DNA from: Candidatus Brocadia sp. WS118
Lineage (GTDB): Bacteria > Planctomycetota > Brocadiia > Brocadiales > Brocadiaceae
Reading direction: 5' to 3'
DNA length: 64,000 nucleotides
Assembly: GCA_007618135.1 (NCBI GenBank)
Contig: PHFX01000002.1
Span: 1 to 64,000, forward strand
The notes under the pieces were generated by a model. The model worked only from the letters and a program-made list of their open reading frames with translations. It was not told the origin of the DNA and did no database searches. How positions within the stretch are numbered: position 1 is the stretch's first letter; each line of letters starts with the position of its first letter. The position numbers were made by a program, and so were the translations under genes. This document shows, one piece after another, positions 1 through 64,000 of this stretch.

Positions 1-1997
1 TCGTCAGTTAAGGCGTTTGGCGGTGAAACAACCACGCGTTTTTTGCCGGTTTTTACCTCGACCGTCACTAACCGGTTTGCAGACGGCGCACCGTCACCGC
101 AGGTTACCGTTACCGTTTCCGGCGCACTTGCTTCCCTTAAAAGCCTCAGCGGTTCAGGTGGGGCATCAACCTCGGCTGCTTCGCAGGGTTTCGGTGTCGG
201 CGCAGGTGTTCCTGGCGTAGAGGATGGTGTAGGCGTTGGTGTACCTGGAGTGGATGTCGGTGTCGGCGTACCCGGCGTTGGTGTTGGTGACGGAGTAGGG
301 GTGGCCCCATTGCCCGCCTTTGTGGTAAAGCTCCACGTATACTCTGATTCCAACGTCGTCCCTGCAAAATTTGCCGCCGCGATTTTATTGGTAAGCACCG
401 CCGTATAGAGGGTGTTGTATGCCAGATTGCTCAGCGGGGTAAATATTACCTTGTCGCCATCCGTGCTTACTTGTCCTGACACACCGCCAGACTCGCTTGA
501 CACCAGGAACGTCTCCGGGGTAGCCGTTGAGCCGTTTATTAACAGGGAAAATACGGCAGACACTTCGGTGTTGATATCCACATCGGCCGCCCCATTGGAA
601 GGGGTTGTGAAATTTACGAGTAGCTTCTCCGGAGGCGGGCCTCCACCGTCTTCGGATGTGGTGAATGACAACTCGCTCCCATTAAGCGTAGCCACAAAAT
701 TCTGCGCTACAATGCGATAGTAGTAAACCGTGTCTGGGCTTAACCCGCCAATTGTGATGCCTACCGGTGTGTCGTTTATGCCGCTCACTGCCTGCGAAGT
801 CGACGTGCTGGTGTAGAAACTGCTCGCGGTGCCATATTGAAAAAATGCCATTGTGGCGAGTCCACCGGCATTTACCGTTCCGTTGAGTGTTGCATCACTT
901 GTCGTTATGTCTGATGCAGCTTCCGTCACTGCTGAATGGGTGGGGTTGAACGTGTATTTAAGGGTAAAATTCGTGCGATCGTAATAATTGATATGGGCAG
1001 CGCCCGACAGCCCCACGGAAATGGTGCTGTCAGCGCCTACATCGGCTGTACTATCCACCGTGGCGGTTGTCCATGTACCGGAGAGGTTGGTGGCATACTT
1101 GAGGTCGCCGTTTGTAGCGTCATAATAGCTGATATACGCAGCGCCTGACGTCGCCACCTCTATGTCGGCATACTGGCCTACATCACCTGCACTGTCCAGG
1201 GTATTGTATGTCCAGGAACCGGAGAGGTTGGTGGCATACTTGAGGTCGCCGTTTGTAACGTCATAATAACTGATATAAACGGCGCCAGACGTCCCCACCG
1301 CTATGGAGGTATGCTGGCCAACATCGCCCGCACTGTCCAGGGGGGTGGTCACCCATGTACCGGAGACGTTAGTAGCATACTTGAGATTGGCATTGAAAAC
1401 TGCATAATAACTGATATAAACAGCGCCCGACGTCCCCACATCTATGGAGGTATACTGGCCCCTATCATCAGGACTGTCTATTGTGGTGACTGTCCATGTG
1501 CCGGAGATGTTGGTGGCATACTTGAGGTCGCCGTTTGTCGTGTCGTAATAACTAATATGGGAAGCGCCGGTTGGCGCTACCTTTATGCTGGTAAACCGGC
1601 CGACAGCGCCAGCACTGTCCAGGGTATTGAATATCCACGAACCGGAGACATTCGTGGCATACTTGAGATCCTGGTTTGTAAAGTCATAATAGCTGATATA
1701 CGAGGCGCCCGAGGTGCCCACATCTATGGATGTCCACCTGCCTAGATCACCTGTACTCTCCAAGGTGGTGGTCGTCCACGTGCCGGAGACGTTCGTGGCA
1801 TACTTGAGAGCGGTGTTTGTACCGTCATAATAACTGATATACGCGTCTCCGGACGTCCCCGTCGTTATAGCTCCAAACTCGCCTACATCACCGGCACTGT
1901 CCAGGGTGTTATTTGTCCAGGCGCTGGCATGGGAAATCATGACAATAAAGCCGAGAAACATCGCACATACCAAGATACCTATTTGCCTCTTCCGCAT
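1..1997 (-). CDS. Secreted repeat protein with Ig-like domains, C-terminus beyond the left edge
   Basis: Reading leftward from ATG at 1997, with an AGGAG ribosome site just upstream, the frame stays open to base 1, so the gene is partial. The first 25 or so residues form a signal peptide ending near SHASA. Next come seven copies of a 47-residue unit (consensus cores YISYYD, LKYATN, SGTW, LDSAGDVG). A fibronectin-III-like stretch follows (TLNGTVNAGG, YYYRIVAQN), then an Ig-like stretch of the kind found in S-layer and adhesin proteins, then a Pro/Thr-rich linker. I infer an exported or cell-surface protein whose repeats may fold as a beta-propeller. No catalytic motif was seen. The nearest downstream gene on the same strand lies outside the window. 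Confidence 0.8.
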   Translation of the reverse strand, partial: MRKRQIGILVCAMFLGFIVMISHASAWTNNTLDSAGDVGEFGAITTGTSGDAYISYYDGTNTALKYATNVSGTWTTTTLESTGDLGRWTSIDVGTSGASYISYYDFTNQDLKYATNVSGSWIFNTLDSAGAVGRFTSIKVAPTGASHISYYDTTNGDLKYATNISGTWTVTTIDSPDDRGQYTSIDVGTSGAVYISYYAVFNANLKYATNVSGTWVTTPLDSAGDVGQHTSIAVGTSGAVYISYYDVTNGDLKYATNLSGSWTYNTLDSAGDVGQYADIEVATSGAAYISYYDATNGDLKYATNLSGTWTTATVDSTADVGADSTISVGLSGAAHINYYDRTNFTLKYTFNPTHSAVTEAASDITTSDATLNGTVNAGGLATMAFFQYGTASSFYTSTSTSQAVSGINDTPVGITIGGLSPDTVYYYRIVAQNFVATLNGSELSFTTSEDGGGPPPEKLLVNFTTPSNGAADVDINTEVSAVFSLLINGSTATPETFLVSSESGGVSGQVSTDGDKVIFTPLSNLAYNTLYTAVLTNKIAAANFAGTTLESEYTWSFTTKAGNGATPTPSPTPTPGTPTPTSTPGTPTPTPSSTPGTPAPTPKPCEAAEVDAPPEPLRLLREASAPETVTVTCGDGAPSANRLVTVEVKTGKKRVVVSPPNALTD
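935..1930 (-). repeat. Tandem 141-bp repeats inside the surface protein gene
   Basis: The 10-mer tggcatactt (with one variant) recurs at 1091, 1232, 1373, 1514, 1655 and 1796, exactly 141 bp apart, and a seventh degenerate unit lies near 950. Each unit is 47 codons. The copies differ at scattered positions, so they are not a recent array. They are coding repeats, not a CRISPR. Confidence 0.9.
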
Positions 1998-2391
1998 CTA
2001 TTTCTTCTCCTTTCTAAAACACAACGACGCAAATAATTGCTGATAACCTGAAATGTTTGTTATAATTATGCAATATGGAACTTATTACCATTTTGAATCC
2101 AGATATGATTTAATGCTTCATGATGAAATTCATTCTTCAGAAGAACCTTATGGTTTCGTAGGGGGTTAATGTATAAAAATTCATGGTTGAATGCAAGATA
2201 AAAGTCGGTCATACTTTCACTTGCAAAAACAGCAAGAATAATTCGCGATAGATTAAAAGAGTCATCATAAAAAGAGGATTTTCAAGCATACACGGATTGT
2301 AAACAATATTGATGGATGTGTTTCTGAAATGATAAGGGGATATGTTGGTAAAATTAAGCAGTGGTAAGAAAGAGGGTACGATAAAATCAAT
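1998..2391. other. Intergenic region between divergent genes
   Basis: No convincing gene lies here. A sigma-70-like pair on the plus strand, TTGCTG (2037-2042) and TATAAT (2061-2066) with an 18-bp gap, could drive the FAD oxidase gene, although that would leave a leader of about 320 nt. Confidence 0.4.
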
Positions 2392-3891
2392 ATGATCCGC
2401 AGCGCCGATCCCGGGGTGATACGTCCTTACCTGAAAGATGCCTCTAACCTCACTGGTGGCTATGCACAAGAGGTGGTGTTTCCGGAGGATGAAAAAGACG
2501 TTGTTCAGGTGCTGGAAGAGGCTTGCTGCACGAAAACACCTGTCACGGTTGCGGGGAATGGAACAGGTCTTGTCGGGGCAAGAATACCCTTCGGCGGAAC
2601 CGTCCTGTCTACAGAAAAACTGGGCGGGCTGAAGTACATTCATCAAACCGCCGGGGATACCAGTTACGCAGTAACAGGACCAGCCGTTACCCTCCGGGCG
2701 TTACAGGCAGCAGTTTCTGCAAAAGGACTCCTGTATCCTCCGGACCCGACGGAAGAGAATGCCTTTCTTGGTGCCAGTGTGGCAACGAATGCATCGGGGT
2801 CGCGCACGTTCAAATACGGCGTTACTCGCAGGTGGGTAAGGCGGTTAAAAGTCGTTCTCGCGACAGGCGATATTTTGGACCTGCGCCGTGGAGAATGTCT
2901 TGCAGACAAAAAAGAGCGTCTTTTCCTGAAAGGCTCCAGGAATGTTTTTGAATTGAAGCTGCCTCAATACCGGATGCCTGAGGGGAAGCACTCTGCCGGT
3001 TACTATGTAGCGCCGGGCATGAGCGCTCTTGATCTTTTTATCGGGTCAGAAGGCACCTTAGGGGTAATCACGGAGGTTGAGCTTGCATTAATTCCTATAC
3101 CCCAGGAACTCTTCAGCGGTATTGTCTTCTTTGAGCGGGAAGCGGATGCCTTGCAGTTTGTTGGTCGGGCAAGAAAAGAATCGTTAAAAAATCGTGCTTC
3201 CCGGGCAACAGGCCAGATTGATGCTAGAGCCCTGGAATACTTCGACTCTCACGCCCTTGATATCTTGCGCCCGGCTTATGCCCAAATTCCCCAAAAAGCC
3301 CAGGCAGCTCTCTTTTTTGAACAGGAACTTCCGTCAGATTTTGAAAAGAAGGCTGTGGATCAATGGTTTCATGTGTGTCAGGGCTGCCATGCCCTGTTAG
3401 ATCAGAGTTGGTTCAGTCAGGGCATGAAGGAACATGATGCATACCGTGTGTTTCGTCATGCCATCCCGGTGCTCGTTAATAAAATCTTGCGACAGTATAA
3501 TCAACAGAAGATCGGCACTGATTTTACGGTTCCGAACGAACGCTTTTTTGATCTTTTTGAACTGTATCGGCAGAATCTGAGTGACTCAGGCCTTCGGTAT
3601 TGTATCTTTGGACACATTGCAGATAATCATCTTCATATAAATCTCCTGCCGGAGAACGACCGGGAAGCTGAGAGGGGATGGCAGATTTACCGTAAGATAG
3701 CACTTCAAATTATTCGGTGGGGAGGTACTATTTCTGCTGAACATGGTGTGGGCAAGATCAAACGTGAATATCTTTTAGACATGTTTGGCCCATTGGGGCT
3801 AAGGGAAATGGCTGCAATGAAAAAGAAACTCGACCCATGCGTCATTTTAGGCAGGGGAAATATTATTCCAGATGAGTATTTATACGACTAA
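2392..3891 (+). CDS. FAD-linked oxidase, GlcD / D-lactate dehydrogenase family
   Basis: This 499-residue protein has the FAD_binding_4 fold in its N-terminal half: NGTGLVGARIP (about residues 55-65), then PPDPTE and ATNASGSRTFKYG, typical of glycolate oxidase subunit GlcD and D-lactate dehydrogenases. The C-terminal FAD-oxidase_C region ends with FGHIADNHLHINL and ISAEHGVGKIKRE, the usual substrate and flavin contacts. The family oxidises a 2-hydroxy acid to a 2-oxo acid and passes electrons to a quinone or an Fe-S partner. No GlcE or GlcF partner is adjacent, so the substrate cannot be fixed. The ATG at 2392 has only a distant GAGGG upstream, so a nearby alternative start is possible. Confidence 0.85.
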   Translation: MIRSADPGVIRPYLKDASNLTGGYAQEVVFPEDEKDVVQVLEEACCTKTPVTVAGNGTGLVGARIPFGGTVLSTEKLGGLKYIHQTAGDTSYAVTGPAVTLRALQAAVSAKGLLYPPDPTEENAFLGASVATNASGSRTFKYGVTRRWVRRLKVVLATGDILDLRRGECLADKKERLFLKGSRNVFELKLPQYRMPEGKHSAGYYVAPGMSALDLFIGSEGTLGVITEVELALIPIPQELFSGIVFFEREADALQFVGRARKESLKNRASRATGQIDARALEYFDSHALDILRPAYAQIPQKAQAALFFEQELPSDFEKKAVDQWFHVCQGCHALLDQSWFSQGMKEHDAYRVFRHAIPVLVNKILRQYNQQKIGTDFTVPNERFFDLFELYRQNLSDSGLRYCIFGHIADNHLHINLLPENDREAERGWQIYRKIALQIIRWGGTISAEHGVGKIKREYLLDMFGPLGLREMAAMKKKLDPCVILGRGNIIPDEYLYD

Positions 3892-3958
3892 GGAGTGCAC
3901 TCTGACCTTTCACCGCATATCCTATGGTGAACGACTCTTCGCTGGCTCAATCGTCCCT

Positions 3959-4022
3959 TTCGCTGGTTCAATCGTCCTCGATTGAACCGAAACAGTTGGC
4001 ATTTTTCATGGCTGATAGCATT
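3959..4022. repeat. Interspersed palindromic repeat (CAATCGTCCTCGATTG core)
   Basis: The palindrome GGTTCAATCGTCC/TCGATTGAACC lies at about 3962-3990. The homology extends some 30 bp further and recurs inverted at 36823-36878, with the core again at 26953-26982. A weaker partial copy precedes it at 3941. A second hairpin, GGATCAATCT/AGATTGATCC, follows near 4053-4075. Confidence 0.8.
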
Positions 4023-4149
4023 TGGGAACTATAGCGCAGTGCTAAATATATGGATCAATCTACAAGATTGATCCAGCGATAAGGTTTCCCTGGTTGGTTG
4101 TTTATTTACCATAAATAATACGGGATTATTTTACCTTTGGAGAATGATA

Positions 4150-4680
4150 ATGATGAAAAAAACCGGCAAAGGCTTCAATCCTTTTTATTCAATTTCGGCG
4201 ATGATACTCTTGCTTCTCATGGCTGGCTGTGCACCGGTGATATCGAAGCAAATCAGAGAGCAAGTGAGACCAGATCTTACTTTTACGGAGGTATTCAATG
4301 CCCCCGAACGTTACAAAGGTCAAACGATCATCTTAAGCGGAATCGTTATCAAGACCGAGAATACCAAAGAAGGAACCCTGGTACAAGTATTACAGCGCCC
4401 TGCCGGCTTCCGCGGAAAGCCTAAGGATGTGGATGAAACCGGTGGCAGGTTTCTGGCGCTCGACAGCCGTTACTTAGATGTGAATGTATTTACTGAAGGA
4501 CGATCGGTTACCCTTGCAGGGGAGGTCCAGGGGAAGAGGACTCTCCCGCTGGATAAAACAGAGTATACATATCCGTTAATTTCTGTGAAGGAAATATACC
4601 TTTGGCCAGCCACAAGAAATTACGATGATCCTTATCCTTCGGTGCATATCGGTTTTGGCGTTGGATATTCCCGCTGGTAA
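4150..4680 (+). CDS. Slp-family outer membrane lipoprotein, paralogue 1
   Basis: Four in-frame ATGs lie at 4144, 4147 (ATA), 4150 and 4153. The GGAG at 4139-4142 suits 4150, which also gives the same MMKKTGKGF start as the next paralogue. A lipoprotein signal ends at LLLMAGC, so Cys would be acylated. The body matches the Slp family: YKGQTIILSG, LVQVLQRPAGFRGKP, GGRFLALDSRYLD, GRSVTLAGEVQGK and YTYPLISVKEIYLWP. Slp proteins are outer membrane lipoproteins induced by starvation or stationary phase in enterobacteria; the role here is unknown. This is the first of three tandem copies. Confidence 0.88.
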   Translation: MMKKTGKGFNPFYSISAMILLLLMAGCAPVISKQIREQVRPDLTFTEVFNAPERYKGQTIILSGIVIKTENTKEGTLVQVLQRPAGFRGKPKDVDETGGRFLALDSRYLDVNVFTEGRSVTLAGEVQGKRTLPLDKTEYTYPLISVKEIYLWPATRNYDDPYPSVHIGFGVGYSRW

Positions 4681-4863
4681 AGTTTGAAATACCGGCAATG
4701 TGATTTGTGACAAAAAACAGCGTAAGGTATTTCTGCAAAAGCGGATTATATCCTCTCGTGCTCAATAATCTTGTTGATGACCTGGTTATAAAGCATTATC
4801 ATTGAATATAAAGATGTTTGTTTTTATCATGCACCATGTCTTTGAAAAAGCGAGGGGAAGCTC

Positions 4864-5400
4864 ATGATGAAGAAAACCGGCAAAGGTTTTGGTACTTCTT
4901 ATGGAATGCCGATCATTGTATTATTCTTTATGGCCAGTTGTGCGCCGGTGATATCGAAGCAAGTCAGGGATCAAGTCAGACCGGACATTACCTTCAGTGC
5001 GGTACTCAATGATCCCGAAAGCCACAAGGGGCAAATAATTGTCCTCAGCGGGGTCATTCTTGAAACTGAAAACACGAAAGAGGGAACGCTGTTGCAAGTC
5101 TTGCAGCGTCCTGCCGGATTTCGTGGAAAGCCTAAGAACGTGGATGAGACCGGCGGAAGGTTTCTTGCGTTTGACAGCCGTTACCTGGACGTATCGGTGT
5201 TTAGCAAAGGGCGGTCAGTTACGATTGCCGGTGAGATTCAGGGAAAGAAGGTCGCCCCTTTGGGCCGGATAGAATATCACTATCCGCTGATTTCAGTAAG
5301 AGAAATCTACCTCTGGCCTGTGGAAAAGACGTATCCCAGCCGTTACTATTATTACCCTCATGACTATTGGTGGTGGCGGAGCCGGTACTCGTATTACTGA
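4864..5400 (+). CDS. Slp-family outer membrane lipoprotein, paralogue 2
   Basis: The start ATGATGAAG at 4864 follows GAGGGGAAGCTC. The lipobox is FMASC. The body keeps the Slp pattern (LLQVLQRPAGF, GGRFLAFDSRYLD, YHYPLISVREIYLWP). It is very close to paralogue 1 and clearly a tandem duplicate. The tail is rich in Tyr and Trp (RYYYYPHDYWWWRSR), unlike paralogue 1, so the C-terminal end diverges between copies. The gap from paralogue 1 is 183 bp with no other feature. I infer attachment to the outer membrane facing the periplasm. Confidence 0.88.
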   Translation: MMKKTGKGFGTSYGMPIIVLFFMASCAPVISKQVRDQVRPDITFSAVLNDPESHKGQIIVLSGVILETENTKEGTLLQVLQRPAGFRGKPKNVDETGGRFLAFDSRYLDVSVFSKGRSVTIAGEIQGKKVAPLGRIEYHYPLISVREIYLWPVEKTYPSRYYYYPHDYWWWRSRYSYY

Positions 5401-5432
5401 TGCCTCTCATACCCAAATACGGCGAGTTATCT

Positions 5433-6023
5433 ATGAGAATAAACAAGATGTCCTTTGTGTTTTCAAAATACAGGTTGATTGTTTTGTTCGTATTGTTGGC
5501 GGGCTGTGCACCGGTTATCTCAAAGCAAATCAGGGATCAAGTCAGACCGGAGACTACTTTTACTGAGGTATTGAAGGATCCCGAACGTTACCAGGGTCAA
5601 ATGATCGTTTTAAGCGGGGTCATTGTTAGTGCCGAAAATACGAAGGAGGGAACCATATTGCAGGTATTGCAGCGTCCTGCTGGCTTTCGTGGCCAACCAA
5701 AAGGTGTGGATGCAACGGAAGGCAGGTTTTTGGCGCTTAACAGCCAGTACCTGGATACCTATGTATATGCTCAGGAAAGAGAAATTACGGTCGCAGGAGA
5801 AGTTCAGGGGAAGCGGACTTTGCCTCTGGATAAGACGGAGTATACGTACCCACTGATTCAGGTGAAGGAATTGTACCTTTGGCCGGTAAATGATGATCGT
5901 GATTATGCCCCGTATCCCTACCTTTATCCCTATCCCTATTTTTACTATGATAACTATTGGTGGTGGCAAACCCATCTGGTAGACGAAAGAAAATGTCATA
6001 AGCACAATAAACGCAAAAAGTAA
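5433..6023 (+). CDS. Slp-family outer membrane lipoprotein, paralogue 3
   Basis: An open frame begins at 5367 inside paralogue 2, but ATG at 5433 is preferred because it avoids that overlap and puts a basic N-terminus (MRINK) before the hydrophobic segment. The lipobox is VLLAGC. Slp motifs are all present (ILQVLQRPAGFRGQP, GRFLALNSQYLD, YTYPLIQVKELYLWP). The C-terminus adds a Tyr/Pro run and a Lys/His-rich tail absent from the other two copies. The ribosome site is weak, so expression may depend on translation of paralogue 2, 32 bp upstream. Confidence 0.85.
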   Translation: MRINKMSFVFSKYRLIVLFVLLAGCAPVISKQIRDQVRPETTFTEVLKDPERYQGQMIVLSGVIVSAENTKEGTILQVLQRPAGFRGQPKGVDATEGRFLALNSQYLDTYVYAQEREITVAGEVQGKRTLPLDKTEYTYPLIQVKELYLWPVNDDRDYAPYPYLYPYPYFYYDNYWWWQTHLVDERKCHKHNKRKK

Positions 6024-6190
6024 TCCTATAAGAACCACACACCGGCGCACCTTGAGATTTCCCTGTGGGAAAATAAACCGGAGGGGATATACGAAATCTG
6101 CAATGCCGGCGTGAGTTTATTGTGCGGTTAAGAGAGAACAGGGCGGTCTTTGAAAAGCGCCAATCGTTGTATGATTGGCGGCTTTGCCGT

Positions 6191-7585
6191 TCAGCGGTGA
6201 CCTCGTCTCTTGCAAAGCCTTGCCATATAACCGCCATCCCCGGTATTTATACCGGGCAAATAATAATCCTCTGCGTCGAGATAACATTGTGATTCGCTGT
6301 CTATGAATTTTTTTATTACCTCCTGGTTTTCTTCCGGTTCAATGCTGCAGGTGCTGTATACTAAATAACCGTCAGGTTTCATCATGGTGGCGCCGGTTTT
6401 CAGGATCGAATATTGAAGAGAGGCCAGGGTTTGAATATCTCTTTCTTTTAATCTCCACCGTGCTTCTGCACGGCGCGCAAGCACGCCGGTATTGGAACAT
6501 GGCGCATCGATGAGTACCCGATCGAATTGAATATGGAAAGGGACTCTGTCACTAGATGCGTCACCGCACACGAGGGAAACGTTCTGAATTCCCATCCGCC
6601 GGCAGTTCTCTTTCACAAGCCGCAAACGGTTGAAAGAAATATCCAGCGCATATATCCAGCCCGTCCCTTCCAGGAGTTCTGCAATATGGGTTGCCTTTCC
6701 TCCTGGTGCGGCGCACAGATCTAATACGGTATGTGAATTCTCTGCCTTGAGGAATTCTGCTACCTTCATGGCAGAAACGTCCTGCACAAAAAATAATCCT
6801 TCCGAAAATCCCGGTATCTCTGAAACGGCAATGTCGTCAACAATGACCGCATTATTGACGGTGTGTGAAGGAATACCCTTGTGGTCGAGTAACGCAACAA
6901 ATTCCCGGACTGGTATTTTCCTTTGATTTATACGAAGGAACAGACTTGGCGCACGATTGTTGGCCCGGCAGATTTCCACGGTATTCTCCTTTCCATACCT
7001 GCCGATCCATCGTTGTATGAGCCACTCCGGATGACTATAATGCATTGCCAGATAGGAGGAGAGCGCTTCGACAGGATTTGGGAATATTGGAATGTGAAAG
7101 GTACACCAGGTATTTTCCCGTCGGTACAAGGCTTTCTGCGGGTCGGTAATTTTTGATGCAGGTTCGGATTTGTTGTGAATGCTTCGTTCGACAGACCGAA
7201 GGACTGCATTGGTAAATTTGACGGCATCTGCACGGCGGATTAATTTTTTTACCAGTTCTACCGCTGTGTTTACTGCGGCTGATGGGGGAATCCTGTCTAA
7301 ATAGATCATCTGATAGAGACCCACCCGCAGGGCGTATAATATCCAGGGCTCTATCCTGGCAAGCGGAATTTTTGAGAAAGCGGAAATGATGGTGTCAAGA
7401 GTTAGACGGTGGCGGATAACGCCATGTGTCAATTCGGTAAGGAGTCCTTTGTCCCGGCCAGACAGATCGCCGCGTGAATATCTTTCGGAGAGTAATTCCC
7501 GGGCAAAAACCTCTTGTTCATCAATTGCACGCAGGATACGGACACATTCGTAGCGGACATCGGTCTTAGGTGAGGAATTTTTCAA
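6191..7585 (-). CDS. rsmB: 16S rRNA m5C967 methyltransferase RsmB (Sun/Fmu)
   Basis: This 464-residue protein has an N-terminal NusB-like helical domain (about 1-150) and a C-terminal SAM-dependent RNA m5C methyltransferase. Motifs in order are LDLCAAPGGKATH (SAM loop), DAPCSNTGVLARR (motif IV) and VYSTCSIEPEEN (motif VI, holding the expected nucleophilic Cys). It would methylate C967 of 16S rRNA. Length is normal. The start overlaps the end of the DUF116 gene by 20 bp, so the two are probably translated together as the last genes of def-fmt-DUF116-rsmB. Confidence 0.93.
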   Translation of the reverse strand: MKNSSPKTDVRYECVRILRAIDEQEVFARELLSERYSRGDLSGRDKGLLTELTHGVIRHRLTLDTIISAFSKIPLARIEPWILYALRVGLYQMIYLDRIPPSAAVNTAVELVKKLIRRADAVKFTNAVLRSVERSIHNKSEPASKITDPQKALYRRENTWCTFHIPIFPNPVEALSSYLAMHYSHPEWLIQRWIGRYGKENTVEICRANNRAPSLFLRINQRKIPVREFVALLDHKGIPSHTVNNAVIVDDIAVSEIPGFSEGLFFVQDVSAMKVAEFLKAENSHTVLDLCAAPGGKATHIAELLEGTGWIYALDISFNRLRLVKENCRRMGIQNVSLVCGDASSDRVPFHIQFDRVLIDAPCSNTGVLARRAEARWRLKERDIQTLASLQYSILKTGATMMKPDGYLVYSTCSIEPEENQEVIKKFIDSESQCYLDAEDYYLPGINTGDGGYMARLCKRRGHR

Positions 7586-8009
7586 TCGCCTCTTTTACCT
7601 CGTCCAGATATACATCCGTATCCTTACAATATCCGTGAGGTCTCAGATTGGGTACCGCAAAGATTGCCTTCGACATGGCCGCCATCAGACCTGTCCTGAG
7701 TTCCTTTTCGCAGGCAATCGCAATTACCCCGTGGATATCTTCATCCATCACCCTTTGCAGGGCGGCGCGTCCGCCGCTGGCAAGGGTAATATGAACCCCG
7801 TACTTTTCAGAAAATTCTAACAAGTCCTTGACTTTGCATTTCCCGCAACGCTTACATTCATTCAAATCATTCTTAACATTCTGCTTGCACTGCGAACTCT
7901 GAATGCAGTGGGGAAATAAAATCAGCAAATTTTTCGGCGAACACTTTTTCTTGCGAAACTTCATCATGAGGTTATTGATAGAAACAACTTTTTTATCAAT
8001 AAATTCCAT
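7566..8009 (-). CDS. DUF116 family Cys-rich protein
   Basis: This 147-residue protein has clustered cysteines (PHCIQSSQCKQN, ECKRCGKCKV) and the DUF116 pattern IACEKELRTG near the C-terminus. The Cys set could bind a metal or an Fe-S cluster. Its function is not established. DUF116 genes are often found beside fmt and rsmB, as here, where it overlaps rsmB. It is shorter than many family members, lacking an N-terminal membrane region. Confidence 0.82.
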   Translation of the reverse strand: MEFIDKKVVSINNLMMKFRKKKCSPKNLLILFPHCIQSSQCKQNVKNDLNECKRCGKCKVKDLLEFSEKYGVHITLASGGRAALQRVMDEDIHGVIAIACEKELRTGLMAAMSKAIFAVPNLRPHGYCKDTDVYLDEVKEAIEKFLT

Positions 8010-8353
8010 AACACCTGCCTTTGTGTAAATGATAAAAGGTTATTTTGCCGCAAAAACCATCAGGATTGCGGTAATGTAAGATATACTTGATGCAATAGAA
8101 CTCTATGAGTTAGGCTGTCTCCGGCAGCGATTTTAATCTCCCCTCTCATTGTAAAGCGACCAGACTGGTCGCTCTCCATGGGCCCGGGGGTGTGTTATGG
8201 CATTATGTACACACCTCTTAATCCCATAAGGTAGGTCAACCGTCCCCGGTTGACATCATAATGACAAGCGGGGACGCCTGTCCTACCGATAAAGGGAAAT
8301 TAAAAAAAATTGATCCTCTGCCGTGAATTATTGCCATACCCGGGAAATAGGAA
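8010..8353. other. Intergenic gap inside the def-rsmB cluster, holding palindromes
   Basis: No gene is seen. An AGCGACCAG/CTGGTCGCT palindrome lies at about 8155-8173, and a GTCAACCG/CGGTTGAC hairpin near 8236-8254 sits inside a wider GTAGG...CCTAC inverted arrangement. These resemble the palindromic repeats elsewhere in the window. They separate fmt from DUF116. Confidence 0.55.
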
Positions 8354-9313
8354 TTACGATACCAGCATATCTCCAACGGTTATCGTATGGCCCCGTAAGT
8401 ATTCCTGTGCATCCATGGGACGCTTGCCTTCCGGTTGTACCTGGGTAATACAAATGGTTCCATTCAGTGTTGCCACGTGAATTCCACAGGGGGTAATTTC
8501 GCCAATCATGCCGGGGTCGAGAAACGGTTTTGTTTCTGGTGCGTTATGAATCTGTGTCTTTTGTATGATAATTCTTATCTTTTCTTTTGAACCACTTTTG
8601 AGAAAATATGCATACGCCCCGGGTGAAGGCGTCATGCCCCGTACCAGGTTATGAATCTTTTGTGTCTCCTGGCGCCATAGAATTAATCCATGTTCCTTTT
8701 TTAATTTCGGCGCAAAGGATACGCCGTGTTCGTTTTGCTGTGTGTAAGTAGCGGTTCCCGTTTCTATAAGGCGCAAAGTGTCAATTAAAAGTTCAGCGCC
8801 CATGACGGACAGCCTTTTTTCAAGTTCTCCTGCGTTTTCGTCCGGGGATAACGGCGTTGTTTTTTGAGCAAGGATGTCACCGGCATCCATTCTGGCGGTC
8901 ATAACTACGGCAGTAACGCCTGTGACGGTTTCGCCGTGCATGATTGACCAATTAATAGGAGCCGCCCCGCGATATTTTGGCAATAAAGACGCGTGAATAT
9001 TAAGACACCGGTATCGCGGAAGATGAAGGATTGCATTGGATAAAAACTGGCCAAAGGCAACAACAACAATGCACTCAGGAGAAAGATCCTGGAGGTGTTT
9101 CACTACCGTTTCATCATTGATGTTGACAGGCTGCAGGATCTTTAGTCCCAGCTCTTGTGCCTTTTCCTTCACCGGTGACGGGCTCGGTATTTTACTTCTT
9201 CCTTTGGGTCTGTCCGGCTGTGTGACAACCGCAGTAATTTTATGCGTTGATCTTGCCAATGAGCATAAACTGGGAACGGCAAACTCAGGCGTTCCCATGA
9301 AAACGACATTCAT
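8354..9313 (-). CDS. fmt: Methionyl-tRNA formyltransferase
   Basis: This 319-residue protein begins MNVVFMGTPEFAVPSL, as Fmt proteins do. It carries the formyl-tetrahydrofolate transferase core NIHASLLPKYRGAAPINW and the downstream catalytic Asp in MDAGDILAQ. The C-terminal domain begins near KIHNLVRGMTPSPGAY. It formylates initiator Met-tRNA using 10-formyl-THF. It lies downstream of def on the same strand, so the two enzymes that add and remove formyl groups are encoded together. Confidence 0.95.
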   Translation of the reverse strand: MNVVFMGTPEFAVPSLCSLARSTHKITAVVTQPDRPKGRSKIPSPSPVKEKAQELGLKILQPVNINDETVVKHLQDLSPECIVVVAFGQFLSNAILHLPRYRCLNIHASLLPKYRGAAPINWSIMHGETVTGVTAVVMTARMDAGDILAQKTTPLSPDENAGELEKRLSVMGAELLIDTLRLIETGTATYTQQNEHGVSFAPKLKKEHGLILWRQETQKIHNLVRGMTPSPGAYAYFLKSGSKEKIRIIIQKTQIHNAPETKPFLDPGMIGEITPCGIHVATLNGTICITQVQPEGKRPMDAQEYLRGHTITVGDMLVS

Positions 9314-9373
9314 TATTGAATAGACCAGCCTCTGTTTGAAATGTGCCTTTTCTCTATCAGTGAACCTTATGAA

Positions 9374-9886
9374 TTATACGGGGACTTTGGCGCCTTTGTA
9401 GAGCCGTTCGAATTCTTTTAACTGATGAGATATCGCCAACCGATTTGACGGGCTCATCTTGTCAATAAAAAGCTCTCCGTTGAGATGGTCCAACTCGTGC
9501 TGCCATGCACGCGCGGCTAACCCTTCAGCCTCTATCTCTATTTTTTGGCCTTTCAGGGTATAAGCATGTGCCTTAATCCGTTGTGCCCTGATAATCTTGC
9601 TGGTAATGCCGGGAAAACTTAAACAACCCTCTTCCTTATTCAGATCGCCCTGCTCTTCAACAATGACCGGGTTAATAAATACCTTTTCACCACAACTGGT
9701 TCCATCAACGTCAATAATAAAGAGGCGGACAGGCCACCCTGCCTGCGGCGCTGCAAGCCCAACACCCTGAGCTTGATGCATTAGTTCCATCATTTCTTCT
9801 GCTTTCTTGCATACTTCTCTATTAATTTCCGTGAGTGGTTTCGTCTTTTGACGAAGCACAGGGTCAGGATAAAAGACAATATTCAT
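9374..9886 (-). CDS. def: Peptide deformylase
   Basis: This 170-residue protein shows the three deformylase motifs: GVGLAAPQAG, EEGCLSFPG and HELDHLNG (the metal-binding HExDH). It removes the N-formyl group from new proteins, using a bound Fe2+ or similar metal. The start ATG gives MNIVFYPDP, normal for the family. It is the first gene of the def-fmt-DUF116-rsmB group and is divergent from rpsT. Confidence 0.95.
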   Translation of the reverse strand: MNIVFYPDPVLRQKTKPLTEINREVCKKAEEMMELMHQAQGVGLAAPQAGWPVRLFIIDVDGTSCGEKVFINPVIVEEQGDLNKEEGCLSFPGITSKIIRAQRIKAHAYTLKGQKIEIEAEGLAARAWQHELDHLNGELFIDKMSPSNRLAISHQLKEFERLYKGAKVPV

Positions 9887-10022
9887 GGGTATAATTTTTC
9901 ATGCAGAAATTAGCTTTACAAACTTTTTGGACAGCCCCAATAAGCAACCCTGAAGAGTTGCCCTACAAAAAAGCAAATATACTAAAAAACTTTAAAGAAT
10001 GCAAGTTTCTTTCGTTTTCCTG

Positions 10023-10051
10023 TTGACTTTGAATCATAAATTACATAAATT
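10023..10051 (+). promoter_or_regulatory. Candidate sigma-70 promoter for rpsT
   Basis: TTGACT (10023-10028) and TAAATT (10046-10051) are separated by 17 bp in an AT-rich stretch, about 70 bp before the rpsT start. Confidence 0.45.
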
Positions 10052-10120
10052 ATAAAACTTTAGTTTGTACATTTATACCGGTTATTGTATTTATCAACGC
10101 TAGTTAAAGGAGTGCATACT

Positions 10121-10405
10121 ATGCCCATCATGAAGTCAGCCAAAAAAAGGCTCAGGCAGAATATAAAACATAATTTAAGAAACAAGGCCTATCGCTCTGC
10201 GCTGAAAACACAGATAAAGGATTTTTTAAGCGTCGTAAAAACGGGAAAGGTTCAGGCGGCTGAAGAGGAACTCCGGCTCACGGTGAAAAAAATAGATAAA
10301 GCTGCCGCTAAGGGAATTATACCCAAAAAGACTGCAAGCAGAAAAAAATCACGTCTCACAACGAAGCTGAATCAGACAAAGGCCGCAGCTCAACAAAAAA
10401 GCTAA
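10121..10405 (+). CDS. rpsT: 30S ribosomal protein S20
   Basis: The frame opens at 10085, but ATG at 10121 follows AAAGGAGTGCATACT and gives the proper S20 start MPIMKSAKKRLRQN. The 94-residue product is very basic (HNLRNKAYRS, TASRKKSRLTTK), as expected for S20, which binds 16S rRNA helices. The stop codon directly abuts the stop of the convergent deacetylase gene at 10406, so no space is left for separate terminators. Confidence 0.95.
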   Translation: MPIMKSAKKRLRQNIKHNLRNKAYRSALKTQIKDFLSVVKTGKVQAAEEELRLTVKKIDKAAAKGIIPKKTASRKKSRLTTKLNQTKAAAQQKS

Positions 10406-11341
10406 TTATTTCCGAAGTAATGCCTTGAGGTGGGTTTCTATGCAGAGCGGAAGCGCTGACAGATGGTAGCCACCCTCAAGGCATGATACGACCCTGCCAT
10501 GACAATGTTTCTCTGCAGATTTCACAACAATTTCCGTTAGCGTCCTGAAATCTTCAATTTCCAGGTTTAACCCGCCGATAGGGTCATGTTTATAAGCATC
10601 AAAACCTGCTGAAATAAGAATAAATTCCGGTACAAAATGAGCTGTGCTCTGGTCCATGACATCCGCAAATAGTTCCAGATAACTTTTTGACAGCGTATCT
10701 GCCGGCAGGGGTACATTGACGGTAAATCCCTTGCCTTTCTCCTGCCCGGTGTCTTCCTTCCTGCCGGAACCCGGATAAAACGGGTAACGGTGCAGGGAGC
10801 AATAGAATACCGTTGGATCAGGGTAAAACGCATCCTGCGTGCCGTTGCCGTGATGCACATCCCAGTCAATAACAAACACCTTTTCCAGCCGGTATTGGGA
10901 CTGGAGGTATTTTGCGGCAATGGCGATATTATTAAAGAGACAGAATCCCATGCCGCGGGCGGGTGTGGCGTGGTGGCCCGGCGGACGTACGAGGCAAAAG
11001 GCATTTTTCTCTTCGCCCTTCATGATCAAATCTATTGCCGTTAGTGGCGCCCCTGCTGCATAAAGAGCGGCCTGGTATGATGCGGCAGAAACCACGGTAT
11101 CGGCATCCAGATATCCACCGCCGGTATCCGAGATTTTTTTGATCGCCTCAATATAGGCTTGCGGGTGAACGAGGCCAATTTCTTCCACAGATGCCGCACG
11201 TGGTTTCTCTACCCGCAATTGCTTCCACAGGTTGCTTTGCCTGAGATGTGTTATCGTATTCTCAATCCTTTTGGCACTTTCAGGATGGCCATAGCCCGTA
11301 TCGTGTTGCAGGAAAATATCGTCATAGATCAGCAATGTCAT
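10406..11341 (-). CDS. Histone deacetylase family protein (acetoin-utilisation / HDAC-like)
   Basis: ATG at 11341 (MTLLIYDD) is preferred because AAAAGG lies just upstream; the open frame runs back to 11431, but that part includes a palindromic repeat. The 311-residue protein has the arginase/deacetylase signature: GHPESAKRI, RPPGHHATPARGMGFC (active-site His pair), DWDVHHGNGTQDAF (Zn ligands) and LEGGYHLSAL. Family members hydrolyse acetyl-lysine, acetylpolyamines or related amides. The substrate here is not known. It is convergent with rpsT. Confidence 0.9.
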   Translation of the reverse strand: MTLLIYDDIFLQHDTGYGHPESAKRIENTITHLRQSNLWKQLRVEKPRAASVEEIGLVHPQAYIEAIKKISDTGGGYLDADTVVSAASYQAALYAAGAPLTAIDLIMKGEEKNAFCLVRPPGHHATPARGMGFCLFNNIAIAAKYLQSQYRLEKVFVIDWDVHHGNGTQDAFYPDPTVFYCSLHRYPFYPGSGRKEDTGQEKGKGFTVNVPLPADTLSKSYLELFADVMDQSTAHFVPEFILISAGFDAYKHDPIGGLNLEIEDFRTLTEIVVKSAEKHCHGRVVSCLEGGYHLSALPLCIETHLKALLRK

Positions 11342-11386
11342 ACCTTTTAAACCGTAGTCCGATTCCTCGCGCATAATGTTCAAAGA

Positions 11387-11450
11387 TAGGGACACGGTGC
11401 ACCGTGTCCCTACGGTATGGATAAATGACACATGAATACCGCAAAAAATA
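11387..11450. repeat. Palindrome copy A fused to a HEPN-gene fragment
   Basis: A perfect 26-bp palindrome (TAGGGACACGGTG and its complement) lies at 11387-11412. The bases to 11450, read on the minus strand, encode FFAVFMCHLSIP in one frame, which matches the intact HEPN protein's YFYAVFMCHLSI. Copy C at 12828 has the same arrangement. Confidence 0.8.
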
Positions 11451-11546
11451 CCGTTACTTGTTAAATAGTATTATCTTTACCATCTGCGAAATCTGTGTAA
11501 TATGTGGTCTCAAATGTTTTTTATACGCGTCTGAGGCAATGCCCTG

Positions 11547-11864
11547 CTAGCCATAGATTACCTCACCTTCTTTAACATAATCCACAACCGGTGATTCTTT
11601 TTTTTCCCATTCTTCCGAGGTCATAGCGACGGCTTCTATTGGCTCGAAGACCTCATAAATGGCATCAGAGAGGATGTCTATTCTCTCCCAATAATCCTTA
11701 CCTGAAAAGTCCCCGGATATAACAACCACATCAATATCGCTTCCTTCCTTGTATGTACCCGTGGCATAAGAACCAAACAGTATCATTTTGGTTATTCTTA
11801 TGTTTTTGGATTCTAAGGCTTTTCTAAAACGGGACAAAATTTCTAAAACTGCGTTTTTATCCAT
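11547..11864 (-). CDS. MNT-type nucleotidyltransferase, antitoxin partner of a HEPN toxin
   Basis: The 105-residue protein carries the minimal nucleotidyltransferase signature GSYATGTYKEGSDIDVVV at residues 31-48 (GS, then DxD with Asp43 and Asp45). In HEPN/MNT toxin-antitoxin systems such a protein modifies the HEPN RNase with nucleotides and neutralises it. It overlaps the end of the HEPN gene by 22 bp, so the pair is translationally coupled. A role as a general aminoglycoside-type nucleotidyltransferase is unlikely at this length. Confidence 0.85.
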   Translation of the reverse strand: MDKNAVLEILSRFRKALESKNIRITKMILFGSYATGTYKEGSDIDVVVISGDFSGKDYWERIDILSDAIYEVFEPIEAVAMTSEEWEKKESPVVDYVKEGEVIYG

Positions 11865-12223
11865 TCCAGCGCCTCCTTGCTCCTCAATAGTATATTTCCT
11901 ACAACAGACTGTGTAAAATCCTTTTGTAGCGTGTCCAATTCCTCAGGGTATCTTGTAACGATACTGGCTTCGTTAAGTTTTATGAGAAATTTTCCAACAG
12001 GTTTTAAAGGTTTGATACCGATCTTATTGAGCAAGTAAACAAGATTATGAACCTTTGGTGGTATTTCTTTCAATCGTTCCAGGTAAAGTCCTTTTAGGGC
12101 CTTTTCAATGGACAGATGACACATAAAGACTGCGTAAAAATATCTTTTGTTGTCGAACATAATTTCGGCTGTTTTCATATCATAATCAGCCTGTTTCAGC
12201 CATTCTTGGGGAGTTTTGCCCAT
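11843..12223 (-). CDS. HEPN domain protein (putative RNase toxin of an MNT/HEPN pair)
   Basis: ATG at 12223 gives MGKTPQEWLKQADYDMKTAE, a classic HEPN start; the open frame continues upstream to 12268 but would overlap the RAYT gene. Downstream motifs are YFYAVFMCHLSIEKALKGL and PPKVHNLVYLLNKIG. HEPN proteins are all-helical and often are RNases, but a clear RxxxxH motif is not obvious here. The gene starts 13 bp after the RAYT stop on the same strand. A truncated second copy lies at 12856-12973. Confidence 0.85.
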   Translation of the reverse strand: MGKTPQEWLKQADYDMKTAEIMFDNKRYFYAVFMCHLSIEKALKGLYLERLKEIPPKVHNLVYLLNKIGIKPLKPVGKFLIKLNEASIVTRYPEELDTLQKDFTQSVVGNILLRSKEALEWIKTQF

Positions 12224-12236
12224 TGTCTTTTCACTA

Positions 12237-12785
12237 TTATTCTTTGTTATTTGGATTTTCCCTATCAAGTTCCCACTGTAAGGGATTGTTGATAATGTAT
12301 TCCCTGATTTGGTTCAAATTTTTTTCATTACGGATTATATGTTCATAAAATCGAGATTGCCATACTGCTTTGCCATAGGACTTTCGTATTTCATTAATCC
12401 GTTTTTTTGTTACCGCCTTGAACGATCGAATTATCGTTGAGATGGAATTGGACGTCGGTCTGCCGAATTGTTCAAATGTAGGGACACGGTGCACCGTGTC
12501 CCTACCATTATCCTGAATAATGATTATTCCATGCACATGATTCGGCATCACAATGTATTTATCTATGATAATATTCGACCGTATTTCTGCCGTTTTTACC
12601 CATTCGTTTTCAACAATCATACCATATTCATTCGATCTCATTTCACCATGTATTACATCGCCTAAAATACATTCTTTGTTATGTGTGCATATCGTTATAA
12701 AATATGCGACTGCCTTTGAATAATCATATTCCTTTAATCGGATTGACCTTCGATGGTGTTTGTCTGGATCATATGTCATTTTCAT
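12237..12785 (-). CDS. REP-associated tyrosine transposase (RAYT, Y1_Tnp family)
   Basis: This 182-residue protein has the HUH signature MPNHVHGIIII (His83 and His85) and the catalytic Tyr in REYIINNP (about Tyr163), with YFITICTHN near the N-terminus. RAYTs nick and join single-stranded palindromic REP DNA. A perfect 28-bp palindrome lies inside this gene, encoding residues 94-103, and related palindromes flank the region on both sides. The gene looks intact. It is located between two HEPN copies, so it probably arrived or rearranged there. Confidence 0.88.
   Translation of the reverse strand: MKMTYDPDKHHRRSIRLKEYDYSKAVAYFITICTHNKECILGDVIHGEMRSNEYGMIVENEWVKTAEIRSNIIIDKYIVMPNHVHGIIIIQDNGRDTVHRVPTFEQFGRPTSNSISTIIRSFKAVTKKRINEIRKSYGKAVWQSRFYEHIIRNEKNLNQIREYIINNPLQWELDRENPNNKE
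12478..12505. repeat. Palindrome copy B, inside the RAYT coding region
   Basis: A perfect 28-bp palindrome, GTAGGGACACGGTG plus its complement, is read in frame as GRDTVHRVPT by the transposase gene. Its core is identical to copy A. Confidence 0.9.
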
Positions 12786-12827
12786 TTCCGATTATACCGT
12801 TATACAGATATGCCGATGTATGTCGTT

Positions 12828-12855
12828 GTAGGGACACGGAGCACTGTGTCCCTAC
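12828..12855. repeat. Palindrome copy C, joined to the truncated HEPN copy
   Basis: A 28-bp near-palindrome, GTAGGGACACGGAG/CACTGTGTCCCTAC, lies 42 bp beyond the RAYT start. It adjoins HEPN-derived sequence at 12856. Confidence 0.85.
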
Positions 12856-12973
12856 GATATGAATAAATGACACATGAATACAGCATAAAAATATCTTTTT
12901 TTTCGAACATAATTCAGGCTGTTTTCATATCATAATCAGCTTGTTTCAACCGTTCCTGAGGACTTTTGCTCAT
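12856..12973 (-). pseudogene. Truncated HEPN gene copy
   Basis: From ATG at 12973 the product MSKSPQERLKQADYDMKTA matches the intact HEPN start and then meets a TGA caused by a small change at 12914-12916. Beyond it the bases still align with the intact gene through the codons for RYFYAVFMCHL, up to palindrome copy C. The rest of the gene is missing. The upstream frame to 13147 is open but unlike known families. Confidence 0.8.
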
Positions 12974-13294
12974 AATTCTTTCTTCTTTTGTAGTTAATTG
13001 GTAACTATTCATCGTATTTTCACTCTCAGCCGCTCCGTTTTTGTTTTCCCCAATGGGTGATTCCTGTATCAATAGCCTGAATTCATCTGCTGCGGCCAGT
13101 ATACCACAGGCTTTTTCACCCATTTCTTCCGCTCTATACCGCATCACACATGCATGGAATTCTCTGGCTGAACAAACACCACACCTCTCTTTACAAAGGC
13201 TTCCAGGAGACTACGATGGACTCATCTACAGCCCCCATATTGCCTGCCATAACGACTGTTTGTTTTCTCTCTTATTACGTGTCAGGTAAATTTT

Positions 13295-13372
13295 AAATTA
13301 GGCCTTCGGCGACTTCCCCCCCCTGTTTCCCCCCGTTTACGGGGGGATTATGGGGGGTAATTGAAATTCCTG
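13295..13372. repeat. Interspersed C/G-run repeat, copy 1
   Basis: A 78-bp element with CCCCCC-GTTTAC-GGGGGG and flanks AGGCCTTCGGCGA and GGGTAATTGAAATTCC recurs inverted at 26819-26895. The rest of 13148-13581, a stretch without a convincing gene, shows nothing else I can support beyond AT-rich DNA that follows the downstream cassette. Confidence 0.8.
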
Positions 13373-13581
13373 AATATTAAAATATATTCGCTGAATAGTT
13401 ACGTTAATTAAGTCTCTTTATTTGCTGTTTTTTGCACCAAATCACTTATTTTTAATGCTGGTTAATCAAAAAAAAATATTAAGCACAATTTTGCCATTAA
13501 AAGCAACTGTTGCTTGTCAGCGGAATGACGAGGGTAAATTTTTGACAAGTGCACATTGTATTGTATGTTAGACTACCGTTT

Positions 13582-14556
13582 TTATTGAATGTTTAAATCA
13601 TATGAATCAATAATATTGGCTGATTTGGTGTTAAAAGCAATAATAACTATTTTGTTGCAACCGTAAGAGTAATGTTCAGTATATTCCTCAGCTCTTGAAA
13701 ATGTAATAAATACATTTTTATGTCGATTGGCAAAATAAAAAAGAGGTATCGCAGAAAGTTTCGTTCCTAATGAACTTACAATTATATTGTATTTATCACC
13801 AGCTTCTTTATATATTTCTTCTAAAGTATTAGTGGCTTCTTTAATACTTACAAAAGAAATTTCTCTCTTGTTTACATTCGGTCTAGAAAGAAGCAATTCA
13901 TTTTCTTTTTCAGAAATATTTTTCCATTTTTGGTTTGATGAAGAAGGTACTCCTATAAGAGCTACAGTTTTATGTGGGTCAAATGTCTCCCATATTGCAT
14001 AGGCTCTATGTCCTTCAAATCCCAAAATTTCAATAAGTAGTTTTTGCTTCTTTGGATCGTAATCATCTCCAAAAAATGGTAATGTTCTAACATCTTTAAC
14101 ACCCAAAGAAATCGGAAGTTCATAATCAATAGGTTCTATATAAAATAGGTAACCAGAAGCATTAGATTCAACTAATTCTTTTAAGAGCATGAATAAAGTT
14201 GACTTCGGGAATGAAGTTATATCTACAATTGTTTTAAATTTTTGCAGATCTATTTTAAATTTTTCTATTCTTTCTCTTATATACTGCCTTACCTCTACTG
14301 GATGTTTTACAGAGATATTAACTATATCATAGTTTTTAGATATCTCTGCAAGTCTATCATCAATAAACGCCTTATTTTGTTTCCAATGAAGTGTGTTGCC
14401 TAAAAAAGATGATGGGAATCCAATAGAAAAAGCATAATCAATGGATGCTTTTCCTTTTATTGCAGAAAGCACCCCAATAGTTCTTTCTTCAAAACCGTAT
14501 CCGCTAAAGTATACAATCGGGCTATCAACGTTAAAATATTTATGTATATTATTCAT
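13582..14556 (-). CDS. GFEER-motif protein of a putative defence cassette (unknown family)
   Basis: ATG at 14556 overlaps the ATPase stop (CATGAATAA) by 8 bp and has GAGGTG five bases upstream, so it is chosen over the longer open frame. The 324-residue product has FSGYGFEERTIG (residues 18-28), IVDITSFPKSTLF (110-122) and VSSLGTKLSAIPLFYFA (260-276). The alternation of hydrophobic strands with DIT and SLGTK turns suggests two Rossmann-like halves. The SLGTK loop recalls the GTK loop of CARF sensors, but that is only a resemblance. I do not recognise the family. It is the last gene of the MTase-ATPase cassette and is AT-rich like its partners. Confidence 0.75.
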   Translation of the reverse strand: MNNIHKYFNVDSPIVYFSGYGFEERTIGVLSAIKGKASIDYAFSIGFPSSFLGNTLHWKQNKAFIDDRLAEISKNYDIVNISVKHPVEVRQYIRERIEKFKIDLQKFKTIVDITSFPKSTLFMLLKELVESNASGYLFYIEPIDYELPISLGVKDVRTLPFFGDDYDPKKQKLLIEILGFEGHRAYAIWETFDPHKTVALIGVPSSSNQKWKNISEKENELLLSRPNVNKREISFVSIKEATNTLEEIYKEAGDKYNIIVSSLGTKLSAIPLFYFANRHKNVFITFSRAEEYTEHYSYGCNKIVIIAFNTKSANIIDSYDLNIQ

Positions 14557-17152
14557 GGAACACCTCTGGTACTCGTTTTCTAATTTCATCAAATAGCCTG
14601 GAATCAGTATATTCAAAATGACAGTGTCCCTGCATATCTGTAAATATCTTTTTGTTATATGCAGTATTGTATCCATGCAAAATTATTTTTCTAAAACCAA
14701 CAGCAAGCCCAAAGATAAATACCCTTTGTAAATAGTCAAGGTCTTTAGGAGAAAATCTTCCTTCAAATGAATCATATTGGCTTGGCAACTTAGTTGTATC
14801 AATAAAACAATACTGTGCTTTTTTCAAATCGTTAATTAAATTTCTAAACCAATTGCCCGTGAAATATTCTGTGGTAGAAATAACTTGGTACCCCAGGTCT
14901 TTCTCCAAAATATTCGTAACCCCGCCAGTTAATGTTTTTTCATAGTAGTTTGATTTCCGAGGCATTGTTAGCAATACAGTTTTCTTTGCAAGTGAAGTAT
15001 TAACGTCTTTTATTATTTCAGCATTCCACGGTTTATTACCAGAATTTATAATAGGTAATATTTTATCTTTACACAGTTTTTCGATTTCATCTTCTATAAC
15101 CTGATAAGGTATGTATTCTTTTCCTAACATAGCTTCAATTTGCTGAACCGGGAACTCAGTGTTAACAATACTAAAAGCATGCTTTTCTCTAGATAGAGCA
15201 AGAGCAAGTTCAAAAACTACATTCTCGTTGAGATCGGTCAATTCATATATACCAAAATTGGTTTTATGAATCATTTCGCAGATTTTACAGGTTAAATCCC
15301 CTTTTGGCGGGCGTTCGATTGCGACTTCAAATTTTTTTAATTGTTTTCCAAATATATCCCTAGCCAAAGATGTCCAATCGTGCTTTATTGGTGAAGCATA
15401 GAAACAACCGTCTCCTTTAAAGTCTAGATCTATCCTATCACAGTTACCAGATATTACTGGACAGTATTTATTAATAAAACTTTTTTGTATTTGAGGTTTG
15501 TGATAAGAAGTATCCATCGGTGAATTACAACCAAGAATTTCGTTTATTTTTTTTGCTTCAATATCTATTATCCAACGGTCGCGATAGGGAATTCTTAGAA
15601 CAGGGGTTAATAATCTGTTAAGGATAAGTGATTTTATGGATATTACTCCCCTTCTTGTTGTTCTATGAGCCAATTGGTATGTATGAAAAATATTATTAGT
15701 TACTGCTCGCGTGAGTATATCTTGCGCTTCTGTATTAATATTTTCGTAGTTTTTTATTTGAAATTGAATATGTTCTTTAGAAACTTCATTGTTTAGAAGT
15801 TTTTGTCTTGCTTCATGTCCAACATAATAAACTAGCTTCAACATAAGCAATCCTTTTTCTCTACTTTCGATTGCATCCAAAAATAATGAAGATTCATTAT
15901 TTATAACGTTTGTCTGAATATCAATCGGTATAGGCAAGATGGACTTGCTTAATCCTTCTGTGTTTTTCTGTCTTAACCATTCATCTAAAATTTTCTTAGC
16001 TAATATTAAAAAAGTTCTAATCACGCCCGAACTCATGTGAATTAATGTGCCGAATCCTGCATATTCTGGTCGGACATGACCTTTCCCTACCACTCCTTTT
16101 AATTTTGATAAAAAATCATCTATAGAATCATTACTTTCTTGAAATAAATCATCAGCCTTTATGTTATAGTCTCTCAGGCGATTGTTAACTATATCTTTAA
16201 CAAGTTTATAATAATCACTTTTTTCGCCTAAATCGGGGTACTCTATTGATTCGATAGTGAACTCATCACCTCGAGCCATTAATTCGAATCCACTATCGTC
16301 CTTAAATACCATCCCTCCCGGCAATGTTGCTATTTTAAAGGCAAGAGGTTCGTTCCTTACCCGAATTAACTCCAAAAGAATTTTTTGTTGTTCATCTGCT
16401 AAATTAGGATAGAAAAAATCGTCCAATAATATATAAAATCTTGCATTTTTGAATCTTGGAATTTTCTTCAGAACATTTCCAATTTCAATAACCGCGGACA
16501 GGTCAAATCGATTATGTGCTATGGAATAAGCTAAATTAAGCACCGATTTGTGCATTAATAGTGAAAAATCTTTGCGTTTCTCTTTTAATATAGCATTTAA
16601 TGAAGTAAAAGCGGCAGTCAGTTTAATTGTTCGAATATCTATTTGACATATTTCACAAATTTCTTTAAATAGTCCATCATACAATTGTGATGGATTATCG
16701 AAGTCTAAACCTACTTTGGGTCCGTAATTTATAATTGTATTTAGCATTTCTTCGATTATAAAAAGTGCAAAGTAGTGACCCATGCACTGTTTCCAAAAGC
16801 GTTTTACCAGTTTCTCATCATTACGTTTCATTTGATAATCGAAAATATTTTCACGAAATATCTTAAACTCATAACGTTCACAATTTATTAATATCCCAAC
16901 AAAATCCAAGTGATGTGTAAGTGGGTCTTTGCCTTCTTTCTTTAGAATTTCTATATGTACTGGCAGGTACAACGATTTTAATAGCATAGTCTTGCCGGAG
17001 CCACGTGTCCCAACGAGAATGACATTTCCTCTTCTTGCAAGATTTGAATAATAAGAAGCCTTTGGATCACTAAAATAATCAGCAATAATTTTGTAGTTAG
17101 TGTTAAAATCTTCTGTTCTTATATGGTCGAATGGATTACTTGTTGGTTCCAT
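14549..17152 (-). CDS. AAA/ORC-like ATPase with two C-terminal NDT/TIR-like domains
   Basis: This 867-residue protein starts with an ATPase: Walker A GTRGSGKT (48-55) and Walker B ILLDDFFY (241-248). A long helical middle follows (about 300-560). Residues 580-690 resemble nucleoside 2-deoxyribosyltransferase or TIR-like domains: FYASP (584-588) and ENVVFELALAL (643-653, compare NVxYELG). Residues 720-867 look like a second copy: TVLLTMP (725-731), CFIDTT (782-787) and FIFGLAVGF (812-820). Such domains degrade NAD or nucleotides in several immune systems. It overlaps the MTase gene by 17 bp and the next gene by 8 bp. No signal peptide or membrane segment was seen. Confidence 0.8.
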   Translation of the reverse strand: MEPTSNPFDHIRTEDFNTNYKIIADYFSDPKASYYSNLARRGNVILVGTRGSGKTMLLKSLYLPVHIEILKKEGKDPLTHHLDFVGILINCERYEFKIFRENIFDYQMKRNDEKLVKRFWKQCMGHYFALFIIEEMLNTIINYGPKVGLDFDNPSQLYDGLFKEICEICQIDIRTIKLTAAFTSLNAILKEKRKDFSLLMHKSVLNLAYSIAHNRFDLSAVIEIGNVLKKIPRFKNARFYILLDDFFYPNLADEQQKILLELIRVRNEPLAFKIATLPGGMVFKDDSGFELMARGDEFTIESIEYPDLGEKSDYYKLVKDIVNNRLRDYNIKADDLFQESNDSIDDFLSKLKGVVGKGHVRPEYAGFGTLIHMSSGVIRTFLILAKKILDEWLRQKNTEGLSKSILPIPIDIQTNVINNESSLFLDAIESREKGLLMLKLVYYVGHEARQKLLNNEVSKEHIQFQIKNYENINTEAQDILTRAVTNNIFHTYQLAHRTTRRGVISIKSLILNRLLTPVLRIPYRDRWIIDIEAKKINEILGCNSPMDTSYHKPQIQKSFINKYCPVISGNCDRIDLDFKGDGCFYASPIKHDWTSLARDIFGKQLKKFEVAIERPPKGDLTCKICEMIHKTNFGIYELTDLNENVVFELALALSREKHAFSIVNTEFPVQQIEAMLGKEYIPYQVIEDEIEKLCKDKILPIINSGNKPWNAEIIKDVNTSLAKKTVLLTMPRKSNYYEKTLTGGVTNILEKDLGYQVISTTEYFTGNWFRNLINDLKKAQYCFIDTTKLPSQYDSFEGRFSPKDLDYLQRVFIFGLAVGFRKIILHGYNTAYNKKIFTDMQGHCHFEYTDSRLFDEIRKRVPEVFHE

Positions 17153-17975
17153 TTGACACCTCTTTTCTTAGAATGAGTATATTATGATGAATTATGTTGG
17201 GAACGTAACTGAATGGATATCCATAAGGACGTAAACGGATACCATTTTGATACCAAATAATTTCTCCCTTCAAAGTAAAGCCACGAGATTGTGCGATTTT
17301 TGCTATGTCTTGGTTTACTAATATATATCTGCCCTTTTGGTAAGCATTTTTAGTCATTATTATTAAATATTTGTCCTTGTATAATAATTTGTAACTTTTT
17401 TCAATAAAAAGTGTTATTGTATCGAGATAATGTTCGTATGTTTTGCAATTGCTGAAATCTTGAGCATATTTAGAAAATTCTTTGTAATCCGTATGCCTAT
17501 TCCTTTTATTAGGATAATCTCCACGACACATTGTTCTGTCTATGTTGATATTATAAGGAGGATCAGTAAGAATTAAGCTAAATTTCCTTCTAGAAGATAT
17601 TAGTTTATCCATTACTTCAAGGCAATCACCTTTGACAATTTTCTTCTCTTGTATGATTTCATTTTGACATACTTTCTTATATATTGATATCCATTGCGGA
17701 TTAAGTTCGATTCCCAGTGCTTTCCTACTACATAATGATGCTCCTAACAAAGTACCCCCTACCCCTGCAAATGGATCAAGAATCGTCGCCCCCTTTTTTG
17801 TAAAGAAAGAAATTAGTTCTTTCATAAGTTCTGGTGGTTTATTAGCACCATGTCGTTGGCGTAATGAAAACCCATAGCTTTTTGGATAATTTGTTTTCAT
17901 CACTGATTGAGTCAAATATATCCATCGATCGCCAGTCAAATCATTCAACTTGTTATCGGGATGGCGTTTTTTCAT
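17136..17975 (-). CDS. DNA adenine/cytosine-N4 methyltransferase of the cassette
   Basis: This 279-residue protein has SAM motif I LDPFAGVGGTLLGA (66-79) before catalytic motif IV TDPPYN (137-142). The I-then-IV order and KPPELMKELISFF lead-in are typical of N4/N6 DNA methylases found near BREX-like and other defence genes. A target-recognition region is not obvious; it may lie at 150-200 (Arg/Asn/Tyr rich). It is the first gene of the three-gene operon. It probably marks self DNA. No restriction endonuclease is seen beside it. Confidence 0.85.
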   Translation of the reverse strand: MKKRHPDNKLNDLTGDRWIYLTQSVMKTNYPKSYGFSLRQRHGANKPPELMKELISFFTKKGATILDPFAGVGGTLLGASLCSRKALGIELNPQWISIYKKVCQNEIIQEKKIVKGDCLEVMDKLISSRRKFSLILTDPPYNINIDRTMCRGDYPNKRNRHTDYKEFSKYAQDFSNCKTYEHYLDTITLFIEKSYKLLYKDKYLIIMTKNAYQKGRYILVNQDIAKIAQSRGFTLKGEIIWYQNGIRLRPYGYPFSYVPNIIHHNILILRKEVSNGTNK

Positions 17976-18364
17976 AAACCACTACATCTACTCATTTGGT
18001 TACAGCGTAATAGTAATAACGTCATTTAACTTTCGTATTTCTGGCGTGAACATCAACTGACTTTGAACAAATTCTGAGAAACTTTTCCCTCTACAAATCT
18101 CGCTATTTTTATACCATTTTGATCAAATTATGACTATCCAATTTTATTTCCCCCATATTTACAGACCGAGTTATTACAACAAAAACGACAGTCACGACTG
18201 GTTTTAAATTGCGATGTTTGAAGGAAATTAACATTTTTCTCTACAAAATATTCCTGAAATACGAGATTGGAAACAGGGTGTTTAAAGTTATAGAGGTTCT
18301 TCGTAAAAGGATGTTGTGCTTTCGTAAAATACCTACCACAATTGCAGGACTTAATTTTAGCACC
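17976..18364. other. AT-rich intergenic region upstream of the methyltransferase cassette
   Basis: This stretch has no credible gene and no strong palindrome. It must hold the cassette's promoter on the minus strand, but I could not pick one with confidence. The base composition is noticeably AT-rich, as in the cassette. Confidence 0.4.
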
Positions 18365-19552
18365 TCAGTCAAAATCAGCGTAGATTTCTCCAAAATTTAT
18401 ATTTGCAATGTTGACTCTTTCATACTGCTTTTTTACGGATAATTTCGCATATTGAAGGTCCGGACTTGCGCTTCCGTTCTGTATCGCAACGGATGCCTCT
18501 ATGAATCCGGCGAGGCTATCGGCGGCCTTGACAAGTTCTCCGTCCTTAGGATTGAACCTGTCGTTGTTATACGTCTCGTTGATCTCCTTGCTGCTGAAAT
18601 TTTCTTTCTTCCCGTTTATTGTCACAACACTGTCAAATTCGTCCTCAGTAAACATTTTAATTTCCGGATGCCATTCCTCCGGAATCAGACCATATACTTC
18701 CTTCTCCATCTGCTCTTTCTCATACCCTTTTATCAGGTCACTGAGTCCTTCGACCGACCTTTTTACCGGGGATATGATATCCCTGGTAAGGACTTCCGGC
18801 AGGTCATGAAATAAGCCGGTAAAGTAGTTGTTAACACATCTTTTTTTGCATGCCTTTATTTCCAGGGAAAAGAGGTAAGAAAGTATAGCAACAAACAGTG
18901 AATGCCCCAGAACGGTAGTCTTTGGTATTCTGTGGAGATGAGCCCATCGTGACTGGAATCTGAGTTGGCCGCACAAGTCGATGAAATTTTTATATTTTGA
19001 ATGCTTTGTCAATTGATCCACGCCCTTTAAATCATAGTATCGTTCCTGCTTTTCCTGTAAATCTTTTCTTATTGTATCTATTTCGTAGCCATCCGGGTTT
19101 GCATGTTCAATAATGTTGAACTCCCACTTGGTAGCATAAAAGTGAGCGGCGCTTAAAATCCTTTTGTTTAACGTGTCGTCACTCCTCAAAAAATAACTGC
19201 AAAATCTTTCACAGAAATCCCTGCCTAAAGGTGATAGAATGAATTCTAATTCTTGATAAACCCACTCGTTTAATTGTTTGTATTTATTTGCATCTTCCTT
19301 TATCTTATAAAAAATGGGCGGCTTTAAATCGGTGATGACGATGCGCTGCAAGAGTTCAAAAATTCCCCCTTCAATGATGTCTATCCAGCTAAAACCCTGC
19401 TTATCTTCCTCGAATTTACCGAGAAAATACGCAATTACCATTTTGTGGGCTTGTTTATCCAGTTCTATCAATTCTATGGGACGTATCTTATCGTTCCATC
19501 GCTGCATATAGGCAGCATCGAAAATCTTTAGGAGCAATGCCTTTCGTATCAT
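18365..19552 (-). CDS. HD-domain phosphohydrolase, YfbR-like
   Basis: This 395-residue protein has an HD fold: VLGHSLFVA (His217), FTGLFHDLPEVLTRDI (His249-Asp250 and Asp258). The HDxxExxTxDI form is shared with YfbR-type 5'-deoxyribonucleotidases. The N-terminal part contains AHKMVIAYFLGKFEE, suggesting a related helical segment. The likely activity is hydrolysis of a nucleotide or other phosphate ester. It lies upstream of the methyltransferase cassette on the same strand, but a 389-bp gap separates them, so membership in the cassette is doubtful. Confidence 0.78.
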   Translation of the reverse strand: MIRKALLLKIFDAAYMQRWNDKIRPIELIELDKQAHKMVIAYFLGKFEEDKQGFSWIDIIEGGIFELLQRIVITDLKPPIFYKIKEDANKYKQLNEWVYQELEFILSPLGRDFCERFCSYFLRSDDTLNKRILSAAHFYATKWEFNIIEHANPDGYEIDTIRKDLQEKQERYYDLKGVDQLTKHSKYKNFIDLCGQLRFQSRWAHLHRIPKTTVLGHSLFVAILSYLFSLEIKACKKRCVNNYFTGLFHDLPEVLTRDIISPVKRSVEGLSDLIKGYEKEQMEKEVYGLIPEEWHPEIKMFTEDEFDSVVTINGKKENFSSKEINETYNNDRFNPKDGELVKAADSLAGFIEASVAIQNGSASPDLQYAKLSVKKQYERVNIANINFGEIYADFD

Positions 19553-19623
19553 GATGTTAAGATTCCCACTGGACAGATAATGGGTGTAAGTCGACCAATT
19601 TACGGCTTACACTCGGTTTATTG

Positions 19624-20463
19624 TCAAGGTGTTTTATGCGTCATTGATCGTGTTTCCGGCGGTTCATTTATATCGTTCCCACAGTGTGGGCACTTGCTTT
19701 TTTTCCCATGTCTTTTTTGAATTTCCTTGGTAAAGCCCGTGGTAACAATTCCTGCCGGTATCGCAATCGCCCCAATTCCCAGAAGGGCAATGATTGCCCC
19801 CAAAAACCTTCCCAGTGGAGTTATTGGATACATGTCGCCGTAGCCAACCGTGGTTACGGTGGCCACACCCCACCACAGTGCTGCCGGGATGCTCGAAAAT
19901 GACTTGGGTTGGGCTGCGTTTTCAATAAAGTACATGAGGCTTGAGGCGACTACCAACAGGATTGATACACCAAATACTGTTACGAGGAGTGCTTCCTTTT
20001 CTTCCCGAAGCACGTTTCCCAGCATTCTCAAAGACTCAGAATAGCGTCCCATTTTTAAGATACGAAGCAGCCGGAAAAGCCGTAATGCCCTCATCACGCG
20101 CAAATCGAGGGGAAGGAACATGGGTACGTAAAATGGCAAAATCGCCATTAAATCCACAAGCGCAAAAGGGGTCGCGGCAAACCGGAGCCGTCCTTTTATG
20201 GGGCTGTGAAATCTCTTGTCAATCGTACAGGTCCATAAACGGAGAAGGTATTCAACCGTAAATACGAAAACGGAGAATGCGTCAAATGCCTTAAATGCCA
20301 CCGCACAGCGCGATGAAATGCCTTCTACGGTTTCCAGGATGACGGCAAATACGTTCAGAAAAATCAACGTTATGATGAATACTTGAAATATCCTGGCGGG
20401 TACATCTTCGGTTGATACCCCATTCAAAATCTCATCTATCCTGTTTTTTACTTTGTGTATCAT
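19624..20463 (-). CDS. Voltage-gated K+ channel, six-TM type
   Basis: This 279-residue protein has S1-S4 (about 25-140), with the S4 charge series RVMRALRLFRLLRILKMGR at 122-140, a pore with the K+ filter TTVGYGD (204-210), and S6 at about 217-240. The short cytoplasmic tail carries CPHCGNDI, a possible zinc-binding pair. It would conduct K+ across the inner membrane in a voltage-dependent way. It stands alone with no obvious operon partner. Confidence 0.92.
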   Translation of the reverse strand: MIHKVKNRIDEILNGVSTEDVPARIFQVFIITLIFLNVFAVILETVEGISSRCAVAFKAFDAFSVFVFTVEYLLRLWTCTIDKRFHSPIKGRLRFAATPFALVDLMAILPFYVPMFLPLDLRVMRALRLFRLLRILKMGRYSESLRMLGNVLREEKEALLVTVFGVSILLVVASSLMYFIENAAQPKSFSSIPAALWWGVATVTTVGYGDMYPITPLGRFLGAIIALLGIGAIAIPAGIVTTGFTKEIQKRHGKKSKCPHCGNDINEPPETRSMTHKTP

Positions 20464-20517
20464 GGTATTTCTTTGTCTGCCTGATACCGAAAAAAAGACA
20501 ATCTGAAAAAACGGCCG

Positions 20518-21969
20518 CTATCGCCACGGTTGAATGTTTTCAATGTTGTGTATGCAATTCCACATAAAATTTGCAACACCAGGGGTGTAAATATCGCTGT
20601 GGGCATTACCGCCTTTCCCATAGGGCTTATTTTTTATTAACTCTGACGCGTCAACGATTGAGACTTTTTCAGGGTGTTGAAAGCTTTCATTCCACCCTAA
20701 TTGCTTTTCTTCTTTTATTTTTTCACCCCCTTCCCTCTGGATTTCTTTCACCGTCACGTCGTAATTACAGTTGTCTGTCTCCACCTCTATTTTATAATGA
20801 TTAAAGATGTCCTGATGATCCAATGATAATTCATGCCCGTACACTCCGCCTATATGGCTGGCGCCGGTAAAGAATTTTGCAATGGGATTTGCAAAGTCGT
20901 GCCTACTCCACGTAAATACAAATTTCTTTGCATACTTGTTCCTGGCAAAGTCACTGTATGGCGACCCCTCGTAGCCATCTTCCTGAATAAATCTCCTGAT
21001 ACTGAATGCCCCCTGTAACCCTACCACAAGGTCTATGTCATATGCTTCTTTCGGCACAGCAGGTAAGCCTTTTTCGCCAACCGGTATATCAATCAACCCA
21101 TTACTGAATACTGCCCTCGTAACAGCCCGCGCGCCAAAGCTGTGGCCTACCACGATGAGGGGAATCTGTTTTGCTCCTTTCAATGGTGTCAGGATATTCC
21201 AGATTATTTTGTTTACCCACATGAGCCCAACCTCATCAGCGTCGTCTGCCTTAGCGCCGTAGCTTATCGCACTAATGAACCCTCCAAGGAATCGAGACCG
21301 CCACTCTGATGGCCAGGAGATCCCAATAAATAATGGTCTAAAGGTGGTGCCCGCCTTGTGCTCCTTTATTATGTGAGAAAAAAGGCTATTGTAATTTCTG
21401 ATAGATTCCTGCTGGTCGGTGTTCCACCCCATACAATAGAGGAAGATATGCGTGTAGGGGGTTTCGCCATCATTCATGAATATCCTGTTTCTTAATTCAT
21501 CTAATTTTAACAAACCTTTCAGGTAGACATCTTCCTTTTTGGTGTCAAAACATTTATCGTATGCATTGTAAAAGAAGTCTTCCCTTATGTATCCCTTATA
21601 CGAATCCATGCGGTACTCAACAAGATGCGAAATGAACGTTCTTTTGCGGTCATCCAGGATGCGAGAAACACTCTTTTGGTATGCGTTATTGCCATGGAAA
21701 TACTCATCATTGATAATTTCAAAGACCGTGTCCTTCTCTATATCTTTCCTGATGTTTTTCCGGTAGGCCTTTTCAACCGAAATGATAAATCCGGGGAATT
21801 TAAGACCGAGACCACCGTCTCCCTCTGCAATACGATGAAAGATCGATAAACTCTCCCCGTCAGTGCCATAGGTCTCTTCTTTATCAATAAGCTTTGGTTT
21901 GCTTACGTTGCCACATCCGGCAAAAAGTATTACAACGATAAGAGCGAAGATGCGGTGATGGCGCTTCAT
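20518..21969 (-). CDS. Lipoprotein with alpha/beta-hydrolase fold
   Basis: The longer open frame starts at 22071, but ATG at 21969 has a perfect AGGAGG ribosome site. The 483-residue product starts MKRHHRIFALIVVILFAGC, a lipoprotein signal with Cys19. The nucleophile elbow GHSFGA (275-280) follows a hydrophobic strand, LIVVG, as in esterases and lipases. Conserved IGISWPSEW resembles DUF900-type hydrolases. The acid and His residues cannot be fixed by eye. I infer a periplasmic or outer membrane esterase of unknown substrate. Confidence 0.75.
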   Translation of the reverse strand: MKRHHRIFALIVVILFAGCGNVSKPKLIDKEETYGTDGESLSIFHRIAEGDGGLGLKFPGFIISVEKAYRKNIRKDIEKDTVFEIINDEYFHGNNAYQKSVSRILDDRKRTFISHLVEYRMDSYKGYIREDFFYNAYDKCFDTKKEDVYLKGLLKLDELRNRIFMNDGETPYTHIFLYCMGWNTDQQESIRNYNSLFSHIIKEHKAGTTFRPLFIGISWPSEWRSRFLGGFISAISYGAKADDADEVGLMWVNKIIWNILTPLKGAKQIPLIVVGHSFGARAVTRAVFSNGLIDIPVGEKGLPAVPKEAYDIDLVVGLQGAFSIRRFIQEDGYEGSPYSDFARNKYAKKFVFTWSRHDFANPIAKFFTGASHIGGVYGHELSLDHQDIFNHYKIEVETDNCNYDVTVKEIQREGGEKIKEEKQLGWNESFQHPEKVSIVDASELIKNKPYGKGGNAHSDIYTPGVANFMWNCIHNIENIQPWR

Positions 21970-22071
21970 GGTGTCCTCCTGTTCTTTCCTCTCCTTCTTT
22001 CGACCGCCTGCAGAGCTGATTGCACCGTGTGGTGTGGTCTTGCTTGCACTACCCAACGAAAACTGCATCAA

Positions 22072-22440
22072 TCAAACATCTTTAAAAACGCTAACGCACC
22101 AATAGTCTTTATCACGGGGGATAAATAGTCTGTCCGCAGTTTTTGCCTTCTCTAATAACGCTTCATCTGAAGTCATATGGAGATCGAGTTCTTTAGCAGT
22201 TACAACATCGTGTCCATGCTGCCTTAAGAAATCTACGGTTTGAAAAGTAAGACTATCTTTAACCCAACCACTAATCATTGCAGTTTCAGCTAAAATCGAT
22301 ACCTTAATTTCATGTAATTTCATAACAAATTGATAGTATATGTTAATAGACATTAGCATAAGAGTAATTACAGAAGCTACAGCCACAATTACTCCAGAGG
22401 CTGATTGAATTACTACCCAAACCGTCCTTTGAGTGCTCAT
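22072..22440 (-). CDS. Membrane segment joined to a DUF5615-like (PIN-like) tail
   Basis: Start ATG at 22440 follows GGAG. The first 40 residues form one membrane segment (VIVAVASVITLMLMSINIYY). The C-terminal part FLRQHGHDVVTAKEL ... SDEALLEKAKTADRLFIPRDKDY matches the DUF5615 PIN-like pattern, where RDxDY/F ends the fold. The end, WCVSVFKDV, is abrupt, so the domain looks incomplete. I suspect a fusion or rearranged toxin gene. Confidence 0.5.
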   Translation of the reverse strand: MSTQRTVWVVIQSASGVIVAVASVITLMLMSINIYYQFVMKLHEIKVSILAETAMISGWVKDSLTFQTVDFLRQHGHDVVTAKELDLHMTSDEALLEKAKTADRLFIPRDKDYWCVSVFKDV

Positions 22441-22817
22441 AACCGCTCCGTGAGTTTTATGTGTTTAGTTGTGTAGGTTATGTAGAGCATAAGCGAAACC
22501 CAACAACACAGATTATTCATAGCCTACATTTTCATCAACATTTATTTTCAGCACCTGCTCCCCAATTACTGTCGTAAGCGCCTTGTTTTACGTAACGATG
22601 AAAGCTGGAATGTAGCCAGCAATGGGTGATTTTACCAAAGAAAGTCATACCTTGTGCTTGTGATCTGTCTGCGTGTATAGCACAGCTCTGCGATATTGCA
22701 TTATTTCCTTGCCTGTCCATAGTAAATTATTGGGTTTCATTTACCGTATCACGTACGGGACATGCCTCAACTCAACCTACAAAACCTATGTGCTGTATGA
22801 TGTCAACCGTTTTTGAA
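22441..22817. other. Intergenic region with no supported gene
   Basis: A 61-codon open frame lies on the minus strand at 22535-22720, but it lacks a recognisable family and a clear ribosome site. I see no repeat or RNA gene here. Confidence 0.4.
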
Positions 22818-23114
22818 TTAAAAAAGATAACGATCGATCTCAAGTGCACTATGGAATATACCTAAAATATCTATGTTGCTGTCTGGCTTTATAAGATATG
22901 CAATTCGATAATGTCCATACAACAAAATACGAATATTATGGTCTGGTTTCCTGTCATACTTGTGGCCTAACTCCGGAAATTGTTGTAATAATTGAACTCT
23001 GTCATAAATACCTTCAACTACTCGACCCGCTGCATCTTGATTATCTTCAGCTATGTAATCATAAATATCTTTAAGCCATCGTTCTGCTTCTGCCGTCCAG
23101 TTTATTCTCGCCAT
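22818..23114 (-). CDS. RelE/ParE family toxin
   Basis: This 98-residue protein shows the ParE pattern: WTAEAERWLKDIYDYIAEDN, FPELGHKYD, ILLYGHYRIAYLI and LGIFHSALE. ParE toxins poison gyrase, while RelE members cut mRNA; sequence alone favours the ParE side. It overlaps the upstream antitoxin gene by 13 bp, so antitoxin then toxin are coupled on the minus strand. Confidence 0.88.
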   Translation of the reverse strand: MARINWTAEAERWLKDIYDYIAEDNQDAAGRVVEGIYDRVQLLQQFPELGHKYDRKPDHNIRILLYGHYRIAYLIKPDSNIDILGIFHSALEIDRYLF

Positions 23115-23287
23115 GTTTTAATTCTATGTTTCATATCCTCATTGCTGATTACACGACCTGCCCGAGAATCTTCCAACCCACGATCAATCATTCGAGCAAA
23201 TGCCAATTCTCTGAGAATTTCATCAAAAGAGCTATCGTCTGGTTGTTCTTGAACGATTTTTTTTATGAGTTCTTTTGCATCGGTCAT
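23102..23287 (-). CDS. Antitoxin of the ParE-type pair
   Basis: ATG at 23287 (MTDAKELIKK) follows AGAGG and is preferred over the longer frame from 23308. The 61-residue product is acidic and helical (QEQPDDSSFDEILRELAFARMIDRGLEDSRAG), consistent with small antitoxins. Its C-terminal half would wrap the toxin. The family cannot be named with certainty. Toxin follows immediately with an overlap. Confidence 0.78.
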   Translation of the reverse strand: MTDAKELIKKIVQEQPDDSSFDEILRELAFARMIDRGLEDSRAGRVISNEDMKHRIKTWRE

Positions 23288-23439
23288 TCTTTGCCTCTCT
23301 TTCCTCATAATTCATAAAATTCGTATTAAATAATACACTTTTATTACTTTTAAATCGACTATGATTTGGCCATGCCTCTAATAACCCGCCCTCTTAACTT
23401 AATGTTCTGGAATTTCAAAGTTTCTGCTACTGCCTTACA

Positions 23440-23506
23440 CACCCCCAACCCCCTCTCAAGAGGGGACGAAAGAAGTCCCCTCCCGGGAGGGGATTCAGGG
23501 GTGGGT
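23440..23506. repeat. Interspersed C/G-run repeat with paired arms
   Basis: CCCCCTCTCAAGAGGGG and CCCCTCCCGGGAGGGG hairpins lie side by side. Similar C-run modules occur inside the elements at 26600-26769 and 35061-35163. The remainder of the 23309-23693 gap has nothing further I can support. Confidence 0.65.
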
Positions 23507-23693
23507 TAATCTTATTATTATAAAAGCTGCCGAAGGCCTGATTCACCAAAAAATTTCCTGAAACAAGGCTATAAATGAATTATTGAGATTCCACTCTACT
23601 TTGGTGTTCTAACTATTCAACCCGTCGTTTCACTTCGTTCAACCCAATCTTACTAAAGCTTATTTCCGAAAGTGGTATTATTTATAAGCACCG

Positions 23694-26516
23694 CTATTCC
23701 CACAGATTCATCAGATAATCCTTCATTGCCTCTGCCTGTTCTTCGGGTGTGCCGGGGATGTAGTCCTGAAACTCACCCTCTCTGAAAAACTTGGGCATCT
23801 TAGTACCGGGTTGGATTAATTGGGGATCGAGGAGCCACCGCTTTATCCAGGATGGCTTCAGCCTCCGCTTGGCAAGCATGAGGTCTGGTGCCCAGCCGGT
23901 TTTGTCACCTTCCGGCATCTTCTCGCCCTTTACATGACATAAGATGCAATTGACGTCTTTTGATTCAAAGAGTTTCTTTGCTGCCAAAAGGTACCCCGGA
24001 GACATAGCCTCTTTTGCCGCCAAATATTCCTTTTTTGTTTCGATTATATATTCAAAGGGATACGCCTCATTTTCTATTTCGGCAAAGAACCTGGCAAGAC
24101 CTGTGGCCTCTTCATCCGGCAGGCTGAAGGTGGGCATCTTTATGTCGAGCCACGGTCTCAGGTCGAAGGGTTCTTTTAGAAATTCGAACAACCATTCGGG
24201 CTGCACCTTCTTGCCTTCTCCGTGTAATAACGGGGGTGCAAATACCCTTGCCTCTTCCGGCACCAACCCCTCGTTTTCCACATGGTATTCTATGATTTCT
24301 GGGGCAATATCACCACCAGTGGCCACTTTTCTGTCCAGGATTTGGTGGTTTTCTATGAGTACCGTCTCACCCGCCTTATGTCCGAACTTTTCATTATCCT
24401 CCCAGAGTTGAAAATAGATGCCTGCGTCTTCCTCCAGCTTTACCATCCCTGCCACTTCAATATCCCCCTCAAGATGCAATCTGTCCAGATCAAGCTGATG
24501 ACAACCAATGCAATGATACTTCCCTATCAATCTCTTTCCTTCCACAATCGACCGCTCTTTTTCCGTCAGCCTGGCGATGTATTTCTCCGGCAACTTTTCT
24601 TCCCGCAGCCCGGTCAACATCACGACCAACGACTCTATCTCCTCGTCTTTTAACCTAAAATCAGGCATCTTCAGGCGATCCTCTGGTTTTTTGTATTTGC
24701 CTTCGTCAAACTGCCTGGGGTTGTGCAGCTTTGCCCGTAGCCACGACTGCCTTGCCTTTCCCACATTTTCAGTAAAGTGTCTGAGTCCCGCCTCGCCCAA
24801 TATTTTTTTCTCCAGTAATCCAAAATCAAACAGGTTTACCTGCTTTGACCCGATGGCTGATAGCTCCGTCCCTATCTTCCCGAACCCTTCCATACCTTTT
24901 ATCTCGTGACAGCCAAAGCAGCCGTATCGCTTGATTAATGCCTCACCGGCATGGGATTTCTCCTTATCCTCTAGCCATACCGCATCGGTTAATCCCTCTT
25001 TTGCATCGCCCGCGCTGGTTTTGTTTATCAGGTAACCGGCAATAAGACTTGCCTTTTCCTGCGTTAGCCTGAAACTTGGCATGCGCGTGAGGGGTTCCTT
25101 ACTCTTTGGGTTCATGATCCACTCTACCAGATACCCATAATTTACCTTTTGTCCAATCCGCGCGAGGTTGGGGGCAAATCCCCGTTCTGCGTCTTCCTGA
25201 TAACTGTGACATGCCATGCATCCGATCTGTTCGAAGAGGAAATCGCCCTGTGCTAATTGTTCCTCGTTAAAGGACGGCATCTCATCGGCAATCTTTTTTT
25301 CATCGGTATGTTGCCATAGGTAGGCTGCTATTGACTGAGCCTCCTCTTCGGTAAGCCTGAAATCAGGCATCAAGGTTGTGGTCCTAAAACCCTTCGGGTC
25401 TTTTATCCATGCCGTAATCCATCCTGCCCCCACCTTGTTCTTTATATGCCTCAGACTCGGCCCAATCATCCGGTGCTTATCCTCACCAAAACCCGCCGTA
25501 TCATGACACCCGTAGCAACCAAGCTCCTCGAAGAGCCGCCGCCCCTTCCAGAGGAATTCGCCTCCCTTTACCTCCTTGCCTTCGTGATGACATCGCATGC
25601 ATGACCCCTGCGCTGATTTACCACGGTATATGGGCGTAAGCCAGTATTCAACTTCGCCGTGTGCCTTCTTCACGCCTGACGTGGCGCTCGCCTGCCCCTC
25701 ATGACACAGCACGCAGCCAAATCTTTCCGGCGGATGATTGCCCAGATACAATTTCTGGTCGGGATGACTTGCATACGGCTGTTCAGTTGATACGCATTCT
25801 GTCTTATTGACGCCCACATGACACGACATGCACCGGTCGACGGTGTTTACATCTTCCATATAGGTCTGATATACCTGCAGGCCTGGACGAACTCTCTCAA
25901 AAGTTTTTAATTGCGCCTTATATCTTTCTAAACCAACGGTATAGGCATTCAGCTCTTCCGTGTATTTGTCGATATCGTGCGTGAGCGCCTTTAATCTTGC
26001 CTTTATGGATGCAATCCTATCCTCCATGTCTTTTATCTTTCCGGTAAAGTCCTTACCCCTTTTCTCCAACTCCTCAATCTCGTGCCTGACTTGCTCGTTT
26101 TGTGTCTTTCCAAAGAGATATTCCTTCTCCATGCCTTCATTTCTGGCAACTATCGCCTGAAACTTCAATACCTCTAACTCGCCATTCAATGCCTTCTGCT
26201 CTTCTGACAGTTTCCTGTATTCATCTTGTATGGATGGTTTACTAAAATCTTCCCGTGCACGTTCCAGATTGTTCCTTGCCTCTCCATATTTCTTCTGTAT
26301 GTCCGGGCTTTCAAACGTTGCCCGTTCCTTTTCGTAGTTCTGCTTGATCTTTTCCTGCTCTAAACGATAGAACTTCCTCTGGTATTCCTTCCAGGGTCGT
26401 CTGCCGATGGTTTCGTTTACGATCACCCATGCAGTGACTCCTACAAGGATGAAACTAACCACGACAAAGATGAGCAAGTAGGATTTGTCTTCTTCTTTTT
26501 TTAGTAATTTAGCCAT
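23694..26516 (-). CDS. Membrane-anchored octaheme cytochrome c with long coiled coil
   Basis: This 940-residue protein has one N-terminal membrane segment (13-34), then a long charged coiled-coil region (about 42-210), then eight CxxCH haem sites: CMSCH (229-233), CVLCH, CMRCH, CYGCH, CMACH, CFGCH, CIGCH and CILCH. Repeated units (MPDFRLT-E-A--IAAYL, MPSFRLT) resemble duplicated mono-haem cytochrome c folds. It is probably the electron acceptor of the bc complex encoded upstream on the same strand. In anammox bacteria it would face the anammoxosome lumen. The gap to the cytochrome b gene is 479 bp and is filled with repeats. Confidence 0.88.
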   Translation of the reverse strand: MAKLLKKEEDKSYLLIFVVVSFILVGVTAWVIVNETIGRRPWKEYQRKFYRLEQEKIKQNYEKERATFESPDIQKKYGEARNNLERAREDFSKPSIQDEYRKLSEEQKALNGELEVLKFQAIVARNEGMEKEYLFGKTQNEQVRHEIEELEKRGKDFTGKIKDMEDRIASIKARLKALTHDIDKYTEELNAYTVGLERYKAQLKTFERVRPGLQVYQTYMEDVNTVDRCMSCHVGVNKTECVSTEQPYASHPDQKLYLGNHPPERFGCVLCHEGQASATSGVKKAHGEVEYWLTPIYRGKSAQGSCMRCHHEGKEVKGGEFLWKGRRLFEELGCYGCHDTAGFGEDKHRMIGPSLRHIKNKVGAGWITAWIKDPKGFRTTTLMPDFRLTEEEAQSIAAYLWQHTDEKKIADEMPSFNEEQLAQGDFLFEQIGCMACHSYQEDAERGFAPNLARIGQKVNYGYLVEWIMNPKSKEPLTRMPSFRLTQEKASLIAGYLINKTSAGDAKEGLTDAVWLEDKEKSHAGEALIKRYGCFGCHEIKGMEGFGKIGTELSAIGSKQVNLFDFGLLEKKILGEAGLRHFTENVGKARQSWLRAKLHNPRQFDEGKYKKPEDRLKMPDFRLKDEEIESLVVMLTGLREEKLPEKYIARLTEKERSIVEGKRLIGKYHCIGCHQLDLDRLHLEGDIEVAGMVKLEEDAGIYFQLWEDNEKFGHKAGETVLIENHQILDRKVATGGDIAPEIIEYHVENEGLVPEEARVFAPPLLHGEGKKVQPEWLFEFLKEPFDLRPWLDIKMPTFSLPDEEATGLARFFAEIENEAYPFEYIIETKKEYLAAKEAMSPGYLLAAKKLFESKDVNCILCHVKGEKMPEGDKTGWAPDLMLAKRRLKPSWIKRWLLDPQLIQPGTKMPKFFREGEFQDYIPGTPEEQAEAMKDYLMNLWE

Positions 26517-26599
26517 TGATATTCAGAATGTGTTTCGGTGTGAGGACACACCGAAACATCGAAACATACTTTTCTTTCTTACATGAAATTTCAAAGTTG

Positions 26600-26769
26600 G
26601 TAACAATCGAGCTTTTTGAAAAATCCGTACATTTATATGTAATCCACACGAAACAGAATGCGTAGCGCGGGTAGTGTCCCCCGCTGGCGGGGGTTAGGGG
26701 GTGGATATCCCCCGCACAAGCCGACCACAAGGGATCGGCGCTACCTTTTTCAAAAAGCTAAATTGTTAC
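26600..26769. mobile_element. IS66-like MITE, copy 1, with intact 8-bp target duplication
   Basis: Inverted ends of 24 bp lie at 26600-26623 (GTAACAATCGAGC...) and 26746-26769 (...AGCTAAATTGTTAC). Identical 8-bp CAAAGTTG copies flank them at 26592-26599 and 26770-26777. The interior differs from the other copies, with C/G-run palindromes. GTAA ends and an 8-bp duplication fit the IS66 family. No transposase is encoded. Confidence 0.85.
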
Positions 26770-26784
26770 CAAAGTTGCCGTTGT

Positions 26785-26807
26785 AGAGCGACGAGGCTCG
26801 TCGCTCT
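26785..26807. repeat. AGAGCGACGAG palindrome, copy 1
   Basis: AGAGCGACGAG and CTCGTCGCTCT form a hairpin. The same 23-bp sequence occurs at 31764-31786, and a related one near 8155. Confidence 0.8.
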
Positions 26808-26818
26808 ATATTTATGTA

Positions 26819-26895
26819 CAGGAATTTCAATTACCCCCCATAATCCCCCCGTTTACTGGGGGAAACAGGGGGGAAGGTCGCCGAAGGCCTAATTC
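26819..26895. repeat. Interspersed C/G-run repeat, copy 2 (inverted)
   Basis: This is nearly identical to the complement of 13295-13372, from GGAATTTCAATTA to CCGAAGGCCTAATTC. Together with its neighbours it makes the whole 26517-26995 gap a patchwork of repeats. Confidence 0.85.
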
Positions 26896-26952
26896 AATAT
26901 ATTAAACCAAGGCGCCACCCAGATATATTTTACATGAAATACCAGCCTTAAG

Positions 26953-26982
26953 GCTGGTTCAATCGTCCTCGATTGAACCAGC
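26953..26982. repeat. CAATCGTCCTCGATTG palindrome, core copy
   Basis: GCTGGTTCAATCGTCC/TCGATTGAACCAGC lies 13 bp beyond the end of the cytochrome b gene. Longer copies are at 3959 and 36823. Confidence 0.85.
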
Positions 26983-26995
26983 GAAGCCGTTAAAT

Positions 26996-27838
26996 TTATA
27001 TATTGAACCACGGCGTTACCCAGATATATTTTACATGGAATACCAGTCTCAGGAATACCTTTATGGGCAGCGCCAGCATGGACAAGAAGAGAAACGCCAC
27101 GATGGCATATCTGATCATGCCCATTTTTTCTAGTGCCATGCTTCCCTTTGCTCTCAGAAAACGGTAGGGAATTGCCATGCCCATGAAGAAATATCCTACC
27201 ACAACTGCGCCGCCGAGAACAAATCCCAGGAAAGATTTGGAATTAACACCGATGAAACTGGTCAGATCGTAGTTGATTTCTGCTGCAATCCGATGGATGT
27301 CCCACTCCTGCCAGGGCCAGAACCAGAGCCAGCCAGGTCCGCGCATGAAGACGCCAACAATAATCAGCAATATCCACAAGATATGAAACCCGAAGCAAAA
27401 GGTAAGCATGGCAAACTTCCGTTCCCTGAACGTGTAGTACCCGTTCCCCTTTGGGTTAAAATCCACAAAGGGTATGGCCATCAAACCTATGATGATCAGT
27501 ATGGGGAAAACGACGCCCGCAATCCATGGATCAAAATAGACCAGCATCTCCTGGAGCCCCAGGAAATACCACGGCGCCTTTGCCGGATTCGGGGTCGTGG
27601 TAGGGTCTGAAAGTTCCTCCAGCGGCGCATCAAGGAGGATAGACCAGACAATGAGGATAATCGTGCAAATGATGGCCGCCAGAAATTCTTTTCTTATCAG
27701 ATACGGCCACGTGGGTATTTCGCCTTCAGATATATCTGTGTTTTTTTCCTTGGCAAGGGTGGATCCTTTAATAAATGTCAGAGCCCGGTATCTGCCTTTG
27801 TCTTTTGTTTCTTCTGGTTTGTTATCGTTCTTTTCCAT
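26996..27838 (-). CDS. Cytochrome b C-terminal subunit (subunit IV-like)
   Basis: ATG at 27838 (MEKNDNKPEETK) is chosen; the open frame continues to 27892, but that extension is repeat DNA. The 280-residue protein holds a soluble N-terminal part and then several membrane segments. Conserved NPAKAPWYFLGLQEML is the region that in b6f subunit IV and bc1 cytochrome b contains the PEWY quinol-site loop; here the position reads APWY. It pairs with the split N-terminal cytochrome b at 31806. No ribosome site is evident. It lies downstream of the GmrSD-like insertion. Confidence 0.85.
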   Translation of the reverse strand: MEKNDNKPEETKDKGRYRALTFIKGSTLAKEKNTDISEGEIPTWPYLIRKEFLAAIICTIILIVWSILLDAPLEELSDPTTTPNPAKAPWYFLGLQEMLVYFDPWIAGVVFPILIIIGLMAIPFVDFNPKGNGYYTFRERKFAMLTFCFGFHILWILLIIVGVFMRGPGWLWFWPWQEWDIHRIAAEINYDLTSFIGVNSKSFLGFVLGGAVVVGYFFMGMAIPYRFLRAKGSMALEKMGMIRYAIVAFLFLSMLALPIKVFLRLVFHVKYIWVTPWFNI

Positions 27839-27952
27839 ATTTGTTTTATCGCGCAGTGTAGGGGCGAAGCATTTGCTATCGTTGGTATGCATGCGTTCAT
27901 ATACAAGACAGCAAATGCTTCGCCCCTACTTTTCAAAAAACTAAATTGTTGC
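27835..27952. mobile_element. Decayed MITE, copy 2, at the start of the cytochrome b gene
   Basis: The right end (27929-27952, ACTAAATTGTTGC) and inner arms GTAGGGGCGAAGCATTTGC (from 27858) and GCAAATGCTTCGCCCCTAC (27911-27929) match the family. The left end is lost: similarity stops near TTCCAT, where the gene's start codon lies. Confidence 0.75.
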
Positions 27953-28107
27953 TGATGAACTTATGTTTATTATAGATTCGGCTACGGCTTTTTCCAATAT
28001 GGAAAGAAATGACTCTGTTTCAAGCCGTATCCGCGTTTGGTCCTGATCATCAAATTGTTTGTTGTAAACACTGGTATCAAGATAAACTTTTATCTTTTCT
28101 TTCAGCA

Positions 28108-29655
28108 TCAAGTTACCATTACGCTCCAGTCATCGGAAGTAAGCTCAATTGTTTCCATCGCTTGATAGCAAAACTTTTGTATGTTTTGAGCGGACAGGTT
28201 TACTTCAATGAAATATCCATTTTGAAGTCGTCGGATTTCCCGAAATTTATTTTTGTCCTTACCGAGGTAACGAGGGAAATTATGAGCAATGATTTCAAAT
28301 TTATCGGGTTCCAAATCTGCAACCGTATTGAGGGTTTGTTCTAAAACATCTCGCCATGTTTGAACTTGAAACCGTTGTCCCAAAATTTTAAGCTCTCTCG
28401 GCGTAGTGCCTGTAACCTCTTTTAAGTCAGATGAAGCGGTTTTTTCTTGTCCAAAGTAGCTCCATATTTCAAGAGATTGTTTTGATAATACTTCTGCTCT
28501 TTTTTCAATTTCTGATCTTGTCCAAGAGGAGATAGGAGAGAAATATTTGTTAAGGTCTAAATGACTTTCGTTATATGTTTGTTTTTTAGTTGTGAAATCG
28601 TCATTTGATAGCTCTGTGTTATAAGCAGATAAAGTCAAATTCCCGATTGTATGCAAAAATAATTCATGGGTTTCCTCCCAGTCGTCACCGAGATGATTTT
28701 GCCACCACTCGGATAATGTTTGGGGCATTACGTGTTCTATGGTCAAGTTGTCGAATGGCACAGTCTCTTTATGGGCAAAGCTTTCTTCAAGCGTTTCAAG
28801 AATGAGTTTGGTTTTTATCTGCCTATCTCCACCTCCATAAAATTTAGCTTCCTTGAACCGCGAAAAAAACTCATTGTCTTTTGGATAACCTCTGCTTTGT
28901 AATATTATCTTAATCCCTTCAGCAAAGTCATCCTGATGCTTTGCGATTAATTGCGGATAAACCGCCGTGAAGATTTTATTGAGTTGGTTTGTTGGCACAT
29001 TGCAAACAAACCTGCGAATAAGGTCTGCCTGCGTTAATGGCCTTCCTTTAGCATTCAAGCTCTCAAAAACTAAGTGTGGATTATCGTCAGCATCAAGTAC
29101 AATGCTTACAACGGAAAAATAACTCGTAATGATTTTCTTCAGCTTCTCATGCTCAAACTGCACCTGCCTGAGTTTCTTTTCAAAAAATGTGTATGCCCTT
29201 GTAATCTGATTTTCTGATCCATTTGGTTTTCCGTTGATAAGGTTTATATATGCGTCTCTGTCAACCTGTGTAGGCATTAATTTAAAAAAGTCATTTTCCT
29301 TTTTATATGGATTAACAAGTAAAGTATTGTTTATCTCATCCGCAAATTCTGGATTTTTATTTTCTCGTGCTTTGTTACGCAAAAGAGTTAGCAGGACGAA
29401 GATTGTAGTTAGCCGTTGCTGTCCATCAATGAGTAAATATTTTGCGACACCCTCGGGAACCGAAACGGTTGGCATATTTACAATTGAGCCGATAAAATGC
29501 GACCGTGGGTTTTCTGTTTCACAAAGTTCGATAAGGTCTTTCCATAGAATTTCCCATTCTTTGTTTGTCCAGCTATAAGTCCGCTGAAAAAGAGGAATGA
29601 CATACTGCTTTGTCCCTTCAATAATATCTTGAAGTTTAGTCTCTTTTGCCTGCAT
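28108..29655 (-). CDS. GmrSD-like DUF262/DUF1524 protein, apparently with an internal deletion
   Basis: This 515-residue protein has the DUF262 motif LIDGQQRLTT (75-84) after PLFQRTYSW, and a DUF1524 HNH region TIEHVMPQT (305-313) with HTIGNLTLSAYN (335-346). The family includes GmrSD, a type IV restriction enzyme that cuts modified phage DNA. From memory of the family, LIRRFVCNVPTNQLNKIF normally lies far beyond QADLIR; here they are joined at about residue 212, as if a long in-frame stretch had been lost between two LIR sites. It interrupts a respiratory gene cluster. Activity is uncertain. Confidence 0.8.
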   Translation of the reverse strand: MQAKETKLQDIIEGTKQYVIPLFQRTYSWTNKEWEILWKDLIELCETENPRSHFIGSIVNMPTVSVPEGVAKYLLIDGQQRLTTIFVLLTLLRNKARENKNPEFADEINNTLLVNPYKKENDFFKLMPTQVDRDAYINLINGKPNGSENQITRAYTFFEKKLRQVQFEHEKLKKIITSYFSVVSIVLDADDNPHLVFESLNAKGRPLTQADLIRRFVCNVPTNQLNKIFTAVYPQLIAKHQDDFAEGIKIILQSRGYPKDNEFFSRFKEAKFYGGGDRQIKTKLILETLEESFAHKETVPFDNLTIEHVMPQTLSEWWQNHLGDDWEETHELFLHTIGNLTLSAYNTELSNDDFTTKKQTYNESHLDLNKYFSPISSWTRSEIEKRAEVLSKQSLEIWSYFGQEKTASSDLKEVTGTTPRELKILGQRFQVQTWRDVLEQTLNTVADLEPDKFEIIAHNFPRYLGKDKNKFREIRRLQNGYFIEVNLSAQNIQKFCYQAMETIELTSDDWSVMVT

Positions 29656-29738
29656 ATTTTAATTATCCAGATTATTAAATTCTATAACTAACAAGCACCA
29701 ACAAACTATCCCTGAATTAAACTGAGAGATTTTATCTT

Positions 29739-29885
29739 TTAGGAAGCACGATATCTGATGTCATAAATTCTATATTCTTTAGATTTGGCACCCTTCAGGG
29801 TTTTGTGTTCCATACCAGCCGTGCAAAGTCCTTTTTTCGTATCTTTGCATGATTTATATTTGAATTTCTCATTATTCTTGTTCAT
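29739..29885 (-). CDS. Small basic ORF coupled to the GltD-like gene
   Basis: The ATG at 29885 overlaps the stop of the GltD-like gene as ATGA. The 48-residue product is Lys-rich (NNEKFKYKSCKDTKKG, TLKGAKSKEYRIYDIR) with two Cys. It matches nothing I know. The overlap suggests coupling, but it may be chance or a remnant. Confidence 0.3.
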   Translation of the reverse strand: MNKNNEKFKYKSCKDTKKGLCTAGMEHKTLKGAKSKEYRIYDIRYRAS

Positions 29886-31588
29886 TCCTCTGAACAGGCA
29901 AAACGCCTCATCGTAATCGCATTTACGGGACAACGCTTGACACACAGTCCGCATCTGATACACTTTTCCTCGTCGATCACCATCACAGCATCCCACTCTC
30001 CGGAAGCAGCATTCTCTTCTCGTAATGCATCTGCTGCCTCAACGTTTTCGCGGGAGACCATGGAGATACAATCGTAGGGACAAACGTCAATACAACCGCC
30101 GCATAAGATACAGGTCTCGTCAATAAAGATATTGTAATGGCAGAGCAGGCAGCGTCCAGCCTCTTTGAACGCATTTTCTTTCGAAAACCCCAGCTCAACC
30201 TCCGCGTCAAGGTTTTGCCTCTGAGACATGGGCATGGCGTCCTGGTGTTGCCTGGGCGCGGACTCGTAATTGGGCATCCTGTCCGAAGGTGACTGATCTT
30301 TATAATAAAAGGAGTATCCCTTTCGCTCTTTTCCGGTTAAAAATGTATGGATCGACCGTGCAGCCTTTCTGCCGTCTGCTACGACCTCAATGACATTCCT
30401 GGGGCCGGTTACGCAATCACCTCCGGCAAATACACCCTTTCTGGCGGTCATAAAGTTTTTTGGGTCAATGACCGGCATACCCCAATGATTAATCTCTATC
30501 CCAAATTTATCTGAAAAGAATCCAAGATCGGGCGATTGGCCAATGGCCGCTATCACCATATCGACGGATATGGTGAAATTGCTCCCTTGAACGGGTACCG
30601 GGCGTCTGCGCCCCTTTTCATCTGGTTCGCCCAGCTTGTTTTTTATGCACTCGAGATGCGTCACCTTGTGATCAGGCCCACCGATTATTTTTACGGGGGA
30701 GGTCAGATAGTGCATCTTTATGCCTTCTTCCTCTGCCATCCTTACTTCCATCTCGCCAGCCGGCATCTCCCCGAGAGTCCTGCGATACACAATTGAGACC
30801 ACTTTTGCGCCTAATCTCAGTGATGAACGCGCACAGTCTATGGCGGTAAATCCACCCCCAACAACCGCTACTTTTTCAGGGACGGCATTTAGCATACCAA
30901 GATTCGTCTCCTTCATAAAGGTCACGCCGTGCATTACCCCCTTAAAATCTTCTCCGGGAATTTCCAGTATCTGGGATTTGTGAGCGCCCGTGGCAATATA
31001 TACCGCGTTATATTCTCTTAATAAGGTATCGAAGGCATCGGGAGTGTCGATGGGTCTGTTTAATCGTATCTCGGCTCCGAGTTCTGCTATCCTGTTGATT
31101 GCAGCCTCTATCTGGGCGCGTGGCAACCGATAAGGAGGGATGCCCACGCTTAGCATACCACCGGCGACCGGCAGCGCTTCGTAGATGACAACGGTATGTC
31201 CCTTCATTACCAGATCGTGTGCAGCGGCAAGACCGGACGGACCTGAGCCAATGATTGCCACGCGATACCCTGTCTTTTCGGTATGCACCGGTTTTGCAGG
31301 AGATTTTTTCAGGGCAAAGTCTCCTGCGCTCCTCTTGAGAGAACATATGGCAATAGGCTTATCGATTGCACCCCGGCGGCAGGCGGTTTCACACGGATGA
31401 GTGCATACCCTGCCGAGGATATGCGGAAAAAGGTTTGCCATGAAATTTAACCGCAAAGAGGCATCAAAGTCGCATGAGGTGATGCGTTCAATATAATTCA
31501 TTGCCGGTGTGTTGACAGGGCATGCATACTGGCAATTGATATTTTCCCTGAACCAGTGGTCATCGGCTTTGTTTAGTTTATAGTTCAC
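29882..31588 (-). CDS. GltD-like NAD(P)/FAD oxidoreductase with ferredoxin domain
   Basis: This 568-residue protein starts with the GltD-type Fe-S region (CQYACPVNTPA, RVCTHPCETACRRG), then the FAD loop IGSGPSGLAAA (about 111-121), the NAD(P) loop VVGGGFTAIDCARSSLRLG and AGGDCVTGP. Two 4Fe-4S motifs end it: CILCGGCIDVCP and CIRCGLCVKRCP. It would shuttle electrons between NAD(P)H and Fe-S clusters. It lies inside the bc-complex cluster, 5 bp after a small membrane subunit, which suggests coupling of quinone chemistry to NAD(P), as proposed for anammox bc1 complexes. Confidence 0.9.
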   Translation of the reverse strand: MNYKLNKADDHWFRENINCQYACPVNTPAMNYIERITSCDFDASLRLNFMANLFPHILGRVCTHPCETACRRGAIDKPIAICSLKRSAGDFALKKSPAKPVHTEKTGYRVAIIGSGPSGLAAAHDLVMKGHTVVIYEALPVAGGMLSVGIPPYRLPRAQIEAAINRIAELGAEIRLNRPIDTPDAFDTLLREYNAVYIATGAHKSQILEIPGEDFKGVMHGVTFMKETNLGMLNAVPEKVAVVGGGFTAIDCARSSLRLGAKVVSIVYRRTLGEMPAGEMEVRMAEEEGIKMHYLTSPVKIIGGPDHKVTHLECIKNKLGEPDEKGRRRPVPVQGSNFTISVDMVIAAIGQSPDLGFFSDKFGIEINHWGMPVIDPKNFMTARKGVFAGGDCVTGPRNVIEVVADGRKAARSIHTFLTGKERKGYSFYYKDQSPSDRMPNYESAPRQHQDAMPMSQRQNLDAEVELGFSKENAFKEAGRCLLCHYNIFIDETCILCGGCIDVCPYDCISMVSRENVEAADALREENAASGEWDAVMVIDEEKCIRCGLCVKRCPVNAITMRRFACSEE

Positions 31589-31593
31589 AGGGG

Positions 31594-31746
31594 CTATTCT
31601 CCCTTTTGACGCCTTTTCTGTTCTGTCCGTTTGTCATTTTCAAATGCCTGCTTAAAGGTGATCCAGGTAAAGAACACGAGCAGGATTATCAAACCGGCAA
31701 TGGGGATATTATCAGGTTTCGTTATTATTGCCCAGACGTTTTCCAT
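31594..31746 (-). CDS. Small single-TM subunit of the bc complex
   Basis: ATG at 31746 gives a 50-residue protein MENVWAIITKPDNIPIAG with one membrane segment (IAGLIILLVFFTWITF) and a charged tail, NDKRTEQKRRQKGE. The longer frame to 31902 would run into the cytochrome b gene. Position between cytochrome b and the GltD-like gene suggests a small assembly or stability subunit like those of b6f complexes. No clear ribosome site is seen. Confidence 0.7.
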   Translation of the reverse strand: MENVWAIITKPDNIPIAGLIILLVFFTWITFKQAFENDKRTEQKRRQKGE

Positions 31747-31763
31747 GGTTGAAATCCATTTGT

Positions 31764-31786
31764 AGAGCGACGAGGCTCGTCGCTCT
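31764..31786. repeat. AGAGCGACGAG palindrome, copy 2
   Basis: This is identical in its 23-bp core to 26785-26807 and sits in the 59-bp gap between cytochrome b and the small subunit. It could act as an mRNA hairpin between the two genes. Confidence 0.85.
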
Positions 31787-31805
31787 GCATTCATGAAATA
31801 CTTCG

Positions 31806-32633
31806 TTAGAGTGGCCCGGAAATGCCGCCATCCTTGCGGACACGCCAGAAGTGCACCATCATAAAGATGCTGATCATCAGAGGCAATCCGATACAATGCC
31901 ATACATACGCCCTTAACAAGGCATTTCCACCCACGAGTGACCCGCCCAGGAGTGCGAATCGTATGTCGTTGTGAGCCGTCATGCCCAGTTGTTCACCGAA
32001 AGGTCCTTCATGTCCCAGGAGCGGTGTTGATCGTGCCATATTGGTACCAACCGTTACCGCCCAGAAACCCAATTGGTCCCACGTAAGCAGGTAACCGGTA
32101 AAACTTAAAAGGAGGGTGAGCACCAGCAGGACGACGCCCACACACCAGTTAAATTCCCTGGGCGGTTTATACGAACCTGTTGCAAACACCCGGAACATAT
32201 GGAACCATACCGTTATGACCATCAGGTGTGCGCTCCACCGGTGCAGATTCCTTAATATTGCGCCGAAAGGCACCTGATATTCTAAATCTTTAATATCCCA
32301 ATAGGCATCGTGGACGGTAGGACGGTAATAAAACATCAGCAACACGCCCGTAATGGTGAGTACCAGAAACAGGAAGAAACTGATGCCGCCCATACACCAG
32401 GTATATTTCAACTGGGGCGCGTGTCTCTTTACCTTTGCGGGATGCAGATGCATAAAGACGTTTGAAACAACCTTCAGCATGCGATTCTTTGGCGTATCGG
32501 CAAAGGTATGCCTGAATACAGACTTCCAGACCTGCGAATGAACCGTTATGTCCTTCAGCATGCCGAAGAATCCCTTCTCTTTCAGCATGGCTTTGTACTT
32601 TGACAAGAAATTTTCTTCGGAATTATGCGTCAT
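31806..32633 (-). CDS. Cytochrome b N-terminal subunit (b6-like)
   Basis: ATG at 32633 (MTHNSEEN) starts 1 bp after the Rieske stop, with AAGGTG as ribosome site. The 275-residue protein has four core membrane segments with haem-ligand histidines in [14 protein letters not shown] and the second pair in [10 protein letters not shown] and [27 protein letters not shown] is a typical cytochrome b segment. It binds two b haems and forms the quinol-oxidising core with the Rieske protein and subunit IV at 26996. Confidence 0.9.
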
Positions 32634-32634
32634 C

Positions 32635-33141
32635 TTACACCTTAAGAAATGCCCCGGTCTTCTCCCATTCTCCACGCTCTCCCCTGAACCTCATTGCTTC
32701 GTCAACGATTATCTGTCCATCCGCATCCAATGCAACCTTAAATCTCTCCAGAGGTCTTGGCGCAGGACCCTCAATATTAATTCCATCCGGGGTAAAACCG
32801 CTCCCATGACAGGGACATTTGAACTTGCCTTCAGCCGCTAACCAGTTGGGGGTGCAACCGAGATGGGTACACTTTGCCTCGACTACGTAAATCCTGTCAA
32901 TCTCTCTGACGATCCATATCCTGAATTGTTTCTTGAACCTTTCGCTTACCCCTACCGGGTATTGGGAAGGATATCCGATCTTATATCTTGTGGGTGGTTC
33001 TATAATGGTTCTGGGGAAGAAGAACCGGGCGATAGCGCTCAATAAAGTAGCCGTGAATATTCCAATGCAAGACCACCCTGCAGCAAGGAGGATTCGCCGT
33101 CGATTTGCCGGGAGTTCTGTCTTTTTTGTCGCCTCTAACAT
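32635..33141 (-). CDS. Rieske iron-sulfur protein
   Basis: This 168-residue protein has an N-terminal [11 protein letters not shown] and membrane anchor (about 15-40), then the [2Fe-2S] motifs CTHLGC and CPCHGSGF. It accepts electrons from quinol at cytochrome b and passes them to a c-type cytochrome. It is the first gene of the cluster. The twin-Arg-like N-terminus is compatible with Tat export of the folded cluster domain. Confidence 0.93.
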
Positions 33142-33261
33142 ATGGTTTATGAATATATGGTACTTACCGGCAGAGAGTGCAAGATTTTAAAAGAGATGAA
33201 GAAGTAGAACAGATATTAATAATGATATATTGAATTTGTATCTGTTGCAATGGAAAATACC

Positions 33262-33536
33262 GTAATACGTTAGCTTTTTGAAGAATTCCAACAATGGCGA
33301 TGCATGACTCGCTGTGTAGGGGCGAAGCATTTGCCAGTTTGGGTATGAACGCATACGTGACAATTTTATAGTAAACGCCCAAAGAAAGTTGTCATTGCGA
33401 GGGCGTTAGCCCGAAGCAATCTCTATCGTGGGATTGCTTCGCTGTCGCTCGCAATGACCAGTGCATGCCAACTTATTTAATACGTTTACTATAGCAAATG
33501 CTTCGCCCCTACTTTTTCAAAATACTAAATTGTTGC
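33262..33536. mobile_element. IS66-like MITE, copy 3, with a nested insertion
   Basis: Ends lie at 33262-33285 (GTAATACGTTAGC...) and 33513-33536 (...ACTAAATTGTTGC). Flanking octamers AAAATACC and AGAATATC match at 6 of 8. Inner arms GTAGGGGCGAAGC and GCTTCGCCCCTAC are present. The element is longer than its relatives because of an insertion at 33371-33489. It lies in the 579-bp divergent gap between the Rieske gene and amt. Confidence 0.8.
33371..33489. mobile_element. Nested 119-bp element inside MITE copy 3
   Basis: Ends GTAAACG (33371-33377) and CGTTTAC (33483-33489) are inverted and flanked by TATA on both sides (33367-33370 and 33490-33493). It contains GTCATTGCGAG/CTCGCAATGAC arms, a repeat also seen near 46885-46985 and 52125-52206. 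Removing it restores the sequence order of sister MITEs. Confidence 0.75.
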
Positions 33537-33615
33537 AGAATATCAGATTTGACAAAATGGTGTAAGGGCTGATCAGACAAATTGCCATACAAAAAGAAGG
33601 CTGTCCAATATTCTA

Positions 33616-33643
33616 TTGATTATTTTCATGATAGTGGTAGTAT
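33616..33643 (+). promoter_or_regulatory. Candidate promoter for amt
   Basis: TTGATT (33616-33621) and TAGTAT (33638-33643) are 16 bp apart, about 80 bp before the amt start. No sigma-54 box was found here. Confidence 0.35.
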
Positions 33644-33720
33644 ATTTTGGAACAGCGAAGCAGGTTGAGTGACTTTCCTGCGCCTGTGATCTGATGTATT
33701 TAGAAAAAGGAGAACGCCCT

Positions 33721-35040
33721 ATGGTTGATATATTAGCAAGAGACATCATTCTGATTATCTATATTTTTTGGTTAATTATTACCGGAATATTAGTCTTTTT
33801 TATGCAGGCAGGCTTTGCGTTCCTGGAGAGTGGGCAGGTGCGGTCTAAAAATGCCACGCATGTCTATATGAAGATTTGCGCTAATATAGGGCTTGGTTCC
33901 CTGGTCTGGTGGCTGTTCGGGTATGCTATTTTCTCCGGTAACTGGAACTACTGTCTCCTTGGGGTGACCGATCCGGGACATGTGGACAAACTGAATGTGT
34001 ATGGACATTGGTTTACCATGTGGGGATTCTGCCTTGTTTCCTGCTCAATAGCTTCGGGTTCCATTTCAGAGAGATTTAGCTTTAAGGCGTATCTGATCTA
34101 TGTCGTGCTCTATTGCGGTTTCATGTATCCGTTTTTTGGATGGCTGGCATGGTCTGCGGGGCCGCTGTTGCGATGGGGGTATGTGGATTACGCCGGTTCC
34201 GTGGTGGTACATTTTCAGGGAGGTTTAACAGCCCTTATTGCTGCAATGATTGTGGGGCCACGAATGGAAAAGTACGCACGCATGAGTAAGAAGACATGGT
34301 TGTTTGAGTTTGGCCGCGGCGAATGTTATACCATCCCAGGACATAATGTATCACAAATGATGCTTGGGGTATTTATCTTGTGTGTATGCTTCTATGGTTT
34401 TAATGTTGGCTCGGTATTGGTTGGATCGTTGTGCGAGCCAACCAGCGCGGAAACTGCCCGGAAAATGATCGACATCCTGGTAAACGATTTGCCTACCACG
34501 ACGATCAATGTTACGATGAGCATGGCAGGCGGTATCCTGGGAGCAATGTTTGGCGGTTGGCTGGTGAATAATAAACCAGACCCGCTCACCACGGGAAACG
34601 GGGCGATAGCAGGTATGGTCTCTATCTGCGCGGGTGTGGGTTTTACCCATCCGGGTTTTGCTCTGGTCATTGGGGTGATCAGCGGAGGAATTATTCCGCT
34701 GGTGGTAAAGTCGCTGGACAAAATAGGGATCGACGATACCGTTGGCACTTGCGGCGTCCACTGCACCGCAGGCGCTATCGGGGGAATTGCAACTGGCGTT
34801 ATGGGTCTTATACGGCCTTCCTATCATGGCGTCAGTTGCCATATTGGCATACAAGCCCTGGGATTCATCATCTGTATTGCCTATTCGTGTGCGTGCGCCA
34901 TTATTATCTTCGGTGGGCTGAAGGCTATAGGGTTAGGGCGCGTGAGTGAAGAAGATGAGACGATGGGACTCGATATTTCAGAACATATGACGCCAACCTA
35001 TCCGGAATTTGTTTCAGCCGGAGGGATAAAAGGGTACTAA
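33721..35040 (+). CDS. amt: Ammonium transporter, Amt family
   Basis: ATG at 33721 follows AAGGAG by 8 bp and is preferred to the frame start at 33694. The 439-residue protein has about 11 membrane segments and the family signatures FLESGQVRSKN, VVHFQGGLTALIAA (first pore His) and GVHCTAGAIGGI (second pore His). It imports or senses ammonium. In an anammox organism ammonium is the energy substrate. No glnK lies beside it in this window. A perfect terminator-like hairpin lies 139 bp downstream, inside the TPR gene. Confidence 0.93.
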   Translation: MVDILARDIILIIYIFWLIITGILVFFMQAGFAFLESGQVRSKNATHVYMKICANIGLGSLVWWLFGYAIFSGNWNYCLLGVTDPGHVDKLNVYGHWFTMWGFCLVSCSIASGSISERFSFKAYLIYVVLYCGFMYPFFGWLAWSAGPLLRWGYVDYAGSVVVHFQGGLTALIAAMIVGPRMEKYARMSKKTWLFEFGRGECYTIPGHNVSQMMLGVFILCVCFYGFNVGSVLVGSLCEPTSAETARKMIDILVNDLPTTTINVTMSMAGGILGAMFGGWLVNNKPDPLTTGNGAIAGMVSICAGVGFTHPGFALVIGVISGGIIPLVVKSLDKIGIDDTVGTCGVHCTAGAIGGIATGVMGLIRPSYHGVSCHIGIQALGFIICIAYSCACAIIIFGGLKAIGLGRVSEEDETMGLDISEHMTPTYPEFVSAGGIKGY

Positions 35041-35060
35041 CTATGGTGCGTATGGTGAAA

Positions 35061-35163
35061 TTCATAACGCAGCAAAGCCGCAACCAAATCCCCCCTATCA
35101 AGGGGGGTGAAGGGGGGTGTAAAAAAACTTGCAAAAAAAGAGGTCTTTACACAGGAATACCAT
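35061..35163. repeat. Conserved-ended repeat element E1 between amt and the TPR gene
   Basis: The left end TTCATAACGCAGCAAAGCC and right end TCTTTACACAGGAATACC match the ends of the element at 46837-47070, while the middle here is a CCCCCC/GGGGGG module. The element supplies the AGGGGGGTG ribosome site and the TTG start used by the TPR gene. Confidence 0.75.
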
Positions 35164-36676
35164 AAACCTTGTTCCTATAATAGCCCTTGTTATGCAAGGG
35201 CTATTTTTTTCTGTCAGCGCCTCTGAAGAAACAGGAGCCATCAACCCTTCTCTCAGTATCTGGGAAAAACCACGGTATGAAAAGGCCAGGCTCGCTGTAG
35301 AAAGAGGACACCTCGACCTGGCCATACCGGAATTAAAAAAGATAATCGTGCTTTATCCGGATAACGTGGAAGCCCATGCTTATCTCGGATGGGCATACAG
35401 CCAGAAAGGGCTGATTCCCTGTGCCGTGGAGGAATTTCAGAAGATATTCCAGATAAATCCAGACCTTCGAAACACATCCTTTGACTATCCTATGACAAAA
35501 GATACGCCTGATGCGGTCAGGGAGTTCGTGGCAGAGTTTGAGGATTTTATTGATCTGATAAACGAATTTCCGGGGGCCCATGAAGTGCTGGGCTTCTCTT
35601 ATGTGCAACTGGGAAGGCTGGGAGGCGCCCTCAACGCATATAAAAACGTACTAAAGCTGAGACGTATCGATGGAAAAGAAACCCTTTCTGGGATTGACCA
35701 GGCGATACAGGAATACGAGGATGTATTGCGGTTAAAACCCAATTGTGTGGAAGCCTTTATCAAATTAGCCTGTGCCCATGCAGAGAAAGGGATGCCGGAT
35801 ATATCCATTGCAGATATCCAAAAAGCGGTATCCATCGAACCTGACCGGGTGGATACACGAGTCTACCTGGCATGTTTTTATGCGAAGAAGCGGATGCTGA
35901 ACGAGGCATTACAAGCGTTAGGTGAGGCAAAAAAAATCCGAGAGACCATCCTTGAAAATCTCATTGCGGAAGGCAAACGGTGTCTGGATGATGGAATATT
36001 TAAGAAAGCAATAACCATGGCGCAAGAGGCCTTAAAGATATATCCGGGGAGTAAAAAGGCATATTGGCTCCTGATTACGGCGTATGACAGAAATAGCGAA
36101 CCAGATAAAGCGGCTGAAGTATGCAAAGAGGTTTTATCCAGGTATCCGGATGACATCCCTGCATATACATTCCTTGCGTGGATTTATATCCAGTGTGACT
36201 TGTCCGAGCAGGCAAAAGATACCGTGGAACAAGCAATGCGCATTGAGCCTGAAAACACCGATATCCAAGCATTGGCAGCTTTTCTTTACGCCTCACAAGA
36301 TCAGCTCCAGGAAGCAATAGCGATGTGCAATATGGCTCTGGATACCATGTCAATGAAAAGTGAGATCGCGAATGATTATGGATGGATTCGCGGCAAGATA
36401 CCGTCGATTGAACAAAAATTCCGTGAGGTGATGGATATTATAGAACTAAAACCAGATTACGCGGAAGTCTATCTGTGCTTAGGATGGTTACATGCAAAAA
36501 ACGGGGAACAGGAGAAGGCGATTGCTGCACTGAAGAGGGCCGTTGAATTAACGCCTGGTTCATATACTACCCATCGTTATCTGGGAAACGTGTACGTGCA
36601 AAGCGGGAAAATAAAAGAGGCTCTTGATGAATATGAACAGGCATTACATATCCTCTCAGACACCGCCTTGCAATAA
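35129..36676 (+). CDS. Exported tetratricopeptide repeat protein
   Basis: The best start is TTG at 35129, nine bases after AGGGGGGTG; an in-frame ATG at 35192 lies in the loop of a hairpin and lacks a ribosome site. The N-terminus has basic residues and a hydrophobic stretch ending VSAS, a plausible signal peptide. The remaining 480 residues are TPR units with repeated A-YLGWAYSQKG, A-IKLACAHAEKG and AYTFLAWIYIQ patterns. It probably acts as a scaffold in the periplasm or anammoxosome. The 5' end is built from a repeat element, so the true start is uncertain. Confidence 0.8.
   Translation: MQKKRSLHRNTINLVPIIALVMQGLFFSVSASEETGAINPSLSIWEKPRYEKARLAVERGHLDLAIPELKKIIVLYPDNVEAHAYLGWAYSQKGLIPCAVEEFQKIFQINPDLRNTSFDYPMTKDTPDAVREFVAEFEDFIDLINEFPGAHEVLGFSYVQLGRLGGALNAYKNVLKLRRIDGKETLSGIDQAIQEYEDVLRLKPNCVEAFIKLACAHAEKGMPDISIADIQKAVSIEPDRVDTRVYLACFYAKKRMLNEALQALGEAKKIRETILENLIAEGKRCLDDGIFKKAITMAQEALKIYPGSKKAYWLLITAYDRNSEPDKAAEVCKEVLSRYPDDIPAYTFLAWIYIQCDLSEQAKDTVEQAMRIEPENTDIQALAAFLYASQDQLQEAIAMCNMALDTMSMKSEIANDYGWIRGKIPSIEQKFREVMDIIELKPDYAEVYLCLGWLHAKNGEQEKAIAALKRAVELTPGSYTTHRYLGNVYVQSGKIKEALDEYEQALHILSDTALQ
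35179..35210 (+). terminator. Rho-independent terminator-like hairpin inside the TPR gene start
   Basis: AATAGCCCTTG (35179-35189), loop TTATG and CAAGGGCTATT (35195-35205) are followed by a T run to 35210. It has the form of a strong terminator, probably for amt, yet it falls in the TPR signal-peptide codons. Confidence 0.75.
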
Positions 36677-36822
36677 TGAGCACGGCTAAGCCTCAGACCA
36701 GGAAAAACATCTGTGACCACAGATTTTGCAGATTACACAGATGATTTAAAAAACTCAAAGCGGGTTCAAACTTGCAGATTGAACCAGAAGGTTTGAACCG
36801 TACAATAAGTTTCAAACTAGCA

Positions 36823-36878
36823 CCGGTTATGAAAATTACCAACCGTTTCGGTTCAATCGAGGACGATTGAACCAGCGA
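36823..36878. repeat. CAATCGTCCTCGATTG repeat, long inverted copy
   Basis: This matches the complement of 3959-4022 over about 55 bp. Upstream at 36760-36820 are related GGTTCAAAC/GATTGAACC segments. It fills the gap before the sensor kinase gene. Confidence 0.8.
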
Positions 36879-36962
36879 AAAATCTTAGAAAAGAGCGAGT
36901 CAATGACAGCGTACGTTCCTTTTCACGTAACATGACACTACGGATTTTGGGGTGTACCGCAG

Positions 36963-39677
36963 ATGAATCCTTTTTTATCTCTTAAGAACAGATTGCTTAC
37001 CTTTGCACTTTGTATCTCGCTTATCCCTATTGCGATAACAACAACAGTATACTATTTCCACGCCAAAAATGCCTTACAGCATCGGATCCTTGAGGATTTG
37101 AGCGCAATTGCAGAGTCAAGAAAACAGCACATCCTGTCTTTTCTGGAAAGAATTGAGATACGTACGGCAGACTTCAGCGCCGATGGGTTCATACGAAGGT
37201 GCTTTGAGACGATTCTTCGGAAAGGAAATTTGCAACACGATGCAGTACTCCGCTTAAATAAATACCTTTCAAAGAAAAAGCTGCCGCTCAGCCGTCATCT
37301 TACCGCAATAGCCCTTGTGGATAAAAACGGGAAAGTGGTCTCATCCACCGATGAGAAATTAATCGGCAAGGATTTTCCCGACCATGAGGTATTTCTGCAA
37401 GGGATACAAAAGAGTTACGGTGAGACGTCCATTGGTCAGCAGCATTACCCCCCCGACCCCGATGCAAAGTGCATGTTGGTCTCAGCCCCAATTATTGCAC
37501 CACGCGGGGTTGAAACGCGCGGTGTGATTATCAATGCATATTCCCTTTCAGCCTTGAATGAGATTACAACGAACCGTGTCGGAATGGGAAAGACTGGTGA
37601 AATATATCTGGTGAGTAAAGAGAAATTGCAGCTTACCTGGTCAAGGTTTTCCGATGACGCAATCTCCCCACACGTCATGGATACGGAACCAGTCCGTAAG
37701 TTTGTCGAAGAGGGAAAAGAGATGGTTGGCGCCTACCGGGATTACCGCGGAAGGGCCGTTGTTGGTGCCTCAAAATGTTTGCCTGAATATGGCTGTGTGC
37801 TTTTGGCTGAAATAGACAAGGCAGAGGCCTTTGCGCCCTTAAGGAGGTTTGGTCTTGTCGCATTGTTTTTTGGCATAGCCAGCGCTGTAGCAGTTACCAG
37901 CCTGGGAATTTCTTTTGCAGTTTCAACGTCAAATCCTATCAGGGAGATGAAGGATGCGGCGGAGAGATTTGCAGGCGGAGACTTGGATTATCGGGTAAAG
38001 ACAGCCCGCAGGGATGAGATTGGAGTCCTGGCGGGGAGTTTTAATGCTATGGCTGAGAAACTCAAGGCAGAAATCGCCGGACACAAGTGCACTGAGAAGG
38101 TGTTGAGAGAGTCCGAGCAACGATTCAGAATTATTTTTGACAGGGTAATCGATGGCATATTGATCGCTGATACTGAAACCAAAAGATTCTACACCGGCAA
38201 TACAGCGATTTGCCAGATGCTCGGTCGTTCTGCCGAAGAAATTAAAAATTTAGGAATTGTGGACATTCATCCAAAGAAAGATCTGCCCTTTGTCCTGGAA
38301 CAGTTTGAAAAACAGGCAAAGGGAGAAACGACATTGGCGAATGATATCCCTGTCCAACGAAAGGACGGCACGGTTTTTTATGCCGACATTAACACCTCCC
38401 GGGTAACTTTTGATGGAAAAACATATCTCATGGGCATCTTTCGGGATATCACCGCGCGCAAAAAGATAGAGGACACACTGCGGGTGATCAATGACTCTCT
38501 GGAGCAGCGCATAGCAGAGCGAACGGCGGTGCTGGTAAAGGTAAACAAGGAACTCAAGGTGAAAATCGCAGAGCGGAGGCGGGCTGAAGAAGAGCTTCGC
38601 AAGTTATTTAATGCCGTAGAACAAAGCCCGTGTTCCGTGGTAATCACTGACGTACAAGGCAAAATCGAATACGTAAATCCCAAATTCAGCAGGGTAACGG
38701 GTTATGCGCCTGAAGAAGTAATCGGGCAAAACCCCCGTATCTTAAAATCTGATGAGAAACCATCCGGGGAATATAAGAGGTTATGGGATACTATTACCTC
38801 CGGGGGAGAATGGGAGGGAGAATTTCATAACAGGAGAAAAAACGGCGAGCTTTACTGGGAGTATGCATCCATTTCACCTATCAGAAACCCTGAAGGAGTG
38901 ATTACCCATTTCGTTGCGATTAAAGAAGACATTACCGAGCGCAAGCGAACCGAGGAAGAGTTGAAGATGCAACGCGACCACCTTGAATATCTAACGAACC
39001 GGCTTACTGCGTCCAACAAAGAGCTGGAAGCGTTTTGCTATTCGGTATCGCATGACCTGCGTGCACCGTTGCGGGGCATCGATGGCTTCAGCAAGGCGCT
39101 GCTGGAAGACTACTCTGACCAGTTGGATGCACAGGGTAAAAACTACCTCCAGCGTGTGTGCGCGGCCAGCAAGTACATGGGGCAGCTTATCGACGACCTG
39201 CTGAATCTTTCCCGTATAACCCGCGGAGAAATGAGCTGTAAAAAGGTTGACCTGAGCGCATTGGCGAAGGCAATCGCTTTGGAGCTTCAGGAAACAGAAC
39301 CGGAACGTCAGTCGGAATTTATCATTGCTGAAAAATTAGTCGTCAACGGTTCCCCGAATTTGTTGCAGATAGCGCTTAAGAACTTACTCAGCAATGCATG
39401 GAAGTTTACCCGTAAGCGACCACGGGCGGTCATAGAACTTGGGATGAAACAGCATAACGGAAAACCCGTGTATTTTGTGCGCGACAATGGCGCCGGGTTT
39501 GATATGGCTTACGTCAACAAACTCTTTGGCGCATTTCAGCGCCTGCACCCAAAGACTGATTTTGAGGGCACGGGCATTGGGCTGGCTACCGTTCAGCGCA
39601 TTATCCATCGTCATGGCGGTCAGATTTGGGGTGAAGGTGCAGTAGACCAGGGCGCAACGTTCTTCTTTACGATTTAA
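36963..39677 (+). CDS. Membrane sensor histidine kinase with Cache, HAMP and PAS domains
   Basis: This 904-residue protein has an N-terminal membrane segment (about 12-32), a periplasmic Cache-like sensor (about 35-275), a second membrane segment (FGLVALFFGIASAVAVTSLG), HAMP (MKDAAERFAGGDLDYRV), two PAS domains, a HisKA region with phospho-acceptor His in SVSHDLRAPLRG, and an HATPase with NLLSNAWKFT, VRDNGAGFDM and GTGIGLATVQRI. It lacks a receiver domain. The kinase type resembles bacteriophytochrome kinases. The small response regulator follows after a MITE, and is the likely partner. Confidence 0.92.
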   Translation: MNPFLSLKNRLLTFALCISLIPIAITTTVYYFHAKNALQHRILEDLSAIAESRKQHILSFLERIEIRTADFSADGFIRRCFETILRKGNLQHDAVLRLNKYLSKKKLPLSRHLTAIALVDKNGKVVSSTDEKLIGKDFPDHEVFLQGIQKSYGETSIGQQHYPPDPDAKCMLVSAPIIAPRGVETRGVIINAYSLSALNEITTNRVGMGKTGEIYLVSKEKLQLTWSRFSDDAISPHVMDTEPVRKFVEEGKEMVGAYRDYRGRAVVGASKCLPEYGCVLLAEIDKAEAFAPLRRFGLVALFFGIASAVAVTSLGISFAVSTSNPIREMKDAAERFAGGDLDYRVKTARRDEIGVLAGSFNAMAEKLKAEIAGHKCTEKVLRESEQRFRIIFDRVIDGILIADTETKRFYTGNTAICQMLGRSAEEIKNLGIVDIHPKKDLPFVLEQFEKQAKGETTLANDIPVQRKDGTVFYADINTSRVTFDGKTYLMGIFRDITARKKIEDTLRVINDSLEQRIAERTAVLVKVNKELKVKIAERRRAEEELRKLFNAVEQSPCSVVITDVQGKIEYVNPKFSRVTGYAPEEVIGQNPRILKSDEKPSGEYKRLWDTITSGGEWEGEFHNRRKNGELYWEYASISPIRNPEGVITHFVAIKEDITERKRTEEELKMQRDHLEYLTNRLTASNKELEAFCYSVSHDLRAPLRGIDGFSKALLEDYSDQLDAQGKNYLQRVCAASKYMGQLIDDLLNLSRITRGEMSCKKVDLSALAKAIALELQETEPERQSEFIIAEKLVVNGSPNLLQIALKNLLSNAWKFTRKRPRAVIELGMKQHNGKPVYFVRDNGAGFDMAYVNKLFGAFQRLHPKTDFEGTGIGLATVQRIIHRHGGQIWGEGAVDQGATFFFTI

Positions 39678-39728
39678 GATTGCAAATCGGGAGGTAATGC
39701 TTTAAAATTTTGAGAAGTTTCAATTTTT

Positions 39729-39878
39729 GTAACAATTTAGTTTTTTGAAAAAGTAGGGGCGAAGCATTTGCAATAATTGGCATACAGGCATTCATACCCA
39801 AGCTGGCAAATGCTTCGCCCCTACACTGCACGGCAAACATCGCCATTATTGGAATTTTTCAAAAAACTAAATTGTTAC
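39729..39878. mobile_element. IS66-like MITE, copy 4, perfect inverted ends
   Basis: The 24-bp ends at 39729-39752 (GTAACAATTTAGTTTTTTG...) and 39855-39878 are exact inverted copies. The flanking octamers CAATTTTT and CAGTTTTT differ at one base. Inner arms GTAGGGGCGAAGCATTTGC and GCAAATGCTTCGCCCCTAC form a second hairpin. The element is 150 bp and lies between the kinase and response regulator genes. Confidence 0.88.
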
Positions 39879-39956
39879 CAGTTTTTTTGTTAAACTCAAA
39901 GCTGTTTCATCCTTGCGGATTGAATCATGTCCTGATATGGTAAAAGGGGTGTAATT

Positions 39957-40439
39957 GTGGCAAGTCAACAATCGATAACCTCACAGGTGCAATCCAACGT
40001 CGTCTTGATTGTGGAAGACAATCAAGACGACGTTGAGCTGACCCTGCGTGCATTTAAGAAATACCATATTATGAACGAGGTGGTAATAGCAAGTGATGGA
40101 GTTGAAGCGCTGGATTATCTCTTTGGTAAAGGCAAGTATGCCGGCAGAGACATTGGTAAATTGCCGGAGGTTGTATTGCTGGATTTGAAACTGCCAAAGG
40201 TGAATGGTCTGGAAGTTTTGCAACGACTGCGTGCAGATGAGCGAACAAAACACCTTCCGGTGGTTATTCTCACGTCCTCAAGCGAGGAAAGGGATGTGGT
40301 TGATGGTTATAAGTTCGGCGCTAATAGTTATGTTCAAAAACCGGTGGATTTTACCCAATTCTCCGAGGCGGTGGGTCAATTGGGGGTTTATTGGCTTCTT
40401 CTGAACAAACCTCCGGGCGTCAGGGAAGGGATTAAATGA
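39957..40439 (+). CDS. Single-domain response regulator, Rcp1-like
   Basis: The start is GTG at 39957 with AAGGGGTG upstream. The 160-residue receiver has the acidic pocket VEDNQDD, the phospho-Asp in VVLLDLKLPKVNG, the Thr/Ser in VILTSSSEERD and Lys in YVQKPVD. Rcp1-like regulators pair with bacteriophytochrome-type kinases such as the one upstream. It has no output domain. It overlaps the next gene by ATGA, so the phosphorelay likely feeds that GGDEF/EAL protein. Confidence 0.92.
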   Translation: MASQQSITSQVQSNVVLIVEDNQDDVELTLRAFKKYHIMNEVVIASDGVEALDYLFGKGKYAGRDIGKLPEVVLLDLKLPKVNGLEVLQRLRADERTKHLPVVILTSSSEERDVVDGYKFGANSYVQKPVDFTQFSEAVGQLGVYWLLLNKPPGVREGIK

Positions 40440-43030
40440 AAAAACCACTTCGCGTATTGGTTGTGGATGATTCGGCGGACGACGGTGAATTGATGCTTCG
40501 TGAACTGCTACGCGAAGGCTACGAGCCGGTATTTGAGCGGGTCGAAACAGCCTCAGCCATGAAGATGATGCTTGAAAAACGGGAGTGGGACATCGTTCTG
40601 GCAGACCATTCCATGCCGTTCTTTAGCGCAATCGGGGCACTGACGGAATTGCAGCTCAGCGGACAGGACATTCCGTTTGTTATCGTTTCCGGCTCTATAG
40701 GAGAGGAACTTGCAGTTTCTGCTATGAAAGCCGGCGCTCATGATTATATCATGAAGGACAATTTGGCGCGGCTGGTTCCGGCTATTGAGCGGGAATTGGC
40801 CGAGGCGGAAGAACGGCGGAAGCGGAAGCGGGCAGAGGTTGCGCTGCAGAAAAGCGAAGCTAGTCTTGCCAATGCGCAGCGAATCGCACACATGGGAAAT
40901 TGGGACTGGGATATCGTTAAAAATGAATTGCGCTGGTCTGATGAGATCTATCGTATCTTTGGCTTGGTTCCGCAATCGCTTTGTCCAACGTATGAGGTCT
41001 TCCTTGATTTCGTTCATGCCAAAGACAGGGAATTGGTAAAAAATTCTGTTCATAAGGCATTATATGAGAGAAAGCCTTACCGTATTGACTATCGTATCGT
41101 TTTGCCAGATGGTTCAGAGCGCATGGTCTACGCAGAGGGTGCGGTTGTTTTTGACAATAATGGCCAGGCGGTTCAGATGAATGGAACCGTCCAGGACATT
41201 ACCGAGCGCAGGCAGTTGGAGAAAGAACTGAGGATACTCAACGAATCTTTAGAACAACGCGTGGCAGAACGCACGGTAAGGCTAAAGCAGGTGAACAAGA
41301 AACTAAAGAAAGAAATCGAAACGCGCAGGCGGATAGAAAATGCACTGTATGATAGTGAAGAACAATACCGGCTCTTGTTTGAAAGCAACCCTCATCCGAT
41401 GTGGGTGTACGATCTTGAAACGCTCAGGTTTTTTGCTGTCAACAACGCAGCTATTCACCACTATGGTTATTCCCGTGAAGAATTTCTTGCAATGACGATT
41501 AAGGATATTCGTCCTTTTGATGATGTCCCCGCTCTTCTTGATAGTGTATCAAAGGTTACCACAGGATTCGGCGTCGCAGGTATTTGGCGGCACCGGAAAA
41601 AGGATGGAAGCATCATCTACGTTGAAATAAGCTCACATACCATAACCTTTGCAGGAAGACATGCTGAGGTTGTGCTGGCGAACGATGTCACCGAGCGTAA
41701 GTGGATGGAGGAAAAAATTAAGCATCTGGCCTTTCATGACAACCTTACCTCCCTTCCCAACCGCATATTGTTTAATGATCGTCTAACCCTGGCCTTAGCC
41801 CGCGCACACCGCATGAATGAGATGCTTGCTGTGCTGTTCGTCGACCTGGACAGATTCAAGGCCATCAACGATGCGCTGGGGCATACGATGGGAGACCAGT
41901 TGCTGCGTGAGGTCGCCGACCGGTTGAAAAGCTGTGTGCGTGATGAAGACACGGTGTCCCGCTTCGCCGGCGATGAATTTACGATATTAGTCTTAGGAAT
42001 TACGCAAACGGACCACGTAGCCACTATTGCGGGTAAAATCCTGGATGCATTCAAACGGACATGGATCATCAGTAATCACGAACTGTATATTACGGCGAGC
42101 ATTGGTATTGCCCTCTATCCTAACCATGGTGATAGCGCGGAAACCCTGCTGAGGAATGCAGATGCTGCCATGTACTACGCCAAGGAACAGGGAAGGAACA
42201 ACTACCAATTCTACACTGCAGCCATGCACGCCAAATCTTTTGAAAAGATGCTGCTGGAAAACAATATTCGCCGCGCTCTGGAACGTGAGGAATTTGCGGT
42301 TTACTACCAACCGCTCGTGAATATCAGCACCGGACGGGTCGTCGGTATGGAAGCGCTGGTGCGTTGGAGTCATCCCGAAAGGGGACTAATCCTCCCCGAG
42401 GAATTCCTCGCCCTGTCGGAAAATACCCGGTTAATCGTCTTCATCGATGAATTAGTGCTGCATACCGTTTGTGCACAATGCAAGACATGGCAGAATGACG
42501 GGCATCAACCCCTGTCTGTAGCAGTAAATATTTCAGCGCACACGTTCCAGCAGCCCACTCTCGTGGAAATAGTCATGTCGGTGTTACAAAAGACCGGTCT
42601 GGATCCGCAATTTCTGGGACTGGAAATCACCGAGGGCATTGCAATGCAAGACATAGAAACAACGATCGATAAGCTGAGACAATTAAGTTCTCTTGGCATC
42701 CAAATTTCTATTGATGATTTTGGCACAGGCTTTTCCTCTCTGTATTATCTCAAAAAATTTCCCATTCATAAGCTAAAAATCAGCCAGCATTTCGTGAATG
42801 GTATCGCAACTGACCAGAACGACAAAATAATCGTGTCGTCAGTTATTGCCCTGGCGCAAAGTCTTAAATTCAAAGTTGTTGCCGAAGGAGTTGAGAATGA
42901 GGAACAGCTTATATTCTTAAAACAGCGCCAATGTGACGAGATGCAGGGATATCTATTCTGCAAACCACTGCCCGCTGAGGCGTTTAGGAAAATGTCGGTG
43001 CTTGCGGATCCTTTGTGTGATGTGTCGTAA
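40436..43030 (+). CDS. Receiver-PAS-PAS-GGDEF-EAL cyclic-di-GMP protein
   Basis: This 864-residue protein begins with a receiver (VLVVDDSADDGE, about 1-125), then two PAS/PAC regions, a coiled linker (ERTVRLKQVNKKLKKEIE), GGDEF and EAL. The diguanylate cyclase signature reads FAGDEF, an AGDEF variant. The EAL domain keeps GMEALVRW and DDFGTGFSSLYYLKKF, but the usual LKID reads LKIS. It may make or degrade cyclic-di-GMP. It is translationally coupled to the response regulator by a 4-bp overlap. Confidence 0.9.
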   Translation: MKKPLRVLVVDDSADDGELMLRELLREGYEPVFERVETASAMKMMLEKREWDIVLADHSMPFFSAIGALTELQLSGQDIPFVIVSGSIGEELAVSAMKAGAHDYIMKDNLARLVPAIERELAEAEERRKRKRAEVALQKSEASLANAQRIAHMGNWDWDIVKNELRWSDEIYRIFGLVPQSLCPTYEVFLDFVHAKDRELVKNSVHKALYERKPYRIDYRIVLPDGSERMVYAEGAVVFDNNGQAVQMNGTVQDITERRQLEKELRILNESLEQRVAERTVRLKQVNKKLKKEIETRRRIENALYDSEEQYRLLFESNPHPMWVYDLETLRFFAVNNAAIHHYGYSREEFLAMTIKDIRPFDDVPALLDSVSKVTTGFGVAGIWRHRKKDGSIIYVEISSHTITFAGRHAEVVLANDVTERKWMEEKIKHLAFHDNLTSLPNRILFNDRLTLALARAHRMNEMLAVLFVDLDRFKAINDALGHTMGDQLLREVADRLKSCVRDEDTVSRFAGDEFTILVLGITQTDHVATIAGKILDAFKRTWIISNHELYITASIGIALYPNHGDSAETLLRNADAAMYYAKEQGRNNYQFYTAAMHAKSFEKMLLENNIRRALEREEFAVYYQPLVNISTGRVVGMEALVRWSHPERGLILPEEFLALSENTRLIVFIDELVLHTVCAQCKTWQNDGHQPLSVAVNISAHTFQQPTLVEIVMSVLQKTGLDPQFLGLEITEGIAMQDIETTIDKLRQLSSLGIQISIDDFGTGFSSLYYLKKFPIHKLKISQHFVNGIATDQNDKIIVSSVIALAQSLKFKVVAEGVENEEQLIFLKQRQCDEMQGYLFCKPLPAEAFRKMSVLADPLCDVS

Positions 43031-43059
43031 CGGAAAATTACCGGTGCTCCTCCTGCTGT

Positions 43060-43971
43060 TTAGGCCCGTGGGTGATATTGACGGTGAATGGCCTTGAGGT
43101 GGTGCTTGCCAACGTGGGTATAGATTTGAGTGGTTGAGACATTGACATGTCCCAGCATTTCCTGTACGGCACGCAGGTCGGCGCCGTTTTCCAGCAGGTG
43201 CGTAGCAAACGAGTGCCTTAGCTTGTGGGGGGATATCTTGCCATGAATACCTGCTTTTAGGGCACAGTTCTTCACGACAACCCATATATTCTCTCTCCTG
43301 AGCGGTTTCCCCGCCTTTGAAAGAAATAGATAGGTGCTATCCCCGCTGTTCTTTATTTTAGGCCTGGCACATTTCAGATAGTTCTGAATCGACTCGATTG
43401 CCTTTGTGCCAAGGGGTACAATGCGTTCCTTTGAGCCTTTGCCCCTGCACTTCACATAACGGTATTCAAGGTTAACCCAGTCCGTCTGGATTGCAACGAC
43501 CTCTGACACCCGCGCACCGGTAGCATACATAAGCTCAAGAATGGCCTTATTTCTTACCCCTAATTTCATGCTGGTATTGGGGATTGAAAGGAGGTCATCA
43601 ATCTTGTGAACGGAAATGACTTCCGGCAGTCTCTTCCAGAGCTTTGGTGAGTCAATTACGGTAAACGGGTTTGACTGGAGTTTTCCCTCCGAGAGGAGGA
43701 ATTTGTATAACATACGGATGGCTACTATGGTGCGGGTGATGGAGTTTATGGAAAGGCCGCGTTTTTTTTCGGAAATGATGAAGCTCGTAATCGTATCGGG
43801 ACGGACACTGTCAAAGTCCGATATGTCTTTCGATATCAGGAAGGTGGTAAATATCTGCAGGTCGCGGCTGTAACTGAGAATGGTATTCCGGGACAAACCG
43901 CACTCAACGAGGAGGTAGTTTATAAATGACTCGACAAATTCGTCCAATGTGTTAATTTTTGATTCATTCAT
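43060..43971 (-). CDS. Tyrosine recombinase, XerC/XerD type
   Basis: This 303-residue protein has the SAM-like N-terminal DNA-binding domain and the catalytic set: Arg in ATGARVSE, Lys in GKGSKERIVP, HKLRHSFATH, the second His/Trp position in EMLGHVNVSTTQ and nucleophile Tyr in QIYTHV. Length matches XerC/XerD, so it may resolve chromosome dimers. It stands next to a degraded restriction/toxin region, but no phage or integron genes are attached. It is convergent with the GGDEF/EAL gene. Confidence 0.92.
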   Translation of the reverse strand: MNESKINTLDEFVESFINYLLVECGLSRNTILSYSRDLQIFTTFLISKDISDFDSVRPDTITSFIISEKKRGLSINSITRTIVAIRMLYKFLLSEGKLQSNPFTVIDSPKLWKRLPEVISVHKIDDLLSIPNTSMKLGVRNKAILELMYATGARVSEVVAIQTDWVNLEYRYVKCRGKGSKERIVPLGTKAIESIQNYLKCARPKIKNSGDSTYLFLSKAGKPLRRENIWVVVKNCALKAGIHGKISPHKLRHSFATHLLENGADLRAVQEMLGHVNVSTTQIYTHVGKHHLKAIHRQYHPRA

Positions 43972-44005
43972 TGTTAACGTTTTCTGTTGATATATATGTG
44001 TTTTT

Positions 44006-44160
44006 GTAACAATTTAGTTTTTTGAAAAATTCCAATAATGGCGATGTTTGCCGCGCAGCGCAGTGTAGGAGCGAAGCATTTGCTATAATTGTCATACATG
44101 CGTTCATACCCAAACCGGCAAATGCTTCGCCCCTACTTTTTCAAAAGCCTAAATTGTTAC
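44006..44160. mobile_element. IS66-like MITE, copy 5
   Basis: Ends at 44006-44029 (GTAACAATTTAG...) and 44137-44160 (...CCTAAATTGTTAC). The flanking octamers GTGTTTTT and GAGTGTTT agree at 6 of 8 bases. The inner GTAGGAGCGAAGC arm has one change from the consensus. It is 155 bp long, just upstream of the Xer gene. Confidence 0.85.
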
Positions 44161-44186
44161 GAGTGTTTAATTCCTTAAAACATACA

Positions 44187-44830
44187 TCACCTCATTAACT
44201 TCTTCAATGTATCGTATTCCTTTCCTTCCTCAACAAGATAAAACTCTGCTTCCTCATTAATCGTCTCAAAAGGTAATTTCCTCTGGTGGTATGTACAAAG
44301 CTTCTTTTTTCTTCGCTGTTCTGTCATCAGTTCTAACACCGACTTCTTATATTGTGTGTCCGGATTTCCAGATAAATGCTCGCCCTTGCTCTCGATTACA
44401 TAAAGGATTTCAAATCCGTCTTTCCCTTTCTTTTTGGCGGCAACAAAGTCAGGTCTGATTTTATGCTCCTTCCAACCCTGAATTTCATACCATCCCTTGC
44501 CCTTACTCGCCTTATTTCTGAACCACCACAATATTTTTGATTGATTGTCCAATATCTGCCCCACCTTGTTCTCAAGGTTGTTCATAGTTTCCAATTCCAC
44601 GTCCTCAAACAGATAATATTGAAACCTATTAGGCAGACGCGAAACTGTTATCGTATCGGTTTCGGGAACTCTATACCCTATGGTTTCGTCATCCGAAACA
44701 GCAAGCAGGAGTTTTTTATTCTCAAGGTAGTCGAGAAAAATCCGTTCCTCCTGCCTTGCTTTTTCTTCCGTCAGATGTTTTACAATCAAAGAGACAATGA
44801 AGCTGAAATGTTCCTGAAGATTTTTCCTTC
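44187..44830 (-). pseudogene. C-terminal fragment of a type III restriction enzyme (Res)
   Basis: The open frame without a proper start (a TTG lies at 44789) encodes about 200 residues. WWFRNKASKGKGWYEIQGW, KIRPDFVAAKK and YVIESKGEHL give the PD-(D/E)xK endonuclease domain of type III Res subunits. The frame continues upstream to about 44830 as NLQEHFSFIVSLIVKHL, still Res-like, beneath the end of the PIN gene. The helicase part, normally some 700 residues, is missing. It is a remnant. Confidence 0.8.
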
Positions 44831-45007
44831 CGATTCTTTCTCACTTAAACCACTCCGCTTGGAAATGATTTTTCGGTGCTTTTCGTATTCTTCCAATGCG
44901 TATTCAGGCAGGAGAAACTCTATATCTGCAAATAGCAGAATTTCCCTTGTTGCAGAATCTTTAAGAATCGCTGAAATAAGGATGCTGGTATCTATTACTA
45001 ATCTCAT
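44786..45007 (-). pseudogene. PIN-domain toxin, C-terminally truncated (VapC-like)
   Basis: The start MRLVIDTSILISAIL carries the first PIN acidic residue (Asp5), and ADIEFLLPEYALEEYEKHRK fits the family. After about SEKES the frame runs into the Res fragment in another frame and stops, so the later acidic residues of the RNase site are lost. It overlaps the antitoxin stop by one base. I expect it to be inactive. Confidence 0.72.
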
Positions 45008-45231
45008 CAGACTTTTTGATACTTCTTTGACAAAGCAGTCTTTATTTCATGGTCTAAATCGTCAACATCACTTTTTGTGAGTCTGCTTTTTGCTGTGATA
45101 GACTCCAGCAATTTTATCTTTTTTGCATAATCCCAGATTGCCTTGTTGACAACTTTATTCCAGTCAACCTCATCATGTCTCTTTATGATATCTTTTATGT
45201 CTGTCGGGATTTCAAAGGTAAGCTTAGGCAT
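45007..45231 (-). CDS. VapB-like antitoxin
   Basis: This 74-residue protein, MPKLTFEIPTDIKDIIKRHDEVDWNKVV, has an N-terminal beta strand and helices like ribbon-helix-helix antitoxins, then a charged tail. It precedes the PIN gene with a 1-bp overlap. The toxin partner is truncated, so the antitoxin may be an orphan. It looks intact. Confidence 0.75.
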   Translation of the reverse strand: MPKLTFEIPTDIKDIIKRHDEVDWNKVVNKAIWDYAKKIKLLESITAKSRLTKSDVDDLDHEIKTALSKKYQKV

Positions 45232-45266
45232 TTTTTACTCCTCCTCTGTATCAATGTTAACAAAAT

Positions 45267-46547
45267 CTATCCTTTTCTCTGAAATAAATTATACGGAATG
45301 CTTACGAACTCAATCTGTTTTTCTTCCAGGTATTCTTGATCAAGAAAGCATGCCGGGGCATAGACGATGCGCTTCTTGTTGGGCTGTTCGGCAATAATCC
45401 TTTCAGCAACCTCAAGATTAAGCGCCATTCTGGTCAATGCCTCATAGTCCTGTTTGTAAATCAGATAAATCGCCTGATTGCCGAATGTGCCAATAAAGAA
45501 AGTGCTTTCATTTATTGCATTATTTTTAGCAGTGTCATTCCCGTGAAAACGGGAATCCAGTTTTTTCTTTTTCTGGATTCCTGCCTTCGCAGGAATGACA
45601 GTATCGTTTTCGTCCTTCAGGTTTTCACCTGTGCAGAGATAATATACATACCTTGCAAAGGTCTTGTAATCAGGCAGTTTGCCTTCCAGCAAGGTCTCTG
45701 CATCCAAAGCCTGTCCAACCCGCAGATACTGAAATCCGCTGTCATAGCCGTATTTCTCAATCGCCCTTTTAATCCGCTCGCGGGTTATGTCCTTGCAGAT
45801 ATTTTTATCTGGCTCTTTTTCCGTTGCCTCAGTCATCTGGACAAGGATAAACCTGCGATTGCCGCCATCTTCCTTGTTCAAGTCCATAACCGCATGACCT
45901 GTAGTACCGGAGCCGGAGAAAGAATCGAGGATAACAGCATTTCTATCATCGTATATAACTAAATCTATCAGGTGTTTAATTAAAGTTGTTGGTTTTACAT
46001 TATCAAAAACCTTCTCACCGAATAATTTTTTCAATTCTAAAGTTCCACTTGATGCAGTGCCTTTGTCTGTCAACAAACTATCTGTAGCCATTATACTTTC
46101 ACGACCTTCTCTAATTTTACGGTAAACTGTCACGTTACCATTCTCGTCTTTAACAAAATCTAAGTCATTATCAGTTTGTAATTTTCTTACAGTTTCTTCT
46201 CCAAACCGCCATCTACCCTCAGAGCCATCCGATCTTTTAGGATAAATTTCTTCTCCATTAGGAAGTATTATTGGGAAATACATACTTGGTCTATCTTCCC
46301 TTCTATCACCTTGTCCCCACTGGCGTAAATGCTCTCTTTTATATGTACTCTTTTTGTCTTTATAATTACCTTCTCCTTGAATATTAACAACAGGCTTCAT
46401 TTTTACTTTAGTTGTGTCCTTGGAATAGCATTCTATATATTCATGGTTTAATTCAACTTGTTTTGTAGTTCCACCTTTTCCGCTTCTTCCTGACCAAACA
46501 AAAGTTACAATGTGATTGGATTCATGAAAGATTTCGTCCATTATCAA
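45267..46547 (-). pseudogene. Type III DNA methyltransferase (Mod), N-terminally truncated, with inserted repeat
   Basis: The frame gives 426 residues starting MIMDEIFHESNHIVTFVW. Motif I is present as DSFSGSGTTGHAVMDLN, but motif IV (DPPY), which precedes it in Mod proteins, is absent. Upstream in the same frame a 28-codon piece (MKNQNHVSKNWYNVEF...) ends in TAA just before codons reading REEYHLRL. Near residue 310 a repeat encodes VIPAKAGIQKKKK and SRFHGND in frame. With these losses the gene should be inactive. It is followed by VapBC-like genes and then the Res fragment. Confidence 0.8.
45534..45601. repeat. CATTCCCG...CGGGAATCCAG repeat inserted in the mod gene
   Basis: The 68-bp unit has ATTCCCGTGAAAACGGGAAT and a second arm CCTGCCTTCGCAGG, bounded by GTCATTCC and GGAATGACAG. 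A relative lies at 52304-52367. It is read in frame by mod. Confidence 0.85.
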
Positions 46548-46662
46548 CCGCAGATGATATTCTTCCCTTTAAATTGCAAGGTTGGCATGAAGTTCCTTTA
46601 CGCTATCAAATTCTACATTGTACCAATTCTTTGAAACATGATTTTGATTCTTCATATAACTG

Positions 46663-47160
46663 TTATGGAAAGTACCTGTATATCTCTTTTCTGTGGAGGA
46701 CTCTCATAAATACTAGAGTAGTCTCCCTATACTCAATGCCTAGCCTGTAATCGCCGATTCTTATTCTGTAAAAACTGGGGTGTCCCTTTATCTTTTTCAG
46801 GTTTTTTATTTCGGTAATGTCTTTGAGTTTGGGGATTTCATAGCGCAGCAAAGCCGCACCCAATTCTCCGTTGTGAAATGTGAAAGCGGGAGATTGCTTC
46901 GGAAAAAACCCTCGCAATGACACAGGCTATGCTTTGATGACATATGGTGCGTTGTCATTGCGAGCGAAGCGAAGCAATCTTTCTCTCATAAACAATCTGT
47001 ACCTCCTGATAAGGGATAAATAGGGTTGTGAAAAAACTTACAAAAAAAGAAGTTTTTACACGGTAATACTATATAGCGAAAGACGCTCAACATCTTCTCT
47101 TATCTCCGGCGGTAGTTGCTTTATATCTTTTATGAAAGCACGTTTGTACTTTACTTGCAT
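46663..47160 (-). pseudogene. relE-type toxin gene split by a repeat element
   Basis: The N-terminal half starts at ATG 47160 (MQVKYKRAFIKDIKQLPPEI, then REDVERLSLY). The C-terminal half, KLKDITEIKNLKKIKGHPSF, YRIRIGDYRLGIEYRE and RVLHRKEIYRYFP, ends at 46663. Between them lies element E2. Joined at the TAT/GAA codons they would make a normal RelE of about 86 residues. The antitoxin stop overlaps the start by one base. Confidence 0.82.
46837..47070. repeat. Conserved-ended repeat element E2, interrupting relE
   Basis: Ends TTCATAGCGCAGCAAAGCC and AGTTTTTACACGGTAATAC match E1 at 35061-35163. The interior holds GATTGCTTCGG...CATTGCGAG repeats, unlike E1. A hairpin of GTGAAAAAACTT and AAGTTTTTACAC forms the right end. 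The ends are not inverted copies of each other. Confidence 0.75.
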
Positions 47161-47348
47161 TAATTATTGCCTAAAAGTACTTTTGTTTCTTCAAGGGAGA
47201 GTTCTTCGTCATCTTTTACTTCTTCCATAGCCTTTGCCAATCCTAAATCCAGCATAAGTCCTTCAAGTTTTTTGAACGTATCGTAATCCAAAACAACCTT
47301 TTTTACCTTTCCTGTTTCATCCACGATATAGTCCTTGATCAGTTCCAT
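47160..47348 (-). CDS. Antitoxin of the broken relE pair
   Basis: This 62-residue acidic protein (MELIKDYIVDETGKVKKVVL, YDTFKKLEGLMLDLGL, DDEELSLEETKVLL) resembles antitoxins of the Phd/RelB type. GAGG precedes the start. It is followed with a 1-bp overlap by the split relE. The antitoxin appears intact. Confidence 0.75.
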   Translation of the reverse strand: MELIKDYIVDETGKVKKVVLDYDTFKKLEGLMLDLGLAKAMEEVKDDEELSLEETKVLLGNN

Positions 47349-47581
47349 GTGACCTCCTTTAAATAGATTTTAACAAAATCTATCCTTTTATCAGAAATAA
47401 ATATACAGTAGTTACGTGATAAAGAATCATCAACATCATTTTGGATAGTTCAGCTACCTTAGACAAGATATACAGGGATTAACAAGTTAAAAATTACCCT
47501 AATTCATCCTGATTATCCTATTAATCCTGTCAATATTACTTTTACCGGATTAAAGACTTGCAAGATTTAATTTCTTTTATT

Positions 47582-49270
47582 TTACAAACGCCCCGATCTC
47601 AAAACCCCTATGGCGAGTCCCAATCCAAGAAAACCTGCAAAGACAAATCCCAGAATGCCCAGTACCGGAAAGCCATATACCAGCGGACCTCTGTTGGTCA
47701 TGATGATAAGGGAAGAGCCAATAATCAGGGCGGAGATGACAAGGCTGAAGGAAATCCGGTTGCTCGATTTGTCCATTTCAGAAATAAATTTTGAGAGACC
47801 CTGATGCTCAAATTCGATTTTGAGCTTCCCCCTTTTTATCTTTTTCACAATTTCATAGGTATCTCTTGGAATGATCCTCAGGATATCAAGGAGTTCCGAT
47901 GAATATGACGTTATCTCCTTGATAATGCGTTTCAGATCGTATCGTTCACGCACCAGCCTTTCTACAAAGGGTCTCGTGTGCGCTATGGTGTTAAATTCCG
48001 GATCCAACTGTCTGGCAACGCCGTCAATGGTAGCGAGTGTCTTGATTAAGATGTGGAATTGCGGGGGTATCTTTAATTTGTGCCGAGTCATTACGTCAAT
48101 GGTTTGCGGCAGTATGACAGACAGTTCAATCTGTTTTAACGGGATATCATAGTATCTTTCCAGGAAATCATCGATATCATTCTTGAAATCCTGCAAGGTT
48201 TCTTCCTCAACAAAGGTACCCAGTCTTTCCAATGCCTTCAGGATACCATTGATATTTTTCATGGATACGGCAATCAGGAGGCTTATAATAACATCTTTTG
48301 TGTCTTCGTCTAGCCTGCCCACCATGCCAAAATCTATGAAAGCAGCTACGTTATCGGGCAGGATGAAGATATTTCCCGGGTGAGGGTCTGCATGGAAGAA
48401 TCCGTCAATAAATATTTGCTGCAGGACGGCATTGGCGCCATGTGCAGCTACGGCTTTCTTTTCTTCGGCGGTGTGTGGCTGGTTTAAGTAATCATTCAGC
48501 CGAATGCCCTTGATCTCTTCTGTGGTGATGACCCGTGATTTGGTGTAGTCCCAAAAGATACCGGGAATACGAACCGTAGCGCAATCCTTAAAGTTCTTGC
48601 GGAATCTATCAATATTATGTGCCTCGCAGGTAAAATCAATCTCCTTTGTTATTACCTTGGAAAATTCATCAATGATACCGACGGGGTTAAAAAATTTGAT
48701 ATCCTGCATATATCGGCTGGCCAGTTGGGCAAGGGTGTAAAGGATATCGACATCCGTTTCAACCATTCTGCGGATACCAGGACGTTGCACCTTTACGACG
48801 ACGCTCTCACCTGTCTGGAGTTGTGCCCGGTGCACCTGCCCGAGTGAGGCTGCTGCCAGGGGATCCGGATCAAATGAGGCAAATAATTCTTCAGGATATT
48901 TCCCAAAGGACTCCTTGATCTGCTTTCTGACGTCTTCGTAACCAAATGGGGGAACACGGTCCTGGAGCCTGCTCAGTTCATTGCAGAGGTCTAAAGGGAT
49001 CAAGTCCGGGCGAACGCTGAGGATTTGGCCAAATTTTATAAAGGTAGGACCAAGTTCTTCCAATACCTTTCTGAGCCGGACGGCACGGGACTCCGGAGGT
49101 TCGGTAAAACGGCGCAATATCCGCGTTTTGATGATGCCCCTTCCGATAAGATGCTCTTCCAAATGAAGCTGCTGAATGGCGAATCCAAAGCCGTGCTTGG
49201 TCAATATTCTGAGGATTTGATTGAAACGGCGTATATCCCGAATCTTTTGTCCTATTTTTCTGATTTGCAT
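47582..49270 (-). CDS. ABC1/UbiB (AarF) family atypical kinase
   Basis: This 562-residue protein has the ABC1 family KxGQ motif (FIKFGQILSVRPDLIP), the Ala-rich loop AAASLGQVHRA, lysine strand VVVKVQRPG, HADPHPGNI and FIDFGMVG. Two C-terminal membrane segments follow (about 505-555). UbiB members have ATPase activity and support quinone biosynthesis or lipid trafficking. A quinone-related role fits a respiring organism. The next upstream gene on the strand encodes a phasin-like protein. Confidence 0.92.
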   Translation of the reverse strand: MQIRKIGQKIRDIRRFNQILRILTKHGFGFAIQQLHLEEHLIGRGIIKTRILRRFTEPPESRAVRLRKVLEELGPTFIKFGQILSVRPDLIPLDLCNELSRLQDRVPPFGYEDVRKQIKESFGKYPEELFASFDPDPLAAASLGQVHRAQLQTGESVVVKVQRPGIRRMVETDVDILYTLAQLASRYMQDIKFFNPVGIIDEFSKVITKEIDFTCEAHNIDRFRKNFKDCATVRIPGIFWDYTKSRVITTEEIKGIRLNDYLNQPHTAEEKKAVAAHGANAVLQQIFIDGFFHADPHPGNIFILPDNVAAFIDFGMVGRLDEDTKDVIISLLIAVSMKNINGILKALERLGTFVEEETLQDFKNDIDDFLERYYDIPLKQIELSVILPQTIDVMTRHKLKIPPQFHILIKTLATIDGVARQLDPEFNTIAHTRPFVERLVRERYDLKRIIKEITSYSSELLDILRIIPRDTYEIVKKIKRGKLKIEFEHQGLSKFISEMDKSSNRISFSLVISALIIGSSLIIMTNRGPLVYGFPVLGILGFVFAGFLGLGLAIGVLRSGRL

Positions 49271-49418
49271 GAATGAGTCGTTTCAGATTTCGATATTTGA
49301 ATTTCGGATTTGTCAAAAAAACAAGCGGCGATTTTATTACCCGCACCAAATAACCTCTTTTGGTTGCGGCTATACATCACTAAGTGTTTTTGGCGTCTGT
49401 TATTTTGGTACCTTGTTA

Positions 49419-49733
49419 CTACGTCTGGTCTTCCCTTGCTTCCATTCTTTTGATAATCTCGTCGAGTTTTTTCTGCATCTGCTGAAGTTCCTTCCGTGTA
49501 GGTATATCCAGCTTATGGAGCGCATTCTCCACGATCTTTTCGATCTTCGATTCAAGTTCCTGTTTACTTGATAAAACTTTTTTAAAAAGTTCATTTACCT
49601 GTGCCTTTGCCTCTTCTTTTTTGACTTCCCCTTTTTTTACCATTTCATCGATGACTTCCTCAATATTTTCTTTCGTTATCAGCAATGCCCCAAAACCGAG
49701 GTTGATTACCTTATTAATGAAATCCGTCACCAT
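49419..49733 (-). CDS. Phasin-like coiled-coil protein
   Basis: This 104-residue, Lys/Glu-rich, helical protein (NLGFGALLITKENIEEVIDE, VKKGEVKKEEAKAQVNELF, RKELQQMQKKLDEIIKRMEA) matches the PhaI/PhaF-like family often encoded beside ubiB. Phasins coat polyhydroxyalkanoate granules, but small members may serve other roles. No PHA synthase lies nearby. The start follows GGAGG. Confidence 0.75.
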   Translation of the reverse strand: MVTDFINKVINLGFGALLITKENIEEVIDEMVKKGEVKKEEAKAQVNELFKKVLSSKQELESKIEKIVENALHKLDIPTRKELQQMQKKLDEIIKRMEAREDQT

Positions 49734-49754
49734 CTTTTTCCCTCCTTAATCAAT

Positions 49755-50321
49755 TTATTCTAGTAAAATCATGCCGTATATATTGACTTCGTCATTGTGG
49801 TTTTTCAGCGTCTCAATTTTTAGGTTATGATTTCTTGCCGTCTGATAGACATCGATGCCACATGCCTCCATCGAAGGCCTTGCTTCCATGGTGCGAATAC
49901 AGGAACGCGCGGTATCACAATTCTCACATAACTTGCAAGGACCGGCTCCGAGTCCAAAGGCTTTATAAAAGCCCAGGGAAAATGCCATTTTTTCGATTTC
50001 TGCCGTAATATACCGCATCTGCCAGCTCAAGTGTCCGTGGAGAAGCAACGCCCTGTTATATTCCCTGAGAATTTCTTTCATCTCTTCAAACGAGGGTGAG
50101 TGGGGTGGGCAGGTGAGTTTTTTCCCGTATTCCTCACATCCATATTTGCATTTTAATTGTACCCATCGCCCGACAATGATGGTGTCGGGATGAATGACAA
50201 CTGCCTGCTCACAGCCAAGTTCTATCGCTTTTTTGATTAGTACCTTGCACCCATCAGCAACGTTCTGATGCGGCGTAATAGCGTCTTGAAATTCAGGCAC
50301 GGCAGAATCCTGAGTGTACAT
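49755..50321 (-). CDS. DUF2284 Cys-rich metal-binding protein
   Basis: This 188-residue protein has CKYGCEEYGKKLTCPPHSP, GPCKLCENCDTARSC and ARPSMEACGIDVYQTA, the DUF2284 pattern. The cysteines likely bind an Fe-S cluster or metal. The function is unknown; members occur mainly in anaerobes. It lies 22 bp upstream of the phasin-like gene on the same strand, so they may be cotranscribed. Confidence 0.87.
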   Translation of the reverse strand: MYTQDSAVPEFQDAITPHQNVADGCKVLIKKAIELGCEQAVVIHPDTIIVGRWVQLKCKYGCEEYGKKLTCPPHSPSFEEMKEILREYNRALLLHGHLSWQMRYITAEIEKMAFSLGFYKAFGLGAGPCKLCENCDTARSCIRTMEARPSMEACGIDVYQTARNHNLKIETLKNHNDEVNIYGMILLE

Positions 50322-50425
50322 GGGTAAATCTCCTAAAGAATTGTCTCTCTATTTCATGGTACTATAAACAAGGCGGGATGTTTAATCAAATATTTTTTAG
50401 GCAACGGGTATGCAAAGACATTTTA

Positions 50426-50453
50426 TTGACAGGGGCAATTCAGGGAGTATAAT
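50426..50453 (+). promoter_or_regulatory. Consensus sigma-70 promoter for radC
   Basis: TTGACA (50426-50431) and TATAAT (50448-50453), both perfect, with a 16-bp spacer. radC begins 85 bp further on. Confidence 0.75.
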
Positions 50454-50538
50454 CTGTCGGTGCATAAAGGCAGCATTCAGGGAAATAAACCTTTTATGGC
50501 CTTAGCGTACCATTTATATGGTATGATCATCGCAATTT

Positions 50539-51240
50539 ATGAAGGAAGAAAAGAAACGTCCCACAATAAAACAGCTCCCTACCCATGAGAGACCCAGGGA
50601 AAGGCTTATCCAAAGCGGCGACGAGCATCTGACGGACGCAGAACTATTAGGGATAATTATTCGGGATGGTACAATAAATTATAGTGCAGTTGACATAGCC
50701 AAAGAACTCCTTTCAAAGTACGGTGACTTTAGGAAGTTGAGTTTTGTCTCTATCAATGAGTTATGCAAGATAGACGGGATAGGACCAGCAAGGGCTGCAC
50801 AGATAAAGGCGGCACTGGCGATTGCAAAACGCTTTTCTACTACTTTTATAACTCCCGGTCAACAATTTAAATGCAGTAATGAAATCTTCAAGCATTTCCA
50901 CGAACAATTACGTGATAAAAAACAGGAAGTTTTTCTTGCCGTTTTACTGGATAACAAAAACCGTATTATTAAAATTGAATCACATGTTTCTACTGGCAGC
51001 CTGACGTCCAGCATCGTTCACCCAAGAGAGGTTTTTAATCCGGCAATTAAGGAGTCTGCGGCCTCAGTGATCTTTGTCCACAATCACCCTTCAGGTGATC
51101 CGGAACCCAGCAAGGAAGACATTCAGATAACGCAACGCCTTGCAGAAGTTGGAACACTCATCGGCATAAAAGTTCTCGACCACATCATTATCGGCAATGA
51201 AAAGTATGTTAGTTTAAAGGAAAGAGGGATTATATCTTGA
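50539..51240 (+). CDS. radC: RadC-family JAB-domain protein
   Basis: This 233-residue protein has an N-terminal helix-hairpin-helix region (ELCKIDGIGPARAAQIKAAL) and a C-terminal JAB/MPN domain with metal ligands in VHNHPSGDPEPSKED. Despite the name, a role in DNA repair is not proven. Length and motif order are normal. The stop codon overlaps the -35 box of a strong promoter that drives the tRNA-Arg unit. Confidence 0.92.
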   Translation: MKEEKKRPTIKQLPTHERPRERLIQSGDEHLTDAELLGIIIRDGTINYSAVDIAKELLSKYGDFRKLSFVSINELCKIDGIGPARAAQIKAALAIAKRFSTTFITPGQQFKCSNEIFKHFHEQLRDKKQEVFLAVLLDNKNRIIKIESHVSTGSLTSSIVHPREVFNPAIKESAASVIFVHNHPSGDPEPSKEDIQITQRLAEVGTLIGIKVLDHIIIGNEKYVSLKERGIIS

Positions 51241-51265
51241 CAATGACTTTTGATATGCTTATACT
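51237..51265 (+). promoter_or_regulatory. Strong promoter for tRNA-Arg(ACG)-tadA
   Basis: TTGACA (51237-51242) and TATACT (51260-51265), 17-bp spacer, overlapping the radC stop. The leader to the tRNA would be about 170 nt. Confidence 0.65.
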
Positions 51266-51441
51266 TGTTTTCGTCGCTTATCGATGTACACGCCTCCACC
51301 AAAGGTAGTAATCCTTTGCTTTTAAATGCAGTTTGCTGAAGAATCCGCTATTTTGTGAAGATGGGTTTCAAATTTACTGCTGAGGAAGTCCATGTTCAGG
51401 GCACGACGGCTGTGCTCTTACAAGCCAGAAAATTATCGTTA

Positions 51442-51515
51442 GCGCCCATAGCTCAATTGGATAGAGTCACGGACTACGAATCCGGAGGTTGGAGGTTCAA
51501 ATCCTCCTGGGCGCG
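51442..51515 (+). tRNA. tRNA-Arg(ACG)
   Basis: A 74-nt cloverleaf: acceptor GCGCCCA/TGGGCGC, D arm GCTC/GAGT, anticodon loop CTACGAA, T arm GGAGG-TTCAAAT-CCTCC, discriminator G, no encoded CCA. The anticodon stem has one A/G mismatch at its top. The A34 wobble base needs conversion to inosine by TadA, encoded 33 bp downstream. Confidence 0.93.
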
Positions 51516-51548
51516 TTTTATATTTCTGATAGAGCGTTTTTGGTGATT

Positions 51549-52034
51549 ATGGAAGACGTACAGAAGCATGAATATTTCATGAGACAGGCGATCAGAGAAG
51601 CGGGAAAAGCCGTAGAAAGGGATGAGGTGCCGGTAGGAGCGGTAATTGTTTATGAGGATCGTATCATTGCCCGCGCTCATAATCAGCGTGAAATGCTCAA
51701 TGATCCTACTGCCCATGCCGAGATGATCGCAATAACGCAAGCTGCTGCCTACCTGGAAAACTGGCGTTTAAAGGGGACGACCCTCTATGTAACCCTGGAG
51801 CCTTGTGCAATGTGCGCCGGGGCGTTAGTGCAGTCAAGGGTAGATACCCTTGTGTACGGAACCGTGGATAAAAAGGCCGGGGCATGCGTATCCGTGATAA
51901 ATCTTGTGCAGGAGCCCAGGTTCAATCACCGTTTGAAAATTGTGCCGGGTATCCTTGCCGATGAATGTAAACATATTTTACAAACGTTCTTTTTGGAAAA
52001 TATACGAACCGGGCGTTTATCAAATACATCTTGA
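51549..52034 (+). CDS. tadA: tRNA adenosine-34 deaminase TadA
   Basis: ATG at 51549 (MEDVQKHEYFMRQAIREAG) is preferred, since the frame upstream overlaps the tRNA. The 161-residue protein has the deaminase zinc motifs HAEM and PCAMCAGAL, with VPVGAVIV before them. It converts A34 to inosine in tRNA-Arg(ACG). That tRNA is encoded immediately upstream, probably in the same transcript. Confidence 0.95.
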   Translation: MEDVQKHEYFMRQAIREAGKAVERDEVPVGAVIVYEDRIIARAHNQREMLNDPTAHAEMIAITQAAAYLENWRLKGTTLYVTLEPCAMCAGALVQSRVDTLVYGTVDKKAGACVSVINLVQEPRFNHRLKIVPGILADECKHILQTFFLENIRTGRLSNTS

Positions 52035-52303
52035 TATTTTAACAAAGAAAAGGTAGCGTTGAACCCTTGTGGTCTGCCGGGGCTGGAAACCGGAGTATGT
52101 GAAAAAACACAGACTCAACTGACATTGCAAGTGACAGTGAAGCAATCTTTCTCTAAAACAACGAATACAGGAGATTGCTTCAGTTGTTCCTCCTTCGCAT
52201 GACACTGCCATGAGCTTTTTACCTAGCCTCACAAATGGAGTGTACGTATTCCTGCCCGTTTGGTTAATTATATTCATACGCTTCATTAATCAGATACGAA
52301 TAT

Positions 52304-52367
52304 GCCATTCCCGCGGAAGCGGGAATCCAGAAAAACACGGGATTCCGGGTCAAGCCCGGAATGACAG
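52304..52367. repeat. CATTCCCGCGGAAGCGGGAAT repeat, intergenic copy
   Basis: A 64-bp unit with ATTCCCGC/GCGGGAAT and ATTCCGGG/CCCGGAAT arms, ending in GGAATGACAG. It is related to the unit inserted in the mod gene at 45534. A GAAGCAATC/GATTGCTTC pair (another repeat) lies upstream at about 52125-52206. Confidence 0.75.
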
Positions 52368-52371
52368 ACAG

Positions 52372-52398
52372 TTGTAAACTTATGCCGCTCTGTATAAT
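52372..52398 (+). promoter_or_regulatory. Candidate promoter for tRNA-Ser(CGA)
   Basis: TTGTAA (52372-52377) and TATAAT (52393-52398), spacer 15 bp, which is short. The tRNA starts 34 bp later. Confidence 0.4.
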
Positions 52399-52431
52399 AA
52401 TAAAATTTTTTGCCTGCAAAATTTTTTATAA

Positions 52432-52521
52432 GGAGAGGTGCCAGAGTGGTTGATCGGGACGGTCTCGAAAACCGTTTCCCGCGAAAGCGGGACGTGGGTT
52501 CGAATCCCACCCTCTCCGCCA
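52432..52521 (+). tRNA. tRNA-Ser(CGA)
   Basis: 90 nt with encoded CCA. Acceptor GGAGAGG/CCTCTCC, anticodon stem ACGGT/ACCGT with CGA, and a long class II variable arm (CCCGCGAAAGCGGG). Confidence 0.95.
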
Positions 52522-52649
52522 GTAAAATAGCGAAATTGGGAAGATGAGCGTTGCGGATGTGAGAATTTCCCAACTTCACAACCACCAATTTTCCGTTTAA
52601 CGTTTAAGTCGTGTGAAGTTTGTGGTATAATTTGTAAAACTCATTTCGG

Positions 52650-52742
52650 GGAGAGGTGTCAGAGAGGCCGAATGAGCGCGCTTGGAAAGCGCGTATACCG
52701 ACAAAATCGGTATCGCGGGTTCGACTCCCGCCCTCTCCGCCA
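52650..52742 (+). tRNA. tRNA-Ser(GGA)
   Basis: 93 nt with encoded CCA. Acceptor GGAGAGG/CCTCTCC, anticodon stem CGCGC/GCGCG with loop TTGGAAA, and a long variable arm (TACCGACAAAATCGGTA). A TATAAT box lies at 52626-52631. Only 12 bp separate it from the SRP RNA. Confidence 0.95.
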
Positions 52743-52754
52743 GTTTGTAAAATC

Positions 52755-53037
52755 GGCCGTGCTAGATGGGGAGCTAGCGGTTCCTTGTAACCTGCAACCC
52801 GCTATAGCAGGATCAATCGCTTTTTCGAGGACCCACAGAACATGAGTTGTGTCGATGTAAGGGGTGATGAAGGCCGGATCTCATGCAATAAGAGGTTGTG
52901 CGAACCTGGTCAGGTGCGGAAGCAAGCAGCCATAAGCATATATCCTTATGTGCCGTGAGCCAGTCTGGCCTGAGCCTACTGCATAGACAAGCTGATGGGA
53001 ATGGGAACGAAAAAAAGTGCACGGCCCTTTTATTCGA
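52755..53037 (+). ncRNA. ffs: Large signal recognition particle RNA (with Alu domain)
   Basis: The 5' GGCCGTGC pairs with 3' GTGCACGGCC. The Alu part (GATGGGGAGCTAGCGG, CTGCAACCCGCTATAGCAGG) and the S-domain GNRA helix (CCTGGTCAGGTGCGGAAGCA, then AGCAGCC) are close to the Bacillus-type scRNA. About 283 nt, followed by CTTTT. It binds Ffh and directs membrane protein targeting. dnaX follows, as in Bacillus. Confidence 0.92.
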
Positions 53038-53101
53038 TTTTCGTCACAACACGCTTATCCCGCGATTTTCTGTGTTGTTTACCGTGACGAAAGAAAGTAT
53101 A

Positions 53102-53130
53102 TTGATATGAGTCACATGAAAAAGTATAAT
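53102..53130 (+). promoter_or_regulatory. Sigma-70 promoter for dnaX
   Basis: TTGATA (53102-53107), a 17-bp spacer and TATAAT (53125-53130), 43 bp before the dnaX start. Confidence 0.7.
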
Positions 53131-53173
53131 AATGGCGAAGGTTTGGTATGGGTACTTATCGAGGTGAAAGCTC

Positions 53174-54850
53174 ATGTCATATGTTGTATTGGCGCGTCGG
53201 TATCGTCCTCAAACATTTGAGGACGTGGTAGGGCAAGAACCTATTGTAACAACACTCCGGAACGCAATCCGTTCCAACAGGGTTGCCCATGCCTACCTGC
53301 TCGCTGGGCCGCGAGGAGTGGGAAAAACCTCGATGGCACGGATACTGTCCAAGGCATTAAATTGCAAACATGGGCCCACGGAGACCCCCTGCAATGCCTG
53401 CGATATCTGCCGATGCATATCTGAGGGTAACGATATCGATGTTTTAGAAATCGATGGCGCGTCAAACCGCGGGATCGACGAAGTCCGGAATATCCGGCAA
53501 AATGTAAGTTATGCCCCGTCACGGGCCCGGTATAAAGTTTACATTATCGATGAAGTACATATGCTTACCCGTGAGGCGTTTAACGCCCTCCTGAAAACCC
53601 TTGAAGAACCGCCATCGCACGTTAAGTTCATCTTAGCCACAACAGCGGCGAACCGTCTTCCTGAAACCGTGCAGTCCCGATGCCAGAGATTTGATTTCAG
53701 GAATATTTCGATCCAGGATATTGAAAAACGGCTGTCATACATTTGCAGGACTGAGGGGGTTCAGGTTGAAGACGCGGCCATTCATACCATAGCGCGATAT
53801 GCCAGAGGCGGACTGCGGGACTCTCAATCGGTTTTAGATCAAATCCTCTCATTTTGCAAGGATCATATTTCTCCGGAAGACGTAAATTTTGTTTTGGGCT
53901 GCATCGATGAAGATAAGATACTTGGCTTGTTTGATAGTTTTGTCAAAAAAGATGCCTCTGCTGCGTTGAGAATTGTAAATGAGATCTTAAGTGAAGGAAA
54001 GACTTCCGGAGAATGTATCGATCAGGTGCTGTCGTGCGTGAGGGAACTTCTGATCTTTTCTTCGTGTGGCCAGGAGGCAAACTGGATTGAGTTCAATGCA
54101 TCGTTGATGCAAAAATATGGGAATTCCTTTACCCGGGACACCCTGATGTACATGGTGCAAATATTTTCTGATGCAAGGATGCGCACAACTGATTCTCTCT
54201 TGCAGCGTATTTTATTGGAGATGGCTGTGATCAAGGTATGCCGTATGGAGTCGGTTGGTTCGTTATATGAAATTGCAGAAAGAGTCGCAGCCATAGAATA
54301 CAGGTTTGTGCACGTCAGCTGCGAGCCGGTTAAGAAAAATGAAAAAATCATATCGCCCCAGGAACCTATTTCCCGGCAGATGGTTTTTGAGCCGGTTTCA
54401 GAAGCATATCGCGCGCCGCTGACAAACAACCATGATAATGAAGATGTTGTGCATGATAAAAAAGGTGTGTGGGAAAAGATTCTTCTGTCGATCCAGAGTA
54501 AAAAAAAGTCAACCTGGGCACTTTTAAAAGAAGGGCAATTCATTGGATTCAAAGATGGAGAAATCACGGTTGAATTTCCCGGTAAGTGTTCCTTTCATAA
54601 GGAGAAACTTGATCAAGTTGAAGAGAAAAAGTTGATCGAGCAATGCGCCAAAGAGGTGGTGCAGGGTAACGTGAGACTAAGGCTGGTGGTGTCAAAAAAT
54701 GGCATCCCTGAAAAAAGCAAAACAACCGCATCCCCCGCGAAGGATTCTTCTGACCAGCAGCCCGTTGATTTGCGCCATTCTGAACCGGCGGTTCAAAAGA
54801 CCCTGGATCTTTTTGGTGGTCACGTTGTTAAGGTAAACAAAGGAGGTTAA
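53174..54850 (+). CDS. dnaX: DNA polymerase III subunit gamma/tau
   Basis: ATG at 53174 follows GAGGTGA. The 558-residue protein has Walker [10 protein letters not shown], a zinc module (Cys in [15 protein letters not shown]), Walker B/DExx [10 protein letters not shown] and the SRC motif [11 protein letters not shown]. It loads the beta clamp. The C-terminal region after about residue 420 is charged and poorly conserved, as in tau. Codons 443-445 are AAA AAA AAG within a run of eight A, a possible slippage site for a shorter gamma form. Confidence 0.95.
54500..54508 (+). other. A8-G slippage site in dnaX
   Basis: Eight A followed by G at 54500-54508 place the heptamer A AAA AAG in the frame used by known dnaX -1 frameshift sites. 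A -1 shift would add 21 codons and stop at TGA 54571-54573; a +1 change would stop after a few codons. Confidence 0.45.
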
Positions 54851-54854
54851 CACA

Positions 54855-55205
54855 ATGAAAGGTTTTGGCAATATTGCGGAAATGATGAAACAGGCGCAGA
54901 AACAGGCGCAAAAGATGCAAAAGCAGATGGAAGAGGTTCAAAATGATTTAAAGGAACGCGTCGTAGAAGCCAGTTCTGGGGGGGGGATGGTTACGGTGCA
55001 TATGAATGGAAAACAGGAAATTCTCTCTCTTAAAATTGATCCTGAGGTCGTGGATCCACAGGATGTTCAGATGCTTGAGGATCTTATCCTTTCGGCGGTT
55101 TCCCAGGCGCTTAAGAAATCGCAGGAGTTGTACCAATCTGAGATGGGAAAGCTTACCGGTGGGTTAAATATACCAGGAATGCAGGGGCTTTTGGGAGGCA
55201 TGTAA
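54855..55205 (+). CDS. ebfC: YbaB/EbfC nucleoid-associated protein
   Basis: This 116-residue protein ([57 protein letters not shown]) is a typical YbaB family DNA-binding dimer. AAAGGAGG precedes the start by 7 bp, and the gene starts 4 bp after the dnaX stop. The dnaX-ebfC-recR order is widely conserved. Confidence 0.95.
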
Positions 55206-55237
55206 GTGATGAAATTTGTTTTCAGGGGTTTTTCATT

Positions 55238-55846
55238 TTGAATGCGTATCCACAATCCGTAATAAAGCTTATGAGTGAATTTGGCAAGATGCCTGGCATC
55301 GGGCAGAAAACCGCAGAACGTCTTGCATGTTATATCCTAAAGCTGACAACAGAGGAGGCTATGCAGCTTGCCTATGCCATCCGTGATGTAAAAAAACTTG
55401 TTAAGACATGCTCGGCCTGTTTCAATGTTTCCGAGAACGATCCGTGCCATATTTGCAGCGATCTTTCGAGGGATAGATCAACGATTTGTGTGGTTGAACA
55501 GCTTGCAGACTTTCTAACGATCGAAAAGACGGGAAAATATCGCGGCCTCTATCATGTACTCCAGGGGCATATTTCTCCTTTGGAAGGCATTCATCCGGAG
55601 TCTTTGACCATTGAAAAACTTTTTCATCGGGTGAATGCCGATCATATTAAGGAAGTACTTCTGGCTACAAACCTGAATATGGAAGGTGATGCGACTGCGC
55701 TGTATATTCACAAGCATCTGTCACCCTTGGGGGTAAGGATAACAAGGCTTGCGCGTGGATTGCCCACAGGAAGTTATCTTGAATATGCAAATACCGCGAT
55801 TGTTGCTGATGCCATCAATGGCAGAAATGAGATGGCAGGAGTTTAA
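55238..55846 (+). CDS. recR: Recombination protein RecR
   Basis: The start is TTG at 55238, preceded by AGGGG; this gives MNAYPQSVIKLMSEFGKMPG, the usual RecR start. A helix-hairpin-helix (GKMPGIGQKTAERLA), a C4 zinc finger (CSACFNVSENDPCHIC) and a Toprim domain (CVVEQLADFLTIEKTG) follow. The 202-residue length is normal. RecR acts with RecO and RecF in gap repair. It lies in the same transcript as dnaX and ebfC. Confidence 0.95.
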   Translation: MNAYPQSVIKLMSEFGKMPGIGQKTAERLACYILKLTTEEAMQLAYAIRDVKKLVKTCSACFNVSENDPCHICSDLSRDRSTICVVEQLADFLTIEKTGKYRGLYHVLQGHISPLEGIHPESLTIEKLFHRVNADHIKEVLLATNLNMEGDATALYIHKHLSPLGVRITRLARGLPTGSYLEYANTAIVADAINGRNEMAGV

Positions 55847-55874
55847 AGTCAATTTTTACGGAAGGTGATGTTTC

Positions 55875-57314
55875 ATGAAAATGCAATCATCCTTATTGCC
55901 GCAGCTTCAGCAAAAACTGAAGTTATCTCCTCAAATTATCCAATCAATAGAAATTCTCCAGTTACCGTTAATGGCCCTTGTTGAACATATACAGCAAGAG
56001 CTGGTGGATAATCCCGTCCTTGAGGAGGTGGTCGATGAAAAGAAAGATGAGAATCTTAAGGAATCGGCTGATGCTGCTCAAACAACCAGAGAAGATGAAA
56101 AAGGTAATGAAATTGATAAACTGGGTGAGATCACCGAAGACTGGCGCGAGTTCTATTCACAGACAACGGTACGGCGGAATACTGGCTCAGAAGACCGCGA
56201 TCAGAAACAAGAGGCATTAGAGAACACGGCTGCCAAGCCCATGTCGCTTCATGATTATCTCATGGGACAGTTGTCATTAATTGATGTCCCAGTCAATCTT
56301 ACCGAAGCATGCGAAAACATCATTTATTCAATAGATAAATCCGGATATTTAGCGAGCCCCCTCGAAGAAATTCTGCAGTCTCTCGAAAAACCCATTCTTC
56401 TTGAAGAGATCAAAGAAGCATTGGAGATTGTGCAGGCATTGGAACCGCCTGGTGTTGGGGCAAGAAATCTGCAAGAGTGTTTAATGTTGCAACTTGACAA
56501 GCGGGATCCAAACTACCAGCTGACAAAGGAACTGCTCCTGAATCATTTAGAATCTATTGAAATGAAGAAATACCCTATGATCGCTAAGAAAACCGGCTAT
56601 AGCCTCGACGTAATAAAGAGGCAGGTGGAATTTATCCGCACCTTAAATCCCAAGCCTGGCTCTCTCTTTTGTGATGAAACCATTCCGTATGTGGTTCCCG
56701 AGGTTAAAGTAGAATACATTGACGGAAAATACGAGGTATTCCTGATCGATAATACCAATGTGCCTCATTTGCATATCAGTTCTTTTTACAAAAAATTTCT
56801 TAATGAGTCTGGCACTGACACTTCGACGCGCCAGTATATTCAAAAGAAAATCGAATCGGCAAAATGGCTTATTGACGCTATTGAACAGAGACGGAGTACG
56901 TTGTACAAGGTGGCTTGTAAGATTGTGGAATTACAAAAGGATTTCCTCGATGAGGGAATCCACCGCCTGCGGACCCTCAAGATGCAAGATGTTGCAGACA
57001 TTGTCAAAGTGCACGTCTCGACGGTAAGCCGCGCCATCGCACATAAATATATTCAAACCCCTCAGGGTATATTCGAAATAAAGTTTTTCTTTACCGGCGG
57101 TTTTCAGAACGTAGATGGATCAATGGAATCATGGGAAGCGATACGACAGAAACTTGCCGAGATTGTTGCAAAAGAAAATAAGGCAAATCCCCTGAGTGAT
57201 GAAGAAGTTGCCGAAAAATTGCATGCGTCCGGCATAGCCATTGCCCGAAGAACAGTTACAAAATATCGCCGTATTATGAAGATACCGTCCTCAAGACAGA
57301 GAAAGGAGTATTAA
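55875..57314 (+). CDS. rpoN: RNA polymerase sigma-54 factor
   Basis: This 479-residue protein has the Gln-rich activator-interacting region I (LLPQLQQKLKLSPQIIQSIE), the core-binding region and the RpoN box ARRTVTKYRR near the C-terminus. It directs transcription from -24/-12 promoters with AAA activators. AAGG precedes ATG at 55875, 28 bp after recR. The next small lipoprotein gene starts at the base after the stop codon, so they are cotranscribed. Confidence 0.95.
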   Translation: MKMQSSLLPQLQQKLKLSPQIIQSIEILQLPLMALVEHIQQELVDNPVLEEVVDEKKDENLKESADAAQTTREDEKGNEIDKLGEITEDWREFYSQTTVRRNTGSEDRDQKQEALENTAAKPMSLHDYLMGQLSLIDVPVNLTEACENIIYSIDKSGYLASPLEEILQSLEKPILLEEIKEALEIVQALEPPGVGARNLQECLMLQLDKRDPNYQLTKELLLNHLESIEMKKYPMIAKKTGYSLDVIKRQVEFIRTLNPKPGSLFCDETIPYVVPEVKVEYIDGKYEVFLIDNTNVPHLHISSFYKKFLNESGTDTSTRQYIQKKIESAKWLIDAIEQRRSTLYKVACKIVELQKDFLDEGIHRLRTLKMQDVADIVKVHVSTVSRAIAHKYIQTPQGIFEIKFFFTGGFQNVDGSMESWEAIRQKLAEIVAKENKANPLSDEEVAEKLHASGIAIARRTVTKYRRIMKIPSSRQRKEY

Positions 57315-57524
57315 TTGAAAAAACACAAAACCTTTATACAAAGCATTATCCTTTTCATGGTAAGCATATCATTGTTTGGGTTTTTGGCAAGCTGCTCCTC
57401 CACAGACAAGTATCACAACAAAAGACACATGGATAACGTAAAAACAGACCTTGACTCAGCACACAGGGACGTTGATCATGTACTGGGTATGGATGAGCCT
57501 TCTATCCTCCGAGAAGAAAAATAG
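57315..57524 (+). CDS. Small lipoprotein
   Basis: The start is TTG at 57315, with AAAGGAG 7 bp upstream inside the end of rpoN. The 69-residue product has a signal peptide ending FGFLASC, so the lipidated Cys would be residue 27. The mature part (SSTDKYHNKRHMDN, DLDSAHRDVDHVLGMDEPS) is charged and has no known family. Tight spacing with rpoN suggests coupling. I infer a membrane anchor facing the periplasm. Confidence 0.72.
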   Translation: MKKHKTFIQSIILFMVSISLFGFLASCSSTDKYHNKRHMDNVKTDLDSAHRDVDHVLGMDEPSILREEK

Positions 57525-57641
57525 TAGAGTATAAAAAAAGAGACCTTGCCAACACTACGAGAAAAATAACCTTCCTAAAAGCAATGTTCAGTCTTAGATT
57601 GGCATGAAAACCAATCTTTTCTTAATCCACCCGGATCGTCT

Positions 57642-59222
57642 ATGGATTTCGATTTGATCATAAAAAACGGTACCGTCATCGATGGTACGGGTATGCCCAG
57701 ACGGAATGTCGATATTGCCATCAAGGACGACAAGATTGCTTTTATGGATCGATACATTCCCCAAAACGAGACTCCTGTCATAGATGCTACAGGGTTGATG
57801 GTTGCACCAGGATTTATTGATATTCATTCTCATAGTGATTTTTTGTGGCTTGCCCGTCCCGAAAGCGATAGTAAGATACTCGATGGCGTAACTACAGAGA
57901 TTTGCGGAAATTGTGGTTTGTCGGCCTTTCCTCTGCGTGGAAAGCTCTTAGAAAGGCGAACTCAGGGATTAGCGAAATATGGTATCGTTCCCACGTGGCA
58001 ATCGGCAACAGAGTTTTATAATATCACAGAAAAAGCCAGGAGTTCTATCAACAGGGCGTTTCTCGTTGGCCATGGGAATATCAGGGCATGTACGCTTGAA
58101 TATGAGAACAGGGAACCGGGCCCAACGGAATTAATCCATATGGGCAGAGATCTGGAAGAAGCCATGGACGCCGGGGCGTTTGGTATGTCCAGCGGCCTCA
58201 TTTACCCCCCAGGTTGTTATGCAAACCTTCATGAAATTACCGAGATGTGCAAAACAGTTAAAAAATACGGGGGTTTTTATGCGACCCATATCCGGAATGA
58301 GGGAGATACCCTTGAAGAAGCCCTTGCCGAGGCTATAGAGATATCAAAACGCTCCGGAGTCAGATTACAAGTATCACACCTGAAGACATCAGGGAGTAGA
58401 AATTGGCATAAAATTAAAAATATAAAAATGATTATTGATCGTGCCCGGAATGAAGGAGTCGACCTTACGTGTGACCGATATCCATACATTGCCGCTGCTA
58501 CTGATCTTGACGTCATATTGCCCCATTGGGTGTATGAAGGTGGCGCCGAAAAGGAAATACAGCGGCTGAAAGATGCGAATACCCGCGGACTCATTGCAAA
58601 GGAAGTATCGCAGGGATACGATGATGCCGCCTGGAACGGAATCATGATTTCGTCCGTCTATCATGGCAAAAACAAATGGATGGAAGGAAAAAGAATCACG
58701 GAAATTGCCGCGCTGCTCAACAAACCTCCCCTGGAAACCATTTTTGATTTGCTTGTCGAAGAAGATACAAGGGTAGATATTTTTTTATTCAGCATGTGCA
58801 AAGAAAACCTGGAGAAGATCCTGAGTTGGGATTTTGTCTTTTTCGGTTCTGATAGCGCTATGCGTGCCAATCAGGGAATCCTGCATGATGGCAAGCCGCA
58901 TCCGCGAAGCTATGGGACCTTTTCCCGTGTTTTAAGAAAATTTTGCCGGGAAAGACCACTTATGTCCGAAGAGAAGGCTATACAAAAAATGACGGGGATG
59001 CCCGCACAAAAAGTTGGACTGGACGGGAGGGGTTTGATACAAGAAGGATATTTTGCGGACATAACCATTTTAAATCCCGGAAGGATTGCTGATAAAAGCA
59101 CCTTTGCAGAACCACACCAATATTCGGAAGGCATAGAATATGTGTTGGTAAACGGAAAGATTACGATTGCTGCAGGCAGGCATAACGGTGCCATGCATGG
59201 CCGGATATTGCGGAAAGTATAG
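57642..59222 (+). CDS. N-acyl-D-amino-acid deacylase family amidohydrolase
   Basis: This 526-residue protein begins FDLIIKNGTVIDGTG, has the metal motif FIDIHSHSDF, then DGVTTEICGNCG, AFGMSSGLIYPPG, GGFYATHIRNEG, LQVSHLKTSG and DRYPY, the D-aminoacylase pattern. A C-terminal segment (GLIQEGYFADITILNP) closes the composite beta sandwich. It hydrolyses N-acyl-D-amino acids or a related amide, perhaps in peptidoglycan turnover. The gap from the lipoprotein gene is 117 bp; the ribosome site is weak. Confidence 0.9.
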   Translation: MDFDLIIKNGTVIDGTGMPRRNVDIAIKDDKIAFMDRYIPQNETPVIDATGLMVAPGFIDIHSHSDFLWLARPESDSKILDGVTTEICGNCGLSAFPLRGKLLERRTQGLAKYGIVPTWQSATEFYNITEKARSSINRAFLVGHGNIRACTLEYENREPGPTELIHMGRDLEEAMDAGAFGMSSGLIYPPGCYANLHEITEMCKTVKKYGGFYATHIRNEGDTLEEALAEAIEISKRSGVRLQVSHLKTSGSRNWHKIKNIKMIIDRARNEGVDLTCDRYPYIAAATDLDVILPHWVYEGGAEKEIQRLKDANTRGLIAKEVSQGYDDAAWNGIMISSVYHGKNKWMEGKRITEIAALLNKPPLETIFDLLVEEDTRVDIFLFSMCKENLEKILSWDFVFFGSDSAMRANQGILHDGKPHPRSYGTFSRVLRKFCRERPLMSEEKAIQKMTGMPAQKVGLDGRGLIQEGYFADITILNPGRIADKSTFAEPHQYSEGIEYVLVNGKITIAAGRHNGAMHGRILRKV

Positions 59223-59238
59223 AAATTCTTTGGTGGGT

Positions 59239-59907
59239 ATGAATACCGATTTTAACGAAAAAGATGTAAAGACTGAAATTGAGGCAAAATTTGTCTGCCC
59301 TGACGGGCTTGATTTAGAAGCCCTTCTGTGCAGAATCCATACCCTGGGTTTTCGCTCGTGTAAGGAAGAACCGTGCTTCCAAACGGATGTATACTTCGAT
59401 ACTCCTCAGTACACACTTCTTCACACGGGAGCCGCTTTGCGTATCCGGCAGAGAGGTGAGGCCTACGTTGGAACCTATAAAGTATCTGAAAAACAACAAG
59501 GGGCTATTTTTGAACGCAGGGAATTTGAATGGAAACTTTCGGATGATGAAACAAAGGCCTGGAATGAAGAGAAAAAGGCTATAATTCCGCCACCCCTTCT
59601 TCATAAACTCCCTATCGAGGGACAAACCTTGAGAAAGGTCTTAATGGTGGAAACACACCGTTATACGGCCATACTGAGTGGTAATGACGGATTTAAGGCG
59701 GAACTATCGCTCGATGAGGTAACTTTCCGGGGACACAAGGGGCAAAAGTATTTCAGAGAAATAGAAATAGAGCTGTTACAGGGGTTATGTGGGCAACTCA
59801 AACAAGTTACCGATGGGTTGCAAAATTATTTTACATTACAACCTGCCGTCGATTCAAAATACAGGCAAGGCATGATCTTGGTGGGAAAGTACGGTATCCC
59901 ATCTTAA
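59239..59907 (+). CDS. CYTH domain protein (class IV adenylate cyclase / ThTPase superfamily)
   Basis: ATG at 59239 (MNTDFNEKDVKTEIEAKF) is chosen over the frame upstream, which overlaps the amidohydrolase gene. EIEAKF is the CYTH ExExK. Further motifs are QTDVYFDTP, ALRIRQRG, FREIEIELLQG. Members hydrolyse or cyclise triphosphates, using the tunnel of acidic and basic residues. The substrate is unclear. It begins 16 bp after the amidohydrolase stop and is probably in the same transcript. Confidence 0.85.
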   Translation: MNTDFNEKDVKTEIEAKFVCPDGLDLEALLCRIHTLGFRSCKEEPCFQTDVYFDTPQYTLLHTGAALRIRQRGEAYVGTYKVSEKQQGAIFERREFEWKLSDDETKAWNEEKKAIIPPPLLHKLPIEGQTLRKVLMVETHRYTAILSGNDGFKAELSLDEVTFRGHKGQKYFREIEIELLQGLCGQLKQVTDGLQNYFTLQPAVDSKYRQGMILVGKYGIPS

Positions 59908-60085
59908 ACCTTTGCCTCACAAAAATACGTCTCTCTTTTCATTTCCGCACTTAAGCAATTACGATGTTGGCACACCAAACGATTCTGTCGGATATCTTCA
60001 TATCGTTTTCCTGAATGCGGAGGGAGAAAAAACAGTTGGGTACTTACATCGGGCACGCACCGGCGTAAAGCCCCTATGAAATCAA

Positions 60086-60159
60086 CGCCCCCAGCAGGAT
60101 TCAAACCTGCAACCTTTGGCTCCGGAGGCCAACGCTCTATTCAATTGAGCTATAGGGGC
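60086..60159 (-). tRNA. tRNA-Arg(CCG)
   Basis: 74 nt on the minus strand. Acceptor GCCCCTA/TGGGGGC, D arm GCTC/GAGC, anticodon stem TTGGC/GCCAA with loop CTCCGGA, T arm GCAGG-TTTGAAT-CCTGC. No CCA is encoded. Confidence 0.93.
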
Positions 60160-60204
60160 TCGGTGTTGATTTTACCAGATTTTACGTTAAAGAATGTTTT
60201 TAAA

Positions 60205-61197
60205 TCAAGATTTTTCGTAAATGAGAAATTTTTTTGCCAACATACAGGGATGGTATGACATCTTTGCCCTTCTCAGTCCTTCTATACCCCAATCCTCACC
60301 AGCATTGACGTAGGCTACGTCGGAAAAGTCACTGGAACAAAATTGCTGGTAGATAAATTGAGGCATACCATAAAAGGTATTGTTGGTTTTTTCTATAAGG
60401 ACTGATGCAGTATGAACCGCAATTGGTTCGCCCAGCGTAATACCCTCAATGCGACCATCAATCGTAATGATTGCCCCCTGTAACCCTAATTCTTCCGAAA
60501 AGATGATTGCGCATTTCGCAGCCTCTGCTTCATGAATAAGGCTGTACTGATAGTGGGTTTCATTATGGCTTGACAGATTTGACTCCTGAATCTTCTCCCT
60601 TTTCCATTGGTCAATCATCAGGAGTGCGTCTGCAATATGCCGGGGGTAGAATTTTTCAAAGGAAGCGGTGTAATGCTTTTTAAAATAGTTTATCTCGTTT
60701 CTCTTCTTCTCGTATTTTCTGCCGGCAAGTTTTATGAGGTCGGATGTGTTGTAGAGGTAATCAGGATAACCTTCGACAATGCGGAAGGAACTCTTGTCAA
60801 GGAGGGTAAGGAAGTCTTCGTAAACGTAATTAATATAAGATTCAAAACCGCGGGAGTCATTCATTTCGCGCATCAGGGAAAAACATTCATGGAGGGTATT
60901 TTGAATATTGTTCTTCCCTAACGGGGGGAGCATCATGCACATGCCTTTGGACGTAACTCCAAAAAGGCAAAAATTATTATGAATCAACTTCCATAATAAT
61001 TCAATGGAGCCTTTCCATATGAAATTGTTTGCAAAAGAATAATCACATAAATTTACCTCTTCTTTCTTTACATAATTGTCAAAAAGCCTTTTATCTTCAA
61101 TTTTTAACCGTTTTAAACCATGCAGCTTACATTTTTCTTCGATACTGATGCTACGTTCTGTTACTTGCGAGAGACTCGTTTCAATGAGTTGTAAAAT
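60205..61197 (-). CDS. DUF2156 family protein, apparently with an AUU start
   Basis: The recognisable body (FCLFGVTSKGMCMMLPPLGK, HEAEAAKCAIIF, GEDWGIEGLRRAKMSYHP) is DUF2156, a GNAT-like domain related to lysylphosphatidylglycerol synthases. A start at TTG 60987 would cut off the N-terminus, yet the frame stays open and family-like up to a TAA just beyond 61211. No ATG, GTG or TTG lies in that extension. ATT at 61197 has AGGAG 7 bp upstream and gives 330 residues, a normal family length. Confidence 0.7.
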   Translation of the reverse strand: MLQLIETSLSQVTERSISIEEKCKLHGLKRLKIEDKRLFDNYVKKEEVNLCDYSFANNFIWKGSIELLWKLIHNNFCLFGVTSKGMCMMLPPLGKNNIQNTLHECFSLMREMNDSRGFESYINYVYEDFLTLLDKSSFRIVEGYPDYLYNTSDLIKLAGRKYEKKRNEINYFKKHYTASFEKFYPRHIADALLMIDQWKREKIQESNLSSHNETHYQYSLIHEAEAAKCAIIFSEELGLQGAIITIDGRIEGITLGEPIAVHTASVLIEKTNNTFYGMPQFIYQQFCSSDFSDVAYVNAGEDWGIEGLRRAKMSYHPCMLAKKFLIYEKS

Positions 61198-61379
61198 GGT
61201 TTCTCTCCTAATGTGGTATTACACCGGACCAACCCACACGACGGAGGTTCGAGGTCAAGTGCAAACCATTGTCGAATCGTGGCAGACATCCCCTGCAGAT
61301 GCCTGAACCAAACGTTATTCATTTGCATAAACATAATCTTTGCTTTTAAAGGCCTGATTTTTCTTACAAAATTTTTCAT
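61161..61379 (-). CDS. Small ORF upstream of the DUF2156 gene
   Basis: ATG at 61379 follows GGAGAGG. The 72-residue product (MKNFVRKIRPLKAKIMFMQM, CGLVRCNTTLGEK) is basic and matches no family I know. It overlaps the DUF2156 start by 37 bp. It could be a leader gene controlling that gene, or noncoding. Confidence 0.3.
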   Translation of the reverse strand: MKNFVRKIRPLKAKIMFMQMNNVWFRHLQGMSATIRQWFALDLEPPSCGLVRCNTTLGEKPFYNSLKRVSRK

Positions 61380-61530
61380 ATCACACCACCTCTCCTATCC
61401 AAAATAATTGATTTGAATTATACAATACCTGGATAGATTTGCAAGTGAGAATTACTACCGGTTGAGAAAATTTTTTATACTGGTAAAAAACTCAGCTCCT
61501 TTCTGAAATAGCCATAAGAAAATACGGTAA

Positions 61531-62811
61531 TTATATGGTTGTGTATGACGGTAAAATACTGCCTTTGGGTATAATGACGATAGAATCACGGATTATGTAA
61601 TTTTCCGCATCAATCTGTTCTATTTTCTTTGCGTTTTCTATCGTTACATGCTCCCCGATATGCACATTCTTGTCGATGATAGCGCCTGTGATGCGGGAAT
61701 TGCCGCCAATGCCGGTGTCGGGTATTTTTTTCAACCGATTCGCCCGGATATTAGATTCCGTTTCGTAATAATCAGCGCCCATGATGATGGAGTTTTGAAT
61801 CAGGGTGTTTTCCCCAAGAATACTCCGGATGCCAATTACAGAATTATGGATTTCAGCGTTATTGATCCTGCAACCGTCCGCGATAATGGATTGAGTAATC
61901 TTGCAGTTGTTGATAATTGATCCTGGCAAAAAAAGAGGATTCGTATAGATAGGTGCCTTTTCGCTATATAAGGTAAAACTCGGACTGAGAGATGCAAGGT
62001 TCAGGTTTGCCTCATAAAATGATTTGATGGTGCCGATGTCCTCCCAATAACCGTCAAAGAAATACGGAAATACACGTCTTGCTTTTATGATTTCCGGGAT
62101 GATATCTTTGCCGAAATCTGATGTATGGGTTTTCTTCAGGATTCCGTTCAATACCTCAAGGTTAAACAGATAAATTCCCATTGAAGCAAGGAGGGTACGG
62201 TCTTTGGCGTTAATTCCCTGCCGGCTGAAAGCGGATGCATTGAGTGATAGAGAATCGATGATTTTCTCGTCTTTTGGTTTCTCGTAGAAACCGGTAATAC
62301 AGCCCTGTTCATCGATCTTGAGGATTCCTAAACTGGGGGCATCTTTTCTTTTTACGGGAATTGCGGAGATGGTTACTTCCGCCCTGTTCTGAAGGTGCTC
62401 CTTCATAAGGCGCTCATAATCCATCCGATACAGTTGGTCACCGGAGAGGATCAAGACATAATCGATGTTGGGTTGATTAAAAAACCGAAGATTTTGCCGG
62501 ACAGCATCTGCAGTGCCCTGGTACCAATCCGTACTTTCCATAGTTTGGGTAGCCGCCAGAATTTCAATAAATCCCCTGGAGAAGTTATCAAATTTATATG
62601 CCCTCGTTATATGTCTGTGAAGTGATGCCGAGTTAAATTGGGTAAGCACATAGATTTTATTGAGTTCCGAATTGAGACAATTACTGATCGGAATGTCAAT
62701 CAGCCGGTATTTTCCCGCAAGGGGTACGGCTGGTTTCGACCTTTCTTTCGTTAATGGATAGAGTCTTGTTCCGCGTCCGCCGCCTAAGATTACCGAAATT
62801 ACATTATCCAT
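61531..62811 (-). CDS. glgC: Glucose-1-phosphate adenylyltransferase
   Basis: ATG at 62811 (MDNVISVILGGGRGTRLYPL) follows AGGA by 7 bp and is preferred to the frame at 62856. The 426-residue protein has the nucleotide loop GGGRGTRLYPLTKERSKPA, KYRLIDIPISNCLNS, ILSGDQLYRMDY and a C-terminal left-handed beta helix (IIADGCRINNAEIHNSVIG). It makes ADP-glucose from ATP and glucose-1-phosphate for glycogen synthesis. No other glycogen gene is adjacent. Confidence 0.95.
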   Translation of the reverse strand: MDNVISVILGGGRGTRLYPLTKERSKPAVPLAGKYRLIDIPISNCLNSELNKIYVLTQFNSASLHRHITRAYKFDNFSRGFIEILAATQTMESTDWYQGTADAVRQNLRFFNQPNIDYVLILSGDQLYRMDYERLMKEHLQNRAEVTISAIPVKRKDAPSLGILKIDEQGCITGFYEKPKDEKIIDSLSLNASAFSRQGINAKDRTLLASMGIYLFNLEVLNGILKKTHTSDFGKDIIPEIIKARRVFPYFFDGYWEDIGTIKSFYEANLNLASLSPSFTLYSEKAPIYTNPLFLPGSIINNCKITQSIIADGCRINNAEIHNSVIGIRSILGENTLIQNSIIMGADYYETESNIRANRLKKIPDTGIGGNSRITGAIIDKNVHIGEHVTIENAKKIEQIDAENYIIRDSIVIIPKGSILPSYTTI

Positions 62812-63207
62812 TTTCAATCCTGTGTGAAGACTTCTTTCTCCGCGAATCTGAATCACCGTCGAAACAAAAGGTAGTTTAACAGAAAATCTTGCTTATGCAA
62901 GTCTTATACGAGAAATATCAATAACGCGTTATAATTCCTGTAGACAAAATTGGTAAAATCGCAAATGGCCCTATTCGATAAAGTAAGGCAAGAGGACAAA
63001 ACTCGGGAAATGGGCAAGTTTTTCTTGAAGGTAACATCTTGAAATTAACATTTGAAAAAATAGCCAGATACCAATATAATTGATTTTTTTAGCAGAATGA
63101 GAGGTGCTGAACGGATACGATGAGCTTTGAGCGTCAGCATTTTTATCTTATTTGCATGATGCCGCTTTTCTCAATGCATCAGTTTCTCTGAAATTATTTC
63201 CTAACGT
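62812..63207. other. Divergent intergenic region glgC/ispG
   Basis: No gene is supported. The plus-strand promoter for ispG lies at 63052-63080. No clear minus-strand promoter for glgC could be chosen. Confidence 0.5.
63052..63080 (+). promoter_or_regulatory. Sigma-70 promoter for ispG
   Basis: TTGAAA (63052-63057), 17-bp spacer, TATAAT (63075-63080). The leader to the ispG start would be about 120 nt. Confidence 0.6.
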
Positions 63208-64000
63208 ATGATTCAACGACGAAAAACACGGGTAGTTAGCGTTGGTGGTGTGCCGGTTGGAGGAGATAATCCTGTTTCCGTGCAGACCATGACCAAGACT
63301 CACACCGAGGATATCGATGCCACCGTGAAACAGATTAAAGAATTGGAGGCGATAGGGTGCTCGATAGTTCGCGTGGCTGTACCTACGATCGTTACTGCAA
63401 AGTGTCTCGGCGCTATCAAGAGACAGATACAAATTCCGCTTGTTGCCGACATTCATTTTGGGCATCACCTTGCTCTGGAAGCTATTGCCCAGGGGGTCGA
63501 TAAGATACGAATCAATCCCGGAAATATGAAAGATAAAAAAAAGCTGGAAGAAGTAGTTATTGCGGCTAAAAATAAGGGTATTCCTATTCGTATCGGAGTG
63601 AATTCAGGTTCTGTGCGCGGTGCGGGTGATGAAGACGAAGAATTAACCACGCTGATGGTGAAAACAGTTTTGAGGTATTGCGACCACTTCGAATCACTGG
63701 GATTTAAAGATATCGTATTATCGCTGAAAGCTTCTGATGTGCCTGCAACGCTGGATGCCTATAGGTCAATAGCAACCCAGTGCGATTATCCGCTGCATTT
63801 GGGGGTTACCGCGGCAGGTCCACCGAGCCTGGCAACGATAAAGTCTGCTATCGGTATCGGTGGTTTGCTTTCCGAAGGCATTGGCGATACCCTGAGGGTT
63901 TCTTACACCGGTGCATCTGAATTGGAGGTCAAGGCTGGATATGATATCCTTGAGGCGTTGGGCCTTCACAAGCGCCATGAAGCAGAACTCATTTCCTGCC
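63208..64000 (+). CDS. ispG: 4-hydroxy-3-methylbut-2-en-1-yl diphosphate synthase, cut by the right edge
   Basis: ATG at 63208 is the first possible start after an in-frame TAA at 63202. The visible 264 residues (MIQRRKTRVVSVGGVPVGGD, SVQTMTKTHTEDIDATVKQI, VADIHFGHHLALEA, INPGNM, IPIRIGVNSGS, HLGVTAAG) are the TIM-barrel half of IspG/GcpE. The C-terminal [4Fe-4S] part lies beyond the window. It converts MEcPP to HMBPP in the MEP isoprenoid pathway. No ribosome site is obvious. Confidence 0.95.
   Translation, partial: MIQRRKTRVVSVGGVPVGGDNPVSVQTMTKTHTEDIDATVKQIKELEAIGCSIVRVAVPTIVTAKCLGAIKRQIQIPLVADIHFGHHLALEAIAQGVDKIRINPGNMKDKKKLEEVVIAAKNKGIPIRIGVNSGSVRGAGDEDEELTTLMVKTVLRYCDHFESLGFKDIVLSLKASDVPATLDAYRSIATQCDYPLHLGVTAAGPPSLATIKSAIGIGGLLSEGIGDTLRVSYTGASELEVKAGYDILEALGLHKRHEAELISC

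Follow-up and report, generated by a model that had tools for sequence, protein, structure and literature searches.

Three genes that overlap on one strand in a 64,000-nucleotide stretch of DNA from Candidatus Brocadia sp. WS118 (the window) raise the question of whether they form a defence system and, if so, of which kind. A preliminary description, made from the sequence alone, had read them as an AT-rich cassette lying beside HEPN/MNT and RAYT genes, with overlaps of 17 and 8 bp. All three genes are present on the minus strand, and recomputing the overlaps gave 17 bp between the methyltransferase and ATPase genes and 8 bp between the ATPase gene and the third one. The GC content of the cassette is 32.1%, against 43.7% for the window, and both the HEPN/MNT genes and a REP-associated (Y1_Tnp) transposase gene adjoin it.

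Genes and products of the cassette

The features are as follows, all on the minus strand:

17136..17975, minus strand: DNA methyltransferase, 279 aa (PF01555 at 9e-26 in two pieces; PADLOC Type II MTase at 4e-52; motifs)
14549..17152, minus strand: ORC/CDC6-like AAA+ ATPase with a fused, probably tandem NDT/TIR-like C-terminal region, 867 aa (PF24389 at 1.2e-63)
15473..17152, minus strand: ATPase core, residues ~1-560 (PF24389 match; other ATPases of the family stop at this point)
16988..17011, minus strand: Walker A, GTRGSGKT, residues 48-55, with Lys54 (motif)
14993..15430, minus strand: C-terminal domain A, residues 575-720, probably NDT/TIR-like, with FYASP and NENVVFELALA (hhalign with widened alignment)
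15209..15211, minus strand: codon of Glu648, the presumed catalytic glutamate (alignment with L001, L045, L070 and L071)
14552..14965, minus strand: C-terminal domain B, residues 730-867, probable degenerate copy lacking the glutamate (hhalign; identity to L001)
13582..14556, minus strand: CARF6 protein, 324 aa, GFEER near the N-terminus and SLGTK near the C-terminus (PDLC01917 at 5.4e-35)

The methyltransferase carries the two motifs noticed earlier, motif I (DPFAGVG, at 67) and motif IV (DPPY, at 138). Motif I precedes motif IV, an order that is circularly permuted relative to the N6_N4_Mtase profile, and the two pieces of the PF01555 match also stand in permuted order. The ATPase matches the Pfam family PF24389 (ORC-CDC6-like) with 216 bits (E 1.2e-63), exceeding the curated cut-off of 27 bits; the match starts at residue 6 and spans the core in two pieces. 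The Walker A and B motifs of the preliminary description were found again, as GTRGSGKT at 48 and a Walker B-like YILLDD at 240. A direct PDB search with the ATPase returned no convincing match. Elsewhere, ATPases of the ORC/CDC6 clade act on DNA and in conflict systems (PMC10853773, PMC12839542).

The third protein, previously assigned to no recognised family, turned out to match CARF6 of PADLOC. The best model is PDLC01917 (E 5.4e-35, over residues 43-349 of the long open reading frame), and ten more CARF6 models also match; translation really begins at ATG 14556, the longer frame from 14676 being mechanical only. No Pfam family matched the protein, and used alone it gave no convincing match in the PDB. 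The profile of the CARF6 family has Card1 as its best PDB match (E 0.013), and the CARF6 protein of a relative (L015) matches PF23400 (CARF_Card1) at 1.3e-4, under the cut-off. The AlphaFold model of the window protein, built from a two-sequence alignment, has a pLDDT of 45 and is unusable. The CARF6 family (PDLC01910-PDLC01925), whose match covers most of the 324-aa protein, is listed in PADLOC as a CARF candidate only, under a model name that makes no link to a methyltransferase or to an ORC-CDC6-like ATPase.

The fused C-terminal region of the ATPase

The window ATPase continues for about 300 residues beyond the family core. A Pfam search with this C-terminus gave no match, a PDB search with the region gave no convincing one, and the AlphaFold model, again from a two-sequence alignment, is unusable (pLDDT 31). 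Profile comparison was more informative once two genes from contig C65 of this genome, together with two additional matches (L070 and L071), had been added to widen the alignment. With this widened alignment only, domain A aligned with a PF05014-type set at an hhalign Prob of 95.7 and with a PF10137-type set at 83.8, pairwise comparisons whose E-values are not database-calibrated; CARF controls stayed below 1, and with the two close sequences alone the Prob for domain A drops to 28-32. On this profile comparison, domain A is probably NDT/TIR-like. Domain B, 57% identical to its counterpart in L001, aligned with domain A at a Prob of 96.7 when both alignments were widened and at 0.24 with the two close sequences alone, and is probably a degenerate copy of it.

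The preliminary description had proposed twin NDT/TIR-like ends, with FYASP and NVVFELA-type motifs distributed over two domains. An NDT/TIR-like domain at the ATPase C-terminus is indeed probable and the motifs do exist, but FYASP (at 584) and NVVFELA (at ~643) both belong to the first domain, and the second has only the degenerate VFIFGLAVGF, without the glutamate. Glu648 of domain A aligns with a glutamate of L045, L070 and L071 and has no counterpart in domain B. Judged from these alignments, domain A is apparently the active copy and domain B a degenerate one with a probably regulatory role. Among 392 genomes of the phylum, the complete fused region was found in no genome beyond the window and L001, and no plasmid record matched it. 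Contig C65 itself (L045, genome G000) holds two adjoining genes, 658-1704 and 1756-3426, each with two NDT/TIR-like domains and the second also with a GAF domain; they are possibly a separate tandem-NDT system of the same genome.

A four-slot operon family and its genomic setting

The genome collection yielded a single relative of the entire ATPase, L001, from a Planctomycetota MAG, where all three genes recur in unchanged order with the overlaps kept. Protein identities to the window are 70% for the methyltransferase, 63% for the ATPase and 68% for CARF6, and at such a distance the arrangement is not due to chance. In every part, both C-terminal domains included, differences between the two loci are about 1.5-4 times as frequent at third codon positions as at first and second ones, which is the pattern left by purifying selection. 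The genes had been proposed to travel as a unit, an idea that unlinked homologues would speak against; order and overlaps recur in L001, and the homologues are linked, CARF6 being the gene directly downstream of the ATPase in 18 of the 20 loci retrieved with the ATPase alone. Nine of these 18 CARF6 calls (L037, L094 and L099-L105) were made by a profile not trained on them and that of L039 by PADLOC, the remaining ones being seeds of the profile and so weaker evidence. The exceptions are L036 and the remnant L038. In most loci the ATPase and CARF6 genes overlap by 4-17 bp.

CARF6 and PF24389 searches in the phylum, together with ATPase searches in plasmids and phages, gave 27 loci in total, decayed and cut ones included. 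They describe an operon with four slots, for a DNA methyltransferase, an effector, an ORC/CDC6-like ATPase and CARF6, that occurs in several phyla and on Klebsiella plasmids. A DNA methyltransferase adjoins in 19 loci with complete flanks; the intact L103 lacks an annotated one, and in L036 hsdM lies a few genes away. The methyltransferases of the first slot belong to unrelated or distant classes, namely an NPPF N6-adenine type, SPPY, SPPF, D12/Dam, C5 and the permuted DPPY type of the window. The effector slot, read by Pfam or by BLAST to a Pfam-tested member, holds PRTase-CE in ten loci, HD-CE in three, and calcineurin in L035, L101-L104 and, fused, in L036; in L017 a kinase-like domain is fused to the ATPase. 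Both slots are exchangeable.

The two slots vary together. C5 methyltransferases accompany HD-CE (L007, L099, L100), Dam/D12 ones calcineurin (L035, L101, L102, L104), and the permuted DPPY type the fused NDT region (window, L001). PRTase-CE occurs with NPPF (L033, L034, L039, L041, L043, and L094 by likeness to L041), with SPPY (L040, L042, L044) and with SPPF (L015). This pairing could be plain lineage inheritance. The ATPase tree groups the NPPF loci with one another, and likewise the SPPY loci, and is too poorly resolved for deep claims. In the window and in L001 the methyltransferase and ATPase genes overlap, with no separate PRTase-CE, HD-CE or calcineurin gene between them, and the ATPases of loci with PRTase-CE, HD-CE or a separate calcineurin gene lack such a C-terminal extension. 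The fused region thus probably replaces the separate effector gene in the window variant.

Other genes recur nearby. ThyX lies beside five loci (L007, L008, L040, L044, L099), a dimeric dUTPase beside three (L034, L041, L094) and MazG beside L101; the repeated presence of ThyX and dUTPase makes thymidine nucleotides a pool of interest. Type I restriction genes flank L007, L034 and L036, with HsdR identified by Pfam in L034 and L036 and by sequence likeness in L007. In L007, which has the HD-CE version of the cassette, the C5 DNA methyltransferase (2973-4769) carries a fused HhH-GPD glycosylase domain. In a genome of the same genus (G122), L008 (5047-6771) is a decayed cassette, with the ATPase truncated beside a transposase, the CARF6 gene split and ThyX still adjoining.

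In the chromosome, the cassette occupies a variable interval, as seen from its different occupants in close relatives. Genome G217 keeps the gene order of the window at about 4.2-12.9 kb and again from 18.2 kb, and a single 1263-aa gene, which matches PADLOC PD-Lambda-4_A (E 7.7e-28), separates its REP-associated transposase from the HD gene; by this match, one occupant is related to a known defence gene. In G393 the interval measures about 600 bp and contains part of another coding sequence, KAP-type NTPase-like by eye. PF24389 is patchy in the phylum (11 of 392 genomes). The core family was found in 152 plasmid records, a count inflated by near-identical plasmids; they are mostly from Klebsiella, and 135 are predicted to be conjugative. 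With the window ATPase as query no relatives were found in viral contigs or phages, and a Klebsiella ATPase query found two Acinetobacter phage records. In the plasmid of an E. coli J53 transconjugant (L098, 5147-7089) the Klebsiella-type ATPase is annotated as frameshifted and the methyltransferase, PRTase-CE and CARF6 as intact. Plasmid OW959907 carries the set of methyltransferase, PRTase-CE, ATPase and CARF6.

Some neighbours were considered as further members and rejected. The HD/YfbR-like gene at 18365-19552 (395 aa; phrog_30941 at 1e-84) is a resident gene: it is present in 17 of 32 other family genomes, nearly all of them without the cassette, in copies mostly 81-98% identical, and is missing beside L001. 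The HEPN/MNT genes and the REP-associated transposase are also missing from L001, and G217 has the transposase without HEPN/MNT. The HEPN/MNT pair (11547-12268) is absent from G217 at exactly that point, positions 11415 and 12238 of the window being contiguous there, so these two genes form a presence/absence module of their own. Part of a HEPN N-terminus was also seen, near 12914-12990. Further away, 22072-23114 holds a DUF5615/PIN-like gene followed by a small gene for a candidate toxin of ParE/RelE type.

Proposed mechanism, alternatives and known systems

We favour, with some reserve, the view that the locus is a mobile, methylation-gated defence cassette of the four-slot family, in which the nucleotide-attacking effector is here fused to the ATPase. 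The methyltransferase would mark self DNA, since self-marking is the function most easily seen as common to exchangeable methyltransferases of different chemistry. The ATPase, probably as a DNA-bound oligomer, would together with CARF6, a putative ligand-binding or gating partner, sense unmarked or abnormally processed DNA. The activated effector would then attack nucleotides, the common function most easily seen in a slot that takes PRTase-CE, HD-CE, calcineurin and NDT-like domains, and growth would stop or the cell would die, an abortive outcome. In the window variant, the tandem NDT/TIR-like region at the ATPase C-terminus would take the place of the separate effector, one copy being active and the other degenerate and probably regulatory; we infer that the reaction would be cleavage of the N-glycosidic bond of NAD+ or of a (deoxy)nucleotide.

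CARF folds are known oligoadenylate receptors, and CARF6 might instead be the true sensor of a cyclic oligonucleotide or another nucleotide signal coming from another system, for example the Cas10 of type III CRISPR, with the ATPase and the NDT region responding and the methyltransferase incidental. The Card1 match of the CARF6 family profile and Cas10 palm matches in the host (E 2e-32) are in line with this. However, six of the 11 carriers, near-complete genomes G137, G369 and G048 among them, have no match to the Cas10 model, which also matches in E. coli and is thus not fully specific. The Cas10 matches of the host are on other contigs, and there were no cas genes among the cassette neighbours tested. 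No cyclase adjoins, and a methyltransferase adjoins in nearly every complete locus, so we regard an external signal of this kind as unlikely. It is less likely still that the NDT/TIR-like region, in the manner of TIR and ThsA of Thoeris, produces a second messenger for CARF6 to read instead of depleting a pool. One operon does hold a TIR/NDT-like enzyme and a CARF protein, and a tandem of active and degenerate domains suggests regulation, but elsewhere in the family CARF6 occurs with PRTase-CE, HD-CE or calcineurin and no NDT/TIR domain, so that it cannot generally depend on a product of this kind.

The ThyX, dUTPase and MazG genes beside several relatives would also suit a role outside defence, as an epigenetic or nucleotide-salvage module with methyltransferase-dependent regulation and a housekeeping deoxyribosyltransferase. 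Such a module would hardly be expected to show the patchy spread in the phylum, the carriage by plasmids and prophages, the swapping of effectors, the PD-Lambda-4-like gene in the same interval of a relative and the flanking type I restriction genes, and we hold this account to be very improbable. The methylation-gated defence cassette is the reading retained below.

The preliminary description took the cassette for a candidate undescribed system; it does not stand isolated and is instead one variant of a modular family with already named parts. It shares with the ORC-CDC6-like/PRTase-CE/HD-CE immune systems, whose Pfam entries are consecutive (PF24389-PF24391), the ATPase family, the CARF6 neighbour, the methyltransferase in the operon and a nucleotide-directed effector, and differs from them in having its presumed effector, a tandem NDT/TIR-like region, joined to the ATPase in place of a separate gene. 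PRTase-CE and HD-CE reportedly come from Nicastro et al. 2023. The four-slot family may already be described there, perhaps together with the NDT-fused variant; our literature searches, whose coverage did not extend to that possible prior description, found no paper on this operon.

Likeness to other systems is partial. With Thoeris the cassette shares a possible TIR/NDT-like domain of NADase type in a defence setting; in contrast, it has no ThsA, the domain is fused to an ORC-CDC6-like ATPase, and a methyltransferase and CARF6 are added. None of the nine cassette and flanking proteins tested matched Thoeris models of PADLOC. The PRTase-CE of relatives matches PADLOC PRTase_III-A (2.8e-24), the PRTase effector of type III-A retrons, but no reverse transcriptase was recognised in these loci and the window variant has no PRTase. 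A putative self-marking DNA methyltransferase is shared with Type II restriction-modification, although no cassette protein matched a cognate restriction nuclease. An ATPase of the ORC/CDC6 clade stands with a DNA-modifying enzyme in BREX (BrxC) and Ssp (SspC) as well (PMC12839542, PMC10853773), as it does here; unlike these, the operon has no other recognised BREX or Ssp component and contains CARF6 instead.

More tentatively, these operons could represent an immune class resembling restriction-modification, in which the place of the nuclease is taken by an effector that destroys nucleotides and is gated by a CARF protein and an ORC/CDC6-like ATPase, and in which any methylation chemistry may serve as the mark and any nucleotide hydrolase as the weapon. 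Here the weapon would be built into the sensor as a tandem of active and inactive NDT-like domains. Conjugative plasmids of Klebsiella commonly carry the family, and plasmids of laboratory E. coli transconjugants have it too, which offers a tractable host for its study. If the proposal is true, CARF6, a CARF family listed without function, would gain a testable operon logic, and self-recognition based on methylation would be seen to trigger an attack on nucleotides and not the cutting of DNA.
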